Assembly: GCF_013373795.3 (NCBI RefSeq)
Contig: NZ_CP088022.1
Span: forward strand, 1,178,001-1,242,000
Origin: Bradyrhizobium quebecense
GTDB lineage: Bacteria > Pseudomonadota > Alphaproteobacteria > Rhizobiales > Xanthobacteraceae
Reading direction: 5' to 3'
Length of the DNA: 64,000 nucleotides
Below the pieces are notes generated by a model. It searched no databases, was not told the DNA's origin, and saw nothing but the letters and a program-made list of their open reading frames with translations. The first letter of the stretch is position 1. Each line of letters opens with the position of its first letter. Shown here piece after piece: positions 1-64,000 of this stretch. The position numbers and the translations under genes are program-made.

Positions 1-1
1 C

Positions 2-907
2 GGCCACGCGCTCGGGCAGGGCGATGCCCCGATCAGCCCGCGCAAGCCGCTGCCCGATTACATCGTCGAGAAACGTTTCCCCGAGCCCATCGCGACCGAC
101 ACCGTGATCGCGCTGACACTCTCAAGCCTCGCCAAGACGCTGGTTGCGGCGATGGACAAGCAGGGCAAGGGCGCGCGGCAGCTGGAAGCGAGCTTCTTCC
201 GCACCGACGGCGCCGTGCGCGCGATCATGGTCGAGACCGGGCGTCCGGTGACGCGGCCGGAGATGATCGACCGCCTGTTCCGCGAGCGGCTCGATGCGCT
301 CAACGATCCGCTCGATCCCGGCTTCGGCTTCGATCTCATCCGCCTCGCCGCAGGGCGTACCGAGATCGTGGTGCAGCAGCAGCGCGACCTCGACACCACC
401 GTGCACGGCAATGACGAGATCTCGGCGCTGATCGACCGCATCGCCGCCCGCATCGGGGGCAAACGCGTCGTCGTGCATCTGCCGCTCGAGAGCCACATCC
501 CCGAACGCGCTGCGCTCGTGCTGCCGGCGCAGCATCATCTGGCCGCGGCGAGCGCGGCCGCCTGGCCGGACCGCGTCGCCGGCGAGCCGCCGCTGCGACC
601 GCTCAGGCTGTTCGAGCGGCCCGAGCCCATCAAGGTGCCGTTCGCGAGCGTGCCGGACGGTCCGCCGCACCAGTTCACCTGGCGGCGCGCCTTGCATGCG
701 GTGGTGCGGGTCGAAGGCCCCGAGCGCATCGCGATGGAATGGTGGAAGCAGGACGGCGCGGCGCTGACGCGCGACTACTTCCGCGTCGAGGATGCCGAGG
801 GCCAGCGCTTCTGGATCTTTCGCGACGGCCTCTACGAGAGCGAGCTGCGCGACGAGGCGGGCGAGCCGGTCCCGGCCAACTGGTATGTGCACGGGCTGTT
901 CGCATGA
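2..907 (+). CDS. imuB: ImuB, Y-family polymerase-like mutasome subunit (5' end outside window)
   Basis: The frame is open from the first bases of the window, so about 301 C-terminal residues are seen and the N-terminus is missing. The visible part corresponds to the little-finger and C-terminal region of ImuB, a catalytically dead Y-family polymerase homologue. In alphaproteobacteria ImuB bridges the beta clamp, ImuA and DnaE2 in SOS-induced translesion synthesis. It ends with TGA inside ATGA, where dnaE2 starts, so the two genes are translationally coupled. This is the standard imuA-imuB-dnaE2 order; imuA and any LexA box would lie upstream of the window. Assignment rests on the sequence family and on the dnaE2 neighbour. 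Confidence 0.88.
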   Translation, partial: GHALGQGDAPISPRKPLPDYIVEKRFPEPIATDTVIALTLSSLAKTLVAAMDKQGKGARQLEASFFRTDGAVRAIMVETGRPVTRPEMIDRLFRERLDALNDPLDPGFGFDLIRLAAGRTEIVVQQQRDLDTTVHGNDEISALIDRIAARIGGKRVVVHLPLESHIPERAALVLPAQHHLAAASAAAWPDRVAGEPPLRPLRLFERPEPIKVPFASVPDGPPHQFTWRRALHAVVRVEGPERIAMEWWKQDGAALTRDYFRVEDAEGQRFWIFRDGLYESELRDEAGEPVPANWYVHGLFA

Positions 908-3900
908 CGACGCCAGCGCCCGACTATGCCGAGATCGGCATCACCAGCAATTTCTCCTTCCTGCGCGGCGGCTCCGATCCGCGCGCCTATGTGCATCAGG
1001 CGAGCGAACTCGGGATTCCCGTGATCGGGCTCGCCGATCACAACACGCTGGCCGGCGTGGTGCGCGCCTGGAAGGAGCTCGACAGCGACAAGGTCGCCCA
1101 TCCGCCCAAGCTTCTGATCGGCGCCCGCATCGTCTTCATCGATGGCACGCCCGACATCCTGGTCTATCCGCGCGACCGCGCCGCCTACGGCCGGCTGTGC
1201 CAATTGCTCACCCGCGGCAAGCGCGGCGGCGGCATCGAGCGGATCGAGAAGGGCGACTGCCGTCTCGCTCTGTCCGATCTCGTCGACTTCGCCGAAGGTC
1301 AGCTCCTGGTGCTGGCGCTGCCGCATCGGTTCGAGGCGGAGAAAGCGCTCGATGTGCTCGCGCAACTCAAGGCCAGTGCCGCCGATGGCGTCTGGCTCGC
1401 GGCAAGCCTGCTCTATCGCGGCGACGACAGGCGCCGCCTCGCGCGGATGCATGGCCTCGCTGCTGATGCCGGCGTGCCGCTGCTCGCTACCAACGAGGTG
1501 CTCTATCACCATCCCGCCCGCCGCCCGTTGCAGGATGTGCTGACCTGCATCCGCGAAAAGACCACGATCGAGGCTGTCGGTCGCAGGCTCGAGGCCAATG
1601 CCGAGCGGCATCTCAAGCCGGCGCATGAGATGGCGAGGCTGTTCCGCGATCTGCCGGATGCGATCGCGGAGACCATGCGCTTTGCCAAACGCATTTCTTT
1701 CTCGCTCGACCAGCTCAAATACCAGTATCCCGACGAGCCGGTGCCGCCGGGCAAGACCGCGCAGCAGCATCTGGAGGACCTGACCTGGGCCGGCGTCGAT
1801 AAATATTTCGGCGGCACGATCGACGAAAAACTTCGCGCCACCCTGAACAAGGAGCTCGCGCTGATCGCCGAGCTGAAATACGCGCATTACTTCCTCACCG
1901 TGCACGACATCGTGCACTATGCACGCAGCCAGAACATCCTGTGCCAGGGCCGGGGCTCGGCGGCCAATTCGGCGGTGTGCTACGTACTTGGCGTCACCTC
2001 GGTCGATCCGACCAAGGTCGATCTGCTGTTCGAGCGCTTCATCTCCAAGGAGCGGCTGGAGCCGCCCGACATCGACGTCGATTTCGAGCATTCGCGGCGC
2101 GAGGAGGTGATGCAATATGTCTATCGCCGCTACGGCCGCCACCGCGCCGCCATCATCGCCACCATCATCCATTATCGCCCGCGCAGCGCGATCCGCGACG
2201 TCGGCAAGGCGCTCGGGCTGACCGAGGACGTCACCGCCGCACTCGCCGACACCGTGTGGGGCAGCTGGGGCAAGGGCCTCAACGACATGCAGGTGCGGCA
2301 GGCCGGGCTCGACCCGAAGAATGCGATGATCAATCTCGCGGTCGAACTCGCCACCGAGCTGATCGAGTTTCCGCGCCATCTCTCGCAGCATGTCGGCGGC
2401 TATGTGCTGACCCAGGACCGGCTCGACACCTATGTGCCGATCGGCAATGCCGCGATGGACGACCGCACCTTCATCGAATGGGACAAGGACGACGTCGACG
2501 CGCTTCACATGATGAAGGTCGACGTGCTGGCGCTGGGCATGCTGACCTGCATCCGCAAATGCTTCGACCTGATCGATGACCACAAGGGCAAGCGCTGGGA
2601 GCTCGCCTCGGTCCCGCAGGACGAAAAAGAAGTCTACGACATGCTGTGCCGCGGCGAGTCGCTCGGCGTGTTCCAGGTCGAGAGCCGCGCCCAGATGAAC
2701 ATGCTGCCGCGCTTGAGGCCGCGCACCTTCTACGATCTCGTCATCGAGGTTGCGATCGTGCGTCCGGGTCCGATCCAGGGCGACATGGTGCATCCTTATC
2801 TCAGGCGGCGGAACAAGCAGGAGCAGGAGATCTATCCGGCTCCGTCGCCCGAGCACGGCTCACCGGATGAGCTCTACAATGTCCTGCACAAGACGCTCGG
2901 CGTGCCGCTGTTCCAGGAGCAGGCGATGCGGATCGCGATCGAGGCGGCGCATTTCACGTCGGAGGAAGCCAACGGCCTGCGCCGCTCGATGGCGACCTTC
3001 CGCAACCTCGGCACCATCGGCACCTACGAGGAGAAGCTGGTCGGCAACATGGTGGCGCGCGGCTACGATCCGGATTTCGCCCGCAGTTGCTTCGACCAGA
3101 TCAAGGGTTTTGGCTCCTACGGCTTCCCGGAAAGCCACGCCGCGAGCTTCGCGCAGCTCGTCTACATCTCCTCATGGCTGAAGCACCATCATCCCGATGC
3201 GTTCTGCTGCGGCCTGCTCAACTCGCAGCCGATGGGCTTCTATGCCCCGGCGCAGATCGTCGGCGACGCCCGCAAGAACGGCGTCACGGTGCGCGAGGTC
3301 GATGTCTCCTTCAGCTTTGCGCAGAACACGCTGGAGGAGCGCGACGGGAAGCATTGCGCAGTGCGGCTCGGCTTCCGCCAGATCGACGGCTTTCATTGGC
3401 TGGATGAGGACGAGGAGCGGTTGAAGCGGATGCAGGCCAGCCACAAAGAGGCTGTGCTTCCTCTCCCCCTTGCGGGGGAGGGGTGGGGTGGGGGTCTCTC
3501 CACGAGTCACGCTGAGGAGAGAGCCCCCACCCGCAGCGCATCCGCGCTGCGGCCTCTCCCGCAAGCGGGAGAGGCGAAGCAAGAACTCGACTGGGCCGAC
3601 CGCATCGTCGCCGCGCGCAATCGCCGGCCGTTCACGTCGCTGGAGGACTTCGCCCGTGACACCGCTCTCCCCAAGCGCGCGCTGATCCTGCTCGCCGACG
3701 CCGATGCGTTCCGCTCGCTCGGGCTCGATCGCCGCGAGGCGCTGTGGGCGGTGCGGCGGCTGCCCGACGATGTGCCGCTGCCGCTGTTCGAGGTCGCCAC
3801 CGCGCGCGAGCAGCCGGATGAGGGCGCAAAACCGCTGCCGGAGATGCCGCGTCCCGAGCAGGTGGTCGCCGACTATCAGACCATCCGCCTGTCGCTCAAG

Positions 3901-4401
3901 GGCCATCCGATGGAATTCTTGCGCGAGATGTTCACCAGAGAGCGCGTCGTCGCCTGCCACACCATCAACCGCAGCAACGACCGCCGCCGCGTCAGCTGCG
4001 CCGGCGTCGTGCTGGTGCGGCAGCGGCCGGGCAGCGCCAAGGGCGTCGTGTTCATGACGCTGGAGGACGAGACCGGCATCGCCAACATCGTGGTGTGGCC
4101 GAAGGTGATGGAGCAGTATCGGAAAGAGGTGATGGGTGCGCGCCTGATCCTGGTCGAGGGCTATATCCAGAGCAGCCCCGAGGGCGTGACGCATCTGGTG
4201 GCGCAGCGCATGACCGACCGTTCCCACGATCTGATCGGCCTCGCCAACGAATCTCTCAGCAGCAAGCACCCGGTGCCGGCGGGCCCGGCGCTGATCGAGC
4301 CGCTCAACGACGATCGCCGCGATCACGGCGACAACTCGCCGCAAAGGATCCGCCACCCCCGCAACGTCCGCATCCTGCCGCCGTCACGGGATTTTCATTG
4401 A
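904..4401 (+). CDS. dnaE2: Error-prone DNA polymerase DnaE2 (C-family)
   Basis: This 1165-residue C-family polymerase alpha subunit is the catalytic part of the ImuA-ImuB-DnaE2 mutasome. It starts at ATG 904, overlapping the imuB stop; the open frame extends further upstream but there it lies inside imuB. An N-terminal PHP domain (about residues 10-200) is followed by the palm and fingers. The catalytic aspartates sit in PDIDVDF (D389, D391, D393), and GRGSAANS is also present. A C-terminal OB-fold lies around residues 1030-1110. Residues about 852-892 are unusual: they are encoded by a GC-rich palindromic repeat (see 3458-3580) that keeps the frame open, in the linker before the helix-hairpin-helix region. 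Expected role is SOS mutagenesis and lesion bypass in the cytoplasm. Confidence 0.95.
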   Translation: MTTPAPDYAEIGITSNFSFLRGGSDPRAYVHQASELGIPVIGLADHNTLAGVVRAWKELDSDKVAHPPKLLIGARIVFIDGTPDILVYPRDRAAYGRLCQLLTRGKRGGGIERIEKGDCRLALSDLVDFAEGQLLVLALPHRFEAEKALDVLAQLKASAADGVWLAASLLYRGDDRRRLARMHGLAADAGVPLLATNEVLYHHPARRPLQDVLTCIREKTTIEAVGRRLEANAERHLKPAHEMARLFRDLPDAIAETMRFAKRISFSLDQLKYQYPDEPVPPGKTAQQHLEDLTWAGVDKYFGGTIDEKLRATLNKELALIAELKYAHYFLTVHDIVHYARSQNILCQGRGSAANSAVCYVLGVTSVDPTKVDLLFERFISKERLEPPDIDVDFEHSRREEVMQYVYRRYGRHRAAIIATIIHYRPRSAIRDVGKALGLTEDVTAALADTVWGSWGKGLNDMQVRQAGLDPKNAMINLAVELATELIEFPRHLSQHVGGYVLTQDRLDTYVPIGNAAMDDRTFIEWDKDDVDALHMMKVDVLALGMLTCIRKCFDLIDDHKGKRWELASVPQDEKEVYDMLCRGESLGVFQVESRAQMNMLPRLRPRTFYDLVIEVAIVRPGPIQGDMVHPYLRRRNKQEQEIYPAPSPEHGSPDELYNVLHKTLGVPLFQEQAMRIAIEAAHFTSEEANGLRRSMATFRNLGTIGTYEEKLVGNMVARGYDPDFARSCFDQIKGFGSYGFPESHAASFAQLVYISSWLKHHHPDAFCCGLLNSQPMGFYAPAQIVGDARKNGVTVREVDVSFSFAQNTLEERDGKHCAVRLGFRQIDGFHWLDEDEERLKRMQASHKEAVLPLPLAGEGWGGGLSTSHAEERAPTRSASALRPLPQAGEAKQELDWADRIVAARNRRPFTSLEDFARDTALPKRALILLADADAFRSLGLDRREALWAVRRLPDDVPLPLFEVATAREQPDEGAKPLPEMPRPEQVVADYQTIRLSLKGHPMEFLREMFTRERVVACHTINRSNDRRRVSCAGVVLVRQRPGSAKGVVFMTLEDETGIANIVVWPKVMEQYRKEVMGARLILVEGYIQSSPEGVTHLVAQRMTDRSHDLIGLANESLSSKHPVPAGPALIEPLNDDRRDHGDNSPQRIRHPRNVRILPPSRDFH
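3458..3580. repeat. REP-like palindromic element inserted in frame within dnaE2
   Basis: About 123 bp with three palindromes: CTCCCCCTTGCGGGGGAG at 3463-3480, CCGCAGCGCA paired with its near-complement at 3531-3552, and a 22-bp perfect palindrome at 3553-3574 (arms CCTCTCCCGC and GCGGGAGAGG). The outer ends are imperfect inverted repeats of each other (GCTTCCTCTCCC against the reverse of GGGAGAGGCGAAGC). The composition is unlike the rest of dnaE2 but like intergenic repeats of Bradyrhizobium. The encoded peptide is Gly/Leu/Pro/Ser-rich and does not look like polymerase. The length is compatible with a multiple of three, so the polymerase frame is kept. Confidence 0.75.
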
Positions 4402-4480
4402 GGCCGGCGCGGGCCTCGATTTGACGCAGATCAAAGGCACCGCGGAGCTCCCGTAAGACAAAGGAAAAAAGGAGGCCGGG

Positions 4481-4696
4481 ATGTCCGCAGCCGAGATCGC
4501 GAAGCTTCATTTCTCAGCGGCACTTGCCGAAGCGGAGGCGGCCGGGCTGGATCAAGACAGCCTCTGCCGCTCGCTGCTTGGCCTCGTCGTCTCGAAATAT
4601 CTTGAAGCCAGGAGCGTCTCCGACGTCCAGTCGGAGCTTCGCTTCGTCGCCGACAATTGCGACCCTGACACGGACTTCGCGTTCATGCGCCCGTAG
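4481..4696 (+). CDS. Small conserved hypothetical protein (71 aa)
   Basis: A 71-residue ORF with a good Shine-Dalgarno (AAGGAGGC) about 6 bases before ATG 4481. The product is acidic, soluble and predicted helical; it has no signal peptide, no membrane segment and a single Cys in each half (C29 and C60). I do not recognise a domain. It lies 80 bp downstream of dnaE2 on the same strand and could be co-transcribed, but nothing in the sequence proves a link to mutagenesis. The strong RBS, codon use matching the neighbours and a palindrome just after the stop support a real gene. Confidence 0.6.
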   Translation: MSAAEIAKLHFSAALAEAEAAGLDQDSLCRSLLGLVVSKYLEARSVSDVQSELRFVADNCDPDTDFAFMRP

Positions 4697-4708
4697 CACA
4701 TGAAGCGG

Positions 4709-4740
4709 AGGGCGGATTACGCCTTCGGCTAATCCGCCCT
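4709..4740. repeat. Palindromic repeat AGGGCGGATTA...TAATCCGCCCT, possible terminator
   Basis: Perfect 11-base arms (AGGGCGGATTA at 4709-4719 and TAATCCGCCCT at 4730-4740) enclose a short loop that itself folds (GCC-TTC-GGC). It follows the small gene at 4481 by 12 bases. There is no T-run, so it is more likely a dispersed REP-type unit that may double as a weak terminator or mRNA-stabilising hairpin. Confidence 0.6.
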
Positions 4741-4761
4741 ATGGTTCTACGAACTTTCTCT

Positions 4762-4845
4762 CTAGAAATTCACCCGGTTCGAGATCGCGCCGTCGACGAC
4801 GAGGTTCGAGCCGGTCGTGAACGAGGAGGCCGGGCTCGCCAACAC
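4762..4845 (-). pseudogene. 3' stub of a short-chain dehydrogenase/reductase gene
   Basis: On the minus strand the last 27 codons read as the typical C-terminus of an SDR enzyme: LASPASSFTTG, then the residues NLVVDG that normally follow the last Rossmann helix, ending at TAG (4762-4764). Upstream the reading runs straight into the structured repeat at 4846 and no further SDR sequence is present. This is therefore a gene remnant cut off exactly at the repeat boundary. The ORF that continues into the repeat is not a gene. Confidence 0.6.
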
Positions 4846-5091
4846 GCGCAGGGAAAGCCGGATTGCTCCGGTTACACCTGTGGTCCTACCCCCGAGCTTT
4901 CTACCTTTTGCTCGGGGCCCATGGGTGCGATCGGCACCCGGCTTTCCCTGCGCCCTCTGTTCACGAGAGGGCGACACACGAAGCAAACCTCGGGCGGATC
5001 ACGCCGCGAGAGTGCTCATCCGCGGCTTACGTGCGAATGCTTACACGAAGCTTACAACCGGCTGCCATCCGATCGGTCTTGCGTTCGCAAG
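4846..5091. repeat. Structured repeat element with 16-bp inverted arms and several hairpins
   Basis: A 16-bp perfect inverted repeat, GCGCAGGGAAAGCCGG at 4846-4861 and its complement at 4938-4953, encloses further hairpins: CCCCGAGC/GCTCGGGG (4890-4897, 4910-4917) and GGGTGC/GCACCC (4923-4928, 4934-4939). A third, CGCCCTCT/AGAGGGCG (4951-4958, 4966-4973), overlaps the outer arm. GCGGAT/ATCCGC (4994, 5018) and CTTGCG/CGCAAG (5078-5091) follow. The left edge abuts the SDR stub. The right limit is uncertain. From memory, spurious ORFs from such sequence recur in Bradyrhizobium annotations, so I infer a dispersed element; only one copy lies in this window. Confidence 0.55.
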
Positions 5092-5117
5092 CGGATGAAT
5101 TCTTCGGCAGCTGCATG

Positions 5118-5405
5118 CTATTCCACCGCGGCCCCCACCGGCGGTCCGCCCGGCGGGCGGTGCAGGAAGGTGATCGACGCATAGGCGCCGACCCACGAGC
5201 CGGCCGCTGCGAAGGCGACGTAGAGCCAGTTCTCGGTGTAGCTGATCACCGCATAGGAGGAGAGCACGTACCAGACGCTGCTCCAGGTCGCAGCCGGCAC
5301 GCGCTTGCGCGCGACGACCGCCGAGGTGAACATGACGTAGACCGCGTCGGTCGCCGCGGTCGCGAGGAAGACGCCGCCGGCGGTGAGGGGATCGATGGCA
5401 GCCAT
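5118..5405 (-). CDS. Small membrane protein, hypothetical (95 aa)
   Basis: A 95-residue protein with two to three hydrophobic segments (about residues 8-28, 40-58 and 62-80) and a Pro/Gly-rich cytoplasmic tail. It is probably an inner-membrane protein. I do not recognise the family and no catalytic motif is visible. It is transcribed away from the CaiB-type gene at 5553 and faces the repeat region on its 3' side. The ATG at 5405 is preceded by AGGAGT on the coding strand, which supports this start. Confidence 0.6.
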   Translation of the reverse strand: MAAIDPLTAGGVFLATAATDAVYVMFTSAVVARKRVPAATWSSVWYVLSSYAVISYTENWLYVAFAAAGSWVGAYASITFLHRPPGGPPVGAAVE

Positions 5406-5436
5406 TGCAACTCCTGTTCGGGTCGGGCAGAGCTAA

Positions 5437-5483
5437 GGCATGGTCCGGAAAAGTGTGAAACGGTTTTCCGAGAAGATGATGCC
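5437..5483. repeat. GCATGATCCGGAAAA-type dispersed palindrome, copy A
   Basis: Imperfect inverted repeat: GGCATGGTCCGGAAAA at the left, and TTTTCCG followed by GATGATGCC at the right. It belongs to the same family as 8353-8397 and 59832-59902. It lies in the intergenic space between divergent genes. Confidence 0.6.
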
Positions 5484-5552
5484 AAATACGGGTTGAGATT
5501 GGGCATTGCCATTTTGTCATCATGCTCGGGCATAGAATAATCGCAAACAGGA

Positions 5553-6950
5553 ATGCGCATGCAGGACATCCGTGAAATCCTTTCCGATGTCTGGACCGGC
5601 ACCGGTGGCGCGCCGTCCGCGCTCGATGCGGTCACGCTGACCGGCAGCGAGCCGCAGTTGCCGTCGTCGTTTCGGGTCGCAGCGGCGGCGCAGGTACCGA
5701 TTGCCGCGGCGGGCCTTGCGGCGGCCGAGATCTGGAAAGCCCGCAGCGGCGAGCAGCAGGATGTCGCGGTCGACATGCGCCATGCCGTCGTCGAATGCCG
5801 CAGCGAGCGTTATCTGCGGGTCGACGACAAGCCGCCGCCGCCGGCCTGGGACAAGATCGCCGGCGTCTACCGTGTCCGCGACAACCGCTTCGTCCGCCTG
5901 CACACCAATTTCCCGCATCACCGCGACGCCGTCTGCAAGGTGCTGGGCTGCAACGCCGAGCGCGACGAGGTCCAGGCCGCGCTGCTGCAATGGGACGGCG
6001 AGGCGTTCGAGACCGCGGCCTATGCGGCCGGCGGCGTCGTCGCCTTGATGCGCTCATATGACGAGTGGTCAGCAACGCCGCATGCGGGAGAACTTGCAAG
6101 ACTGCCGCTGATCTCGATCGAGAAGATCGGCGAGGCTGCGCCAAGGCCGTGGCCCGCTGGGAAGCGGCCGCTGGCCGGCATCCGGGTGCTCGATCTGTCG
6201 CGCGTGATCGCGGGTCCCGTCGCCGGCCGCACGCTCGCCGCGCATGGCGCCGACGTGCTGCTGATCTCCGGTCCCGATCTGCCTGATATCCCCTGGCTCA
6301 CCATCGACACCGGCCGCGGCAAGCTGACGAGCTTTCTCGAGCTGCGCAGCGAGGAGGGGCGCGCCGTGATGCGCGGTCTCGTCGCGCAGGCCGATGTTCT
6401 CTCGCAGGGCTATCGCCCCCAGGCGATTGCGCGGCTCGGCTTCTCGCCGGAGGAAGCGGCCCGCATCAATCCCGGGATCGTCTATGTGACGCTCTCGGCC
6501 TATGGCCATGCCGGTCCATGGGCGGAGCGCCGCGGCTTCGACTCGCTAGTGCAGACCACGACCGGCTTCAATCATGCCGAGGGGCAGGCCGCCGGCGTCG
6601 ATGGACCGAAGGAATTGCCGGCCCAGATGCTCGACCACGCCACGGGATACTTCATGGCGTTCGGCGCCATGATGGCCAGGGCACGCCAGGCACGCGAGGG
6701 CGGCAGCTGGCATGTCCGGGTGTCGCTGGCGCAAACCGGGCGCTGGCTGTGGAATCTCGGCCGGCTCGAAGGGGGCCTTGCCACCGAGGATCTGAAGGCG
6801 GATGCGGTGCAGCCCTACATCGAGCGGCTTCCGTCCGGCTTTGGCACGCTGAGTTCGGTCCGGCACGCCGCCATCCTGTCGCGCACCCCGGCCCATTGGT
6901 CCCGTCCGGCGATGCCGCTCGGCAGCAATCCCCCGGAGTTTCCCGGATGA
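5553..6950 (+). CDS. CaiB/BaiF family (class III) CoA-transferase
   Basis: A 465-residue protein of the family III CoA-transferases, which move CoA between acyl-CoA and a free carboxylate. Characteristic parts are LAGIRVLDLSRVIAGP (second half, about residue 208 on), YGHAGPW, and LDHATGYFMAFGAMM with the likely catalytic aspartate D361. The N-terminal 200 residues are also CaiB-like, so the protein resembles two partial repeats. The substrate cannot be told from sequence. A second in-frame ATG lies 6 bases downstream (5559). No operon partner is evident: the next gene starts 151 bp later with its own regulatory region. Confidence 0.82.
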   Translation: MRMQDIREILSDVWTGTGGAPSALDAVTLTGSEPQLPSSFRVAAAAQVPIAAAGLAAAEIWKARSGEQQDVAVDMRHAVVECRSERYLRVDDKPPPPAWDKIAGVYRVRDNRFVRLHTNFPHHRDAVCKVLGCNAERDEVQAALLQWDGEAFETAAYAAGGVVALMRSYDEWSATPHAGELARLPLISIEKIGEAAPRPWPAGKRPLAGIRVLDLSRVIAGPVAGRTLAAHGADVLLISGPDLPDIPWLTIDTGRGKLTSFLELRSEEGRAVMRGLVAQADVLSQGYRPQAIARLGFSPEEAARINPGIVYVTLSAYGHAGPWAERRGFDSLVQTTTGFNHAEGQAAGVDGPKELPAQMLDHATGYFMAFGAMMARARQAREGGSWHVRVSLAQTGRWLWNLGRLEGGLATEDLKADAVQPYIERLPSGFGTLSSVRHAAILSRTPAHWSRPAMPLGSNPPEFPG

Positions 6951-6953
6951 GAC

Positions 6954-6968
6954 GTTCAGTCGCCGTTC
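6954..6968 (+). promoter_or_regulatory. Candidate LexA box GTTC-N7-GTTC upstream of RND efflux genes
   Basis: GTTC at 6954-6957 and GTTC at 6965-6968 are separated by exactly 7 bases, the alphaproteobacterial SOS-box format. It lies 133 bp upstream of the efflux adaptor and just after the CoA-transferase stop. At this base composition about one such match per 64 kb is expected by chance, so the call depends on its location only. Confidence 0.3.
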
Positions 6969-7101
6969 AGGCTATCCGAACTTTAACGACGCGCACCGCC
7001 GAAGTGCGATTTTTAGGTTGTTTGAAACGCCAAATCGGCACTATTAGCGCACCGCTGGGGCTGTCCCGCCGGAAGCTGCAACGATCGACCCCGCGGACCG
7101 C

Positions 7102-8349
7102 ATGCTGAAAGAGTTTACCAAGCGAATGCAGAGCTTTAGCCGCCCGCGCCTGCTCGTGGCCACGGCGGTGCTGGTGGTCGCCTGCGCGGGCGCCTATGGC
7201 TACACCCGGTTCGGCTCGGACAAGCAGACGCCGTCGGAGGTCTCCAGCCAGTCCCGCAAGGGCGGCACGCGCTATGCGCCATCGCCCGCCGAGTGGGCCA
7301 GCCTGACCTTGCAGACCGTGGCCGAGCACACCTTCCGCTCCGAACTGGTGACCGAGGGCAAGATCGGGATCGACGAGGACCGCTCCACCCCGGTCTACTC
7401 GCCCTATACCGGGCGGGTGACCCGCCTCCTGGTGCGGCCGGGTGATACCGTGGTGAAGGGGCAGCCGCTGTTCGTGATCGAAGCGGCCGACACCGTGCAG
7501 GCGCAGAACGACTACGTCGCCGCGATGACCGGCCTCAACAAGGCCCAGTCGGCGCTCGACCTGGCGCAGATCCAGGAGAGGCGCGCCAAGGACCTGTCCG
7601 AGGGCAAGGCAATCCCGCTGAAGGATTATCAGACTGCGCAAGCGGCGCTGGTGCAGGCGCAGAACGATGCGCGCTCGGCGCAGACGCTGCTGGAGGCCGC
7701 GCAGAACAAGCTGCACATCCTCGGTTTCGGCGACGAAGCCATCACGACCTTGCAGCAGAAGGGCCGCCTCAATCCGGAGACGACGGTGTTCGCGCCGATC
7801 GGCGGCACCGTGGTCCAGCGCAAGGCCGGCCCCGGCCAGTATGTCTCGACCGGCGCCAGCGACCCGGTCTATGTAATCGGCGATCTCTCGACGGTCTGGC
7901 TGATCGCCTTTGTCCGCGAATCCGACGCCGACAATGTCGCGGTCGGGCAGGACCTGAGCTTCAGCGTGATGGCGCTGCCGGGCAAGGTGCTGAACGCGCG
8001 GGTCAACTATGTCGCCGCCGCGATCGACGCGACCTCGCGCCGGCTCCTGGTCCGCGCCACCATCGACAACGCCGACAATCGGCTGAAGCCCGAGATGTTC
8101 GCCAATGTGACGCTGTATTCGAAGGGCGACCACCCGGCGGTCGGCGTGCCGAAACAGGCGCTGATCTACGAGGGCGACCAGGTTCGCGTCTGGGTCGCGA
8201 AGGCCGACGACAAGACCATCGAGCTGCGCCAGATCAAGCCCGGCCTCATCAATGGCGACCTCGTCGAGGTCGCCGGCAATCTCAAGCCGGGCGAGCAGAT
8301 CGTGACGAAGGGAAGCCTCTTCATCGACCGCGCCGCATCTGGCACTTAA
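7102..8349 (+). CDS. HlyD/CzcB-type periplasmic adaptor of an RND efflux pump
   Basis: A 415-residue membrane fusion protein. It has a short cytoplasmic N-terminus and one membrane anchor (about residues 15-33). A lipoyl/barrel-sandwich half follows (about 93-135, including GRVTRLLVRPGDTVVKGQ), then an alpha-helical hairpin (about 137-205) and beta-barrel and membrane-proximal domains to the end. It would link the inner-membrane pump encoded next to an outer-membrane channel. No Met/His-rich metal-binding extension is visible. ATG 7102 is used; ATG 7126 is an alternative. The RND gene follows after an 88-bp gap containing a REP copy, so the two are probably one operon. Confidence 0.88.
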   Translation: MLKEFTKRMQSFSRPRLLVATAVLVVACAGAYGYTRFGSDKQTPSEVSSQSRKGGTRYAPSPAEWASLTLQTVAEHTFRSELVTEGKIGIDEDRSTPVYSPYTGRVTRLLVRPGDTVVKGQPLFVIEAADTVQAQNDYVAAMTGLNKAQSALDLAQIQERRAKDLSEGKAIPLKDYQTAQAALVQAQNDARSAQTLLEAAQNKLHILGFGDEAITTLQQKGRLNPETTVFAPIGGTVVQRKAGPGQYVSTGASDPVYVIGDLSTVWLIAFVRESDADNVAVGQDLSFSVMALPGKVLNARVNYVAAAIDATSRRLLVRATIDNADNRLKPEMFANVTLYSKGDHPAVGVPKQALIYEGDQVRVWVAKADDKTIELRQIKPGLINGDLVEVAGNLKPGEQIVTKGSLFIDRAASGT

Positions 8350-8352
8350 GAC

Positions 8353-8397
8353 GCATGATCCGGAAAAGGGGAAACCGGCTTTCCGGATCGACCATGC
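8353..8397. repeat. GCATGATCCGGAAAA-type dispersed palindrome, copy B
   Basis: GCATGATCCGGAAAA at the left and CCGGCTTTCCGG, then CATGC, at the right. It sits between the efflux adaptor stop and the RND start, inside the presumed operon, where such hairpins can modulate mRNA stability. Confidence 0.6.
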
Positions 8398-8437
8398 TCA
8401 CCAAGAAAAATCCTCACCGTTGAAAGTGCCGATCTGA

Positions 8438-11564
<3,127 letters not shown>

Positions 11565-11572
<8 letters not shown>

Positions 11573-12533
11573 AGCCGTAGAGCCGCGCCGGATTGTCGAC
11601 CAAGATCGCCTTGCGCACCGCGGCGTCCGGCGCCCAGAGCGGAAGCTGGTTGAGGAGGCGGCCGTCGTCGATCTGGTACAGCGGCGTCACGTCGGTGACC
11701 TTCTTGCCTTGGGGCGTCACCGAATCCGGGTGCGGCCAGTCGGTGCCCCAGACGATGCGCTCGGCATTGGCCGCGATCAGCGCCTGGGCCAGCGGCGCGG
11801 CGTCGGTATAGTCGGGCGCGAGCCTGGAGGCGCGGTAGGCGCCGGAAATCTTGACATAGGCCTTGCCGGATTTGACCAGCGCGAGCAGGTCGTCAAATCC
11901 CGGCTGGCTCGTGCCGAGCGCGGCCTCGGCGCCGCCGAAATGGTCGAACACCACGGGTACCGGCGCTGCCGCGACCAGGTCCTTGATCGCCGAGATCATG
12001 GCGAGGCTGGTGAACAGCTGCACGTGCCAGCCGCGCGCCTTCATCCGCTCGATCGCGGCCGAAAAGCGCTGCCGGCCGACATTGGGATCGTTGACGCCGC
12101 CGGTCGCGAGGTTGAGGCGGATGCCGCGGAAGCCGGCCTTCTGCATGGCGTCGAGATCGCCCTCGCTGGTCTTGTCGTCGATCACGGCGACGCCGCGCGC
12201 CGTGGGACCGCGCGCCGTCATGCCGAACAGGGTCGACGAATTGTCGGGGCCATAGACGCTCGGCGTCACGATCACCACGCGCTCGATATGCAGCGCCTCG
12301 TGCAACGCGCTCATCTCCTCCGGAGAGGCCGGCTCCGGCGTGTAGACGCGGCCGGCGAAGAACGGGAATTTCGCGGGGTCGCCATGGATGTGGGTGTGGC
12401 AGTCGCAGGCGCCGGCAGGCACGTCGAAGTTCACCGGGGTCGATGGTTGCGATGCCTTGGAAAATGCGTTGCTGCCAGTCATGGTCACTCCCGCTGCGAT
12501 GGAAGCCAGCATCATACTGCGTCGCGTCAGCAT
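11565..12533 (-). CDS. Amidohydrolase-family metal-dependent hydrolase (LigI-like) with Tat-like leader
   Basis: A 322-residue TIM-barrel hydrolase of the amidohydrolase-2 family, similar in layout to 2-pyrone-4,6-dicarboxylate lactonase (LigI) and sulfomuconolactone hydrolases. The N-terminus MLTRRSMMLAS has a twin-arginine-like leader, suggesting periplasmic export after folding. Metal-site motifs are CHTHIH near residue 45 and GTDWPHPD near residue 263. A clear Shine-Dalgarno (AGGGAGA) precedes ATG 12533. It is convergent with the RND gene. The actual lactone or ester substrate is unknown; transport or aromatic degradation genes that would hint at it are not adjacent. Confidence 0.8.
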
Positions 12534-12671
12534 TGGACGTCTCCCTGCGTGCTCGGCTGTTATGCGCGCACTCCGCGCACCGGCATTGTTGATGGCCGGC
12601 GGGGGCGGAGGTTATCGGCGGAGAGAGCGGGCGGAAAGGGCCGGTTCGCGGTGCGAACGGTTCCGCAAAGG

Positions 12672-14090
12672 CTATTGTCCCGACGGCGTGCGCAGGCCAT
12701 GCCAGGCGTCGCGCACCTGATGGTAGTGCACCTCGGGCAGATAGTCGGGCGTCTTGAGATTGAGCGTCTTGACGTCGAGGCGTCCGACCGCGCTGAGCAG
12801 CGTGTAGGAGGCGATCACGCGGTCGCGCTGCGCACCGATCAGCCGGGCGCGCGCCGTGATCAGATCCTGCTGGGCGTTGAGCACGTCGACCGTGGTGCGT
12901 TGGCCGCCGGCGGCTTCCTTCTGCACACCGGCGAGCGCGACCTCCGCGGCCTTCACCTCGGACTCGGAGGCCGACACCGCGATCTTGGCGCCCTCATTGG
13001 CGACCCACGCGCTGACCACGGCGGTCTTGGCCTGATTGCGGACCTGGTCCAGCACGAGGCGGCTCTGCGCCGCGACTTCCTTGGCCTGCCGGGTCTGCGA
13101 GGCCGCAGTGCCGCCGTCATAGATCGGCTGCGTGACCTGGCCGATCACCGAGGCCTGGTCGGTCCCGAACGTGCCGAGCGTGGGGTCGCTGTCGCGGCTG
13201 CGGCTGACGCTGCCCTGCAGGGTGACGTTCGGCATCAGGCTGCTCTCGGCGACGCGGATCGAGGTTGAGGCGACGTCGACGTCGAAGCCTGCGGCCATCA
13301 CGGCCGGATGCTCGCGCACCGCAAGCGCGATCGAATCCTCGCGGCTGCGCGGCAGCAGCCGGTCGATGGTCTCGGCCGGACGCAATTGCGACGGCGCGCT
13401 GCCGACCACCTGCGCATAGGTCGCCTGGCTGATCGCGAAGTTGACCTCGGCGGCGTTGAGATCGGACAGGCCGCGGTTGAGCCGGGCCTCGGCCTGCGCG
13501 GTATCGGTCGGCGTGACGTCGCCGGCATTGAGGCGGCGCTGGGTGATCGCCTGGGTCTCCTTCAGGAAGGCGACGTTGGCGCGCTGCGCCTCGACCAGGG
13601 TCTGATTGGCCAGCACGTTGGTATAGGCGGTGACGGCGTCGAGCAGCACGCCCTGGCCGACATTGCGCAGGGCCTCGCGCCCGGACTGCACCTGCAACTC
13701 GGCGACGCGGACGCTGTTGGCGGTCTTGAAGCCGTTGAACAGGGTCTGGGTCACGGTGACCCCGATCTGCCAGGGCTTCAGCGTCGCGCCCTGGATCACG
13801 TTGCCGGGCAGCTGGTCGCGCACCGCCTGCAGGCCGAGCGACAGGCCGGCGGTGATCTGGGGGCGGTAGCCGGCCAGCGCCTGCGGCACGTTCTCGTCGG
13901 TCGCGCGCTGGCGTGCCCGCTCGGCATTGAGCTGCGGATTGGTCTGATACGCCTTGGCCATGGCTTCGGGCAGGCTCTCGGCGCGGGCTGCGGTGTCAGT
14001 CAGCAGCGCGCAGGCCAGCGCGCCAAGGCCGATGCCCGACAAAAGCACGCGCCTCGCTACGTCACCAACCCTCGCGGCACGCCCAACCAT
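12672..14090 (-). CDS. TolC-family outer membrane channel protein
   Basis: A 472-residue outer membrane efflux protein. The start at 14090 is chosen because it gives a clean signal peptide (MVGRAARVGDVARRVLL with a hydrophobic core ending in ARAESLPEAM). Longer in-frame starts, up to 14255, would bury it behind a Cys/Asp-rich stretch. Two duplicated alpha/beta halves typical of TolC follow, with long coiled-coil regions (about 160-240 and 360-440). It trimerises as an outer-membrane/periplasm channel for type I secretion or RND efflux. It stands alone, opposite to the RND operon, and may serve several systems. Confidence 0.87.
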   Translation of the reverse strand: MVGRAARVGDVARRVLLSGIGLGALACALLTDTAARAESLPEAMAKAYQTNPQLNAERARQRATDENVPQALAGYRPQITAGLSLGLQAVRDQLPGNVIQGATLKPWQIGVTVTQTLFNGFKTANSVRVAELQVQSGREALRNVGQGVLLDAVTAYTNVLANQTLVEAQRANVAFLKETQAITQRRLNAGDVTPTDTAQAEARLNRGLSDLNAAEVNFAISQATYAQVVGSAPSQLRPAETIDRLLPRSREDSIALAVREHPAVMAAGFDVDVASTSIRVAESSLMPNVTLQGSVSRSRDSDPTLGTFGTDQASVIGQVTQPIYDGGTAASQTRQAKEVAAQSRLVLDQVRNQAKTAVVSAWVANEGAKIAVSASESEVKAAEVALAGVQKEAAGGQRTTVDVLNAQQDLITARARLIGAQRDRVIASYTLLSAVGRLDVKTLNLKTPDYLPEVHYHQVRDAWHGLRTPSGQ

Positions 14091-14332
14091 GTGATCCCGC
14101 AAACCAAAACCCCGGCAGTCCGCCCTCGCCGATGCCGTCGACACATCTACCTGTTTACGGGGCGGTGCCGCCACAGGCAAACCGCCACGCGACATCTGCA
14201 CATCATTTCGGTCGTTGTCTGTTGCCGGTTCGTCACAGGCGAACGCAACTGTCATATGAAGTATAAGTTCGAACCGCCGGCCGCCGATTCAGCAATGCCG
14301 GTCATCCCCTGCCTGCCCCGGGTTCATCGCAG

Positions 14333-16195
14333 ATGCCGAAACTCTTCTCTGATCCCGAGGCGATCGCGGAGCACATCGTTCGTGACGTCGGAACCGAACT
14401 TGTGGTGGGGCTGCCGCTCGGCCTCGGCAAGGCCAACCACATCGTCAACGCGCTGTACGCGCGGGCGGTCGCCGACCGCTCGATCAATCTGACGCTGTTC
14501 TCGGCGCTGACGCTGGAAAAGCCGAAGCCGAAGAGCCTGCTCGAACAGCGCTTCATCGGTCCCGTGATCGATCGCCTGTTCGGCCTCTATCCGGATCTCG
14601 CCTATGCGGAGGCGCTGCATCGCGGCGCGCTTCCGCCCAACATCAAGGTGATCGAGTTCTTCTTCCTCGCCGGGCAATGGCTGCATCAGCCATTCGCCCA
14701 GCAGCACTACATTTCCGCCAACTACACCCACGCGGCGTCATACCTGCTGTCGCGCGGACTGAATGTCGTTCCCCAACTCGTCGCCAAGCGCGTGGTCGAC
14801 GGCGTGCCGCGCTACAGCCTGAGCTGCAACACCGACACGACGCTCGACGTGCTGCGCGCCCGTGCGCAGGGGCGGGCCTCATTCAAGCTGATCGGCCAGG
14901 TCAATTCCGAGCTGCCGTTCATGCCGGGGCCCGGCGATCTGCCGGCGGATGAATTCGCCGCGGTGCTCGACAGTCCCGACACCGACTTCCCGCTGTTCGC
15001 GCCGCCGTCGGAGCCGATCAGCGACACCAAATATGCGATCGGATTGCACGCCGCGGGTCTGGTCCGCGACGGCGGCACGCTGCAGATCGGGATCGGGCAG
15101 GTCGGCGATGCGCTGGCGCAGGGGCTCGTGGTGCGCCACCGCGACAACGGCCAATTCCACGGCATCATGCAGCGGCTTGCGCCCGGTAGCGCACAGCTCG
15201 CGGTGGCCGAGACCGGGCCGTTCGAGAAGGGCCTCTATGGCGTCAGCGAGATGCTGTTCGAGGCGTTTCTCGGGCTGATCGACGCCGGCATTCTCAAGCG
15301 CGACGTTGGCGGCGTGATCGTGCATGGCGCATTCTTTCTGGGTCCGCAATCCTTCTATCGGGCGCTGCGCGAGATGACGGGCGAGCAGCTGGCGCGAATC
15401 CAGATGATGCCGGTGTCCTTCACCAACGAGATCTTCGGCGACGAGGACGGCAAGCGCCGCGCCCGCGTCGATGCGCGCTTCGTCAACAACGCGATGATGG
15501 CGACGCTGCTGGGCGCTGCGATCTCCGACGGGCTCGAGAACGGCCAGGTCGTGAGCGGCGTCGGCGGCCAGTATAATTTCGTGGCGCAGGCATTCGCGCT
15601 CGAGGGTGCGCGCTCGGTGCTGGCGCTGGAGGCGACCCATCAGTCCGGCAGGCAGACGCAGTCGAACATCCGCTGGTCCTACGGTCACGAGACCATTCCA
15701 CGGCACCTGCGCGATGTCTTCGTCACCGAATACGGCGTCGCCGATGTCAGGGGGAAGTCCGATGCCGACGTGATCGCCGCGATGCTGCAGGTGGCGGACT
15801 CGCGCTTCCAGGGCGAGTTGATGCGGCAAGCCAAGGATGCCGGCAAGCTGCCGCGCAATCACGAAATCCCGGCCGCTCACCGCGAAAATTATCCCGAGCG
15901 CATCAGCACTGCGCTGAAGCCCGCACGTGACGCAGGTCTGCTGCCGTCATTCCCGTTCGGCAGCGATTTCACCGACGTCGAGCAACGGCTGATTCCGGCC
16001 CTGCAGATATTGCAGAAGGCGCAGCAGACCCCGCTGCAACTCGCCGGCCTGCTGTGGCAGGGGATGCGGCATCCGCCTGACGCCGCCGACCGCGAATGCC
16101 TGGCGCGGCTCGGTCTCGACAAGCCGACTCATTTCGCCGAGCGCGCCTATCGCGCGCTCGTCACCGCAGCATTGCAGTGGAGCCGCGTGGATTAA
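14333..16195 (+). CDS. Acetyl-CoA hydrolase/transferase family protein (long form)
   Basis: A 620-residue protein of the acetyl-CoA hydrolase/transferase (class I CoA-transferase-like) family. The C-terminal domain is well preserved: [38 protein letters not shown]. Common members (Cat1, 4-hydroxybutyrate CoA-transferase) are 430-500 residues, so this one is about 120 residues longer, with an extended central part and a C-terminal tail. It probably transfers CoA between short acyl chains; the substrate is not clear. The TAA stop overlaps the TAA of the convergent enoyl-CoA hydratase gene in a shared TTAA, and both genes are acyl-CoA enzymes. Confidence 0.8.
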
Positions 16196-16971
16196 CGGTT
16201 CTTGTTGACCGGCTTGCGCTTCTCGATGAAGGCCGCCATGCCCTCGGAGCGATCCTCGAGTGCGAAGGTCGAGTGGAACAGGTTGCGCTCGACATTCATG
16301 CCTTCCGAAAGCGGCGTCTCGAACGCGCGGTTGATAGCCTCCTTGGCCATGGCGGCGGTCGGACGCGACATCGAGGCGATCTTCTCGGCTGCGGCAAGCG
16401 CCTCTTCCAGCAGCTTGTCGGCTGGAACGATCCGCGACACGAGGCCCGAGCGCTCGGCTTCCGCCGCATCCATCATGCGTCCGGTGAGGCAGAGATCCAT
16501 CGCCTTCGACTTGCCGATCGCGCGGGTCAGGCGCTGCGTGCCGCCGATGCCCGGGATGGTGCCGAGGGTGATTTCCGGCTGGCCGAACTTGGCGGTGTCG
16601 GCGGCGATGATGATGTCGCACATCATCGCAAGCTCGCAGCCGCCGCCGAGCGCATAGCCCGCGACCGCGGCAATGGTCGGCTTGCGGCAACGGGCAACGC
16701 GGTCGCCGCCGATGGCGGTGAAGTCGCTGTTGAACATGTCGATGAAGCCCTTCGGTTGCATTTCCTTGATATCGGCACCCGCCGCGAAGGCCTTCTCGCT
16801 GCCGGTGATCAGGACGCAGCCGATCTTGTCGTCGGCCTCGAGATCGTCCACCGCCGCGGCGATCTCGCGGAACACGCCGAACGACAGCGCGTTCAACATT
16901 TTCGGCCGGTTCAGCGTGATGACGCTGACCGGTCCCTTGCTTTCGACGATGATGAATTCGAACGTAGCCAT
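16192..16971 (-). CDS. Enoyl-CoA hydratase (crotonase family)
   Basis: A 259-residue crotonase-fold protein, full length for mitochondrial-type short-chain enoyl-CoA hydratases. The CoA/oxyanion-hole segments [10 protein letters not shown] and [15 protein letters not shown] are present. The two catalytic glutamates E113 and E133 have the same 20-residue spacing as E144/E164 of the rat enzyme. It should hydrate short 2-trans-enoyl-CoA to 3-hydroxyacyl-CoA in beta-oxidation. The start at ATG 16971 matches the family N-terminus; the open frame extends 36 codons further but without family similarity. It is monocistronic as far as the window shows. Confidence 0.92.
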
Positions 16972-17094
16972 GACGCAAACCCCGTGCCTGATTTGCCGGG
17001 CAATGTGCCCGCTGGCGGGATGCGCTTCAAGTGGCTGAAGCGGCTTTGGGCCGCGGTGCGGCGCTACCCCGCGCCGCAAGCCGCAACGCCGCGG

Positions 17095-17766
17095 CTAGGC
17101 CATGAACATGCGTGCGGCCGAGGCCACCGTGAGCAGGGCGCCGAAGCCGATGAAGATCTTCCCGATCAGCGAGGTCTGGTCCCAGTTCGCGCTGTCGCTG
17201 CTCGCCAGAACCGGGGCCGGCTTGGGTGCCGCTACGGCGACAGGCGGCGGCTGCGCCACAGGCGCCTCCTGCTGGGCGGTCTGCGGTTGAACCGGTTGCG
17301 GTTGTTCCGCCGGCTGCTCCTGCTGCAGGGCCCGGTCGAGGTCGTTGAGCTGGTCGGATGCGACCACGCTGCCGTCGGGTTGCGCGTCGCCGGGCTTGTC
17401 GGAGGCGGCCATCACCGGATTGACGTTGGCGGGCGCGGTGCTCCCATTGCTGTCGCCTGACGTCAGCTCCGCATTGGCATTGGCGACCGTGGCGGGCATG
17501 CCCGCCGACGTCACGCTGCCGGCATTGCTCGCGGCCTTCTTGCTCTCGGATTTGTCAGCCGTCTTGGAAGACTGGTGGCGCGCATGGCGCCGGCCATGCC
17601 GCGAACTCTGGTCCGCGGACCTGTCGGTCGAAGCATTGTCGGATTTCGCCGCGGCCGGATCCGTACCGGCCGCATGCGCCGGCAACGGTCCGGCGAAACA
17701 CACAAAGAACCCTGTCAGGCCTGTCGCAACCATCAAGGCCAAGCGCACGCTGGCTTTGATCTTCAT
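17095..17766 (-). CDS. Secreted/membrane Ala-Pro-Gln-rich hypothetical protein
   Basis: A 223-residue protein with a classical signal peptide (MKIKASVRLALMVATG, then a hydrophobic core, cleavage after AHA near residue 32). A low-complexity, charged and then Gln/Pro-rich middle (about residues 35-185) follows, with a single hydrophobic helix close to the C-terminus (about 200-220). It may be a periplasmic protein anchored by its C-terminus. No domain is recognised. It is transcribed away from the ECF operon at 18093, with a 326-bp intergenic region between them. Confidence 0.65.
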   Translation of the reverse strand: MKIKASVRLALMVATGLTGFFVCFAGPLPAHAAGTDPAAAKSDNASTDRSADQSSRHGRRHARHQSSKTADKSESKKAASNAGSVTSAGMPATVANANAELTSGDSNGSTAPANVNPVMAASDKPGDAQPDGSVVASDQLNDLDRALQQEQPAEQPQPVQPQTAQQEAPVAQPPPVAVAAPKPAPVLASSDSANWDQTSLIGKIFIGFGALLTVASAARMFMA

Positions 17767-18092
17767 TCTGATGATCTCCCCATTTCGCCCGTCCGAACGC
17801 GAAATGAGCCCCCGCTGCGTGTCTACACCGGGGCAAAAAAAGGGAATCTTCGGGCCTCAGAGGGCAAAAGCTGGGCAATTTCGTCCCGGTGGATCGTCGG
17901 CAGCAGCTGCACCGATGCGTGTCGGACCGATCGGTGTTATGAGCCCTTCCGTCTGCAAACCCGCCGGAGCGATTCTTTGAGGCTGATCCTCGGCGCGGCG
18001 TTGCCTGAGGGTGATTATCACGAGTTCGTGATGTCTTTGGCGTGCCGCGTAACAAACTGAAAGATCGGCCGAATTGCAATTCAGGAGCCTGC
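17767..18092. other. 326-bp divergent intergenic region with two inverted repeats
   Basis: No gene is seen here. Two inverted repeats stand out. CATTTCGC/GCGAAATG (17781-17806) lies 15 bp upstream of the secreted protein gene, and a 16-bp perfect palindrome lies at 18017-18032 (listed separately). An in-frame GTG at 18042 could extend the sigma-factor gene, but the RBS favours 18093. Confidence 0.5.
18017..18032. promoter_or_regulatory. 16-bp perfect palindrome upstream of ECF sigma factor gene
   Basis: ATCACGA-GT-TCGTGAT is a perfect inverted repeat ending 60 bp before the GTG start at 18093. It has the size and symmetry of a dimeric regulator's operator. The regulator is unknown. Confidence 0.35.
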
Positions 18093-18638
18093 GTGCGCGA
18101 ACGTGAGGATGAATGGACCGACCTGATGCGGTCGGCCATTTCAGGCGATGACGCGGCGTATCATCGCCTGCTCAAGGCCATCACGCCGGTACTCCGTGCC
18201 GCGGCGCGGCGTGGCTTGGCGCGCGCGGGACAACCGGTCGATCAGTCCGAGGACATCGTGCAGGACATCTTGTTGGCGGTGCACTTGAAGCGGCAGACCT
18301 GGGACACGAGCGCGCCGTTCGCGCCGTGGCTGTTCGCGATCGCGCGCAACAAGCTGATCGACGCCCTGCGCCGCCGCGGCAGGCGCATCTTCGTCAATAT
18401 CGATGATTTCGCCGAGACGCTGCCGGGGGAAATACCGGAGCCGACGGCCTCGCCCGGCGAGGTGACCGCCCAGTTGCAGGCGTTGCCCGCGCGGCAGCGC
18501 GACGTGCTGCAATCGATCGCGGTCGACAGCACCTCGATCAAGGACACCGCCGCGAAATTCGCGATGACCGAGGGCGCGGTGCGGGTCGCACTGCATCGTG
18601 GGCTTGCGAGCCTGACCGCGAAATTACGGGACCGATGA
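18093..18638 (+). CDS. ECF sigma factor, EcfF-like (paired with DUF1109 anti-sigma factor)
   Basis: An ECF-type sigma-70 factor of 181 residues. Region 2 includes DIVQDILLAVHLKRQTWD and FAPWLFAIARNKLIDALRRR; region 4 has the helix-turn-helix TSIKDTAAKFAMTEGAVRVALHRG. GTG 18093 is chosen because CAGGAG lies 5 bases upstream. An in-frame GTG at 18042 lacks an RBS and would add 17 residues. The TGA stop lies in ATGA with the next gene, a DUF1109/NrsF membrane protein. That order is the same as ecfF-osrA of Bradyrhizobium japonicum, an oxidative-stress-responsive pair, so autoregulated induction by reactive oxidants is the likely setting (inference). Confidence 0.85.
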   Translation: MREREDEWTDLMRSAISGDDAAYHRLLKAITPVLRAAARRGLARAGQPVDQSEDIVQDILLAVHLKRQTWDTSAPFAPWLFAIARNKLIDALRRRGRRIFVNIDDFAETLPGEIPEPTASPGEVTAQLQALPARQRDVLQSIAVDSTSIKDTAAKFAMTEGAVRVALHRGLASLTAKLRDR

Positions 18639-19279
18639 GCATGGACACCGATCAACTCATTCGAACCCTGACCGCCGACAATGCCTATCGGCCTCGTCCG
18701 ATCGGCCTTGCGCTGATGTTGGCGCTGCTGGCGGCGGCGCCGGTCTCGCTGCTGATCTTCTTCGCCGAGCTCGGCGTGCGGCCCGACGTGATGACCGCGA
18801 TGCATAATCCGTTCTTCGATCTGAAATTCGCGGTGACGCTGGCGCTCGCCGCCTCGGCGATTGCGGTCAGCCTGCATCTGTCGCGGCCGGAAGCCTCGCT
18901 GCGCAGCTTCGGCTGGTGGCTGCTGATTCCCGCCGGCATCCTCGTTGCCGCGATCAGCGGCGAGATGATGATGCCGCAGCGCACGCCGATGATGACGCGC
19001 CTGATCGGCAAGAACTCGGTGGCGTGCATGACCGCGATCCCCGCCATGTCGCTGCCGCTCTTGGTCGGCGCGCTGTACGGGCTGCGGCAGGGCGCACCGG
19101 CGCGGCCTGCGATCGCGGGCGCAGTCGCAGGCCTGCTCTCGGCAGGGCTCGCGGCCACCGTCTATGCGTCGCACTGCACCGATGACTCGCCGCTGTTCGT
19201 TGCCACCTGGTACACGCTGGCGACAGCGATCGTCGCAAGTGTCGGCGCGCTGATGGGAGCGAGGGCGCTACGATACTAG
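18635..19279 (+). CDS. DUF1109/NrsF-family membrane anti-sigma factor, OsrA-like
   Basis: A six-helix inner-membrane protein of the NrsF/DUF1109 family (214 residues from ATG 18635, 212 from ATG 18641). Such proteins hold their cognate ECF factor at the membrane and release it on stress. Two cysteines stand out: C131 in KNSVACMTA and C181 in ASHCTDDS. Counted from the second ATG these are C129 and C179, the numbers I remember for the redox-active pair of B. japonicum OsrA, which favours ATG 18641 and the OsrA assignment. It is coupled to the sigma gene by ATGA. The TAG stop overlaps that of the convergent DUF2336 gene in CTAG. Confidence 0.85.
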   Translation: MSMDTDQLIRTLTADNAYRPRPIGLALMLALLAAAPVSLLIFFAELGVRPDVMTAMHNPFFDLKFAVTLALAASAIAVSLHLSRPEASLRSFGWWLLIPAGILVAAISGEMMMPQRTPMMTRLIGKNSVACMTAIPAMSLPLLVGALYGLRQGAPARPAIAGAVAGLLSAGLAATVYASHCTDDSPLFVATWYTLATAIVASVGALMGARALRY

Positions 19280-20382
19280 GCCGCGGGCGCCGACTGCTGC
19301 ATGCGATGGAAGCGCAGCACTTGCTGCGCGGTCGACGGCCGCAGCCGCTCATAGGTGTCCTTGCAGGCCTGCAAATCGGTCGGCTCACCGCCCGAGATGT
19401 CGTCGCGCAGATTGATGATCGACCGCACCGTCGACCATGACAGGCCCGAGACCTTGGCCAGGATCATCACGCCCTCGGCACGGGTTTCGATCATCATGTT
19501 CTCGGCGATGCTGACCGAGACATTGGCGAGCGCGGCAAGCGAGGCATTGGTCTCGTCGAACTTGCCGGCCTCGGCGAAGGCCGCGAGCTGGAATTCGTCG
19601 AGCCGGCCGTCCTGGTAGAGCGACTTGACCAGCGCATGCGCGATCGTGGTGTTCGGCGTCACGGCGGCGGGCGCCGAGCGCGCGCGTCGTGTCGCTTCCT
19701 TCACCGCGATCGGAATCTCCTTGGCCTGCTGCGGATTGGCAGCCTCGAGCCGCTGCCTAACCGTGTCCGAGGCCTTGGCGACCAGCTTGAGATAGAGATG
19801 CCGCGGGATGTTCGGGCGCAGGCCGACGCAGGTCGACAGATTGTCGTCGCCCTCGGCGCGGCTGACCAGCCGGGTGAAGCCGCGCTCGGTGAATTCCGCG
19901 CCGGGATTGTTGACCGCGCTCTGGATCACCTCGTCGTTGCCGCGCAGCACCAGCACGTCGGTGACGGCGCCGCTCAGCGTCTTGCGGTTGGAGATCGCGA
20001 GCAGATGCGCCTGGCTTTTGCTGCGCGCGGTCTCGATCAGGGTGTCGTCGTCGAGCCGCGGCGACAGCGTCAGCACAGGGCCTGCGACCTCGATCAGGTC
20101 GTCGAATGCAAGGGTACGGATGGTCTGCGGCGGTGCGGTCTCGATCGGGGCGAGGCGGTTGGCGAGCAGCGCCTTGGCCGCGTTTTCGATGTGCTCGAGC
20201 AGGCATTGGAAAACGTCGTCGAACAGCACGATCTGCTGGTCCGAATAGTTGACCGAGCCGTTGATGAAGAGGTCGGTCACGCGGCGCAGCGTCTCGACAC
20301 GGCGTGCGACGGTGCCGTGCGCGAGCGTCGTCTGCAGCTCGTCGAGCAGACTTTCGGGGGCGGTCTCGGGCTTCGAACTCAT
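19276..20382 (-). CDS. DUF2336 domain protein
   Basis: A 368-residue predicted all-helical cytoplasmic protein of the DUF2336 family, common in alphaproteobacteria and of unknown function. ATG 20382 has AGGA 8 bases upstream, and the preceding 39 codons of open frame are not family-like. There is no signal peptide or membrane segment. It lies between an oxidative-stress sigma operon and a diguanylate cyclase gene on the same strand (61 bp downstream of the cyclase's stop), so it may be co-transcribed with the cyclase. A second DUF2336 gene is present at 55847-56818. Both end in a CTAG overlap with a convergent neighbour. Confidence 0.78.
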   Translation of the reverse strand: MSSKPETAPESLLDELQTTLAHGTVARRVETLRRVTDLFINGSVNYSDQQIVLFDDVFQCLLEHIENAAKALLANRLAPIETAPPQTIRTLAFDDLIEVAGPVLTLSPRLDDDTLIETARSKSQAHLLAISNRKTLSGAVTDVLVLRGNDEVIQSAVNNPGAEFTERGFTRLVSRAEGDDNLSTCVGLRPNIPRHLYLKLVAKASDTVRQRLEAANPQQAKEIPIAVKEATRRARSAPAAVTPNTTIAHALVKSLYQDGRLDEFQLAAFAEAGKFDETNASLAALANVSVSIAENMMIETRAEGVMILAKVSGLSWSTVRSIINLRDDISGGEPTDLQACKDTYERLRPSTAQQVLRFHRMQQSAPAA

Positions 20383-20443
20383 GACTCTGTCCTGGAGCGG
20401 TGGCGACGGCTTCTCCGGCGCCGAATAGGGTAATGAAAGGATG

Positions 20444-21592
20444 TTAGGCACTGGCGATGCGGTTGCGTCCCCTCGCCTTGGCTGCGTAAAGCGCGCCATC
20501 GGCGCGGGCGAGTAACGTATCGGAGTTTTCGTGCGGCTTGAGCGTCGTGACGCCTGCGGAGATCGTCACCTGCATGCCGGGCGAGAATGCGCTCCAGTCG
20601 AGGCCGGCGATAATCGCGCGCAGCCGCTCGAGCGCGCGCATCGCCTGATCCTGCGACAGGTCGGGCAGCACCAGCAGGAATTCCTCGCCGCCGTAACGGC
20701 CGAAGCGATCGATGCTGCGGAGATTGGCGAACATGCCGATGGCAAAGGTACGAAGCGCCTCGTCGCCGATTGGATGGCCGTAAACGTCGTTGATGCGCTT
20801 GAAATGGTCGAGGTCGATCAGCGCCACCGCGCAGGAGCCGCCGTTGCGGGCGCAGCGCGCGATCTCCTCCTCGAGCGTGCGCATGATGCTGCGGCGGTTG
20901 GAGGTGCCGGTCAACTCGTCGAGCTCGGCGAGCTCCTCGATGCGCCGATAGGCCTCCTTCAGCTTCACGCCGCTCTGATACAGCGATTGCTGCATCGAGT
21001 TCGAGAAGATGCCGAGATACATGCAGCGCCCGATCGTCAGCGCGAACACCAGCATGGTGGCGAGGCGGTCGATCCTGGTGCCGGTCGGCATCCCGATCGC
21101 CTTGTCGGTGCCGAGGAACAGCGCGGCGAGGCCCAGCACCATGATGGTCCAGATGATCGCGGTCTGGCGCGCCGAGGTACGCAGCGCACCGAAGCCGAAC
21201 ACCACGAACAGGTTGCAGAGGAACAGCACGCCGACTTCCGGCGCGATGTAGGTGAACACCAGCAGGTTCACCATGTTGACGGCCGATTGCGGCGCGACCA
21301 GGTAGTGGTCGCGGAAGCGCTCGTGAAAGCCGCGCTCCGAAAGCAGCACATAGATGACGACGAGGGAGAGGCCGGTCAGGGCATAGCCCGCCGCCACCGG
21401 GACCGACGTGGTGCCGGCATGGGCGTAGATCAGCAGCACGACGGCATCGAGCACGAAGCAGGCGGCGATCATCGACTGGATCTGGCGGCGCTGCCTGGCT
21501 CGGCGCGTCAGGCGCTCGCGCGTCAGTCTGGGACGGCCGCTTTCCGATGTACCCGCGATCGGGCTGGGAAGTGACGACGCAGCGCTGCCCAT
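20444..21592 (-). CDS. Membrane diguanylate cyclase (GGDEF)
   Basis: A 382-residue c-di-GMP synthase. The first half has about six membrane helices (roughly residues 40-210) as a sensor. A short coiled linker (LKEAYRRIEELAELD) and a GGDEF domain follow. The active-site motif is GGEEF at 301-305, preceded by an allosteric I-site RSID at 292-295 with the correct 5-residue spacing. The enzyme is therefore probably active and feedback-inhibited. There is no EAL domain. ATG 21592 (MGSAASS) is used; upstream frame shows no similarity to known N-termini. It may be co-transcribed with the DUF2336 gene 61 bp downstream. Confidence 0.9.
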   Translation of the reverse strand: MGSAASSLPSPIAGTSESGRPRLTRERLTRRARQRRQIQSMIAACFVLDAVVLLIYAHAGTTSVPVAAGYALTGLSLVVIYVLLSERGFHERFRDHYLVAPQSAVNMVNLLVFTYIAPEVGVLFLCNLFVVFGFGALRTSARQTAIIWTIMVLGLAALFLGTDKAIGMPTGTRIDRLATMLVFALTIGRCMYLGIFSNSMQQSLYQSGVKLKEAYRRIEELAELDELTGTSNRRSIMRTLEEEIARCARNGGSCAVALIDLDHFKRINDVYGHPIGDEALRTFAIGMFANLRSIDRFGRYGGEEFLLVLPDLSQDQAMRALERLRAIIAGLDWSAFSPGMQVTISAGVTTLKPHENSDTLLARADGALYAAKARGRNRIASA

Positions 21593-22010
21593 GGTCTCGC
21601 CATTTCTGAAATCCGGCGAAAATCTAAGTGGGAAAGCCTTTAGGTTTGGTATCTTTTGGAACCGAATCTGCCCCGGTGAAACCCGGTCATCACCCTTGTT
21701 TCGTAAGGGGAATCCGTTCACGGAGGCGGGTCGGAAGCGGTCGGGGCGGGGGCTTGCGGCGGCGCCCGCTTCGCGACAGCGCTGGCTTGCCGGCAAAGCC
21801 TTGGTATGGTCGCGCCGGATGGTGCGAGTCCGCGAGAGTTTTCACTATTATGATACCGCTTACCGAGTCTCCGGCGATTTTTCCTCATTGGGATCGTCGA
21901 CTGTGTCATAGATCACACATGCGGTCAGGACATTGCCGTATTGTGAAGAATCTTGCCTCTCGCGTCGAACCACGCACCACCCCCCTCAGACCAACTTTGC
22001 GAGACGGCCA
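21593..22010. other. 418-bp divergent intergenic region
   Basis: It lies between the divergent diguanylate cyclase and ECF sigma genes. I see no gene in it. It holds a small CCCTT/AAGGG hairpin (21693-21709), a CRP-like inverted repeat (21902-21917) and an alternative in-frame TTG (21933) that could extend the sigma factor by 26 residues. Confidence 0.5.
21902..21917. promoter_or_regulatory. CRP-like inverted repeat TGTGT-N6-TCACA
   Basis: TGTGT at 21902-21906 and TCACA at 21913-21917 are separated by 6 bases, one mismatch from the CRP/FNR-type consensus TGTGA-N6-TCACA. It is about 94 bp upstream of the sigma-factor start. Suggestive only. Confidence 0.25.
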
Positions 22011-22580
22011 TTGAGCGCGACACAGGCGGCTTCAGACGAGGTTCTGATCGCTCGGATCGCTCAAGGCGACCGGCTCGCCATGCAGGTGCTGTACGGACGG
22101 CATCATGTCAGGGTGTACCGCTTCGGGCTTCGGCTCGTGCGGGACGAACAGGTGGCGGAGGACCTCATTAGCGAGGTCTTTCTGGACGTGTGGCGTCAGG
22201 CGGGCAAATTCGAGGGACGATCCGCCGTTTCAACCTGGCTTCTGGCGATTACCCGGTTCAAGGCGTTGTCTTCGCTGCGGCGAAGGAAAGACGCCGAACT
22301 GGACGATGAGGCCGCGAACGCGATCGAGGACACGTCCGACGATCCGGAAACGGTGGTGCAGAAGAAGGACACGGGTGACACGCTGCGTAAGTGCCTGACG
22401 GGACTATCGGCGGAACACCGGGAAATTGTCGATCTTGTCTACTATCACGAGAAATCCGTGGAAGACGTCGCAGAGATCGTCGGGATTCCGGAGAACACCG
22501 TGAAGACGCGCCTGTTCTATGCGCGCAAGAAACTTGCCGAGTTGCTGAAGGCAGCCGGTGTCGAGCGAGGTTGGCCATGA
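22011..22580 (+). CDS. ECF sigma factor of a sigma/anti-sigma/subtilase operon
   Basis: A 189-residue ECF sigma factor. Region 2 starts DEVLIARIAQGDRLAMQVLY, and region 4 has SVEDVAEIVGIPENTVKTRLFYARKKL. TTG 22011 is preferred: GAGACGG lies 6-7 bases upstream and region 2 begins a few residues later, whereas TTG 21933 adds a Pro/Arg-rich, non-family stretch. No ATG is suitable. The stop is coupled to the anti-sigma gene (ATGA). The third gene is a secreted subtilisin-like protease. I infer an envelope- or cell-surface-linked regulon, and ECF operons are usually autoregulated, but no promoter could be assigned with confidence. Confidence 0.83.
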   Translation: MSATQAASDEVLIARIAQGDRLAMQVLYGRHHVRVYRFGLRLVRDEQVAEDLISEVFLDVWRQAGKFEGRSAVSTWLLAITRFKALSSLRRRKDAELDDEAANAIEDTSDDPETVVQKKDTGDTLRKCLTGLSAEHREIVDLVYYHEKSVEDVAEIVGIPENTVKTRLFYARKKLAELLKAAGVERGWP

Positions 22581-23326
22581 TGGCTGCGAGCAACAAGAAG
22601 GTGCAGGGTCAAGATCCTGACGATGTCGAGATGCTGCTGCCCTGGCATGCGGCCGGCACGCTGAACGCGCGTGACGCGCGCCGCGTCGAGGACGCGCTCG
22701 CTTCGGATCCGGAACTGGCCAGGCAGTATGCCGTCATCCGCGAGGAATATGCCGAGACCATCGGCCTCAACGAGAGCCTCGGTGCGCCGTCTGCGCGTGC
22801 CATGCAGAAGCTGTTTGCCGCGATCGATGCCGAGCCGGAGCGCAAGCCGTCGGCGGGCGCGCGCATGTCGGCCTCCGTCTCGGAGTTCTTTTCGAAATTG
22901 TCGCCGCGGACGCTGGCCTGGTCGTCCAGCGTCGGTGCAATCGTTGTGTTGCTACAGGCGGGCGTGATCGGTGCGGTGCTGATGCGCAGCGAGCCGGCCT
23001 CGTTCCAGACCGCCTCGCTTGATGCCGCCGAGCAACGCAGCGCCCCCAGCGCACCGAGCGCGGCCGTCGCACCCAGTGCGCCGATCACCCGCGACCTCGG
23101 TGCCAGCGTGGCGGCCGCGCCGACGCGGCTGTTGGTGCGCTTCACGCCGGATGCCAGGATCGCCGAAATCACATCGCTGCTCGACAATTACCAGGGCGCG
23201 ATCCTCGACGGGAAGGGCGGCATGTTCCGCTTGCAGTTCCGCGCGATGGACAAGGACAGCGTCGCGGCGCTGATTGCCCGTTTGCAGAAAGAGAAGATCG
23301 TCAGCCTCACGGTCGAGACGCCGTAG
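22577..23326 (+). CDS. Membrane-anchored anti-sigma factor with C-terminal propeptide-like domain
   Basis: A 249-residue single-pass membrane protein. The cytoplasmic N-terminus (about 1-110) resembles anti-sigma domains (MLLPWHAAGTLNARDARRVE) but lacks the HxxxCxxC zinc motif. One membrane helix follows at about 113-136, then an Ala/Pro/Ser-rich periplasmic linker to about 180 and a compact alpha/beta domain at 182-249 (RLLVRFTP... to SLTVETP). The strand-helix-strand pattern of this last domain resembles the inhibitor-like propeptide in the adjacent protease (its residues 150-222). ATG 22577 overlaps the sigma-factor stop. It probably sequesters the sigma factor until a periplasmic signal triggers release. 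Confidence 0.75.
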   Translation: MMAASNKKVQGQDPDDVEMLLPWHAAGTLNARDARRVEDALASDPELARQYAVIREEYAETIGLNESLGAPSARAMQKLFAAIDAEPERKPSAGARMSASVSEFFSKLSPRTLAWSSSVGAIVVLLQAGVIGAVLMRSEPASFQTASLDAAEQRSAPSAPSAAVAPSAPITRDLGASVAAAPTRLLVRFTPDARIAEITSLLDNYQGAILDGKGGMFRLQFRAMDKDSVAALIARLQKEKIVSLTVETP

Positions 23327-23368
23327 CCATAACCAGTAGCTGACGGTCTGCGCCGAGTTGAGGTCACC

Positions 23369-25045
23369 ATGACCGCCAACAGCCGGACCAGATCGACGAA
23401 CAGAGCGGCCATTGCGGCCGCGGCGTTGTTGCTGGTCTCTGTTGCCGGCTCGGCCTACGCCCAGAATTTCATGCGATCGCCGATCGGCGGCAGGCCGCAG
23501 TTCTCCATCGGGCCGCGGGTCAATCCCGGCATCGGCAGGGCCGGTGGCAACGCCGGCGGCGGGCTGGACGGCACGGCTGGCCGCGCGCCGCTCCACGGCC
23601 CGGCGACGTCGTGGACCGGCGAGGGACCGCGATCGAGCATGCCGCCACCCCATGTGCGTGACGCCCCCCGTTTCTCTTCCGATTGCGATGACGGCACGCG
23701 CCAATGCTCCGGCCGGCCGGTCGCCGTGAACGGTGGCGGCAAGGGCGCTGCGAGGAAGGGCAGGGCCGGCGGTGGCGGCAGCAGCCGCGCGCAGGACGTG
23801 GCGGCCACGCGAACCGTGCCGAACGAACTCGTGGCGGAGATCGACGGCGCATTGACCGAGACCCAGACCGACGCGCTGGCGCGTCGCCATGGCCTGAGGC
23901 GGATCGCCTCGCAGAACATCCCGCTGCTGGGCGCGACGATCGGCCTGTTCCGCACGGACGGCAATCGCTCCGCCGACGCGGTGGCCCGCGACCTCGCAAG
24001 CGACAGCAGCGTCCGCTCCGTGCAGCCGAACTACCGTTACGCGCTGCAGGACCAGAAGCCGCCAGCGGGCGGCAGTGATCCGGCGCAATACGCCCAGGCG
24101 CAGCTGCGTCTGCCGGAGGCGCACAGGCTGGCGCGCGGGATGAACGTCACCATTGCCGTCATCGACTCCGGCGTTGATGCCGCCCATCCGGAACTGGCCA
24201 ACACGGTCGCGGATACGTTCGATGCGCTCGGTAGCAAGGATGGCCCGCATGCCCACGGCACCGCCGTCGCCGGCGTGATCGCTGCGCGCGTCAGGCTGAC
24301 GGGGAGCGCGCCGGAAGTGCGGATCCTGGCCATCCGTGCCTTTGGTGCGGCCGCCGGCGGCGCCGAGAGCACGTCCTACGTGATCCTCAGGAGCCTCGAT
24401 TACGCGGTGGCGCACGGCGCGCAGATCGTGAACATGAGCTTTGCCGGACCGCAGGACGCACTTGTCGCGCGCGCCGTGGCCGCCGCCGCGGCGAGGGACG
24501 TCGTGCTGGTTGCCGCGGCCGGCAATGCCGGCCCGAAATCGCCGCCGCTGTATCCGGCCGCCAATCCCGACGTGATCGCGGTCGGCGGCATCGATGCCGG
24601 CGAGCGGCTGATGGCTGCCTCGAACCGCGGCAGCTACATCGCGTTGGCAGCGCCGGGCGCCGATCTCCTGGTGCCGGTGCCGGACGGCAAATACCAGCTG
24701 ATGTCGGGCACCTCCTTTTCGGCCGCGTTCGTCAGCGGCATCGCGGCACTGGTGCTGGAGCGCAGTCCGGCATTGAAGCCCGCCGAGGTGCGCAAGGTTC
24801 TGACCGGCACAGCCCGCGATCTCGGAACACCCGGACGTGACGATCTGTTCGGGGCGGGCGAGGCGGACGCGCTTGCCGCGGTGATGGCGGCGACCAGCGC
24901 GCCCGTCGCGGCCACCTTGGACAAACCGTCGCAGCCTGCACATGAGGCGGACGGCAATAACACTTCCGTGAGCCGCGCGTTGAATGAAGCGGCGCCGTCG
25001 ATCGCATCGGACGATTCCGCCGCAAATCACCGCGCCGCACAGTGA
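23369..25045 (+). CDS. Secreted S8 (subtilisin-like) serine protease
   Basis: A 558-residue exported subtilase. It has a signal peptide (about 1-31, ending SAYA) and a Gly/Pro/Arg-rich linker (35-145). An I9/fervidolysin-like propeptide domain lies at about 150-222, and the catalytic domain begins around 240. The triad is complete: D266 in VIDSGVD, H296 in AHGTAVAG, S449 in SGTSFSAAF; an oxyanion-hole Asn is seen in AAAGNAG. The gene begins 42 bp after the anti-sigma gene on the same strand, giving a three-gene operon. The protease could be an effector of the regulon or part of the signal that removes the anti-sigma factor. Confidence 0.88.
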   Translation: MTANSRTRSTNRAAIAAAALLLVSVAGSAYAQNFMRSPIGGRPQFSIGPRVNPGIGRAGGNAGGGLDGTAGRAPLHGPATSWTGEGPRSSMPPPHVRDAPRFSSDCDDGTRQCSGRPVAVNGGGKGAARKGRAGGGGSSRAQDVAATRTVPNELVAEIDGALTETQTDALARRHGLRRIASQNIPLLGATIGLFRTDGNRSADAVARDLASDSSVRSVQPNYRYALQDQKPPAGGSDPAQYAQAQLRLPEAHRLARGMNVTIAVIDSGVDAAHPELANTVADTFDALGSKDGPHAHGTAVAGVIAARVRLTGSAPEVRILAIRAFGAAAGGAESTSYVILRSLDYAVAHGAQIVNMSFAGPQDALVARAVAAAAARDVVLVAAAGNAGPKSPPLYPAANPDVIAVGGIDAGERLMAASNRGSYIALAAPGADLLVPVPDGKYQLMSGTSFSAAFVSGIAALVLERSPALKPAEVRKVLTGTARDLGTPGRDDLFGAGEADALAAVMAATSAPVAATLDKPSQPAHEADGNNTSVSRALNEAAPSIASDDSAANHRAAQ

Positions 25046-25117
25046 TTTTCGGTGCTGGGCGCCTGCAACGGTGCGATGGAACCGGGCGTCGAGAAGGTTA
25101 AAAAAATCGCCGGCGAT

Positions 25118-25148
25118 TTGAACGTCCGCCGCTCTCTCACGACTTATG
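25118..25148 (+). promoter_or_regulatory. Candidate sigma-70 promoter for a small RNA
   Basis: TTGAAC at 25118-25123 and ACTTAT at 25142-25147 are separated by 18 bases, a reasonable housekeeping promoter. Transcription would start near 25153-25156 and run into the terminator at 25225-25264. Confidence 0.3.
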
Positions 25149-25152
25149 TGTG

Positions 25153-25264
25153 TGGGAGCGGTTTATCCCTCCCCGGCTATATCAGGCGCGAGCGCCCATC
25201 CACCCCAAGCGCCCATATGGCTTTGACCCGTCCGGTTGTCCCCCCCGGACGGGTCTTTCATTTT
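25153..25264 (+). ncRNA. Candidate small RNA (about 110 nt)
   Basis: A stretch with its own plausible promoter and an intrinsic terminator but no ORF with RBS. It contains pyrimidine-rich segments (CCCTCCCC near 25167, CACCCCAAG near 25201) that could pair with Shine-Dalgarno sequences. It also contains a direct repeat AGCGCCCAT (25191-25199 and 25208-25216). Alternatively it is only the long 3' leader and terminator of the subtilase operon. No known RNA family is recognised. Confidence 0.33.
25225..25264 (+). terminator. Rho-independent terminator
   Basis: GACCCGTCCGG (25225-25235) pairs perfectly with CCGGACGGGTC (25245-25255) across a 9-base loop and is followed by TTTCATTTT. It ends either the candidate small RNA or the subtilase operon transcript. 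Confidence 0.7.
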
Positions 25265-25588
25265 GGGGGCATCCTTGCATGACGCACTGGACGGACGCGG
25301 TCGCGCTGCATGATTGCGACGGGATGCGCGCGATAGCCGCGGCTGTTTGCTGTGGATCGTTCGGCTGCGCAGCGATCGGCAGCGACGCGCATCGCCACCA
25401 CGCAAGTCGATGACTTGACGATGGTTCGGGCAACAAACTCCGTAGTTGAGCGGACTTCATTCATCGCCCGTCCGCGATTAAGAATTTGGTTAGACTTTAT
25501 TTACCTTTTCCACAGAATATCAGTGTCGCGTCCAGTTGATTCGGTTCCGTTGCGTCTGCGTCCGTTTCTTTCCCTGCGGGCAAGTTGA

Positions 25589-26083
25589 ATGACACATCGG
25601 ACCGACGTGGCCAGAGGCCAGGAGATCGTTGCACGCTGGTGCAACCTTGCCGAGCAAAGGCTGGAGCACCTCAACGAGCTGTTCGAAACCGGACGCTGGC
25701 GCCGCTATCACAGCGAGCAGGCCTTTCTCGAAAACATCAGGGAAGCCCGGGCCGCGGTCGACATCTGGCGCGAATTGCTGACCCGCGAAGCCTCGCTCGA
25801 CAATTCGCCGGTCGATCTGTCCTGGCTCGGCCGCGGCAAGTCGAAGCTGCCGCCGCGCGATCTTTCGTCGGTGCAGCAGCGCCGCTCGGAGACGGCGACA
25901 TTGGCCGAGGCCGCGATGACCGCAGTCGCGGCCGCGATGGAAACGGCCGCCGAGGTCCTCGAGCAGCCGCCCGTTGTGGCCGACGCACCGCCGCTGGAGA
26001 AGCCCCCTCCGGTCATGCCGCCGCCGGTGCTCGATCTCGACACCATCCAGCGGCGCTATCCGCTGCTGCGCAACGCGCTGTAG
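25589..26083 (+). CDS. TIGR03809 family protein
   Basis: A 164-residue soluble, helical protein (Trp/Glu/Arg-rich first half, Pro-rich 125-145, ending RRYPLLRNAL). It matches my memory of TIGR03809, a family restricted to Bradyrhizobium-like bacteria and found next to TIGR03808, which is indeed the convergent neighbour 8 bp away. Function unknown; the constant pairing suggests a shared role. There is no signal peptide, so this partner stays cytoplasmic while TIGR03808 is exported. Confidence 0.78.
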   Translation: MTHRTDVARGQEIVARWCNLAEQRLEHLNELFETGRWRRYHSEQAFLENIREARAAVDIWRELLTREASLDNSPVDLSWLGRGKSKLPPRDLSSVQQRRSETATLAEAAMTAVAAAMETAAEVLEQPPVVADAPPLEKPPPVMPPPVLDLDTIQRRYPLLRNAL

Positions 26084-26091
26084 GCCGAAGG

Positions 26092-27462
26092 TTAGCGCCG
26101 CACCGCGTTCGCGCCGACCACCAGCTGCGCATATTGCTGGGCGCCGCCCACCGACAGGTCGGTGGTAACAGGGCGGGCGTGGTCGAGCCCGACCACCGCG
26201 CCGCGCGGGGTTTCCGAGATCATGTTGTTGTTGATCAGCGCGGTGCCGGCGCCCGGCACCACCGAGACGCCGATCCCGACGAACGCCTTGCGCACGACAT
26301 TGCCCGAAATCGCGACGTCGCGCAGATACTTGCCCCAACCGGCGACGATGCCGAAGGTCGGCGCATTCTCGATCACATTGCCGGTGACGGCGCTGTCGGC
26401 CTCGACATAGATGCCGATGCCGGCCCCGTCGTTTGGGTCGGTACCGATCGGGCGCTTCAGCAGCAGGTTGCGGATGATGTTGCCCTGGACCACCGCGATG
26501 CGGCCGCCTTCGTTGAAATTGCACACGGAGACGCCGATCGCGGCGCCGTCGACGGTGTTGTTGGCGATGACCGCGGCCTCGAACGCGAACTCCGAATAGA
26601 GGGCGACCTCGCGGACATTGCTGACGCTGTTGTCGGTGATGTGGATGTTGGAGGCCGAATTGCCGCGCACCGCCGAGAAGTCGCAATTGCTGATGCGGTT
26701 GCCGCGCACGATCACGTTGCCGGCGCGGAAGGCGTTGATGGCGTTGCCGTACTGCCCGGAGCCGCCGGGACCGGCCTTGATGTCCTCGATGCGGTTGTCG
26801 ACGACGATCGAGCCGTCGTCGCCGATCGCGGTGCGCAGGATCTCGATGCCGTTATCGTTGGTGCCCTTGATGGTGTTGCGCGAGACGATGAGGCCGAGTG
26901 CGTCGAACGACACCAGCGCCGTCGACGCGATGCCGGTGAAGACGTTGTTGCTGACGTCGCCCGACATCTGCTCGAACCAGATGCCGCTGCCGCCACTGTC
27001 GGTGAACTGGCAATCGGTGATGCGGATGTCGCGGCCGGACAGGCAATGGACGAGGCCGCGCCGCGCCGGCAGCGGAACGTTGCCGCCGTCGAAGGTAAGG
27101 CCCATCAGGACGATGCCGCCGGCGCCTTCGCCTTCCAGCAGCGAGGCGCCGCCGTTGAACGCGAGCCGGCTGGCGCCGCGCACGCCGATCAGCTGGCTGC
27201 CGGGCGCAAGCCGCAACAGGCCGGTGCGATAGACGCCGGGCGGGAACGCCAGCGGCACCTGCGCGCGCGCGGCGTCATCGATCGCGCGCTGCAAATTGCG
27301 GGTCTGGTCGTCGGGGCTGCCGGGACGGACGCCATATTGCGTGACGTCGCGGCCGAGCGAGCCGGCCGACTGCGCGGCGCGCGCCGCGTCCGGCGACATT
27401 GCAAGCGCGCCGGCGACGCCGGCGGCGGAGGCTCCGATCAGATGGCGGCGGTTGACATCCAT
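26092..27462 (-). CDS. TIGR03808 family Tat-exported parallel beta-helix protein
   Basis: A 456-residue protein with a twin-arginine leader (MDVNRRHLIGASAAG, cleavage near ARA) and a long series of right-handed parallel beta-helix coils. The coils are recognisable by repeated V-x-x-N-x-I/V and G-I-x-V-x patterns (pectate-lyase-like fold, about residues 60-440). This matches TIGR03808, a Tat-translocated repetitive protein of unknown function. The start at 27462 is set by the RR motif; the longer open frame to 27615 has no leader. Probably periplasmic, possibly carbohydrate-binding. The gene is convergent with its partner family TIGR03809. Confidence 0.83.
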   Translation of the reverse strand: MDVNRRHLIGASAAGVAGALAMSPDAARAAQSAGSLGRDVTQYGVRPGSPDDQTRNLQRAIDDAARAQVPLAFPPGVYRTGLLRLAPGSQLIGVRGASRLAFNGGASLLEGEGAGGIVLMGLTFDGGNVPLPARRGLVHCLSGRDIRITDCQFTDSGGSGIWFEQMSGDVSNNVFTGIASTALVSFDALGLIVSRNTIKGTNDNGIEILRTAIGDDGSIVVDNRIEDIKAGPGGSGQYGNAINAFRAGNVIVRGNRISNCDFSAVRGNSASNIHITDNSVSNVREVALYSEFAFEAAVIANNTVDGAAIGVSVCNFNEGGRIAVVQGNIIRNLLLKRPIGTDPNDGAGIGIYVEADSAVTGNVIENAPTFGIVAGWGKYLRDVAISGNVVRKAFVGIGVSVVPGAGTALINNNMISETPRGAVVGLDHARPVTTDLSVGGAQQYAQLVVGANAVRR

Positions 27463-27810
27463 GGGCACAGCCCTCGCAAACATTCGCGAGCGGTGACGTT
27501 CGCGCCCGAGTGGTAGCGCGAAATGCGGCGCGGCATGGTGAACACGCCGACGCAGCCGGGCGATTGTTGGCGGTAGGGTTAACCCCCGGTGCAGCCTGTT
27601 CACGTTGTCAAACAACGATCTCGCGGCGTCATCACCGGCGAAAGCGGGTGATCCAGTATTCCAGAGGCCGCAGTCAAGGCGCGGATTAATAGCATTTCCT
27701 CCAAAGCAGACCTGCGTCGTGTGCTAATGTTTCTTATTTCGTATTTGCAATTGCCACGAAAAGCTCTTCGATCGTCTAAGCTTCAACACGTCGCGGTACT
27801 GGAGTTGGAT
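27463..27810. other. 348-bp divergent intergenic region
   Basis: It lies between the TIGR03808 gene and the cyclase fusion gene. It contains GGGTTAACCCCC at about 27577 and the repeat at 27629-27672. Otherwise I see no gene. Confidence 0.5.
27629..27672. repeat. Dispersed repeat ATCACC...GGTGATCCAGTATTCCAGAG
   Basis: A hairpin (ATCACC at 27631-27636 and GGTGAT at 27647-27652, with a GGCGAAAGC-type loop) is followed by CCAGTATTCCAGAG. I remember this combination as a recurring intergenic repeat in Bradyrhizobium. It occurs only once here. Confidence 0.5.
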
Positions 27811-29139
27811 ATGGCCGATTTCATTATGCCCCAGACGCAATATGCGCGCAGTGGCGATGTCAGTATTGCCTATCAGGTGACCGGGGACGGGCCGATCGAC
27901 CTTCTGATCGTGCCTGGCTCGATCTCCCACCTTGAGGTCGTGCATGAGTTGCCGTGCATAAGCAACAACGCGCAGCGGTTAGGACGCTTCGCCCGGATCA
28001 TAAGCTTTGACAAACGCGGTCAGGGACTGTCCGATCGCGTGTCCGGCGTGCCGTCGTTGGAAGAGCGAATGGACGACGTTCGCGCCGTGCTCGATGCGGT
28101 GGGATCCCGCAAGACGGTCTTGTTGGGCATGTCGGAAGGCTGTCCCATGAGCGTCCTCTTTTCGGCCACACATCCAGATCGTGTTTCCCACCTGGTTTTG
28201 GTCGGGGGCTTCGTGCGCGCGGGCTACTCGATCCCCGCGGCCCAGTTCGAGGCGTTTGCTGACAGGGCTGTTGCAAACTGGGGCTCGGGGCAGATGATGA
28301 AACACGTTGTCGGGCTGGCGGACGCTTCCCAAGAGCAGCTCGCAGCGCTCGGCAAGTTCGAGCGGATGAGTTGCAGCCCCGGTGCCTTCAAGGCGATCAT
28401 GGTGATGAACCGACTGATCGACGTAACGCCGGTGTTGCAAAGCGTGCGCGTCCCAACTCTCGTGCTGCACAGCCAGGCCGATGCCGTGGTGCCCGTATCG
28501 GAGGGACGGAAGCTGGGGGCTGCAATACCTGGCGCGAGATACATCGAATACGAGGGTCTTCCGCACGGTGTCTTCTTTACGGCCGAATGCGAACGAGTGA
28601 TCGGCGACATCGAGGAGTTTGTCACCGGTCACCGTCCTGAGGCAGGAGAGGATGTCGATCGTGTCCTGGCTACCGTCCTGTTCACGGACATCGTCAACTC
28701 CACGACGAAAGCCATCGAGGTCGGTGATCGCCGCTGGCACGAACTGCTTGATTCTCATGACCGCTTGGCAGCACAGGTCGTCGAGAGGCATCGGGGGAAG
28801 CTGGTGAAGAATACGGGCGATGGAATCTTGGCGACGTTCGATGGACCTGGACGCGGCGTTCGCTGTGCTCTCGCACTGGGCGAAGCTGCGCGCCAGCTCG
28901 GGTTGCCGCTGCGCGCCGGACTGCACACCGGCGAGATTGAGGTGCGCGGCAGGGACGTCGGCGGAATAGCAGTTCACGTCGCCGCTCGCGTGATGGGGCG
29001 GTCCGATGCAAATGAAGTGCTCGTATCGCGCGTCGTGACCGACCTGGTCGCGGGAGCCGGATTGAAATTTGCGGAGCGCGGCTCGTTCGATCTCAAGGGC
29101 ATCCCGGGGGCTTGGGATTTGTTCGCTGCTGTCCAGTAG
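27811..29139 (+). CDS. Alpha/beta-hydrolase fused to class III adenylate/guanylate cyclase
   Basis: A 442-residue two-domain protein. Residues about 10-270 form an alpha/beta hydrolase with nucleophile S108 in GMSEG, an acid in HSQADAVVP and a histidine in GLPHGVFF, so the triad looks complete. Residues about 285-440 are a class III cyclase: metal aspartates D293 (LFTDIVNST) and D337 (NTGDG), K333 and R393 are kept. The position normally held by the transition-state Asn is His (H389 in AVHVAAR). ATG 27811 follows CTGGAG; the frame extends 30 codons further but lacks an RBS. The hydrolase may act as a small-molecule sensor controlling cAMP or cGMP output. Confidence 0.87.
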   Translation: MADFIMPQTQYARSGDVSIAYQVTGDGPIDLLIVPGSISHLEVVHELPCISNNAQRLGRFARIISFDKRGQGLSDRVSGVPSLEERMDDVRAVLDAVGSRKTVLLGMSEGCPMSVLFSATHPDRVSHLVLVGGFVRAGYSIPAAQFEAFADRAVANWGSGQMMKHVVGLADASQEQLAALGKFERMSCSPGAFKAIMVMNRLIDVTPVLQSVRVPTLVLHSQADAVVPVSEGRKLGAAIPGARYIEYEGLPHGVFFTAECERVIGDIEEFVTGHRPEAGEDVDRVLATVLFTDIVNSTTKAIEVGDRRWHELLDSHDRLAAQVVERHRGKLVKNTGDGILATFDGPGRGVRCALALGEAARQLGLPLRAGLHTGEIEVRGRDVGGIAVHVAARVMGRSDANEVLVSRVVTDLVAGAGLKFAERGSFDLKGIPGAWDLFAAVQ

Positions 29140-29273
29140 GCGGGGCCTCACCAACGGCGGCTCTGTTGGCCGACCTTCGACGATTGCTTGTGCCCGTTGC
29201 TAGGACATCAGCCTTCTACGGTGCCGAGATACGCGACGCTTCTGTTTGAGAGGACTCGTCCAACCAGCGTCGC

Positions 29274-29919
29274 TCACGCGCGCGCAGCCTGCCGGGTCAG
29301 CTTCACCAGCTCCAGCAGCATGGCTTCGCCGGCATCGACCAGCGCTTCCAGCGTGATGGATGATTTGCCCGATGCGGCCGTGCCGTCATGGGCGAGGGGC
29401 GGAACATGGATGAACTGCGCGAGGTGCAGGCCGTTGTTGCCGTTGACGGCCTCGATCCCGCGCCAGCTCAGGTAGTTGCAGAGATAGTTGCCGGCATCGC
29501 GCGATGTCCGCGTCGATGGCGGTGGCTAGCGCTGCGCGCAGGAGTTTTCTCGTGTGCGGCCCGAACACCCGCGCATCGGCGCCGCTCTCGATCGATCCCT
29601 TGCGCGCATGCCGGCGGTCGGCATCGGGAAAGCGCGTCGTCACCGCATTACGGGCGCGGCTTTCGATCCGCAGATGCGAGGTGCGGCCGGCGAGGCCGAA
29701 CATCAAGAGCGCCTGCGGGCGATGTCGTGCGATCAGCTCGGGCAATTCGCGATCGACGGCCGCATAGGTGACGTCGAAGATGTGGCCCGTCAGCGCGAAG
29801 TTGTCGAAAGCCGGCCGGCGCAGCCCGGTCAGGCGCTTGACCAGCGGCATGGTCGGGTTGAACGGCGCACCCGGGAACGGCCCGAAGCCGGTGACGAGGA
29901 TGCGCAGTTTGCCGCTCAA
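29274..29919 (-). pseudogene. pcp: Pyroglutamyl-peptidase I (C15), frameshifted
   Basis: The gene starts at TTG 29919, overlapping the meaB stop (TTGA), with LRILVTGFGPFPG typical of pyroglutamyl peptidase. At about 29496-29501 the frame breaks. Reading on in the frame that closes at 29274 restores DAGNYLCNYLSW (catalytic Cys), FIHVPPL (catalytic His) and a normal C-terminus. Adding two bases gives 215 residues, the usual family length. The break lies in GCGCG before GATGCC, fitting loss of one GC unit from a GCGCGC run, upstream of the catalytic Cys. As read, the protein is inactive. A sequencing error is possible. Confidence 0.78.
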
Positions 29920-30908
29920 TGCAGCATCTCCGCGATCTGCTCGGCGGCGACCGCGGGCGAGATGCGGCCGCCGGCGACCTCGGCCTCCATCTTCTTGACC
30001 TTGGCGCGGATCGCAGCGTCCAAGCGCAGCCGCGCCATCATCCGGCTTTCCAGCATCGACCACATCCACTTCACCTGCTGCTCGCGGCGGCGGGCTTCGA
30101 ATTCGCCCGAGGCGTTCATCGCGGTGCGGTGGTCGAGGATCTTCTGCCAGAGTCGGTCGAGCCCGGTGCCGGTCAGCGCCGAATAGGTCTCGACCGGCGG
30201 ATGCCAGTGCTCCGAGCGCGGCGCCAGGATATGCAGCGCGCTGCGATAGTCGGCAGCGGCGAGGTTGGCGCGCTTGAGGTTGTCACCGTCGGCCTTGTTG
30301 ATCGCGATCATGTCGGCGAGCTCGACGAGGCCCTTCTTGATGCCTTGCAGCTCGTCGCCGGCGCCCGGCAGCATTAGCGCCAGGAAGAAGTCGGTCATGT
30401 CGCAGACCGCGGTCTCGGACTGCCCGATGCCGACGGTCTCGACCAGCACGACGTCGAAGCCGGCGGCCTCGCACAACAGCATCGCCTCACGGGTCTTCGC
30501 CGCGACGCCGCCGAGCGTGCCCGAGGACGGCGAGGGGCGGATGAAGGCCTGGTCGGAGACGGCGAGCCGCGCCATCCGCGTCTTGTCGCCGAGGATCGAG
30601 CCGCCGGTGCGCGCCGAGGACGGATCGACCGCGAGCACCGCGACCTTGTGGCCGCGCTCGATCAGGAACATGCCGAGCGCATCGATGGTGGTCGACTTGC
30701 CGACGCCGGGCGAGCCGGTGATGCCGACCCGCACCGCCTTGCCGGTGTCGGGCAACAGCGCCTGCACCAGCTCGCGCGCCGCCGCCTGATGATCGCCGCG
30801 CCGGCTCTCCACCAGCGTGATCGCCCGCGCCAGCGCGGCGCGGTGGCCGGCGCGGAGCTGCTTGGCGAGGGCGTGGATGTCGGGAGAGGCGGGCTTCGGC
30901 GAGGTCAT
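29916..30908 (-). CDS. meaB: MeaB, G3E GTPase chaperone of methylmalonyl-CoA mutase
   Basis: A 330-residue P-loop GTPase of the MeaB/ArgK family. Walker A is GSPGVGKST (G65-T73), and family motifs VDPSSARTGGSILGDKTRM and VLVETVGIGQSE follow. MeaB loads and protects adenosylcobalamin in methylmalonyl-CoA mutase and ejects damaged cofactor. The mutase genes mutA and mutB lie 2-7 kb upstream on the same strand, supporting the role, but other genes intervene, so it is not in the same operon. The 3' end overlaps the frameshifted pcp gene by 4 bases. Confidence 0.93.
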   Translation of the reverse strand: MTSPKPASPDIHALAKQLRAGHRAALARAITLVESRRGDHQAAARELVQALLPDTGKAVRVGITGSPGVGKSTTIDALGMFLIERGHKVAVLAVDPSSARTGGSILGDKTRMARLAVSDQAFIRPSPSSGTLGGVAAKTREAMLLCEAAGFDVVLVETVGIGQSETAVCDMTDFFLALMLPGAGDELQGIKKGLVELADMIAINKADGDNLKRANLAAADYRSALHILAPRSEHWHPPVETYSALTGTGLDRLWQKILDHRTAMNASGEFEARRREQQVKWMWSMLESRMMARLRLDAAIRAKVKKMEAEVAGGRISPAVAAEQIAEMLH

Positions 30909-31066
30909 GGGCCTTGGTTTACAACGGCTGCCGGTTGCAGGCGAGGGCGGAGTCCACGCTCGTCCCCGATCAATCGCGAGATCGGAAATCGGGTGGGCGC
31001 GCCCGCTGCCATGCGGTTGATCAGGGCCCGTTCCGCATCACTGCGGGCCAACATCCGGAGCCTGCC

Positions 31067-31537
31067 ATGACCCGAGCCTATTACAGCGCCGTCCTCGACC
31101 ATCCGCTCGATACCGTGTGGTCGCTGATCCGCGACTTCAACAATTACCCCGCCTATATCGAGGGCGTCAGCGAAAGCGTGATCGAGGACGACAAGCGCGG
31201 CGACCAGGTCGGTGCTGTCAGGCGCTTCTGCTATCTCGGGCTCTGGGTCAGGCAACGCCTTGCCCGCCACTCGGACACGCAGCATTCGCTGACCTATGCC
31301 AGCATCGAGCCATTGCCGTTTCTGGCGGATGCCGGCTCGGACGCGCCGCAGCCGACCCATTACGAGGGCACGATGCATCTGCTGCCGGTCGTCGAGGGCA
31401 ATCGCACCTTCATCGAATGGTCGGTCAAGCTCGACACGACGCCTGCTGACGCCGATCGCTGGCACAGCCAGTTCCAGGCGTGGATCCCGGACTGGACCGG
31501 CTCCCTGGTCAGAGCGCTGGCGCGCCAGCCAGGCTGA
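31067..31537 (+). CDS. SRPBCC (START-like) family protein
   Basis: A 156-residue SRPBCC/polyketide-cyclase-like protein: the N-terminal MTRAYYSAVLDHPLDTVWSL and DFNNYPAYI are typical of the ligand-binding helix-grip fold. There is no signal peptide, so it is cytoplasmic. ATG 31067 has GGAG 7 bases upstream, and the longer open frame to 30914 is not family-like. Such proteins bind hydrophobic small molecules; the ligand is unknown. It is transcribed divergently from meaB and convergently with the RsiV-like gene 15 bp downstream. Confidence 0.75.
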   Translation: MTRAYYSAVLDHPLDTVWSLIRDFNNYPAYIEGVSESVIEDDKRGDQVGAVRRFCYLGLWVRQRLARHSDTQHSLTYASIEPLPFLADAGSDAPQPTHYEGTMHLLPVVEGNRTFIEWSVKLDTTPADADRWHSQFQAWIPDWTGSLVRALARQPG

Positions 31538-31552
31538 GGCCTGCTGAAGCAG

Positions 31553-32341
31553 CTATTGCGGCTGATCGTCCGCGTCGGCCTTCGGCCGTGCGCCGGCGAA
31601 GATCTTCGCGCCTTCCGCCGTCAGATACGGCTTCAGCGTCTCCCACGGCACGAAGACGACATACTGACCTTCGGCATAGGGACCGATGGCATAGGGCGGG
31701 TAGTGGAAGGTGAGGCCGGAGCTCTTGCCGGACACGGTCGATGGCGCGAGCGTCACGGCGCCGATCTTGAGCAGGGTCGGCTTCAGCACCTTGTACCGCT
31801 CGGCGGTTGCGGTCTCGCCGGCACCGCGCCGCTTCTTCTCGGCGTTCAGCGCTGAGACGATGGCCTTGCGCATCGCCGTCAGGGTAGGGCCGTTGTCAGC
31901 TGTCTCGGTGAAGAAGGGACGGATGCTGATGCGCTTCTTCGCCGTCGCATCCCACAGGATGGTGTTGACGTCGGTGTTTGGATGCGCGCCGAGCGTGTCC
32001 ATGTAGTCGTCGCGCAGCACGCTGACATAACGGCCGTCGACGACGGAGCGCACCGAATATTTGCGCTCGAATGAATAGCCGCCGCGGTCTTTGAAAAGCT
32101 CAGGCTCGTCCTTGCGCGCGGAAGCCGCCTCGGCGGCGTTCTTGTCGATCCACTTCCGGCCTTCGGCGAGGCAATCGGCCGCCAGCGCCGGATCAGCCTT
32201 GATCTTGTCGTCGAGATAGACGTTGGCCTCGATGCTCGGATTCTTGATCGTGGCGTCGGGTTTGGGATCGGCGGCGACGGCGGGGGAAATGAAGAGGAAG
32301 CCCGCTATCAGGGCAACGGCCCACTTCGCGATGATCGTCAA
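31553..32341 (-). CDS. RsiV-family (DUF3298/DUF4163) secreted protein
   Basis: A 262-residue exported protein. A signal peptide (about 1-23, ending AVAA) is followed by a DUF4163-like region (Y-S-V-R-S-V-V-D-G-R-Y-V-S-V) and a C-terminal DUF3298 domain (Y-A-I-G-P-Y-A-E-G-Q-Y). This pair is also found in the lysozyme-binding part of RsiV. No transmembrane anti-sigma domain is present, so it is probably a periplasmic binding protein rather than an anti-sigma factor. The start is TTG 32341; this TTG overlaps the ancestral hepT stop (TTGA), so expression was once coupled to the toxin gene. Confidence 0.7.
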   Translation of the reverse strand: MTIIAKWAVALIAGFLFISPAVAADPKPDATIKNPSIEANVYLDDKIKADPALAADCLAEGRKWIDKNAAEAASARKDEPELFKDRGGYSFERKYSVRSVVDGRYVSVLRDDYMDTLGAHPNTDVNTILWDATAKKRISIRPFFTETADNGPTLTAMRKAIVSALNAEKKRRGAGETATAERYKVLKPTLLKIGAVTLAPSTVSGKSSGLTFHYPPYAIGPYAEGQYVVFVPWETLKPYLTAEGAKIFAGARPKADADDQPQ

Positions 32342-32674
32342 TGCTTCAATTCCCAGGTGATTTGATCGACGAACGCCTTCAATGGCAACAAATCATCTTC
32401 AATCATGATCCATAACAGATCAGCGTCGGTCCGATGATAGGTACCAGTTTCCGAGATCGGCCAATCGCCTCCAGTTGATGCCGGGTTCCTTGGCCTCCAG
32501 ATCGGTTGGAATGTGCCTTGATGCTTCGCTGATCATCTCAAGCAGCCGCTCTACAGCCAGCCGCATTACCAGATTGTTGGCGAAGCTCTCGCGGGTTTGC
32601 CCGGCAGTTATGTCCCGAATGCTGTCGATCGCTGTGGCAATGTGGCCTATGCGGTCTGCAACGGTCGGCTGCAC
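32338..32674 (-). pseudogene. hepT: HepT-type (DUF86) toxin, catalytic core deleted and frameshifted
   Basis: From GTG 32674 the sequence reads as a DUF86/HepT RNase toxin up to INWRRLADLGNW, then runs out of frame after eight more codons (stop near 32420). The next frame restores YHRTDADLLWIMIEDD and a normal C-terminus ending at 32338. In this family GN is followed by LRHAYHR-like residues that form the active-site R-x4-6-H motif. Here about 12 bases are replaced by 4, a net loss of 8 that removes Arg and His and breaks the frame. Toxin activity should be lost. It lies one base after the mntA stop, the standard antitoxin-toxin order. Confidence 0.75.
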
Positions 32675-32675
32675 G

Positions 32676-32972
32676 TCAGAAGACTTCGAGAATGTCGTCG
32701 GCGATTTGTTGTGCGAGCCGAGGAGGAAGGGATCGCTTCATAGTTGCTTGCGCCTGCAAGCCCGTCGCGTCTTCAATGATGTGCTCGACACCGATCAGGT
32801 TGAGTAGCGAAAATGAGGCGTCCGGCTCGACTTCAACGAGCACATCGACGTCACTGTCGGGCCGATAGTCGCCGCGCACGCGCGATCCATAGATCGCGAG
32901 CCTCGACACGCCCTCCGCCTTGATGGCATCAGCGTTCTCTCGAATCGCGGCTACGACTTCTTCGCGCGTCAT
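32676..32972 (-). CDS. mntA: MntA-type nucleotidyltransferase antitoxin
   Basis: A 98-residue minimal nucleotidyltransferase with the GSx10DxD motif intact (GSRVRGDYRPDSDVDVLVEV, residues about 29-48). Family members AMPylate a tyrosine of the HepT toxin and silence it. The gene is complete and in the normal position upstream of hepT, but its toxin is broken, so it is an orphan antitoxin or acts on another HepT. It is convergent with nothing: the mutB gene follows it upstream on the same strand, 34 bp away. Confidence 0.83.
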   Translation of the reverse strand: MTREEVVAAIRENADAIKAEGVSRLAIYGSRVRGDYRPDSDVDVLVEVEPDASFSLLNLIGVEHIIEDATGLQAQATMKRSLPPRLAQQIADDILEVF

Positions 32973-33006
32973 GGCTTGGGACCTTGCAATCCCACCAATG
33001 TATCAT

Positions 33007-35163
<2,157 letters not shown>

Positions 35164-35175
35164 TCCTTGGCTTCC

Positions 35176-35646
35176 TTAGTCATGGTCCGGATGCTGATGG
35201 CTGACGATGGTCGCCATCTTCTCCGGTCCGTAATTCTGCATCGTGGTATGGCTCGGCAGATTAGCGATGCCGACCACCCAACCGTGGCGGGACTCGGTTC
35301 CGAATTGCTGCGTCGGGATCACCCGGTCGGGCCGATCGAAGGCGCCGGTCATGATCTCGATGCGGGGACCGTCGATCCGCCGGAAGCTGAGCGGCGTGCC
35401 GCAGGCGGCACAGAAGTCGCGCTCGGCGATCGAGGAGGATTTGAACGTCGCCGGCTTGCCGCGGGTCCAGGCGAAATCCTCGTTGTTGATGTCGGCGAAA
35501 GAGGCGAACGGCGCACCGGAGGCCTTTTGGCACATCCGGCAGTGACAGATGCTGACGCGGTTCGGTGCCGCGGACACCGCAAAGCGCACGGCGCCGCACT
35601 GGCAACCGCCGGTCAGAACGGGTTTCGCTGGTGTCTCTGCCGTCAT
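35176..35646 (-). CDS. GFA (glutathione-dependent formaldehyde-activating) family protein
   Basis: A 156-residue zinc-binding protein of the GFA/CENP-V fold. Cysteine ligands are seen in CQCGAVRF, CHCRMCQK and CAACGTP. The family includes S-hydroxymethylglutathione synthase, but most members have no proven substrate. It lies between the two mutase subunit genes, its ATG overlapping the mutA stop (ATGA) and its own stop 12 bp before mutB. It is therefore co-expressed with methylmalonyl-CoA mutase. A link to aldehyde or acyl-CoA chemistry is an inference. Confidence 0.8.
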   Translation of the reverse strand: MTAETPAKPVLTGGCQCGAVRFAVSAAPNRVSICHCRMCQKASGAPFASFADINNEDFAWTRGKPATFKSSSIAERDFCAACGTPLSFRRIDGPRIEIMTGAFDRPDRVIPTQQFGTESRHGWVVGIANLPSHTTMQNYGPEKMATIVSHQHPDHD

Positions 35647-37517
35647 GCCTGCTCCATCCGCCGATAGGCGTCGCGCAATGTCGCCAGCGCATCACCGCCG
35701 GCGAAGACGAACTCACCGATGCCGGCCGCCCGCAGCGCTGCTTCCTGGTCGCCGGGCCGCCCTGCCAGATAGATATGCCTTGCTCCGGCGCCGTGAAGGG
35801 CCTTGGCGGCCTCAGCGGCGCTAACGGCATAGACCTTATCAGAGGAACAAAGGCACGCCATCGCGGCGCCCGAGGCCGTGAACGCTGCGGCAAGAGCGGC
35901 CGCGTCGGCAAAGCCCTCGCTGTCGATGGCCTCGATCCCGCCGGTCTCGAAGAAGCTTTTTGCAAATGCCGCGCGGGCCGTGAAATCCGCTGGCGTGCCC
36001 AGGTTTGCGAGGAAGATCTTGGGCCGTGCGCCACGCGCCTTCAGTGCGGCGTCGGACTTGTCGCGCAGCGCCTCGAACGGCTCGGCGAGCCGCATCGGCG
36101 CGAGGGCCTCGAAGCTGACCTTGGCACCTGCCGTGGACACCGGCGCGGCCGGTTTCACATCCAGCACCGCGAGGTTGGCCTCGTGGAGGTTGGGGAATTC
36201 GCTGGCGCCGGTCAGCACGTCGCGGCGCTTCGCCACATTGGCTTCGCGTTGCGCCCGCGTCGCGGCGACTTTGTTCTGCAGCAGCCCCTGCTCGAGCGCG
36301 GTGAAGACGCCGCCGGCCTTCTCGATCTCCTGGAACAGCGTCCACGCCGCCTCGCAGAGTTGCGCGGTCAGGGTCTCGATGCTGCCGGCGCCTGCCGCGG
36401 GATCGGAGACCTTGGCAAGGTTGGACTCATCGAGCAGCACGAGTTGCGTGTTGCGCGCCACGCGGCGGGCGAAATCGTCCGGCAGGCCGAGCGCCAGCGT
36501 GTGCGGCAGCACGGTGATGGCGTTGGCACCGCCGAGCCCGGCGGCAAAGGTCGCGATCGTCGCGCGCAGCATGTTCACGTTGGGGTCGCGCTGGGTCAGC
36601 ATCCGCCAGGCGGTCTGCGCATTGACGAAGATCGGCTTCGGCATAAGGCCGCAGGCCTCTTCGATCCTTGCCCAAAGGCGGCGCAGCGCGCGGAATTTCG
36701 CCATGGTCAGGAACTGGTCGGCATCGGCGCTGAGCCGGAATGAGACGGCTGCGCGCGCTGCATCGAGGTCGAGCCCTGCGGCTTCCAGCATGCGCAGATA
36801 GGCGAGCGCGGTCGCGAGCGTGAAAGTGAGTTCCTGCACCTCGGACCCGCCGGCATCATGCACCGGCCGGCCGTCCGCCAGTACGAACGGGCCCTTGAAG
36901 CCGCGCTTGATCAGGCCGTTGACGACCTGGCCGAACGGCTTTGCGTAGTCGGCCCAGCTGGCTGCCGCCGCACCGCGCACGGCAATCGTGCCGAGCGCCT
37001 GGTAATTGAAATGCAGGTCGAGCTTGGCCGGATCGAGCTTGCGGGCCTCGACCATGTCGGCAAACGTCTCGCCGGCGTTCTCGCGCCCGATCACCGGGTT
37101 GAGCGCGATCATGATGCCGGCATCGAGATGGACGCCGCCGCAGGCCCGCGCCAGCGTCTTCTTGCTGGCATCGGAAAGACCGAAGCCGCGCGCGCCGGGA
37201 CCGCCGGCGAACTCGAATTCGAGGCCGGTCGCTCCGTTCTCGAGATCCTGCAAGGCCTGCGCATTGGCCGCTGCGGCGTCGGGGTGGTCGACCCGCTGCA
37301 GGATTTGCCAGGGAGTGGCGGCGGCGCGGCCGGGAAGCGGACTTGAGTTGGTCGCGCGGCGGTAGATCGGATCGATCCTCAGGCCATCATAGGTCTTGCC
37401 GACCAGCTTCTCGAACGGCGCGCCCTTCAGCACGCCGTCGACCAGCTTCCGCCAGTCGTCATAGGTCGCCGGTGCAAAATCCGAAGCCAGAGCCAAATCG
37501 TCAGTCGAGGTCGTCAT
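35643..37517 (-). CDS. mutA: Methylmalonyl-CoA mutase small (non-catalytic) subunit
   Basis: A 624-residue homologue of the mutase chain with a TIM-barrel half (about 60-440) and a degenerate C-terminal B12-type domain (about 500-620). The DxHxxG cobalamin motif is absent, as expected for the small subunit, which pairs with MutB and binds no cofactor. ATG 37517 (MTTSTDD) is used; the longer frame to 37595 is not family-like. It is first of three overlapping or adjacent genes (mutA, gfa, mutB). No cobalamin riboswitch is visible in the 107 bp upstream. Confidence 0.9.
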   Translation of the reverse strand: MTTSTDDLALASDFAPATYDDWRKLVDGVLKGAPFEKLVGKTYDGLRIDPIYRRATNSSPLPGRAAATPWQILQRVDHPDAAAANAQALQDLENGATGLEFEFAGGPGARGFGLSDASKKTLARACGGVHLDAGIMIALNPVIGRENAGETFADMVEARKLDPAKLDLHFNYQALGTIAVRGAAAASWADYAKPFGQVVNGLIKRGFKGPFVLADGRPVHDAGGSEVQELTFTLATALAYLRMLEAAGLDLDAARAAVSFRLSADADQFLTMAKFRALRRLWARIEEACGLMPKPIFVNAQTAWRMLTQRDPNVNMLRATIATFAAGLGGANAITVLPHTLALGLPDDFARRVARNTQLVLLDESNLAKVSDPAAGAGSIETLTAQLCEAAWTLFQEIEKAGGVFTALEQGLLQNKVAATRAQREANVAKRRDVLTGASEFPNLHEANLAVLDVKPAAPVSTAGAKVSFEALAPMRLAEPFEALRDKSDAALKARGARPKIFLANLGTPADFTARAAFAKSFFETGGIEAIDSEGFADAAALAAAFTASGAAMACLCSSDKVYAVSAAEAAKALHGAGARHIYLAGRPGDQEAALRAAGIGEFVFAGGDALATLRDAYRRMEQA

Positions 37518-37624
37518 CCGCCCAAATCGTCCTTCATCGGCCCCGCGACGGGGTCCCCTTGATTTGGCCGGAAATTGCCACGGGCGGGCGGCCAAGCCAA
37601 ACGGTTGTTTGAGGTCGTGCGGTT

Positions 37625-38116
37625 TTAATCGAGGTCCGCTAGACGGAAAATACCGCCCGTCGAGACCCCAGCCAGCGCATCCGCGACGCGGCGCCCGGCG
37701 ATGACGCGGTCGGGAACGATCTCGGCCAGCGGCACCAGCACGAAGGCGCGCTCGAACAAACGCGGGTGCGGCAGCGTCAGTTCCGGCTTGTCGAGTGTGA
37801 CGTCGTCATAGGCGATCAGGTCGAGGTCGAGGGTGCGCGGTCCCCAGCGCTGCTCGTTCTTGCGGTCGCGGCCGAATTTGCTTTCGATCTTGTGCAGCGT
37901 GAACAGCAGCGCGTGCGGATCGAGGCTGGTGTCGATCTCGATGCAGGCATTGATGAAGCTGTTCTGCTGCTGCTCGCCCCAGGGCGGTGTCGAATAGTCC
38001 GACGAGCGCGCCAGGAGCGCGGCCTGCGTCATGCCGCAGATATTGGCGATCGCCTTGCGAAACGTCGTGCGGACGTCGCCGACATTGCCGCCGAGTGCGA
38101 TCAGGACGTCAGCCAT
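37625..38116 (-). CDS. folK: 6-hydroxymethyl-7,8-dihydropterin pyrophosphokinase
   Basis: A 163-residue HPPK, close to the usual length. The signature around GPRTLDLDLIAYDD and LPHPRLFERAFVLVPLAEI is present, as is an N-terminal ALGGNVGD. It transfers pyrophosphate from ATP to 6-hydroxymethyl-dihydropterin in folate synthesis. It is the last gene of folP-folB-folK; 20 bp separate it from folB, so one transcript is likely. Confidence 0.93.
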   Translation of the reverse strand: MADVLIALGGNVGDVRTTFRKAIANICGMTQAALLARSSDYSTPPWGEQQQNSFINACIEIDTSLDPHALLFTLHKIESKFGRDRKNEQRWGPRTLDLDLIAYDDVTLDKPELTLPHPRLFERAFVLVPLAEIVPDRVIAGRRVADALAGVSTGGIFRLADLD

Positions 38117-38136
38117 CAGCGTTCAACCTTGGGCGT

Positions 38137-38517
38137 TCAACTCTGGGACGGCGGATGCCGCGAGCGGGTCAGCACCACGCCGACATCGTCGAAGATCGCG
38201 GCGATCGGCGCATGCGGCTTGTGCACGGTGACCTTGACCGCCCTGACGCGCGGGAAGGTGGTCAGGATGTCATCGGCCACCGCGCCGGCGGCGCGCTCCA
38301 GCAGCTTGTAGTTGGTGTTCTTGAATGCCGACGTCGCGGTCGCCACCACGTTGGAATAGGACACCGTGTCGGAGAGGCGGTCGGTGCGCGAGGATTCCGA
38401 GAGGTCGGTATAGAGCTCGAGGTCGATGACGAAGCGCTGCCCGACTTCGGTTTCATGTTCCATCACGCCATGACGGGCATGGATGACGATCCCGGTGATG
38501 AAGATCGTGTCGGTCAT
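38137..38517 (-). CDS. folB: Dihydroneopterin aldolase
   Basis: A 126-residue FolB of the tunnelling fold. Family residues are FITGIVIHARHGVMEHETEVGQ at the N-terminus (catalytic Glu within GVMEHE) and VTVHKPHAPI near the end. It cleaves dihydroneopterin to 6-hydroxymethyl-dihydropterin and glycolaldehyde. The ATG overlaps the folP stop by 4 bases (ATGA), and folK follows. Confidence 0.93.
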   Translation of the reverse strand: MTDTIFITGIVIHARHGVMEHETEVGQRFVIDLELYTDLSESSRTDRLSDTVSYSNVVATATSAFKNTNYKLLERAAGAVADDILTTFPRVRAVKVTVHKPHAPIAAIFDDVGVVLTRSRHPPSQS

Positions 38518-39371
38518 TGCTGTCCCTCGATTGCCGCGGCCACCCGCAGCGCCTGAACGGTTTCCGCGACGTCGTGCGCACGGATGATGCGGGCGCCATT
38601 CCGCGCGGCGATCAGATGCGCCGCGATCGAGCCGCCGATCCGCTGTTGCGGCTCCGAGGCCACGATCGTGCTGATGAAACGCTTGCGGGAGGCGCCGACC
38701 AGCACCGGCAGGCGGAACGCGTTGAGCTCGGCAAGCCGCGCCAGTGCGATCATGCTCTGCTCCGGCGTCTTGCCGAAGCCGATGCCGGGATCGAGCACGA
38801 TCCGGTCGGGCGCAATGCCGGCGCGCGCCGCGATCTCGAGCGAGCGTTCAAAGAACGCGGCGATGTCCCGCATGATGTCGATCGCCGGATCGGCCTGCTC
38901 GCGATTGTGCATGATGATCACGGGCACGCCGCGTGCGGCGACGAGCGGCGCCATGCCGGCATCGCGCTGCAGGCCCCAGACGTCATTGGCGATCGCAGCG
39001 CCCTGGTCGAGCGCCCAGGCCACGACCTCCGACTTCATGCTGTCGATCGAGACCGGCACGCCGAGCGCGACGACCTCGGCCAGCACCGACTTCAGCCGCG
39101 CCATCTCGGCCTCGGCGGTGACCGGCTGCGAGCCGTAGGGGCGGGTGGATTCCGCGCCGATGTCGATGATGTCGGCGCCCTCGGTGATCAGCCTGCGGGC
39201 CTGCGCCAGCGCCTGTTCGGGCGCGATGAACTGGCCGCCGTCGGAGAACGAATCCGGCGTCACGTTCAGGATACCCATCACCGCCGGATAGGACCGCGAC
39301 AGCAGCGCCGGCAGCACCGCTGATACGGCCGGGCCGGTTACCGCCGATGCTATGGGCCTGATTGCCATCAT
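38514..39371 (-). CDS. folP: Dihydropteroate synthase
   Basis: A 285-residue TIM-barrel enzyme joining 6-hydroxymethyl-dihydropterin pyrophosphate and p-aminobenzoate. Motifs are MGILNVTPDSFSDGG, IDIGAESTRP, and DPGIGFGKTPEQS. ATG 39371 (doubled with 39368) is chosen; a TTG at 39401 would add 10 residues. It is the first gene of the folP-folB-folK operon and the target of sulfonamides. Confidence 0.94.
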   Translation of the reverse strand: MMAIRPIASAVTGPAVSAVLPALLSRSYPAVMGILNVTPDSFSDGGQFIAPEQALAQARRLITEGADIIDIGAESTRPYGSQPVTAEAEMARLKSVLAEVVALGVPVSIDSMKSEVVAWALDQGAAIANDVWGLQRDAGMAPLVAARGVPVIIMHNREQADPAIDIMRDIAAFFERSLEIAARAGIAPDRIVLDPGIGFGKTPEQSMIALARLAELNAFRLPVLVGASRKRFISTIVASEPQQRIGGSIAAHLIAARNGARIIRAHDVAETVQALRVAAAIEGQQ

Positions 39372-39469
39372 GCGGTGGCTTTGCGCTGACCGCAGCGGCA
39401 AGTCAAGGTGCCGCAGCGATGCGTGGCGCCGGCGGCCGCGGGTGCGGTTAAGGCAGCCTAATAGTGATG

Positions 39470-39877
39470 CTAATAGGTGATTTTGAGCGGCAGCTTGCGT
39501 GCCTGTTCAATCAGCAGCTCGACTGACTTTTCTGACGGCATCACGCGGACGAGCTTACGCCGCACATTGGCGTCCTTCATGCTCTGCGCCAACCGCGACG
39601 GGTTGCGCTGCGCGAGCTCGCGCACGGTGGTGACGCCGGCGGCGCGGACCAGCCCGACCTTCGCCTTGCCCATGCCGGGAATCCGCATGTAGTCGGAGAT
39701 GTTGGCCCATTCCAGCAATTGCTGTTCACTGATCCCGGTCTTGGCGGCGAGCGCCTTGCGTCCCTTGACGGTGCGGGCCGCTTCAAGCAGCGCGTCGGTC
39801 GTGCGGATACCCTGCGATTTCAGTTTGGTGGCGCAATAGGCGGACAGGCCTTCGATCTCGGAGAGGGGGTATGTCAT
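39470..39877 (-). CDS. DUF4332 (helix-hairpin-helix) protein
   Basis: A 135-residue cytoplasmic protein with helix-hairpin-helix features: IEGLSAYCATKLKSQGI near the N-terminus and IPGMGKAKVGLVRAAGV in the middle, a pattern of DUF4332. It is likely a nucleic-acid-binding or scaffold protein. Function unknown. It shares the strand of the fol operon and of the DUF2267 gene, 62 bp apart, so co-transcription with the latter is possible. Confidence 0.75.
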   Translation of the reverse strand: MTYPLSEIEGLSAYCATKLKSQGIRTTDALLEAARTVKGRKALAAKTGISEQQLLEWANISDYMRIPGMGKAKVGLVRAAGVTTVRELAQRNPSRLAQSMKDANVRRKLVRVMPSEKSVELLIEQARKLPLKITY

Positions 39878-39939
39878 GATACTCGTATGCAGGTAACAGG
39901 TAGAAGGGAGCGCGCGTGCAGGGGCGTTGGGAAAGTGCT

Positions 39940-40305
39940 TCAGGCAAACTGGCTGAGGCCCGGTGTCCCCGAGATGATCTCGCCCATTTGATCCGCTCCG
40001 ATTTTGTCGCGGCCGAACCTGAAAAGTTCACGCGCGACGTTCTGAATTTCACCCATGCTCAGGCCAAGCGCCATCAGCCGGGTGCCGACAGCCATCAGGC
40101 CGCCGCCCATCAACCGCGATAGGCCACCGCTGTTGTTGGAGGCGGCGATCGCCGCTTCGGCGCCGGGGATTTGGTCGATCAGAGCCTGGACTTTGTCGGA
40201 AGGTCCCTCGTTACGGAGGAAACCCAGAACGATGCCGATGGTTTTCTCAGCGACAGCGCCGTCGATGCCGGCCTTCGCGGCCAGCTGTCCAACCAATTCA
40301 TCCAT
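39940..40305 (-). CDS. DUF2267-like small protein
   Basis: A 121-residue soluble helical protein (MDELVGQLAAKAGIDG, then a Gly-rich loop GGLSRLMGGGLMAVGTRLMALG around residues 60-80), resembling DUF2267/DUF2780 proteins. ATG 40305 is preferred as AGGCGGGG precedes it. No enzymatic motif. It may be co-transcribed with the DUF4332 gene downstream. Confidence 0.65.
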   Translation of the reverse strand: MDELVGQLAAKAGIDGAVAEKTIGIVLGFLRNEGPSDKVQALIDQIPGAEAAIAASNNSGGLSRLMGGGLMAVGTRLMALGLSMGEIQNVARELFRFGRDKIGADQMGEIISGTPGLSQFA

Positions 40306-40659
40306 CTTGCCCCGCCTCAACCGGACTTTGCCGGGTCGTTCTTAAAGATTTATCTTGAGCGCCTGTGTCACGAAATACAAGCGATCCGCGCATTTCAGTT
40401 CGTTTTCTTTTTCGATCGCGTCGTGACTGTGGCCTCGCTGCAAGAGTGAGCGGCGGATTCACACCATCTTGTCGCAATGCGCAATGCCTTTCGTCACTTC
40501 GCCGGGAATAAAATATGAGGAACCAGTGGCGCGACAATATACGTCAGCTTGCGCTGACGGTTTCAATCGACCGGCAAGATGCAATATGCTGGCACTGGTT
40601 CGGTATCGAACCGGGTTCGATGATCGAAACGATCTAAATCTGCGCGAAGAGGCGAAGCG
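40306..40659. other. 354-bp divergent intergenic region
   Basis: It lies between the DUF2267-like gene and the HerA-like gene. There is no convincing gene. It contains a hairpin without T-run (CGTCAGC/GCTGACG, 40542-40559) and the interleaved inverted repeats at 40597-40621. Confidence 0.5.
40597..40621. promoter_or_regulatory. Three alternating GGTTCG/CGAACC half-sites upstream of HerA-like gene
   Basis: GGTTCG (40597-40602), CGAACC (40607-40612) and GGTTCG (40614-40619) occur in tandem. The middle site can pair with either neighbour; with the right one it forms a perfect 17-base palindrome, ATCGAACC-G-GGTTCGAT (40605-40621). It ends 39 bp before ATG 40660, so it is a plausible operator or RNA switch. 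Confidence 0.4.
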
Positions 40660-42282
40660 ATGGCGACCTCCGACAATAAATTGGCCGATACCGACGAGAA
40701 GATTTTTATCGGCAAGGGTGAGGAGACAGCCTGGCTGACGCTGGCGCTGGCCAACCGGCATGGCCTCGTCACCGGTGCAACCGGAACCGGCAAGACCGTC
40801 TCGCTTCAAGTCATGGCTGAAGGATTTGCGCGCGCCGGCGTTCCGGTTTTCGCCGCCGACATCAAGGGCGATCTCTCCGGTATCTCCGAGGTCGGCGAGG
40901 CCAAGGACTTTATTGTGAAGCGCGCCCAGGAGATGGGCTTGACCTTCCAGCCCGATCAATTCTCGACCGTATTCTGGGACGTGTTCGGCGAGCAGGGCCA
41001 TCCGGTGCGCGCCACCGTTACCGAGATGGGACCGCTGTTGCTGTCGCGGATGCTCGATCTGAACGACGTGCAGGAGGGCGTGCTCAACGTTGCCTTCCGC
41101 GTCGCCGACGAGAACGGCCTCGCGCTGATCGACATGAAGGATCTGCGCGCCCTGCTGGATGCGATCGCGCCCGACAGCAGCAAGAAGGGCGCCGACGACG
41201 GCGAAGATCCGCTGGCGTCGATCCGCAAGGCCGCCCAGAGCTACGGCAACGTGTCCAAGGCGACGGTCGGAACGATCCAGCGCCAGCTGCTGGTGCTCGA
41301 GAACCAGGGCGGCGCGAAGTTCTTCGGCGAGCCCGCGCTGACGCTGAAGGATTTCATGCGGACCGACCGCGACGGCCGCGGCATGGTTAATATCCTCGTC
41401 GCCGACAAGCTGATGCAGAGCCCGCGGCTTTACGCCACGTTCCTGCTCTGGATGCTCTCGGAATTGTTCGAGGAATTGCCGGAGGCCGGCGACCTGCCGA
41501 AGCCGAAGCTGGTGTTCTTCTTCGACGAGGCGCATCTGCTGTTCACCGATGCGCCGAAGGCGCTGATGGACAAGATCGAGCAGGTGGTGCGGCTGATCCG
41601 CTCCAAGGGCGTCGGTGTCTATTTCGTCACGCAGAATCCGATCGACGTGCCGGACAAGGTGCTGGCGCAGCTCGGCAACCGCGTGCAGCACGCGCTGCGC
41701 GCCTTCACGCCGCGCGACCAGAAGGCGGTTGCGGCGGCCGCGCAGACCTTCCGGCCCAATCCGAAGCTCGATACCGCGCGGGTGATCATGGAGCTCGCCA
41801 AGGGTGAGGCGCTGGTTTCGTTCCTCGAGGGCGGCGGCACGCCGTCGATGGTCGAGCGCGTCATGGTGCGCCCGCCGTCGGCGCGGATCGGGCCGATCAC
41901 GCCGGAAGAGCGCAAGGCGATCATGGATGCAAGCCCGGTGAAGGGCAAATACGACACCGCGATCGACGCCGAATCCGCCTACGAGATCATCCAGAAGCGC
42001 CTGTCGGGGGCGGCGGCTCCGGCGGGCGGTGCGGATGGTGGCGAAGGCGGCGGCATCCTCGGCCAGATCGGCTCGATCGCCGCCACGATCTTCGGCACCA
42101 ACGTCAAGCGCGGCCGCATGTCGACCGGGCAGGTGATCGCGCGCAACGTCACGCGCTCCGTGACCGACAAGGTGATCGGCGGCGTGGCGGCCGATCTCGG
42201 CAAGTCGGTGGGAGGATCGGTCGGGGGATCGATTGGCCGCGCTCTCGTGCGCGGCGCGCTCGGAGGATTGCTGCGCAGATAA
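40660..42282 (+). CDS. HerA-like (DUF853) P-loop ATPase
   Basis: A 540-residue ATPase of the HerA/FtsK superfamily (DUF853). Walker A is GATGTGKT (G39-T46), Walker B is LVFFFDEAHLLF, and the arginine/sensor segment is FVTQNPIDVPDKVLAQLGNRVQHAL. The C-terminus (about 460-540) is Gly-rich and may be membrane-associating. HerA proteins act as hexameric DNA translocases or helicases, but no NurA partner is present here and the biological role of this branch is unclear. The start at ATG 40660 follows AGAGGCG. It is single, with a glycosyltransferase gene following. Confidence 0.87.
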   Translation: MATSDNKLADTDEKIFIGKGEETAWLTLALANRHGLVTGATGTGKTVSLQVMAEGFARAGVPVFAADIKGDLSGISEVGEAKDFIVKRAQEMGLTFQPDQFSTVFWDVFGEQGHPVRATVTEMGPLLLSRMLDLNDVQEGVLNVAFRVADENGLALIDMKDLRALLDAIAPDSSKKGADDGEDPLASIRKAAQSYGNVSKATVGTIQRQLLVLENQGGAKFFGEPALTLKDFMRTDRDGRGMVNILVADKLMQSPRLYATFLLWMLSELFEELPEAGDLPKPKLVFFFDEAHLLFTDAPKALMDKIEQVVRLIRSKGVGVYFVTQNPIDVPDKVLAQLGNRVQHALRAFTPRDQKAVAAAAQTFRPNPKLDTARVIMELAKGEALVSFLEGGGTPSMVERVMVRPPSARIGPITPEERKAIMDASPVKGKYDTAIDAESAYEIIQKRLSGAAAPAGGADGGEGGGILGQIGSIAATIFGTNVKRGRMSTGQVIARNVTRSVTDKVIGGVAADLGKSVGGSVGGSIGRALVRGALGGLLRR

Positions 42283-42331
42283 TATTAGAGCTATCATCCC
42301 AGCATTGTCGTCATCTGATTGGAACGAACAT

Positions 42332-43783
42332 TTGCTGAGATATCCTTCGCTGAAGGCGCCGTTTCATCTGTTGTTTTTGGTCTGCTGCATCGGGCTGACC
42401 GCAGACGTTCTGGTCCCGGAGATTTGGGGACACGGCAAGACGAAGGATTATCCATTGTGGTTCTGGGCCGGACAGCAAGTGCTGCACGGTCACAGCCTCT
42501 ATCCCGCCGATGCCTCCGGCTATTTCGAGTTCATCTACCCGCCGTTACCGGCGGTGCTCCTCGCGATTCCGGCGTTCTTCGGCAAGATCCCGCTTTACTT
42601 GTGCCTTTCCCTGCTCAACGCCGCCGCGTGGTGGATGGTTGCGCAGTTCTCGCACGCGATGGCGGGATCGGGTCGCGAGCCGGGGCCCTGGCTTGAGGCG
42701 CTGCCGGGCTGCCTCATGGTGACCTTCGTCATCGATATCTTCGACCTTGGGCAGCCAAACCTGATCCTGCTTGCGATGATGCTCTATGGCTTCTGGCTGT
42801 TGCGGAGCGGGCGGTCGTGGCTTGCGGGCGGCATGTTTGCCCTGGCGGCCGCAATCAAGGTGTTCCCGATTGCGGTATTGCCCTATCTCGTCTGGCGCAG
42901 GCGCTGGGGCGCGATCGCCGGCATGACTGCATTTCTGGTCTTCTTCCTGTTCGTCCTGCCGGTGCCATTCCGTGGCTTTCAGCACAACGCTGCCGAATTG
43001 AAGACCTGGTACCACGGCATGGTTGGGGCGAGTTCGGCCGAGGGGTTTGGCCAGCGGGCCGAGCAGAACTGGTCGTCAGTAAACCAGTCTATCATCGCAG
43101 TATCGCATCGGCTGCTGCGGCCGCTGAACTACAATCAGGACGATCCGAGCAAGCCGCCGCGTTACATGAACCTCGTCGATCTCGACTTCGCGACGGCGAA
43201 CTGGGTCATCGTCGCGGTGAGCATCCTGATCGGGCTTGGCTACATCTGGGTCATGCCGCCGGCCTGGTTGCGGACCGAAAGGTCGGACGCGGAGGAGATC
43301 GGCATCCTGTTCTGTCTGATGACGGTGGCTTCGCCATTGGCACGCGAATACTACTTCGTGTGGTTGTTCTTCCCGATCACGGTCTTGATGCATCGTGCCG
43401 TTTATCATCCGCGGCCAAAGGTTCGGACCGGAACCTGGGTCGTGGTTGCGGTCGTTTGTGCCCTGCTCGGGCTCTCGTTGCCGTGGTATCCGATCGCGCT
43501 GCGGGCCTATGGCAATAATCTTGCTGCGACCTTTGTGCTGATCGCGGGCCTGGTCTGGCACATCCGCAAGTCTTCCGGCAAGGAAAGTGGAGAAGCTTTG
43601 CCTGCGGCGGCCGGCGCGCTACAACTTGGCGCAATGTCCAACCAATGGGATATAAGCGATGTCCAACGCCAAGCTGCAGCCCGTCCTCGACCGCATCGAC
43701 GCCGATTTCGACAACAGTCTCGAGCGGCTGTTCACGCTGCTGCGGATCAAATCGATCTCGGCCGATCCGGCCTTTGCCAATGA
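42332..43783 (+). CDS. GT87-like (DUF2029) membrane glycosyltransferase
   Basis: A polytopic membrane protein of about 483 residues with 9-11 helices, similar to GT87/DUF2029 mannosyl- or arabinosyl-type transferases that use polyprenyl-phosphate sugars. Conserved acidic motifs occur after helix 1 (KTKDYPLWFWAG) and the Y-P-P-L motif in FIYPPLPAVLL. The start is uncertain: TTG 42332 (GGAA upstream), TTG 42305, or ATG 42233 inside the upstream gene. The frame runs on past its expected end near 43625 and overlaps the peptidase gene by 125 bases, suggesting a lost stop codon; the last 50 residues are not family-like. Confidence 0.72.
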   Translation: MLRYPSLKAPFHLLFLVCCIGLTADVLVPEIWGHGKTKDYPLWFWAGQQVLHGHSLYPADASGYFEFIYPPLPAVLLAIPAFFGKIPLYLCLSLLNAAAWWMVAQFSHAMAGSGREPGPWLEALPGCLMVTFVIDIFDLGQPNLILLAMMLYGFWLLRSGRSWLAGGMFALAAAIKVFPIAVLPYLVWRRRWGAIAGMTAFLVFFLFVLPVPFRGFQHNAAELKTWYHGMVGASSAEGFGQRAEQNWSSVNQSIIAVSHRLLRPLNYNQDDPSKPPRYMNLVDLDFATANWVIVAVSILIGLGYIWVMPPAWLRTERSDAEEIGILFCLMTVASPLAREYYFVWLFFPITVLMHRAVYHPRPKVRTGTWVVVAVVCALLGLSLPWYPIALRAYGNNLAATFVLIAGLVWHIRKSSGKESGEALPAAAGALQLGAMSNQWDISDVQRQAAARPRPHRRRFRQQSRAAVHAAADQIDLGRSGLCQ

Positions 43784-45059
43784 CTGCAAGGCGGCTGCCG
43801 ATCACCTCGCCAAGGATATCGCAACCCTCGGTTTCAAAACCGAGGTGCGGCCGACCGCCGGACATCCGGCCGTCGTCGGCAAGCTGAACGGCGCGACCGA
43901 CGGGCGTCCGCATGTGCTGTTCTACGGCCACTATGACGTGCAGCCGGTCGATCCGCTGAATCTTTGGCACCGTCCGCCGTTTGAGCCCGTGGTGACCGAC
44001 CATGCCGATGGGCGCAAGATCATCGTCGCGCGCGGCGCCGAGGACGACAAGGGACAGCTGATGACCTTCCTCGAGGCATGCCGGGCCTGGAAGGCGGTGG
44101 CGGGATCGCTGCCGATCGATATCACGATCGTCATCGAGGGTGAGGAGGAGATCGGCTCGAAGAATTTCGTGCCGTTCCTGGAAGCGAACAAGGCTGAGCT
44201 CAAGGCAGACTTCGCGCTGGTCTGCGATACTGGCATGTGGGATCCGAACACGCCCGCGATCACGACCTCGCTGCGCGGCCTGGTCTATGATGAGGTCAAG
44301 ATCAAGGCCGCCAATCGCGACCTGCATTCCGGCGTGTTCGGCGGCGGCGCGCAGAATCCGATCCGCGTGCTGACGCGGATCCTCGGCGGCCTGCATGACG
44401 AGAACGGCCACATCACCGTCCCCGGGTTCTATGACGGCGTGAAGGATCTGCCGCCGGACATTCTGGCGCAATGGAAGCAGCTCAATCTGACGGCGGACAG
44501 CTTCCTCAAGCCGATCGGCCTGTCGGTGCCCGCCGGCGAGAAGGATCGGCTCCTGATCGAGCAGGTCTCCTCGCGGCCGACCTGCGACATCAACGGCATT
44601 GTCGGCGGCTATACCGGCGAGGGCTCCAAGACGGTGATCCCGGCGGAGGCATCGGCCAAGGTCTCGTTCCGGCTGGTCGAAGGACAGGACCCCGAGAAGA
44701 TCCGCAAGGCGTTCCGCGATTACGTGACGGCGCGCGTGCCGGCGGATTGCAAGGCCGAATTCATCGATCATTCCTCCGCGCCGGCGATCGCGCTCGACTG
44801 GAACATGAAGCCGCTGGCGGCCGCCCGCCGCGCGCTGACCGACGAATGGGGCAAGGAGGCGCTGCTGGTCGGCTCCGGCGCCTCGATCCCGATCGTCGCC
44901 GACTTCAAGCGCACGCTCGGCCTCGATAGCGTGCTGGTCGGCTTCGGGCTCGACGACGACAACATCCATTCGCCGAACGAGAAGTACGACCTCAAGAGCT
45001 ACCACAAGGGCATCCGCTCCTGGGCGCGGATTTTGGCGGCGTTCGCCGAGGCCAAATAA
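43659..45059 (+). CDS. M20-family zinc metallopeptidase (dipeptidase)
   Basis: A 466-residue M20 peptidase, close to the dipeptidase/carnosinase branch. Metal ligands are in VLFYGHYDVQPVDP, RGAEDDKGQ (bridging Asp), and the catalytic/metal EGEEEIGS. A dimerisation lid domain lies at about 190-310, and the final His is near EKYDLKSYHKG. It is presumably cytoplasmic and cleaves dipeptides or amidated amino acids; the substrate is not determined. Its ATG is preceded by the 3' tail of the glycosyltransferase frame, and a strong terminator follows 20 bp after the stop. Confidence 0.88.
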   Translation: MSNAKLQPVLDRIDADFDNSLERLFTLLRIKSISADPAFANDCKAAADHLAKDIATLGFKTEVRPTAGHPAVVGKLNGATDGRPHVLFYGHYDVQPVDPLNLWHRPPFEPVVTDHADGRKIIVARGAEDDKGQLMTFLEACRAWKAVAGSLPIDITIVIEGEEEIGSKNFVPFLEANKAELKADFALVCDTGMWDPNTPAITTSLRGLVYDEVKIKAANRDLHSGVFGGGAQNPIRVLTRILGGLHDENGHITVPGFYDGVKDLPPDILAQWKQLNLTADSFLKPIGLSVPAGEKDRLLIEQVSSRPTCDINGIVGGYTGEGSKTVIPAEASAKVSFRLVEGQDPEKIRKAFRDYVTARVPADCKAEFIDHSSAPAIALDWNMKPLAAARRALTDEWGKEALLVGSGASIPIVADFKRTLGLDSVLVGFGLDDDNIHSPNEKYDLKSYHKGIRSWARILAAFAEAK

Positions 45060-45079
45060 AGCGAGACGCCCCGAATGCA

Positions 45080-45109
45080 AAAACGCCGCCCGGAATTGGG
45101 CGGCGTTTT
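45080..45109 (+). terminator. Rho-independent terminator after M20 peptidase gene
   Basis: CGCCGCCC (45084-45091) and GGGCGGCG (45098-45105) form a perfect 8-base stem with a GGAATT loop. AAAA precedes and TTTT follows, so it is symmetric and can act in both directions, ending also the convergent class II aldolase gene transcript. Confidence 0.9.
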
Positions 45110-45164
45110 GATTCAGGTCGTGCAGAGGGTTTTGGCCGCTAGCTTACCCGAAGATTGTGAAATT

Positions 45165-45959
45165 TCAATCACGGTAGCCGGGATTGACGCGGTCGAGCTT
45201 GCGCAGCAGCGGCGGCCAGACCAGCTGGGTCGAGCGCAGCTCGGCGCGATCGGGGTTCGACAGCAGCTCGGTGTTCTTGTCGATCGCGTGCTGGTCGACC
45301 GGATAGGCGCTTCCGCCGAGCGCGCGGGTCGCCACCTGCATCGAGCAGGCGCGCTCCAAATGGTACATCCGCTCGAAGGCGGACGCGACCGAGCGGCCGA
45401 CCGTCAGCGTCCCGTGATTGCGCAGCAGCATGTGGTTCTTGGTGCCGAGATCGCGCTGCAGGCGCGGGCGCTCGTCGTGGTCGAGCGCGATGCCTTCATA
45501 GTCGTGATAGGCGAGATCATGGGTGACCAGCTGCGCGGTCTGGTTCAGCGGCAGCAACCCATCAGGGCCGCTCGACACCGCAGTGCCGTCGACGGTGTGC
45601 AGATGGAGCACGCAGCCGGCGTCCTCGCGCACCTCGTGGATCGCCGAATGGATGGTGAAGCCGGCCGGGTTGATGCTGTAGTCGCTCTTCGAGAGCTGGT
45701 TGCCGTCGAGGTCGACCTTGACGAGGCTCGAGGCGGTGATCTCGTCGAACATCAGCCCGTAGGGGTTGATCAGGAAGTGATGCTCGGGTCCGGGCACCCG
45801 GGCGGAGATGTGGGTATCGACCAGATCGTCCCAGCCGTAGAGCGCCACCAGCCGGTAGCAGGCAGCGAGATTGATCCGCTGCTCCCATTCCGCTGCACTG
45901 ATATCCGACGGCACTTCCTTCAGGCGCGCTTCCGCTGGCGACATGGCCGATTGCTCCAT
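45165..45959 (-). CDS. Class II aldolase/adducin family protein
   Basis: A 264-residue class II aldolase-like protein. The zinc site is recognisable as VLHLHTVDG and LLRNHGTLTVG. Members include L-fuculose-phosphate aldolases, but adducin-type forms often act as decarboxylases or have no known substrate. It is a little longer than the sugar-phosphate aldolases (about 215). It faces the M20 gene across the bidirectional terminator and is not clustered with a sugar pathway here. Confidence 0.83.
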   Translation of the reverse strand: MEQSAMSPAEARLKEVPSDISAAEWEQRINLAACYRLVALYGWDDLVDTHISARVPGPEHHFLINPYGLMFDEITASSLVKVDLDGNQLSKSDYSINPAGFTIHSAIHEVREDAGCVLHLHTVDGTAVSSGPDGLLPLNQTAQLVTHDLAYHDYEGIALDHDERPRLQRDLGTKNHMLLRNHGTLTVGRSVASAFERMYHLERACSMQVATRALGGSAYPVDQHAIDKNTELLSNPDRAELRSTQLVWPPLLRKLDRVNPGYRD

Positions 45960-46114
45960 TGATGGCTGTTGCTTGGTGTGAGCCTAGCGCCGCCGCCGGA
46001 TTGCAGCAAGGCAGCGTAACGGCGTGACAGTCATGCCGGCATGCGGCCCACGATCCGAACGGCAACGGTCGGTGGGCAGCCGCAGGATCGATCTTCCAAG
46101 GCCGCGATAGGCGA

Positions 46115-46169
46115 GAGCATATTCGGTTCTGATTGACGCGAACCGGCATCGACTTCGTTCGAAAACGCC
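46115..46169. repeat. Repeat GACGCGAACCGGCAT...CGAAAACGC, copy 1
   Basis: TTGACGCGAACCGGCATCG followed by ACTTCGTTCGAAAACGCC is a short intergenic repeat that I remember as common in Bradyrhizobium. It abuts the stop codon of the GT39-like gene (46170). A related copy lies at 50149-50200. Confidence 0.5.
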
Positions 46170-47819
46170 TTACGGTGCCGGGATCGCCAGCAGGCTCGAG
46201 ATGCTGCGGCCGCGGATATCGTAGACGCGGGCGAACACGACGTCGTCGCGCTTGATCTCGACCATCACGGGGGCGGCCAGGCCCTTGCAGTAGAACTCGC
46301 CGAGCGTCATGGCGAAGTCGGCGGCATGGCTGTCCCAGCCGATCGTGAAGTCCGGCCCGAGCGCGACCTGCGCGGGGCGCTGCGGTCCGCACACCGCGAC
46401 CTTCCACTTGCGATGCTGCGGCGGCACTTCCTGCCGCTCCGCCAGCTGCTCGCGCAGCCCGTCGGATGCCTGCTTCAGCGCCAGGCCCCAATAGTCAAGC
46501 ATGAAGAAATTGTCGGCGGTCCGCACCGTGCCGGCGATGTGGTTGAAGTGCGTGTACTGATACGGATGCAGGCGGATCATTTCGCTGAGCGGCAGCAGCA
46601 GGCCGAACGCGAACACGGCGAGCGCCGCAGGCTGCCAGGCGCGGCGGTTCTCGCCGAGCCAGTCCATGCCGCGGGCGAAGGCGACGCCGCCAAGCACCGC
46701 CATCGGCGGGATCACGAAGATGAAGTGGCGGATGCCGTTGTAGAGCGCCGGCCGCTTCACCATTGCGATCACCAGCGGCAGCGTCGCCGCCAGCGTCAGC
46801 ATCAGCATGACCGACTTGCGCTTCGCCGCCACATCGGTGCGCGACAGCGACATGAAGGTGGTGATGACGGCCGCGCTCAGCAGCACCAGCAGCACTTCGG
46901 GAAGCTGCAGCGCGAACAGCGTCGGCAGATAGGACCACGGCATGTCCGGCACCGAGACCAGCGCGCCGTCGAACATCTCCTTCCACGGCTTCTCGAAGAA
47001 GTGCGAGAAATAGGTCACCGCTTCCAGCGGATGCCCGGGCTCCATGATCGACCACGGCCAGATCAGGCCCATCACGAGATAGCCCAGCACGAGCCCCGGC
47101 AGCAGCACATAGATGACATGGGCAAAGCGATGGGTCGCCTCGCGCGGGCCCTGCTTGCGGAATTCCTCGATCCAGAGCGGGATGAAGCCGACCACCGCGT
47201 AGATCAGGGCGAGGCCGCCAAGGACGCGGCAGCCGATCGACAGGCCGGCCCCGAGGCCCACGATCAGGATCGTGCGCGGCGAAGGCGCCGGGTATTCCTC
47301 GATCAGGCGGACGAGGCCCATGATCAGGACCACCATCGCGACGGCGAACGGCGCATCCTTCGGATTCATGAACATGTGACCGTAGAAGGTCGGGCACAGC
47401 GCGAGCAGCAGCAGGGCCGCCAGTCCCGCCAGCGGGCCACCGACGCGGCGCGCCAGGCGCCAGGTTACGCCAAGCCCGATCACGCCGACGATCGCGCCGA
47501 GCAGGCGGCGCGTCTCGAACAATTCGAGCGGGATGACCTTGTGCAACAGCGCCGCAGCCATATCGAAGCCGCCGCCGTACATATAGAGATTGGCGAACGA
47601 GAGCGCGCCGGTGTCCTTGAACCCGGACCCGTACATGCGCAGCAGGAGGTCGGCGTATTCAGCGTGGGTGTAGTCGTCCCAGCCGAGACCGTAATCGCGG
47701 AATGTGAGGCCGGCGACCACGGCGACCACGCCGAGGACGAGGAAAGCGAGATCGTCGCAGGTCTTCTCCACCGAGCGCCGTGCAGGCGCCTCGAGGGCAG
47801 ACGTCGTAATCGATGACAT
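46170..47819 (-). CDS. GT39/ArnT-like membrane glycosyltransferase
   Basis: A 549-residue integral membrane protein with about 11-12 helices, resembling PMT/ArnT (GT39/83) enzymes that transfer sugars from undecaprenyl-phosphate. The first periplasmic loop holds the catalytic-type acidic motif LGWDDYTHAEY (about residues 45-56). The C-terminal periplasmic tail (about 470-549) has scattered conserved Cys residues (VAVCGPQ, FYCKGL). The acceptor (lipid A, glycan or protein) cannot be predicted. A 338-bp region separates it from the divergent gene at 48158. Confidence 0.8.
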   Translation of the reverse strand: MSSITTSALEAPARRSVEKTCDDLAFLVLGVVAVVAGLTFRDYGLGWDDYTHAEYADLLLRMYGSGFKDTGALSFANLYMYGGGFDMAAALLHKVIPLELFETRRLLGAIVGVIGLGVTWRLARRVGGPLAGLAALLLLALCPTFYGHMFMNPKDAPFAVAMVVLIMGLVRLIEEYPAPSPRTILIVGLGAGLSIGCRVLGGLALIYAVVGFIPLWIEEFRKQGPREATHRFAHVIYVLLPGLVLGYLVMGLIWPWSIMEPGHPLEAVTYFSHFFEKPWKEMFDGALVSVPDMPWSYLPTLFALQLPEVLLVLLSAAVITTFMSLSRTDVAAKRKSVMLMLTLAATLPLVIAMVKRPALYNGIRHFIFVIPPMAVLGGVAFARGMDWLGENRRAWQPAALAVFAFGLLLPLSEMIRLHPYQYTHFNHIAGTVRTADNFFMLDYWGLALKQASDGLREQLAERQEVPPQHRKWKVAVCGPQRPAQVALGPDFTIGWDSHAADFAMTLGEFYCKGLAAPVMVEIKRDDVVFARVYDIRGRSISSLLAIPAP

Positions 47820-48157
47820 AGCTAGTGATACCGGCGTGCCTGTGGCCCAGTTTGGCGCTTTAGGGCCTCATTCCCCGGCATCCATAGCGCAGTTCCGTTT
47901 CCAAGTAATTGGTAATTGTGGCGTAATTTCCCAGATGCATTGCAATATATTGGCAGCAATTCGTAGCCAGTAAATCTACGGGAGACGGGGCCTGCACGTG
48001 GCCGCAGCCGCGATCAAGAAGCGCATCAGGGCCCTGTTAAGTGGGATTTTAGGGAACTCCGTCTACAATTGGCGGTTGGCGGTGTGGGCAATATGACGGT
48101 ATCGTGGCGTTGGTGGCCCACGCCGATTTTCGGTCGGATCTCCCGGGGGTTAGTTAG
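47820..48157. other. 338-bp divergent intergenic region
   Basis: AT-richer than its surroundings (GTAATTGTGGCGTAATTTCC and GCAATATATTGGCAGC near 47900-47960), so probably promoter-rich. TTAA-N7-TTTA at 48037-48051 is one base away from a CtrA box. No gene is seen. Confidence 0.45.
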
Positions 48158-49033
48158 ATGATGGTTGGTCTGTTGGTCGTCGGCGTGGGCCTGGTTGTGG
48201 CGGGCTTGGCGGCGATCGGCTTGGGAATCCCCTACAAGGAATTCAGCGTCGGCGGCGCGTTGATCACGACAGGCGTGACCGGCGTTTGCACCGGCGCGAT
48301 CGTGCTGGCGCTCGCCGCCATCCTTCGGGAACTCCAGGTCATCGCCAGGCGGCTAGATCCCGTTGCCGCAGGCGCCCGGACCGAGGTTCCGCTAGCGTCT
48401 GCAACTTCCCCGCGCAATGCCGCCGAGGATCCTGTTTTCCCGCCGCCGCGCGAGCCCAAGGTCGCCGCGCCTCCGCCGCCGGTCCCGCCATCCGCGTCCA
48501 CGGCCCCGCCGCCCTGGCACGACGAAATCCCCCCGCGTGGCGCGCCGGGCGAGGCGCCGCCGCCCGTGCCGGGTGGAGCGTCCCCGGAGGGCGAAGCCAC
48601 GCCCAAGCGGCGCAACCTGTTGTTTTCGTCCTCGCGGAAGGAACGCGAGCGGGCCCAGAGCCGTACGGCCGAGCCGCTGACGCCGGATCTGCTGTCGCCG
48701 GAGTTGCGTCCTGGTCCGGCCGCGCCCGCGCCGGCAACGTTCGACGATGCCTGGCCGAAGGCCGAGCGGCCGAGGTCGGTCGATGTCACCCCACGGCGCA
48801 CGCCCCGGCCGTCGACCTTCGGCGAGACCCAGTCAGCCGGCGCGGCGCCATCATCGGGCCATCCACCGCCGCCCCAGGAGCAGCCGCCGGTGACCGTGCT
48901 CAAATCGGGCGTCGTCGACGGCATGGCCTATTCGCTCTATTCGGACGGATCGATCGAGGCGCAGATGCCGGAGGGCATGATGCGGTTTACCTCGATCGAC
49001 GAGCTCAGGTCGCATCTGGAGCAGCGGCCTTAA
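48158..49033 (+). CDS. Membrane-anchored Pro-rich hypothetical protein
   Basis: A 291-residue protein. Two N-terminal membrane helices (about 3-25 and 32-58) are followed by a long Pro/Ala-rich, mostly disordered linker (75-235) and a conserved-looking C-terminal segment (TVLKSGVVDGMAYSLYSDGSIE, continuing to SIDELRSHLEQRP, about 245-291). The architecture suggests a membrane protein that holds a small soluble domain away from the membrane. I do not recognise a family. A MucR-type regulator gene lies 182 bp downstream on the same strand. Confidence 0.65.
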   Translation: MMVGLLVVGVGLVVAGLAAIGLGIPYKEFSVGGALITTGVTGVCTGAIVLALAAILRELQVIARRLDPVAAGARTEVPLASATSPRNAAEDPVFPPPREPKVAAPPPPVPPSASTAPPPWHDEIPPRGAPGEAPPPVPGGASPEGEATPKRRNLLFSSSRKERERAQSRTAEPLTPDLLSPELRPGPAAPAPATFDDAWPKAERPRSVDVTPRRTPRPSTFGETQSAGAAPSSGHPPPPQEQPPVTVLKSGVVDGMAYSLYSDGSIEAQMPEGMMRFTSIDELRSHLEQRP

Positions 49034-49215
49034 GGTCCGCATCAATACTTGCGAGCGGCCGGTTCGAGGCCGGAAAAATACGGCTGTTCTTGTCAGATTT
49101 GCTGTAATCCGCTCATATTCGCGAAGTAGTACGCGATTCCATTGATGTATTGCTGCACGCGGATACTGTCCGGTTGGGGGCGCCGGGCCGTCGATAGCAC
49201 GGGGAAGGTTGAGCC

Positions 49216-49629
49216 ATGTCCGATACGTCAGGCAAAACGCCGGTCGAGCTGACCGCAAACATCGTTTCGGCCTATCTCAGCAACAATCCGACGCCGGCCT
49301 CGGATATTCCGAGCCTGATCAGCCAGGTCCACGCGGCGCTGCTGCGGGTGTCGAGCGGCCGCGCCGACACGCCGAGCGAGCCGGCCAAGCCGGCGGTGTC
49401 GACGAAGAAGTCGATCACGCCGGAATATCTGGTGTGTCTCGAAGACGGCAAGCGCTTCAAGTCGCTCAAGCGCCATTTGCGCACGCAGTACAACATGACG
49501 CCCGAGCAATATCGCGACAAATGGGGCTTGCCGGCCGACTATCCGATGGTGGCGCCGAACTATGCGGTGGCCCGGTCGCAGCTCGCCAAGAAGATGGGAC
49601 TTGGCCAGCAGGCGCGGAAGCGGAAGTAA
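49216..49629 (+). CDS. MucR/Ros-family transcriptional regulator with reduced zinc site
   Basis: A 137-residue regulator with the MucR/Ros signature KRFKSLKRHL and MTPEQYRDKWGLP in the C-terminal half. Ros-type proteins coordinate zinc with C-x2-C-x9-H-x4-H. Here C74 and H87 remain, but the second Cys is D77 and the second His is replaced (Q91/Y92), so zinc binding is probably lost or altered. Family members repress or activate exopolysaccharide, motility and cell-cycle genes in rhizobia. The gene stands alone between a membrane protein gene and a convergent sufE. Confidence 0.85.
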   Translation: MSDTSGKTPVELTANIVSAYLSNNPTPASDIPSLISQVHAALLRVSSGRADTPSEPAKPAVSTKKSITPEYLVCLEDGKRFKSLKRHLRTQYNMTPEQYRDKWGLPADYPMVAPNYAVARSQLAKKMGLGQQARKRK

Positions 49630-49634
49630 GGGTT

Positions 49635-50066
49635 TTACGCGGCGGACGCCAGCGCTTCGCGCGCGTCGTTGCGGATGCGATCGACCATAGAGCGGAGGCC
49701 GTTGGAGCGCTGCGGCGTCAGATGGTCGCGGAAGCCGAACTCGTCGAACAGCGCGAGCGCGTCGGTGGCGAGGATTTCCTTCGGCGTGTGCCCGGAAAAC
49801 AGCGTCAGCACGATCGCGACCAGGCCGCGCACGATGTGGGCGTCGCTGTCGCCGATATAGTTCAGGCGCGGTTCGCCATTGGCATCGCGATCGATCCGCT
49901 TCGACAGCCAGACCTGGCTGACGCAACCCTGCACCTTGTTCTCGGCCGAGTGCTCCGCCTCCGACAACGGCTCCAGCGTGCGGCCGAGCTCGATGACATA
50001 GCGGTAACGGTCGTCCCACTCGTCCAGCAGCGCAAAATTGTCCCTGATTTCGTCGATCGTCGTCAT
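49635..50066 (-). CDS. sufE: SufE-family cysteine desulfurase activator
   Basis: A 143-residue SufE: the persulfide-accepting cysteine is C48 in NKVQGCVSQVW, and SGHTPKEIL is also typical. SufE takes sulfur from the desulfurase SufS and passes it to the SufBCD scaffold for Fe-S cluster assembly. The start at 50066 (MTTIDEI) matches the family; ATG 50078 would add four residues. It is not near the rest of suf. The gene is convergent with the mucR-type gene, 5 bp between their stops. Confidence 0.9.
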   Translation of the reverse strand: MTTIDEIRDNFALLDEWDDRYRYVIELGRTLEPLSEAEHSAENKVQGCVSQVWLSKRIDRDANGEPRLNYIGDSDAHIVRGLVAIVLTLFSGHTPKEILATDALALFDEFGFRDHLTPQRSNGLRSMVDRIRNDAREALASAA

Positions 50067-50148
50067 CGTGGCCCGCATCCTATTCTCGACGGCTTATATA
50101 GGAAGGCGGGCCGCGAATGCGACGAAAATGGAACCGGTTCCCGGTTGT

Positions 50149-50200
50149 TTTGACGCGTTTTCTTCACGCGAGCCGGCATCCGCCTCACGCGAAAGCGCTC
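50149..50200. repeat. Repeat GACGCG...CACGCGAGCCGGCATC, copy 2
   Basis: TTTTGACGCGTTTTCTTCACG then AGCCGGCATCCGCCTC and GAAAGCGCTC, the same family as 46115-46169. It lies between the sufE start and the DUF5330 stop. Confidence 0.5.
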
Positions 50201-50209
50201 GATTGGCGC

Positions 50210-50587
50210 TTACGGCATCGGCGGCAGGCGGAATTCAATCATCTGATCGTCCGCCGTCAGCGTGTCGCGGGACGCGCCCGGGTCGGTATCATCCTTGCCG
50301 ATCGAGCCGGTGTGGTCGGGCGGCTTCTTGTCGGTGATGATCTGGTAGAGCTTGCGCGCACCATCGGTCGCGCGCTGGCCGATCGCGGTCGCGGCCTGGC
50401 CGCCGACTTCGCAGGCGGAAGGCTGACGCTTGCAGAATTGACCCATGTCGTTGATCGTCGCCGTCGCGGCCGACACCGCGTCCGATGCGCTGATCTGCGG
50501 TGTCTTGTCCGCTTCAGGTGTTTTGTCTCTCGGCAGCAGCACGAGCACAAGCCCGAGCCAGAATGCCAAACGCAGCAGGAAGAACAT
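50210..50587 (-). CDS. DUF5330 family protein
   Basis: A 125-residue protein starting MFFLLRLAFWLGLVLVLLP. One N-terminal membrane helix or uncleaved signal (about 3-21) is followed by a soluble part with two conserved cysteines (FCKRQPSACEV), probably disulfide-bonded in the periplasm, and a polar C-terminus. It matches my memory of DUF5330, an alphaproteobacterial family of unknown function. ATG 50587 is used because the longer frame to 50857 is not family-like. Confidence 0.75.
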   Translation of the reverse strand: MFFLLRLAFWLGLVLVLLPRDKTPEADKTPQISASDAVSAATATINDMGQFCKRQPSACEVGGQAATAIGQRATDGARKLYQIITDKKPPDHTGSIGKDDTDPGASRDTLTADDQMIEFRLPPMP

Positions 50588-51021
50588 GGCGCGATCCCGG
50601 TCGTCTATCTTGTCTTTTGCTTCTTGCGCGGTCGATGCCGCTATTGCCCTCACGGTTAGCATCGGTCGATAAATCGGAAGTATCTGCATTGAAGTAAATC
50701 CGCCGAAAAATCGCGGAAAATTCGCCTGAGTTGATTCGCCGTAAATTTTCGATTGATGGCAGCTGACGGGTGCCAAATCGGCATACTGCGCCGCGTCCAC
50801 CATTTCGAAACCATAGTTTGTCGCACCCGGAAACCAGCCGTTCACCATCCCCGACAAATGACCGGTGAATGACAGCGTCGAAGCCTCGCCAATGCACGGT
50901 GTTTGGCAGCAGGCCGCCCCGCCTTAGCGTTCGCTTAAGTTCGCTCTGACACGTTGGCCTGCAATCACAAAGGAGGCGTTCCGGCGCGTCTGTCTGACGA
51001 TTAAGCCGAAGCGCGAGTGCT
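50588..51021. other. 434-bp intergenic region upstream of histidine kinase
   Basis: No convincing gene is present. It carries a CtrA-like motif (50924-50938), a GATTC sequence of the GANTC (CcrM) type at about 50733, and AT-rich tracts (ATTTTCGATTG near 50746) suggesting promoters on both strands. Confidence 0.45.
50924..50938. promoter_or_regulatory. CtrA-like box TTAG-N7-TTAA
   Basis: TTAG (50924-50927) and TTAA (50935-50938) with 7 bases between, one base from the TTAA-N7-TTAA CtrA consensus. It is 84 bp upstream of the histidine kinase start. Confidence 0.33.
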
Positions 51022-52825
<1,804 letters not shown>

Positions 52826-52833
<8 letters not shown>

Positions 52834-53575
52834 ACAGACTTTGGATGACGACGAAACGCCGCGCCGTCGCCGCGGCGCCAAGGCGGTGGCCATCGCGGCC
52901 GAGGAGGAACGTGGCCTCGTCCTGCGCCTGCTGCTGCACAGTCCGAAGGATCTGGTTGCGGGCGTGCTGGCATTGTCCGCCATTGTTGCGATCCTGATCA
53001 ATGCGCTGTTCCTGCAGGCTGGCCGTCATCCGTCGCCGATGTTCGGCGGCTCGGTCGTGACGCTGCCGCCGCCGGCCCCGGTTGCCGCCGCCATCAGTCC
53101 GATTCCGCGCCCGCGTCCGGCCGAGGCCGCCGCCCGATCGGTCGAGCCCGCTGCCGTGGAACCATCAAGGCCGGTCGACGTGAAGCCGGTGGAGACCAAG
53201 CCCGCCGAGTCCAGGTCCGTTGAAGCCAAGCCGGTGGAGCCCAAATCGGTTGAAGCGAAGCCGGTCGATCCGATGGCCAGCCTGGTGATGAAGTCGACCG
53301 CCGCGCCGCCGGCATCTGCGCCATCCAGCGTCCCTCGTCCGCCGGCGCCGATCCCGACACAGCATCTGAGCCCGGCCGGCAAGCGCATCGCAGCGGTCCA
53401 GCGGACGCTGACCGAATATGGCTACGGCCAGCTCAAGCCGACCGGCACGATCGGTTCGGACACGCAGACCGCGATCGCGAAATTCGAGCGCGCGCGCAAG
53501 CTGCCGGTGACCGGACAGATGTCCGATCGCCTCGTGCACGAGCTCAGCACGATGATCGGGCATTCGATCGACTAG
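52826..53575 (+). CDS. Membrane-anchored peptidoglycan-binding protein
   Basis: A 249-residue protein with a charged cytoplasmic N-terminus and one membrane helix (about 43-65). A Pro/Ala/Lys/Glu-rich periplasmic spacer contains short near-repeats (VEPKSVEAKPV type, about 105-155), and a C-terminal PG_binding_1 domain follows (about 180-245: RIAAVQRTLTEYGYGQ, then TIGSDTQTAIAKFERAR). It should tether the inner membrane to peptidoglycan. It starts at GTG 52826 inside the histidine kinase gene, implying coupled expression. Confidence 0.82.
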
Positions 53576-53587
53576 ATTTTGTCCTCC

Positions 53588-53618
53588 CGTCATGGCCGGG
53601 TGTTACCCGGCCATGACG
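53588..53618. repeat. CGTCATGGCCGGGT hairpin repeat, possible terminator
   Basis: CGTCATGGCCGGGT (53588-53601) pairs perfectly with its complement at 53605-53618 across GTT, giving a 14-base stem. This unit is a common Bradyrhizobium intergenic hairpin. It lies between convergent genes and may stop transcription from both sides, although there is no T-run. Confidence 0.6.
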
Positions 53619-53635
53619 TCTCTCCTCGACTGTCA

Positions 53636-54925
53636 TCAGACGGCTTCGCCCAGCAGAACGTCCCGGACCTCGTCGGAGAACGGCTTCTTGCGGCCGGCCA
53701 CCAGCACCGATTCCGGATCGTCGCGATCCGGAATAGCGCGCGGCATGCCGTGATCGAGCAGGGCCTGCGCGCAGCCCACCCAATCGCCGCCACTGACCGG
53801 CTCATTGCAGGATGCCCATGAAAGGCTGCCGGACGCGTTGTCGCCAAAACCGTGCTGCTCGGTCCACTCCGCGCCGGGCTCGAGCAGGAAACGCGTCAGC
53901 GCGGCATTGCCGCGGAACACCGCATGATTGAGCGCGGATGCATCCCAATCGCCGCCGCGCACCGCGATGGGCCAGCCCAGCTTGACCATCAGCCGCACCG
54001 CATCGTCGCCGCCTGCCGCAGCGAGCTCGGGAAGCAGCCGCAACTGCCTTGGTGAAAGCGATCCCGGAAGATCTGACCGGGCGGCCTGGATCCCCCGCGC
54101 TTCGTCTTCGTCGCCGCTGCTGCACGCCGCGACGAAACGCTCGTCATCGGCCAGCGTCTCATCGCCGGTGCGTTGCCGCAGCAGTTCGGCGACCTCGGTC
54201 AGTCCAAACTGCAAAGCGTAGCGGTAGGCGCTGAGACCGTCCGGTGTCGTGATGTGTGGATCCGCGCCGGCGTTGAGCAAGGCCGCGATGCATGTCCGCG
54301 ATCGCCGCCGCCGGATCGCCCACATCAGCGGCGATCCGCAATCCGTCAACGGCGCGTTGCGGGCAGGTTCATTTGGATCGCCGCCGTGCCGCAGTAGCAA
54401 TTCGAGCGCCGGCACGTTCTCGTCGTCGAGCACCTTGTACATCGCGTTGGTGCCTGCGATCCGCGCGCCGTGCTCGAGCAGGGCGCCTGTCGTCACAGAG
54501 CCTTCGAGCGAGTGGTACAGCGATTCATTGTCGTTCGGATTGGCGCCAGCCTCGAGCAACAGCCGGGTCAGCCCGAGATCGTGATTGCGCCCGGCGGCGC
54601 CATACAGGGCCGACAGCGGATTGCTGTCATCGGGGGCATCGAGCGATCCGGGCGGCCAACGGCTGCTGATGTGCTGGTCGGGATCGGCGCCGGCCTCAAG
54701 CAGCAGGCGCGCGCAGCGATGCAGCCGCGCCTGAAATTCCGGAATCTGCAGCAGGCTGGAATGCGCCACCGCGACCAGCGGCGGCAGTTTCAACCGACCG
54801 CCGGGGCGGTTGACCCATGCGGGATCATCGGCTGCGGTGCGCCGTATCGTCTCCTCGTCGCCGACGGCGCAGGCGAGATAGGGATCATCGGCCACAAGAT
54901 CGGGATCCTCTGTGAGCATCCGCAC
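53636..54925 (-). CDS. Ankyrin-repeat protein, 3' part of a gene split by an in-frame stop
   Basis: 429 codons from GTG 54925 (or ATG 54919) with ankyrin-type repeats (LLLEAGADPDQ, LLLEAGANPND, LLRHGGDPNEP, LLNAGADPHIT). The reading frame is the same as that of the fragment at 54989-55279, and the codons between continue sensibly (LQLVYAADVDGTTDRAN). The only interruption is a TGA at 54989-54991, so this is the back part of one gene of about 547 codons. It could be translated alone only if a ribosome restarts near 54925; no good RBS is seen there. Confidence 0.7.
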   Translation of the reverse strand: MRMLTEDPDLVADDPYLACAVGDEETIRRTAADDPAWVNRPGGRLKLPPLVAVAHSSLLQIPEFQARLHRCARLLLEAGADPDQHISSRWPPGSLDAPDDSNPLSALYGAAGRNHDLGLTRLLLEAGANPNDNESLYHSLEGSVTTGALLEHGARIAGTNAMYKVLDDENVPALELLLRHGGDPNEPARNAPLTDCGSPLMWAIRRRRSRTCIAALLNAGADPHITTPDGLSAYRYALQFGLTEVAELLRQRTGDETLADDERFVAACSSGDEDEARGIQAARSDLPGSLSPRQLRLLPELAAAGGDDAVRLMVKLGWPIAVRGGDWDASALNHAVFRGNAALTRFLLEPGAEWTEQHGFGDNASGSLSWASCNEPVSGGDWVGCAQALLDHGMPRAIPDRDDPESVLVAGRKKPFSDEVRDVLLGEAV

Positions 54926-54988
54926 CGCGACGCGCGGATTGGCGCGATCGGTGGTACCGTCGACGTCTGCGGCATAGACCAGCTGCAG

Positions 54989-55279
54989 TCATCGCCGCAC
55001 CCGGTCGGCCTTGCTCTTGCCTGGCGGCAATTGGGCTTCGACATAGCGCCGCAGGTCCGGCCATGAGGCGAAGCCGAGATCGCGCGCCACGCAGGACTGC
55101 GCGTCGTGGAGCCGCAGATCAAGTGCGACGATCTGCGCGTCGCTGCGCCCGGCCGCAGCCGGAAGCGCCTGCCGGAAGCGGGCGTAGGCCTCCGGGGCCT
55201 GTCGCCGGTAAAGGCGAATGAGCTCCTTGGCCTGCTTCTTCAGATGTTCGAGATTCAATCGCGCGGGCGATCGGTCCAT
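54989..55279 (-). CDS. N-terminal part of the split ankyrin protein
   Basis: 96 codons from ATG 55279: a helical N-terminal region LEHLKKQAKELIRLYRR and HDAQSCVARDLGFASWPDLRRYVE. This is the usual head of a family of ankyrin proteins in which the repeats follow directly. It ends at TGA (54989-54991) after ADRVRR. The next codons in the same frame are still family-like, so TGA probably replaces TGG (Trp). Either the gene is a pseudogene or the short product is functional by itself. Confidence 0.7.
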   Translation of the reverse strand: MDRSPARLNLEHLKKQAKELIRLYRRQAPEAYARFRQALPAAAGRSDAQIVALDLRLHDAQSCVARDLGFASWPDLRRYVEAQLPPGKSKADRVRR

Positions 55280-55505
55280 GGAAACCTCCGTGCATCAATC
55301 GCCGATGGTCCACAAAACCGGCTGCACAAAGGCTTGGTTGGCCGCGTATCAGGTGCAAGTGGGTTCAACCCTTCCCGTGGACCCGGGCGCGGCTTGCACC
55401 GCAGATGCAAGGATATGAGCGAGGTTTGTTTCGGTCAACCCGCCGGTGTGTGATGCCGCCTGTGACAATTGGACGTGGCCACGGCGCTGGCCTATAGGTC
55501 GGCGC

Positions 55506-55850
55506 ATGCGATTGAAAACCAGCATATGGGTCGCGGCGTATCTGCGTCGCTGCCAGACCGAAGGCGTGTTCGGCGCGATCCGCAAGAAGGGCGCCGAGGA
55601 AGCCGGCGCCGTGTTCGTCAAGGTGGCGCTGATGGACGGCAATGCGATGCTGTATGCGCCGGCGCCGCAGACGGTTTATGACGACAGCCGTCCGGCCGAG
55701 CGGCTGTTCGTGCCGACGGCGCAGCAGCCGGTGTCCGAGCCTTCGGTCGAGGAGCGATTGACCAAGGAGCTCCGCTTCGATCCCGATGCCTGGATCGTGG
55801 AGACCGAAGATCGCGCCGGGCGGCACTTTCTCGATCTGGCGAAGGCCTAG
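55506..55850 (+). CDS. DUF1491 family protein
   Basis: A 114-residue protein matching DUF1491: MRLKTSIWVAAYLRRCQTEG at the start and the YDDSRPAERLF and DAWIVETEDRAGRHFLDL segments. It is soluble, cytoplasmic and of unknown function. ATG 55506 is used. The TAG stop shares CTAG with the TAG of the convergent DUF2336 gene. It is divergent from the ankyrin gene. Confidence 0.82.
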   Translation: MRLKTSIWVAAYLRRCQTEGVFGAIRKKGAEEAGAVFVKVALMDGNAMLYAPAPQTVYDDSRPAERLFVPTAQQPVSEPSVEERLTKELRFDPDAWIVETEDRAGRHFLDLAKA

Positions 55851-56818
55851 CTTCCAGACTTCTGGTTGCGAATGCCAGGCGCGCTGCCCGGTTGAATCGC
55901 CGGTCGCGTCGGCGAGGATACCGCGCGCACGCGATGGCGCTCGTCATCATAGAGCGACGAGCGATACTTGGCGCGCGCCACTGCCATGGTCGAGCCGCGC
56001 CATGCCGCCAGCATCACCAGCGCGGAGCGCTCGCTGAGACGATCGTAGAGCCGCGACAGCCGATAGACATAGTTGACCGACGAGCCGGCTTCCGGATTGA
56101 GGAACATCAGGATCCGCTGGAATGCGGCGCTCGAGACATCAAGCGCCCGCATCGCGCAGGCGAGCGGCTCGCCGCCGGGATCATTGACGACCTCCGCCGC
56201 GATCCGCGACGGCAGGATCAGTGCCTCGCCGAGTTCGAGCGCGAAGTTATCGAGGTCCTCGGCAAATGCCGCCATCTCCAGGATATGGATCGCGCGCGCG
56301 GCGCGAGCCGCCGGAATCCGCGCCGCGGCCTTCAGCGGCGTCGCCTGCAGATTGTGCAGGATCTGCGCGCGCTCCTTCGCGCTGGCGGCAAAGAACATGT
56401 CGGAGATCTCGGCGGCATCGTTTGGCCGCATCGCAAGGCTCGCGGCCATCCGCAGCTCTGCCTCGGTCGGGATCTTGGCGGGCAGCGCGGACGGTGCGGG
56501 TGCGGGAATTGGCGCGGCAGCCGGCATCGGCTGCTCCGGACCGGTGCGGCGCAGCCCGAGCTTGTCCATGATCCTGGCGGGCGTTGCCGGATAGATCGCA
56601 AGCCGCGCGCGGACGGCGGCGCGGGTCGCGTCGTCGACCTCGTCGATCAGGCGCGACGTCAGCTCGACGAACTGGCGCTCTTCATCTGCGGAGTGCGCGC
56701 TCGCCTGCACATACAGGTCGGTCAGGACGCGCAGCAAAGTGGGGCGGATGTCGACTCCCTCGCGGCGGGAGAGCGTCATCAGCCCATCGAAACCAGGAAA
56801 TAGCGGAGCTGCGCTCAT
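55847..56818 (-). CDS. DUF2336 family protein (second copy in window)
   Basis: A 323-residue helical cytoplasmic protein of the DUF2336 family, paralogous to the gene at 19276-20382. A Pro/Ala-rich linker (about 95-115) separates an N-terminal helical segment from the core (about 120-290). There is no enzyme motif. The upstream region holds two perfect CtrA boxes, suggesting cell-cycle control. It is divergent from the small-protein/lipoprotein operon at 57075. Confidence 0.75.
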   Translation of the reverse strand: MSAAPLFPGFDGLMTLSRREGVDIRPTLLRVLTDLYVQASAHSADEERQFVELTSRLIDEVDDATRAAVRARLAIYPATPARIMDKLGLRRTGPEQPMPAAAPIPAPAPSALPAKIPTEAELRMAASLAMRPNDAAEISDMFFAASAKERAQILHNLQATPLKAAARIPAARAARAIHILEMAAFAEDLDNFALELGEALILPSRIAAEVVNDPGGEPLACAMRALDVSSAAFQRILMFLNPEAGSSVNYVYRLSRLYDRLSERSALVMLAAWRGSTMAVARAKYRSSLYDDERHRVRAVSSPTRPAIQPGSAPGIRNQKSGS

Positions 56819-56889
56819 CTCGGGCGTACGCGACTTGCCAATAAGACTCGGTTTGAAAACCTTGTGGCAGCGAGCCTACGCAGGCTGTT

Positions 56890-56904
56890 TTAAGACGCAG
56901 TTAA
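56890..56904. promoter_or_regulatory. Perfect CtrA box TTAA-N7-TTAA (site 1)
   Basis: TTAA (56890-56893), GACGCAG, TTAA (56901-56904). It fits the full CtrA consensus and lies 72 bp upstream of the DUF2336 start on the minus strand. With site 2 it brackets the divergent promoter region. Confidence 0.7.
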
Positions 56905-56991
56905 GGAAAACAAGCCGTGAAGGCGAACGCTCGAATTTGCACGTGTCTATTGAGGCACAGCACCACATCCGTAACCGTCCGTATCGGCGGC

Positions 56992-57006
56992 TTAAGATGT
57001 CGTTAA
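56992..57006. promoter_or_regulatory. Perfect CtrA box TTAA-N7-TTAA (site 2)
   Basis: TTAA (56992-56995), GATGTCG, TTAA (57003-57006), the second half extended to TTAACCAT, the best-known CtrA half-site. It lies 69 bp upstream of ATG 57075, and a further TTAA occurs at 57019-57022. Confidence 0.72.
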
Positions 57007-57074
57007 CCATGCGCGTTCTTAACTCGGCGAGCGCGGGGCAAATCATGTCCGTGCGGGGCCAGAGAGAACGGAAC

Positions 57075-57269
57075 ATGGGCACCATCGTTGAGTTTCCGGC
57101 GGATGCGGCTGCACGGCGGCCGAGCGTTGCCGGCGCTGCCGGCGAAGGCATGGGGACCGTGCTGATCCTTCCCGTCGTGCGGATCGAGCGAACGACGGAG
57201 GAGACCGGTGGCGGTCGCGGACCGGAGCAGGGCACTGCGCAGGGCCGTCGTCGCCGACGCCGCTCCTGA
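57075..57269 (+). CDS. Small Arg-rich-tail hypothetical protein (64 aa)
   Basis: A 64-residue ORF (MGTIVEFPADAAARRPS, then MGTVLILPVVRIER in the middle, ending in a run of arginines). ATG 57075 follows AACGGAAC, a weak RBS. The pattern 'MGT-V-x-F/L-P' appears twice (residues 1-7 and 26-32), as if the protein contained a short internal repeat. I believe it is conserved in relatives, but cannot check. It ends 4 bp before ATG 57274 of the lipoprotein gene, so the two are translationally close. CtrA boxes lie just upstream. Confidence 0.55.
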   Translation: MGTIVEFPADAAARRPSVAGAAGEGMGTVLILPVVRIERTTEETGGGRGPEQGTAQGRRRRRRS

Positions 57270-57273
57270 TCCA

Positions 57274-58041
57274 ATGCCGGAACTTGCGCAGCGGACCGCC
57301 GCCCGGCGGTCACTCCCGGCGCTGATCCTGCTGTTGGCGGGCTCGGCGCTTGCGGGCTGCAGCGGCGGCGATTTCGGCCGCACCCGCGCCGACTTCCGCA
57401 ACGACGACATGCATCGCTGGATGGGTGCCGAAGCGACCGGCAGCGTCGGCAAGAACGCCTCGCAATTCCAGCTCACCGAACACGAACGTCAGCTGCGCGA
57501 TCTCGCCTATCAGTTCATCGAGCCGCCGCTGTCGCGACCGGCGTGGAAGAGCGTGTACGGCGACTACCAGCCGCTGCCTTCGCCGTGGCGGCAGAAGGTC
57601 GTGTTCGATCGCACGGCGTATGGCCGCAATCTGATCGACGAGCCACATCGCTCGTTCGCGTCGCGCTATTCGCTGCTGATCGACCAGGTCCGCGACGACA
57701 TCACGCGCTTCGAGCCGTTCTTCGCCACCGCAATCCAGGTGATCGAGCTGGATCGCAAGCGCAGTGCCAGCCTCAAGATGATCGCCGACGTGTCGCCGCG
57801 CGAGAAGGCGGACGCGGTGGCACGGATGGAAGAGAATACGCTGATCGTGCAATGGGTGCAGCAGAGCCTGGAGCGGCGGATCTCGTCCTATCGCTGGGCA
57901 CTGGAGCGGCTGGTGATCCAGGCGCCCGATGGCATGGCCGCCGACGCCGAACGCCAGATCAACGAGCTCGCCCGGCTCACCGCCAATGCGCCGCTGGTCT
58001 CAGGACCGGCCACGGGCCAGGCCGTGGTGTCGAAGGGCTAG
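57274..58041 (+). CDS. Predicted lipoprotein
   Basis: A 255-residue exported protein with a lipobox (hydrophobic core then GSALAGC, lipidated C29). Amphipathic, charged helices follow through the mature part (RQLRDLAYQFIEPP, then a long helical region 120-220). No enzyme motif. ATG 57274 gives a proper signal peptide. The open frame also starts at GTG 57208, which has a good RBS (GGAGGA) but would put 22 extra residues before the signal and overlap the small gene. The stop shares CTAG with the convergent LysR gene. Confidence 0.7.
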   Translation: MPELAQRTAARRSLPALILLLAGSALAGCSGGDFGRTRADFRNDDMHRWMGAEATGSVGKNASQFQLTEHERQLRDLAYQFIEPPLSRPAWKSVYGDYQPLPSPWRQKVVFDRTAYGRNLIDEPHRSFASRYSLLIDQVRDDITRFEPFFATAIQVIELDRKRSASLKMIADVSPREKADAVARMEENTLIVQWVQQSLERRISSYRWALERLVIQAPDGMAADAERQINELARLTANAPLVSGPATGQAVVSKG

Positions 58042-58895
58042 GCCCGCTTCGCTTTCCGCGCTGATTTGACTCCGCGGCTGCTCGCCTGCCGCGGCAGGCT
58101 CGCAATGAACTCCTTCAGCGCATTCGATGGCGGGTGGGCCGAGGGGTAGGCGAGGCCGATCTGGCGCGTCACGTCGACATCAATCGGGCGTACCGCCACA
58201 TCCGGATTGCCGCGCGCCACGCCTTCGGGAACGATCGCAACGCCGACCCCAGCCGCGACCAGCGCCATCGCCCACTCCTCCGATTTCGCGATTGCCACCG
58301 GCTTGCGCGACGGCGCGGTGCGCTTGAAGAATTCCTGCTGCTCGCAATGGCAGCGATCGATCATCGGAACGCCTGCGAAGTCAGTGGTCCGGAGCGTCTC
58401 TTTCAGAGTGAGGGGATGCGATGGCGGCAGTGCCGCGACGTAGCGTTCGCTCCAGAGCGGGATGAAGTGCTCGCCGGCGCCGATCATGGTCTTTGCGACG
58501 ATCCGCGCGTCGGCCTTCTCATTGGCGCCGACCAGCCGAAGCGCGAGATCGGCATTGGCCGTCAACGGCTTCAGCAGCGCGATCGTCCGCGCCTGATCGA
58601 GCGTGCGCAACAGGCCGAGCGTCAGCGGCTGCCTTGTCGTGGGTTTGCGAAACAGATTTCGCGCCGCATCCGCCTCGTCGATGATCCTGCGGGCGACGCC
58701 GTGAAACTGCGCGGCGGACTCCGTCGGCGCCATGCCCTTCTTGTGCCGGATGAACAGCGTGGTGCCGAGCTCGGCTTCGAGATTGGTGATCGCCGCCGAG
58801 ATCGACGGCTGCGAGATGAAGCAGCGCTTCGCCGCGGCGGTCAGGTTGCGCTCGCGGTAGACCGCGGCGAAATAGCGGAGTTCGCGGATATCCAT
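58038..58895 (-). CDS. LysR-type transcriptional regulator
   Basis: A 285-residue LysR protein: the N-terminal helix-turn-helix is MDIRELRYFAAVYRERNLT, with RCFISQPSISAAITNLEAEL, followed by a PBP2-type effector domain to about 275. ATG 58895 is chosen because AGGATATGCCT supplies an RBS; ATG 58901 is an alternative. It is divergent from an MBL-fold hydrolase gene 91 bp away, the common LysR layout in which the regulator controls the neighbour. The inducer is unknown. Confidence 0.9.
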   Translation of the reverse strand: MDIRELRYFAAVYRERNLTAAAKRCFISQPSISAAITNLEAELGTTLFIRHKKGMAPTESAAQFHGVARRIIDEADAARNLFRKPTTRQPLTLGLLRTLDQARTIALLKPLTANADLALRLVGANEKADARIVAKTMIGAGEHFIPLWSERYVAALPPSHPLTLKETLRTTDFAGVPMIDRCHCEQQEFFKRTAPSRKPVAIAKSEEWAMALVAAGVGVAIVPEGVARGNPDVAVRPIDVDVTRQIGLAYPSAHPPSNALKEFIASLPRQASSRGVKSARKAKRA

Positions 58896-58904
58896 AGGCA
58901 TATC

Positions 58905-58919
58905 CTATCGTAGTGATAG
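58905..58919. promoter_or_regulatory. LysR-type operator CTATC-N5-GATAG
   Basis: CTATC-GTAGT-GATAG is a perfect inverted repeat with the T-N11-A geometry of LysR boxes, 10 bp upstream of the LysR gene in the 91-bp divergent region shared with the MBL hydrolase. Confidence 0.5.
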
Positions 58920-58986
58920 AAAGACAATATTTTACCTATGGAAACGCGACTGGCAAGTCTGCACCGGCTTCAGCGGAGGATTTGTC

Positions 58987-59820
58987 ATGCGCATCCACCA
59001 TCTCAACACCGGCACCATGTGCCCGATCGGCAAGCGGCTCGTGAACGGCAGCGGCAGCATCTTCCAGCGCGCCCGGATGGTCTGTCACTGCCTGCTGGTC
59101 GAGAGCAACGACGGCCTCGTGCTGGTCGACACCGGCATCGGGCTCGACGACATCGGCGACCCGCCGCGGCTCGGGCGCAAATGGGTGCGGCAGACTACAC
59201 CGCGGCTCGATCCGGCTGAGACGGCGGTCCGCCAGGTCAAGGCGCTCGGCTTCTCGCCCGACGATGTGCGGCATCTGCTGCTGACGCATCTCGATCGCGA
59301 CCATGCCGGCGGCGTGCCGGACTTTCCGAAGGCCAAGGTGCACGTTCATCGCAAGGAGTACGACATGGCGGTGACGCATCAGGTCGCGCCGCCGGAAGGC
59401 CGCTACATCACGGCGCAGTGGAAGCACGGTCCGGACTGGGCGTTCTACGGCGCCGGCGGCGAGGACTGGTTCGGCTTCCAGGGCGTGCGCGCGCTCGGCG
59501 ATCGCGAGCCGGACATCCTGATGGTCCCGCTGCCGGGCCATACGCTCGGCCATTGCGGCATCGCAGTGCGCGACAAGGACAGGTGGCTGCTGCACGCCGG
59601 CGACGCCTATTTCCACCACGCGCAGCTCGATGCCAGGCCGCGGATCCCGCTGGTGCTCGGCATGTTCCAGCGCCGCGCCGACATGGATCGCGCGACGCGC
59701 ATCCAGAACCAGGAGCGGCTGCGCCAGCTGAAGGCGGCGCATGGTCCTGATGTCACGATCGTCAACAGCCACGATCCCGTCGATTACGAGAGCTGCCGCT
59801 GCGCCCGGCACGGGCGCTAG
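58987..59820 (+). CDS. MBL-fold metallo-hydrolase (AHL-lactonase-like)
   Basis: A 277-residue metallo-beta-lactamase-fold hydrolase. The dinuclear metal site is THLDRDHAGG (H101, D103, D105, H106), with later ligands in PGHTLGHCG and HAGDAYF. The overall length and motif order fit the N-acyl-homoserine-lactonase-like branch. ATG 58987 has GCGGAGG 9 bases upstream. The divergent LysR gene probably controls it. Quenching of quorum signals is possible but unproven; many such proteins hydrolyse other lactones or esters. Confidence 0.84.
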   Translation: MRIHHLNTGTMCPIGKRLVNGSGSIFQRARMVCHCLLVESNDGLVLVDTGIGLDDIGDPPRLGRKWVRQTTPRLDPAETAVRQVKALGFSPDDVRHLLLTHLDRDHAGGVPDFPKAKVHVHRKEYDMAVTHQVAPPEGRYITAQWKHGPDWAFYGAGGEDWFGFQGVRALGDREPDILMVPLPGHTLGHCGIAVRDKDRWLLHAGDAYFHHAQLDARPRIPLVLGMFQRRADMDRATRIQNQERLRQLKAAHGPDVTIVNSHDPVDYESCRCARHGR

Positions 59821-59831
59821 CGCTTTATTTG

Positions 59832-59902
59832 AGCATGATCTCCGCGCAAGCGCTCCGCGCTTGTCGCGAGGGAAGCCGCTTCGCACTTTTCCGGATCATG
59901 CT
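59832..59902. repeat. GCATGATC-type dispersed palindrome, copy C
   Basis: AGCATGATC (59832-59840) and GATCATGCT (59894-59902) form perfect outer arms; TTTTCCGGATCATGC on the right matches copies A and B in reverse. Inside lies GCGCAAGCG...CGCTTGTC. It lies between the convergent MBL gene and the DUF1254 gene and may end both transcripts. Confidence 0.65.
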
Positions 59903-59908
59903 TGCGAG

Positions 59909-60529
59909 CTAGCGCTTGCGCGCCGCAGGCGGTGGAGCGGGAACGGGCAGTGGCGGCGGGGCTTCCTGCTTCGTCGCGACGGGCTCGGCCTGCACCTTGC
60001 AGGACGAGGCCGCGAGCGAGGCCTGTGCCTGCGGCATCAGGCCGGGCTCCGGCGCCAGCGCCTTCAGCAAGATCAGGCCGGTCGAGGTCGGCGAGTCGAT
60101 GATGAGCCGGTCGGCGGCGGTGACTTCCTCGTCCTCCGGCAGCTCGTTGTGCTGCGCTTCCGTCATCAGATCGAGCTCGATCACCTTCTTGCCGGCGGAG
60201 CGATCGTTGATCGCGTAATAGGCGACTTCGTTGCGGGTGTAGAACGATACCGAGGTATAGGCCTGGCTCACCGGCACGGTGAGCTTGAGCGGCCCGGTGG
60301 AGAGATCGTAGCGGCAGATCGCCACCGCGAAGGCCGGATCCATCAGCGGCATCGGCGAGTTGCTCGGGTCGGCCAGCGGCAGTTGCGTCACCTCGTTGAG
60401 CCTGGTCATCGGCGTGAGCCGCGAATAGGCGTCCTGCGAGGCGATGCGCGGCAGCGCCAGTACGCTGACGAGATGCACCACGCCGCCGAGCAGCACGCCT
60501 GCGAGGATCGTGAACAGCACGCGGATCAT
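59909..60529 (-). CDS. DUF1254 domain protein (membrane-anchored)
   Basis: A 206-residue protein with an N-terminal membrane helix (about 4-26) and a DUF1254-like domain (TPMTRLNEVTQLPLADPSN, then DPAFAVAICRYDLSTGPLKL and SFYTRNEVAYYAIND). The C-terminus is Pro/Ala-rich. DUF1254 and DUF1214 are usually domains of one periplasmic protein; here they occur on two genes that overlap by 4 bases (ATGA), as if the parent had been split into a conserved pair. Function unknown. Confidence 0.77.
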   Translation of the reverse strand: MIRVLFTILAGVLLGGVVHLVSVLALPRIASQDAYSRLTPMTRLNEVTQLPLADPSNSPMPLMDPAFAVAICRYDLSTGPLKLTVPVSQAYTSVSFYTRNEVAYYAINDRSAGKKVIELDLMTEAQHNELPEDEEVTAADRLIIDSPTSTGLILLKALAPEPGLMPQAQASLAASSCKVQAEPVATKQEAPPPLPVPAPPPAARKR

Positions 60530-61104
60530 GGGCAGCCCGTCGTTGCAATCGAGGGCATCGGCGCGTCGCGCTGGGTGCGGGTCGCGACCCCGACCGGCGT
60601 GTCGTAGAGGCGCAGCATCAGCGCGTAGCGCTCGATGCCGCCGGTCGGCAGCCAGTTGCCGGCGCGCGAGCGCGAGGCGATGTGGATCTCGAAGGTGCCA
60701 TCGGAGGCGCGCATGATCTCCTGGCTGGTGAAGCCGTAACGTTGCAGCGAATTCGCGACGAGATGGCCCTTGCGGTCGAACAGCGTCAGCGTCCAGAACC
60801 GCGCCGCCGGCGTCACGCCGCTGACCACGATGTCGCAGCGGCCGTCGAGCGGCTTGTTCTTGTCGTCGGTGGTTGCCGAAAACGCGATGCCGTCGCCGGT
60901 GCCGATCGGCAGCTCGCCGCTGCGCGCGATCGTGGCCCGCGAATAGGGGTCGACGTCGGAGGTGCCGTTCTTCGGTCGCGCGGTCCAGGCGCCGATCTTC
61001 AGCGTGCCGAGATCGGTGCCGCGCGTCGCCGTCGCGTAGGTCAGGCCGAGGCCGACGGCGGTGGCAATGACGAGGGCCAGCAGGGTTGAGAGGAGGAGCC
61101 GCAC
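60526..61104 (-). CDS. DUF1214 domain protein (membrane-anchored)
   Basis: A 192-residue protein starting at GTG 61104: a membrane helix (about 4-26) is followed by a DUF1214 domain (DVDPYSRATIARSGELPIG, FWTLTLFDRKGHLVANS). The start lies one base after the PBP stop, giving TGA-C-GTG, so it is part of the PBP1A operon. It overlaps the DUF1254 gene by 4 bases, so the pair is translated together. It is placed next to peptidoglycan synthesis, but no function can be assigned. Confidence 0.78.
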   Translation of the reverse strand: MRLLLSTLLALVIATAVGLGLTYATATRGTDLGTLKIGAWTARPKNGTSDVDPYSRATIARSGELPIGTGDGIAFSATTDDKNKPLDGRCDIVVSGVTPAARFWTLTLFDRKGHLVANSLQRYGFTSQEIMRASDGTFEIHIASRSRAGNWLPTGGIERYALMLRLYDTPVGVATRTQRDAPMPSIATTGCP

Positions 61105-61105
61105 G

Positions 61106-63379
61106 TCAGTTCTTGCGTGGCGCAGGTGCTGTCGCGCCGTCCGGCCCGGCCGCGGCAACGTAGTTTTCGGGGAACGCCAGCGCGCTCGAGGACTCCGGGT
61201 TGCCGGCCTTCGAGGGCTCGTTCAGCGTGGTCTTGTTGGCCGTCTTGGCGGCCTCGTCGAGCAGCTTCTCGACCCTCACCAGGATATCGGCGCCACGCTT
61301 GGTCAAAACCGGCGGCGGACCCGGCTTGGTCTCCAGCACGCGCGGCGCCGCGTTGGCCTGGGCATTGGCCTGCGCCGGCTGCGGCGGCAGCTTCTGCCCC
61401 ATGCCGACGCCGACGAGTTCCTTCACTTCCACGCCCTGATGCGCGGCGACCATGATGTCGTGCCAGGTCTGCGCCGGCAGCGAGCCGCCGGTCATGCGGT
61501 TGGTCGGCGAATAATCGTCATTGCCGTACCAGACCGCGCAGGTGAAGTTGCCGGTGTAGCCGACGAACCAGGCGTCGCGATAGGCGTTGGTGGTGCCGGT
61601 CTTGCCTGCGGTCGGAATGCCGTCGAGCGCGGCGCGGCGCGCGGTGCCTTCGCTGACTACGTGGCTCATCATGCCGGCCATGTCGGCGGCGATATTCGGC
61701 GGAATGGCTTGCCGCGGCTTCGGACCGTCGCGGTCCCAGCGCCACACCGGATCGCCGGCGCCGGTGCGCACCTCGAGCACCGAGTGCGGCGTCACCGCCT
61801 TGCCGCGGTTCGGGAAGGTCGCATACGCAACTGCGTGCTCGATCACCGTGACTTCATCGGAGCCGATCGGTAGCGACGGCGTATCGGGTAGCGGCGCCTT
61901 GAGGCCGAAGCGGCGCGCGACCTCGACGATCTTGGCGCGGCCGGCCTTCGGGCCTTCCTTGCCGCCGAGCGCAATCGAGAGCTTGACCGGCACCACGTTG
62001 ATCGAGCGGGTGATCGCCTGCGTCAGCGTGACCTGACCCGAATAGGAATGGCCATAGTTCTGCGGGCACCAATTGCCGATACAGACCGGGCCGTCGACGA
62101 TCTTCGAGTTCGGCGTGAAGCCGTTCAGCAGCGCCGTGGTGTAGACGTAGGGCTTGAACGACGAGCCGGGCTGCCGGTAGGCGTCGACGGCGCGGTTGAA
62201 CTGGCTCGCACCGTAGTCACGGCCGCCGACCATGGCGCGGATGCCGCCGTCGAGATCGGACACCACGGTCGCGGCCTGCGTCGCGTGATAGTCACGCCCG
62301 AACTGCCGGAGCTGGTTCTCGATCGCTTCCTCGGCCGCCTTCTGCACGTTCATGTCGATCGCGGTGCGGACCACGAAGACGCGCTCGGTGTAGGATTTCG
62401 GGAACGTGTCGACCAGCTTGCGCATCTCGTCGAAGGCGTAGTCGAGATAATAGTTCGGCGAATTCTCGTCGCGCCGGTCGACCGCGACCGCCGGATTGCG
62501 GCGGGCACCGAACACCTGGCCCTCGGTCATGAAACCGGCATCGACGAGGTTGTCGAGCACGACATTGGCGCGGGCGCGCGCCGCGGGCAGGTTGATGTGC
62601 GGGGCGTATTTGGTCGGCGCCTTGAACAGGCCGGCGAGCATCGCGGCTTCCGCGAGGTTCACGTCGCGCACCGACTTGTTGAAATAGAAGTGCGCCGCGC
62701 CGTCGACGCCGAAGGTGCCGCCGCCCATATAGGCGCGGTCGAGATAGAGCTTCAGGATCTCGTTCTTGGTGAGCCGCGTCTCCAGCCAGATCGCAAGGAA
62801 GGCTTCTTTCACCTTGCGCTCGATGGTGCGCTCGTTGTTCAGGAACAGGTTCTTGGCGAGTTGCTGGGTGATCGACGAACCGCCCTGGCGGACGCCGCCG
62901 GCCTGCGCGTTGGTGACGAGCGCGCGGGCGAGGCCGGGAACGTCGATGCCGAAATGGTCGTAGAAGCGGCGGTCTTCGGTCGCGAGCGTCGCCTTGATCA
63001 GATTGTCCGGAAAGTCTTCCAGCGGGATCGAGTCATTATGCTTGATGCCGCGGCTGCCGATCGGGTTGCCGTAACGGTCGAGGAAGGTCACCGCGAGGTC
63101 GGACTTCTTCAGCCAGTCCTCGTCGGCGGTCTCGCGGAACGCGGGGATCGCGAGCGTCAGCATCAGGATCATGCCGCCGAGCCCGATGGTCGCGGCCTCG
63201 GACAGCGGCTCGATGAACACCCAGCGCTTCCAGCGGCCGACATAGAAGCGGTCCATGAAGGTGGAATAGCGCTCGTAGAGTTCGCGTAGCCCCTTGCCCG
63301 ACGAAAACAGCGTCGAGTCGATACGCGCATCGAGGTCCAGGAAGAAATTCCGGACCTTCTGTTTCCAATGCGACGGCAT
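61106..63379 (-). CDS. Bifunctional penicillin-binding protein, PBP1A type
   Basis: A 757-residue class A PBP. A cytoplasmic N-terminus and one membrane helix (about 60-80) are followed by a GT51 glycosyltransferase (catalytic E135 in TLATEDRRFYDH; GGSSITQQLAKNL) and a transpeptidase with SSFK (nucleophile Ser), SIN and KTGTT. The C-terminus is Pro/Ala/Lys-rich. It polymerises and cross-links peptidoglycan in the periplasm. ATG 63379 (MPSHWKQK) fits homologues; a GTG at 63439 is less likely. The DUF1214 and DUF1254 genes follow in the same operon. Confidence 0.93.
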   Translation of the reverse strand: MPSHWKQKVRNFFLDLDARIDSTLFSSGKGLRELYERYSTFMDRFYVGRWKRWVFIEPLSEAATIGLGGMILMLTLAIPAFRETADEDWLKKSDLAVTFLDRYGNPIGSRGIKHNDSIPLEDFPDNLIKATLATEDRRFYDHFGIDVPGLARALVTNAQAGGVRQGGSSITQQLAKNLFLNNERTIERKVKEAFLAIWLETRLTKNEILKLYLDRAYMGGGTFGVDGAAHFYFNKSVRDVNLAEAAMLAGLFKAPTKYAPHINLPAARARANVVLDNLVDAGFMTEGQVFGARRNPAVAVDRRDENSPNYYLDYAFDEMRKLVDTFPKSYTERVFVVRTAIDMNVQKAAEEAIENQLRQFGRDYHATQAATVVSDLDGGIRAMVGGRDYGASQFNRAVDAYRQPGSSFKPYVYTTALLNGFTPNSKIVDGPVCIGNWCPQNYGHSYSGQVTLTQAITRSINVVPVKLSIALGGKEGPKAGRAKIVEVARRFGLKAPLPDTPSLPIGSDEVTVIEHAVAYATFPNRGKAVTPHSVLEVRTGAGDPVWRWDRDGPKPRQAIPPNIAADMAGMMSHVVSEGTARRAALDGIPTAGKTGTTNAYRDAWFVGYTGNFTCAVWYGNDDYSPTNRMTGGSLPAQTWHDIMVAAHQGVEVKELVGVGMGQKLPPQPAQANAQANAAPRVLETKPGPPPVLTKRGADILVRVEKLLDEAAKTANKTTLNEPSKAGNPESSSALAFPENYVAAAGPDGATAPAPRKN

Positions 63380-63666
63380 GATCTGAAGGACCGGACCCTT
63401 GATCAGTTCGACAGCGCTGCGGGCGCCCGAAACGGGCACAGGCCAGCGTCTTGCTTCGATGTTGCGGCAATCCCAAGGCGCTTTTGCGTCGTTGGGGACT
63501 CGTTCGTTGTTCTATCCGAGCGGCTGCCATAAACCAATGGCGCGGCTTGTGAATTTAATGAGAGCCCTAACGCTGCCCACCGGCTTTTTCGACCCCGCAA
63601 TATCACCCCCTTGCGGAGGGAGCGCCGGCGTCCCAAGAAGAGCTTTACCGCCATGTTAGGGATATC

Positions 63667-64000
63667 ATGACCGCACCGCCCAAGAGCCCGTCGGGCCAGG
63701 AGAGATTCTTCTGGAAAACCAAGACGTTGGAAGAGATGTCTAACGCCGAGTGGGAAAGCCTGTGTGACGGCTGCGCACGTTGCTGCCTGGAGAAGCTGGA
63801 GGACGAGGACACCGGCAAGATCTATTTCACCCATATCTCCTGCAAGCTGCTCGATTCCGGCCTGTGCACGTGCAAGGACTACCCGAACCGCTCCGACCAG
63901 GTTCCGGATTGCGTCCGCCTGACGCCGGAGAACGTCCGAACCCTGAACTGGCTGCCGCCGAGCTGCGGCTATCGGCTCGTGGCCGAGGGGCGGGACCTCT
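63667..64000 (+). CDS. YcgN-family (UPF0260) cysteine-cluster protein, 3' end outside window
   Basis: The first 111 codons of a YcgN-family gene, starting at ATG 63667 and running off the window end. Features are [11 protein letters not shown] at the start, the cysteine cluster [11 protein letters not shown] (about residues 33-43) and further cysteines in [11 protein letters not shown] and [10 protein letters not shown]. The cluster is like that of zinc or iron-sulfur proteins. Function unknown. It is divergent from the PBP1A gene, 287 bp away. Confidence 0.88.

Follow-up and report, generated by a model that had tools for sequence, protein, structure and literature searches.

What many anti-sigma factors respond to in the periplasm is obscure. 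The locus described here raises the question of whether such a factor can be governed by a protease encoded beside it. In the window (the whole 64,000-nucleotide stretch of Bradyrhizobium quebecense DNA that was analyzed), genes for an ECF sigma factor, a membrane anti-sigma factor (ASF) and a secreted subtilase lie together, and the sensor half of the ASF is recognizably related to the regulatory domain of a protease. Since the gene for the candidate partner adjoins that of the ASF, and does so in several gene orders, the signal is directly testable. The preliminary description of the locus had proposed that the protease may bind or cut the ASF as if the latter were its own propeptide, whereby the enzyme might report on its own folding or on the state of the envelope.

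The sigma, anti-sigma and subtilase operon

The sigma factor gene (22011-22580, + strand; TTG start, 189 aa) encodes Pfam Sigma70_r2 and r4_2 domains, and its product belongs to the NCBIfam PRK12515 subfamily (348.5 bits, cut-off 236). It overlaps by ATGA the ASF gene (22577-23326, + strand; ATG start, 249 aa), which is followed after a gap of 42 bp by the subtilase (peptidase S8) gene (23369-25045, + strand; ATG start, 558 aa; PF00082, E 2.8e-45). The layout first described, with its single strand, overlap and gap, was confirmed in all three coordinates. An ECF-type promoter motif, YGAACC-N17-GACCAA, is conserved upstream of the sigma gene (21966-21994, + strand). Of 102 homologous loci, contig-end loci included, 78 have the form GAACC-N17-GAC[CT]A 5' of sigma (53/70 with adjacent S8 and 25/32 without detected S8); in mononucleotide shuffles its frequency was 0.06%. 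The three genes form a real operon behind a conserved ECF-type promoter. Pfam searches of a downstream 164-aa gene and of a 50-residue fragment gave nothing at E ≤ 0.1.

The window's ASF matched zf-HC2 and the NCBIfam antisigma model, both under cut-off, and has the layout of an ECF anti-sigma factor: its gene overlaps and lies downstream of the sigma gene, and it carries one membrane helix (residues ~118-136; 22928-22984, + strand; hydropathy maximum 2.27), the only hydrophobic segment. It is single copy in its own genome, and sigma adjoins the ASF in 33/33 loci of the genome-contig set. Binding and inhibition of sigma by the ASF are putative; the distance correlation of 0.77 between the cytoplasmic half and sigma is consistent with them. 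The helix is followed by an A/P/S-rich linker (residues ~140-180; 22994-23116, + strand), the fastest-evolving part of the protein, whose mean dN/dS exceeds that of the other three ASF regions in seven of eight groups (all but Brady S8+ elkanii), and by a C-terminal domain (CTD, residues 183-249; 23123-23323, + strand), so that the architecture of the 249-aa protein stands as originally drawn. RseA, RsiW and RsiV are ECF anti-sigma factors under regulated intramembrane proteolysis. The ASF shares with them a cytoplasmic sigma-binding half, one membrane helix and a periplasmic sensor half, but here the sensor half is prodomain-like, the gene of a probable protease partner adjoins, and site-1 cleavage is putative.

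The subtilase begins with a putative signal peptide (residues 1-31; 23369-23461, + strand), with a hydrophobic stretch at 13-31 and with A31 and Q32 conserved at 90% or more. A prodomain of the Fervidolysin type (residues 149-225; 23813-24043, + strand) was assigned by PF22148 and AlphaFold2; PF22148 matched 37 of 59 orthologues at E ≤ 1, the window's own protein weakly (E 0.08), and N221 is present in all 59 aligned orthologues. The S8 catalytic domain was assigned by Pfam (residues 258-497; 24140-24859, + strand), and its best Foldseek match was unprocessed pro-subtilisin E (3whi, E 1.3e-29). Catalytic D266, H296 and N386 occur in 59/59 aligned orthologues and S449 in 58/59; thus both the Asp-His-Ser triad and the S8 fold were found in the window's subtilase. 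The orthologue without S449 (L136) appears frameshifted. The window's subtilase is the only match of its kind found in its genome (E ≤ 0.001).

Relationship of the CTD to the subtilase prodomain

AlphaFold2 models of the CTD (ASF residues 183-248; pLDDT 87) and of the prodomain (subtilase residues 149-225; pLDDT about 95 over most of its length) both showed a beta-alpha-beta-beta-alpha-beta order with matching spacing, the CTD having strands at 183-189, 208-213, 216-221 and 242-248 and helices at 195-205 and 226-237. Alignment of the CTD and prodomain profiles of the window's family with hhalign scored 31.0 (probability 85), against 18.9 for the best of 500 column shuffles and 17.6 for reversed profiles. 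Independent data from other families gave 24.2 against a control maximum of 17.4. The score of the window family's CTD profile against distant prodomains, 17.9, was not above the best shuffles of other pairings. The likeness of fold suggested in the preliminary description is therefore upheld by the predicted strand and helix order and by the profile comparison.

The window's ASF alone gave no prodomain match in Pfam and no match in the PDB, and the CTD profile gave three weak PDB matches (best E 0.19), no prodomain among them. PF22148 scored 27 bits (cut-off 21) on the distant L161 ASF, the only one above cut-off among 102 aligned, and matched 7 of 33 distant ASFs at E ≤ 1, several of which are close kin and so not independent; other non-zf-HC2 Pfam families matched at most one each. 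A CTD-only profile run against whole genomes matched an S8 protease of 1036 aa over residues 316-378, a stretch that immediately precedes the S8 domain and lies inside a PF22148 hit scoring 18.1 bits (cut-off 21, not reached). Foldseek with the CTD ranked the subtilisin BPN' prosegment first among 350,542 chains, with an uncertain margin over unrelated folds. The CTD might be just another ferredoxin-like domain, alike by convergence of fold; sequence-profile similarity in two separate data sets, the PF22148 matches, the recovery of an S8 prodomain by the CTD profile, the Foldseek rank and the association with S8 all speak against this, and we regard it as very improbable. Mere convergence was accordingly rejected as the main reading on the profile scores, the PF22148 matches and the match to an S8 prodomain.

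The CTD and the Fervidolysin-type prodomain are probably homologous. The CTD is like the PF22148 prodomain in fold order, spacing and profile, some distant CTDs matching the model itself. It is unlike it in position, standing in a separate gene, C-terminal to the helix of a membrane ASF and not N-terminal to S8 in one chain, and in that the domains of the window's family are tail-less and mostly without the Gln/Asn caps.

Association with S8 proteases, selection and coevolution

ASF homologues were found in 97 of 149 genomes of the window's family. The survey used 90 of the 97, leaving out the window's own genome, G007, G012, G029, G103, G143 and G148, and removal of three contig-end loci left 87. 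S8 adjoins the ASF in 63/87, and is absent or broken with the ASF kept in 24/87, a count that includes some incomplete drafts. These 24 genomes have a close protease relative elsewhere (8), weaker S8 matches (11) or none at E ≤ 1e-10 (5); no sigma gene was detected next to the ASF at L125 or L126, and detection was weak at L106. In the genome-contig set, which overlaps the family survey and comprised 33 loci before three contig-end loci were dropped, S8 is present in 21/30, one of them frameshifted (L010). Broken S8 genes, at L009 and L110, were scored as absent.

Outside the window's family, CTD-bearing ASFs have S8 adjacent in 30/33 loci, in three gene orders, compared with 0/11 for other zf-HC2 loci (Fisher 4.7e-8, counting related loci as independent, with 7/33 from one genus-rich family, f174, and two control loci, L259 and L262, shortened by contig ends). 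Three weak class-search matches, spurious by sequence (L249-L251), were excluded from the set of 15, and two loci without S8 (L285 and L291) were included in the set of 18. Five further CTD-profile matches were not counted among the 33. They comprise an S8 prodomain, two ASFs accompanied by S8 and sigma, and two accompanied by neither, of which L296 looks spurious. A plasmid search with the L246 ASF gave no match. Conserved gene association, to which the preliminary description had looked for support, was thus found, and an anti-sigma factor of this type mostly has a neighbouring protease as well as a similar fold. The recurrent pairing in many related bacteria suggests that protease and switch communicate.

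On the other hand, S8 presence switches at least 9 times in the tree of the window's family (15 by parsimony), and the CTD is under purifying selection in three groups without S8 (dN/dS 0.19-0.40; pairwise group means, and S8 loss may postdate the group ancestors; L094, a congener in g28, retains S8). Since S8 presence changes repeatedly and the CTD is constrained without it, S8 was rejected as an obligatory partner in this family. These results would fit an explanation in which the regulon merely includes the protease as an output, its adjacency reflecting co-regulation, and the CTD, prodomain-derived or convergent, senses something else; retention of the promoter motif in 25/32 loci without detected S8 and the loss of most caps and tails point the same way. 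Beyond the family, however, CTD-type ASFs have S8 as an almost constant neighbour (three gene orders, and 0/11 for the controls), which is more than simple operon inertia would account for, and we consider the output-only explanation unlikely.

The partial distance correlation between CTD and prodomain was 0.30 (0/2000 permutations as high), similar to that between prodomain and S8 (0.31), and that between the CTD and its own cytoplasmic half was 0.07. A mirror-tree analysis with linear controls only had given 0.38 for CTD and prodomain, the partial-distance version lowering most effects. The coevolution signal is not clean, since values of 0.19 (0/2000 permutations) for membrane segment and prodomain, 0.18 for CTD and S8 and 0.16 for CTD and sigma were also obtained.

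The C-terminal end of the CTD and the proposed mechanism

The CTD ends seven residues past the last conserved valine (V+7) in 110 of 130 ASF sequences, the window's included; the 130 were drawn from both locus sets, near-duplicates included. Prodomains are conserved on to about V+12, which, on alignment to subtilisin, would be their cleavage position. At V+4 and V+6 they carry Gln (80/88) and Asn (86/88), whereas the CTDs carry V/A (100/130) and A/T (95/130), the window's having V and T. Distant CTDs often have Gln/Glu near V+4, and 0/34 have Asn at the cap position, in both cases with the register uncertain by one residue. The cap pair of subtilisin BPN' is given as Glu69/Asp71 in PMC6993865. 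In the window's family the CTD therefore appears mostly to lack helix-cap residues and to lack the active-site tail. Cutting of the CTD as a propeptide is disfavoured because it ends before the active-site tail and the caps are mostly absent, and cleavage at a propeptide-like P1 site was rejected, most CTDs ending short of that position. The initial proposal that the ASF is treated as the protease's own propeptide is not sustained, the more so as purifying selection maintains the CTD in groups that have no adjacent protease.

The CTD could instead be a prodomain acting in trans, which inhibits or chaperones the subtilase while the ASF tethers it at the membrane, free protease lifting the anti-sigma block. 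The relationship between the domains and the operon linkage agree with this, and a stand-alone propeptide-like inhibitor, SUB1-ProM, exists, likewise encoded apart from its protease; it keeps capping residues Glu146 and Asn148 and a C-terminal extension (PMC6993865), which are mostly absent from the CTD in the window's family. Given also the 0/34 count for Asn at the printed register (uncertain by one residue) and the retention of the CTD where S8 is absent, we find a trans-acting prodomain improbable.

The reading we prefer, and to which we give about an even chance, is that the tail-less relative of the prodomain is a docking module coupling subtilase activity to cleavage of the ASF. Sigma would be held at the membrane by the ASF, and the subtilase exported as a zymogen inhibited by its prodomain. 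The mature enzyme, or another periplasmic protease where the subtilase has been lost, would recognize the CTD and cut the exposed flexible linker, leaving the CTD intact, whereupon the site-2 protease RseP would release sigma. If true, protease maturation would be linked to transcription, and lineages with the sensor but without an adjacent protease would be natural controls.

A wider reading, which we advance tentatively and hold to be rather doubtful, would make this module, spread through the phylum on that view, a bacterial equivalent of the site-1-protease (S1P) pathway of eukaryotes. The subtilase would be the site-1 protease and the ASF would bear a tail-less prodomain decoy docking on the surface vacated when the protease sheds its prodomain, so that the switch would read the amount of mature, properly folded protease in the envelope. 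SPRING is a precedent for the docking reading preferred above: according to PMC11231238 it binds S1P on a surface largely overlapping that of the prodomain, with the active site not bound, and has no conserved structural elements in common with the S1P prodomain. Both cases would involve a subtilase as candidate site-1 protease and a partner that occupies the surface bound by the prodomain while the active site stays open, but here the prodomain-like part would be in the substrate.

PMC6180224 describes Sinorhizobium meliloti RpoE6-EcfR6 (ECF26) with a divergent, sigma-induced serine protease gene, SMa0142. The likeness is that of a sigma/anti-sigma pair with a serine protease as neighbour; equivalence was considered, but ECF26 promoters are GGAATA-type in that source and those here GAACC-type. 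ECF54 also has a subtilase near the sigma gene, but is described (PMC8999054) without an anti-sigma factor and with proteolysis proposed to control sigma. Among the literature matches listed, from a scope outside which most subscription journals fell, there was no anti-sigma factor with a prodomain-like domain, and one may be in print.

Under the docking reading, freed sigma would drive envelope genes and its own operon, protease included, in positive feedback; the operon is probably autoregulated. One strong and a second, weak M50 (RseP-type) match were found in the window's own genome. YGAACC-N17-GACCAA occurs there eight times, with none for the reversed-pattern control. Three of the seven other sites gave no Pfam family, and the remaining four make up a candidate regulon of DUF350, SPFH/Band 7, a trypsin-like protease with a PG-binding domain and a TPR protein.

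Organization and conservation of the operon

The window belongs to a genome of Bradyrhizobium type, to judge by its nearest named relatives, which are Bradyrhizobium. The gene arrangement of the preliminary description was confirmed: an ECF-type sigma factor gene, assigned by domain matches (22011-22580, TTG start), overlaps by ATGA the gene of a 249-aa membrane anti-sigma factor (ASF, 22577-23326), and a subtilase (S8) gene begins 42 bp later (23369-25045). A single membrane helix of the ASF, seen as a hydrophobic segment at about residues 118-136, is followed by a linker rich in A, P and S that evolves fast as judged by dN/dS, and by a prodomain-like C-terminal domain (CTD). The subtilase has a hydrophobic, signal-like start; in its AlphaFold2 model a long stretch of low confidence precedes the prodomain and the S8 domain, and the tail is again of low confidence. 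Another ECF sigma gene with its anti-sigma gene lies 3 kb upstream (18042-19279), the anti-sigma factor being of the NrsF type (PF06532, 193 bits), and 27784-29139 encodes an alpha/beta hydrolase joined with a guanylate-cyclase-type domain in one protein.

The ASF was found in 97 of 149 genomes of the window's family. The preliminary description had looked to gene order in other genomes for support, and the adjacent S8 gene does recur: it lies directly downstream of the ASF in 63 of the 87 usable loci (90 taken in) of the family, and accompanies 30 of the 33 CTD-bearing ASF loci outside it. The latter came from searches with the CTD profile alone at class level (385 genomes; S8 at 14 of 15 loci) and phylum level (398 genomes; S8 at 16 of 18 further loci). 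As a control, 11 zf-HC2 anti-sigma loci were taken, which came from 9 of the 41 genomes searched; neither CTD nor S8 was present in the examined stretches around them, two of which were incomplete. The association (30/33 versus 0/11) gave a Fisher probability of 4.7e-8 with related loci treated as independent, which they are not, and 7.6e-6 when counted by family (14/15 versus 0/9).

Three gene orders were seen across the CTD loci: sigma-ASF-S8, as in the window; S8-sigma-ASF, at L274, L275 and on a Methylocapsa plasmid (one small gene between); and an arrangement in which the ASF lies between sigma and S8 but on the strand opposite to both. In this last order, seen in two different families (L242 and L286), the ASF is divergent from S8. 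On the plasmid, pRX1 of Methylocapsa polymorpha (NZ_CP136863.1), S8 lies upstream of sigma and an ASF annotated only as hypothetical protein. One genome (G628) carries the whole module twice (L287 and L293).

Probable relationship between the CTD and subtilase prodomains

The fold comparison proposed in the preliminary description was carried out with AlphaFold2, and the order of strands (E) and helices (H) agrees between the CTD (E183-189 H195-205 E208-213 E216-221 H226-237 E242-248; pLDDT 86.9; ASF numbering) and the prodomain (E149-159 H164-173 E176-184 E189-196 H202-210 E215-225). The top Foldseek match of the CTD model among 350,542 PDB chains was the subtilisin BPN' prosegment (1spb_P), at an E-value of only 0.012, and the S8 enzymes with prosegment 3whi, 3cnq and 3t41 were also within the top 50. 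The agreement of the predicted folds is by itself no proof of descent, because ribosomal S6, BLUF and ACT domains scored similarly to prosegments in Foldseek and unrelated ferredoxin-like folds ranked equal to or above prodomains in VIA-align.

The sequence evidence is stronger. Alignment of 116 CTDs with 81 prodomains by hhalign gave a score of 31.0 (probability 85.4, P 5.8e-6, 63 columns), compared with at most 18.9 in 500 column shuffles, 17.6 for a reversed profile and at most 14.6 for S8-domain windows. Fifteen CTDs and 13 prodomains drawn separately from other families scored 24.2, with 500 shuffles at or below 17.4, and crossing the two sets gave 27.3 in one direction but no more than 17.9 in the other. 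PF22148, the Pfam Fervidolysin-type prodomain model, matched the ASF of L161 above its cut-off (27 bits versus 21) and, at E ≤ 1, 7 of the 33 distant ASFs, several of the 33 being close kin; apart from it and zf-HC2, no Pfam family matched more than one of the 33. It matched only 1 of 102 ASFs in an alignment mainly of the window's family, and the Pfam search gave no PF22148 match in the window's own ASF. Over 398 genomes the CTD-only profile also matched an S8 protease of 1036 aa, at residues 316-378, shortly ahead of the S8 domain and inside a PF22148 match that is below the model cut-off (18.1 versus 21). Taken from these sequence comparisons, common descent of the CTD and the S8 prodomain is likely.

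Distance correlations over 58 loci (Poisson distances, quadratic controls) gave 0.77 for the positive control, the cytoplasmic part of the ASF with sigma. The CTD-prodomain value was 0.30 (0 of 2000 permutations as high) and the prodomain-S8 value 0.31; the CTD correlated at 0.18 with S8, 0.16 with sigma, 0.14 with the membrane segment and 0.07 with the cytoplasmic part, which gave -0.11 with the prodomain. The prodomain correlates with the membrane segment as well (0.19, 0 of 2000), so that rate changes common to the envelope side in general may account for part of the signal.

Differences from a propeptide and absence of the adjacent protease

In prodomains, position +4 relative to the last conserved Val is Gln (80/88) and position +6 is Asn (86/88), which we take to correspond to subtilisin Glu69 and Asp71; beyond these positions the chain continues as Y/F-x-Y-x-L-Q. 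In family CTDs these positions are mostly V/A and A/T, and for 110 of 130 homologues +7 is exactly the last residue, suggesting that the C-terminus itself may matter. Subtilisin Glu69 and Asp71 are described as capping helices of the protease (PMC6993865). With the caps missing and the chain ending at +7, the CTD of the window's ASF is not expected to reach into the active site in the manner of a propeptide, which speaks against the propeptide-like binding or cutting put forward in the preliminary description. Among distant CTDs, Gln or Glu near +4 is frequent (e.g. VASAQRR, VETVQRD) and some finish in AEP-type motifs resembling S8 prodomains, the register being uncertain by one residue; a few extend to about +13.

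An obligatory pairing of ASF and S8 within the window's family is contradicted by 24 of its 87 usable genomes, which retain the ASF but have no intact S8 gene next to it (sigma undetected at two of these loci and weak at one). S8 relics persist at five loci (L009, L018, L023, L029 and L110). Whole-genome searches of these 24 genomes and G101 revealed, among the 24, some of them incomplete, 8 with a close protease relative at another place (E 7e-149 or lower), 11 with weaker S8 matches and 5 without any at E ≤ 1e-10. When presence of S8 is mapped on a tree built from sigma and ASF, with 93 labelled loci, it changes 15 times, gains and losses being undistinguished, and at least nine changes are forced by well-supported branches. 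No Pfam match was obtained for the 164-aa protein encoded at 25589-26083; at seven or more loci lacking a complete S8 gene (L008, L011, L016, L018, L020, L023 and L032), its relative lies downstream of the ASF.

Mean pairwise dN/dS of the CTD was 0.26, 0.40 and 0.19 in three S8-less groups, below their linker values (0.46-0.60), and 0.12-0.27 in four S8-bearing groups, with the caution that S8 loss may not predate the ancestor of each group; a further group with S8 genes elsewhere in the genome gave 0.57 (linker 1.06). The constraint in the S8-less groups suggests that the CTD seems to be functional even without an adjacent protease.

Proposed mechanism and candidate regulon

We infer docking and all later steps as follows. 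The ASF would hold sigma. Its CTD would be recognised by, but would not plug, the mature subtilase or a protease standing in for it, which would cut the ASF linker; RseP would then free sigma, boosting the operon. The genome holding the window has one strong M50 (RseP-type) match. A precedent for the proposed docking is eukaryotic S1P/SPRING, in which a partner can use the prodomain surface with the active site left open (PMC11231238). Among the matches listed in the open-licence literature, none described an anti-sigma factor that carries a domain resembling a protease prodomain.

The motif GAACC-N17-GAC[CT]A was present upstream of sigma in 78 of 102 loci, and in 49 of those its first position is 45 nt ahead of the start codon. 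This points to probable autoregulation of the operon. The strict form YGAACC-N17-GACCAA occurred at 8 sites in the window's genome (reversed control, 0) and at 151 sites over 13 genomes of the genus Bradyrhizobium (reversed control, 8). Downstream genes at three of the seven other sites in the window's genome (L198-L204) matched no Pfam family; the remaining four sites precede genes for DUF350, SPFH/Band 7, a trypsin-like protease with a PG-binding domain and a TPR protein, giving the candidate regulon an envelope flavour at 4 of 7 predicted sites.
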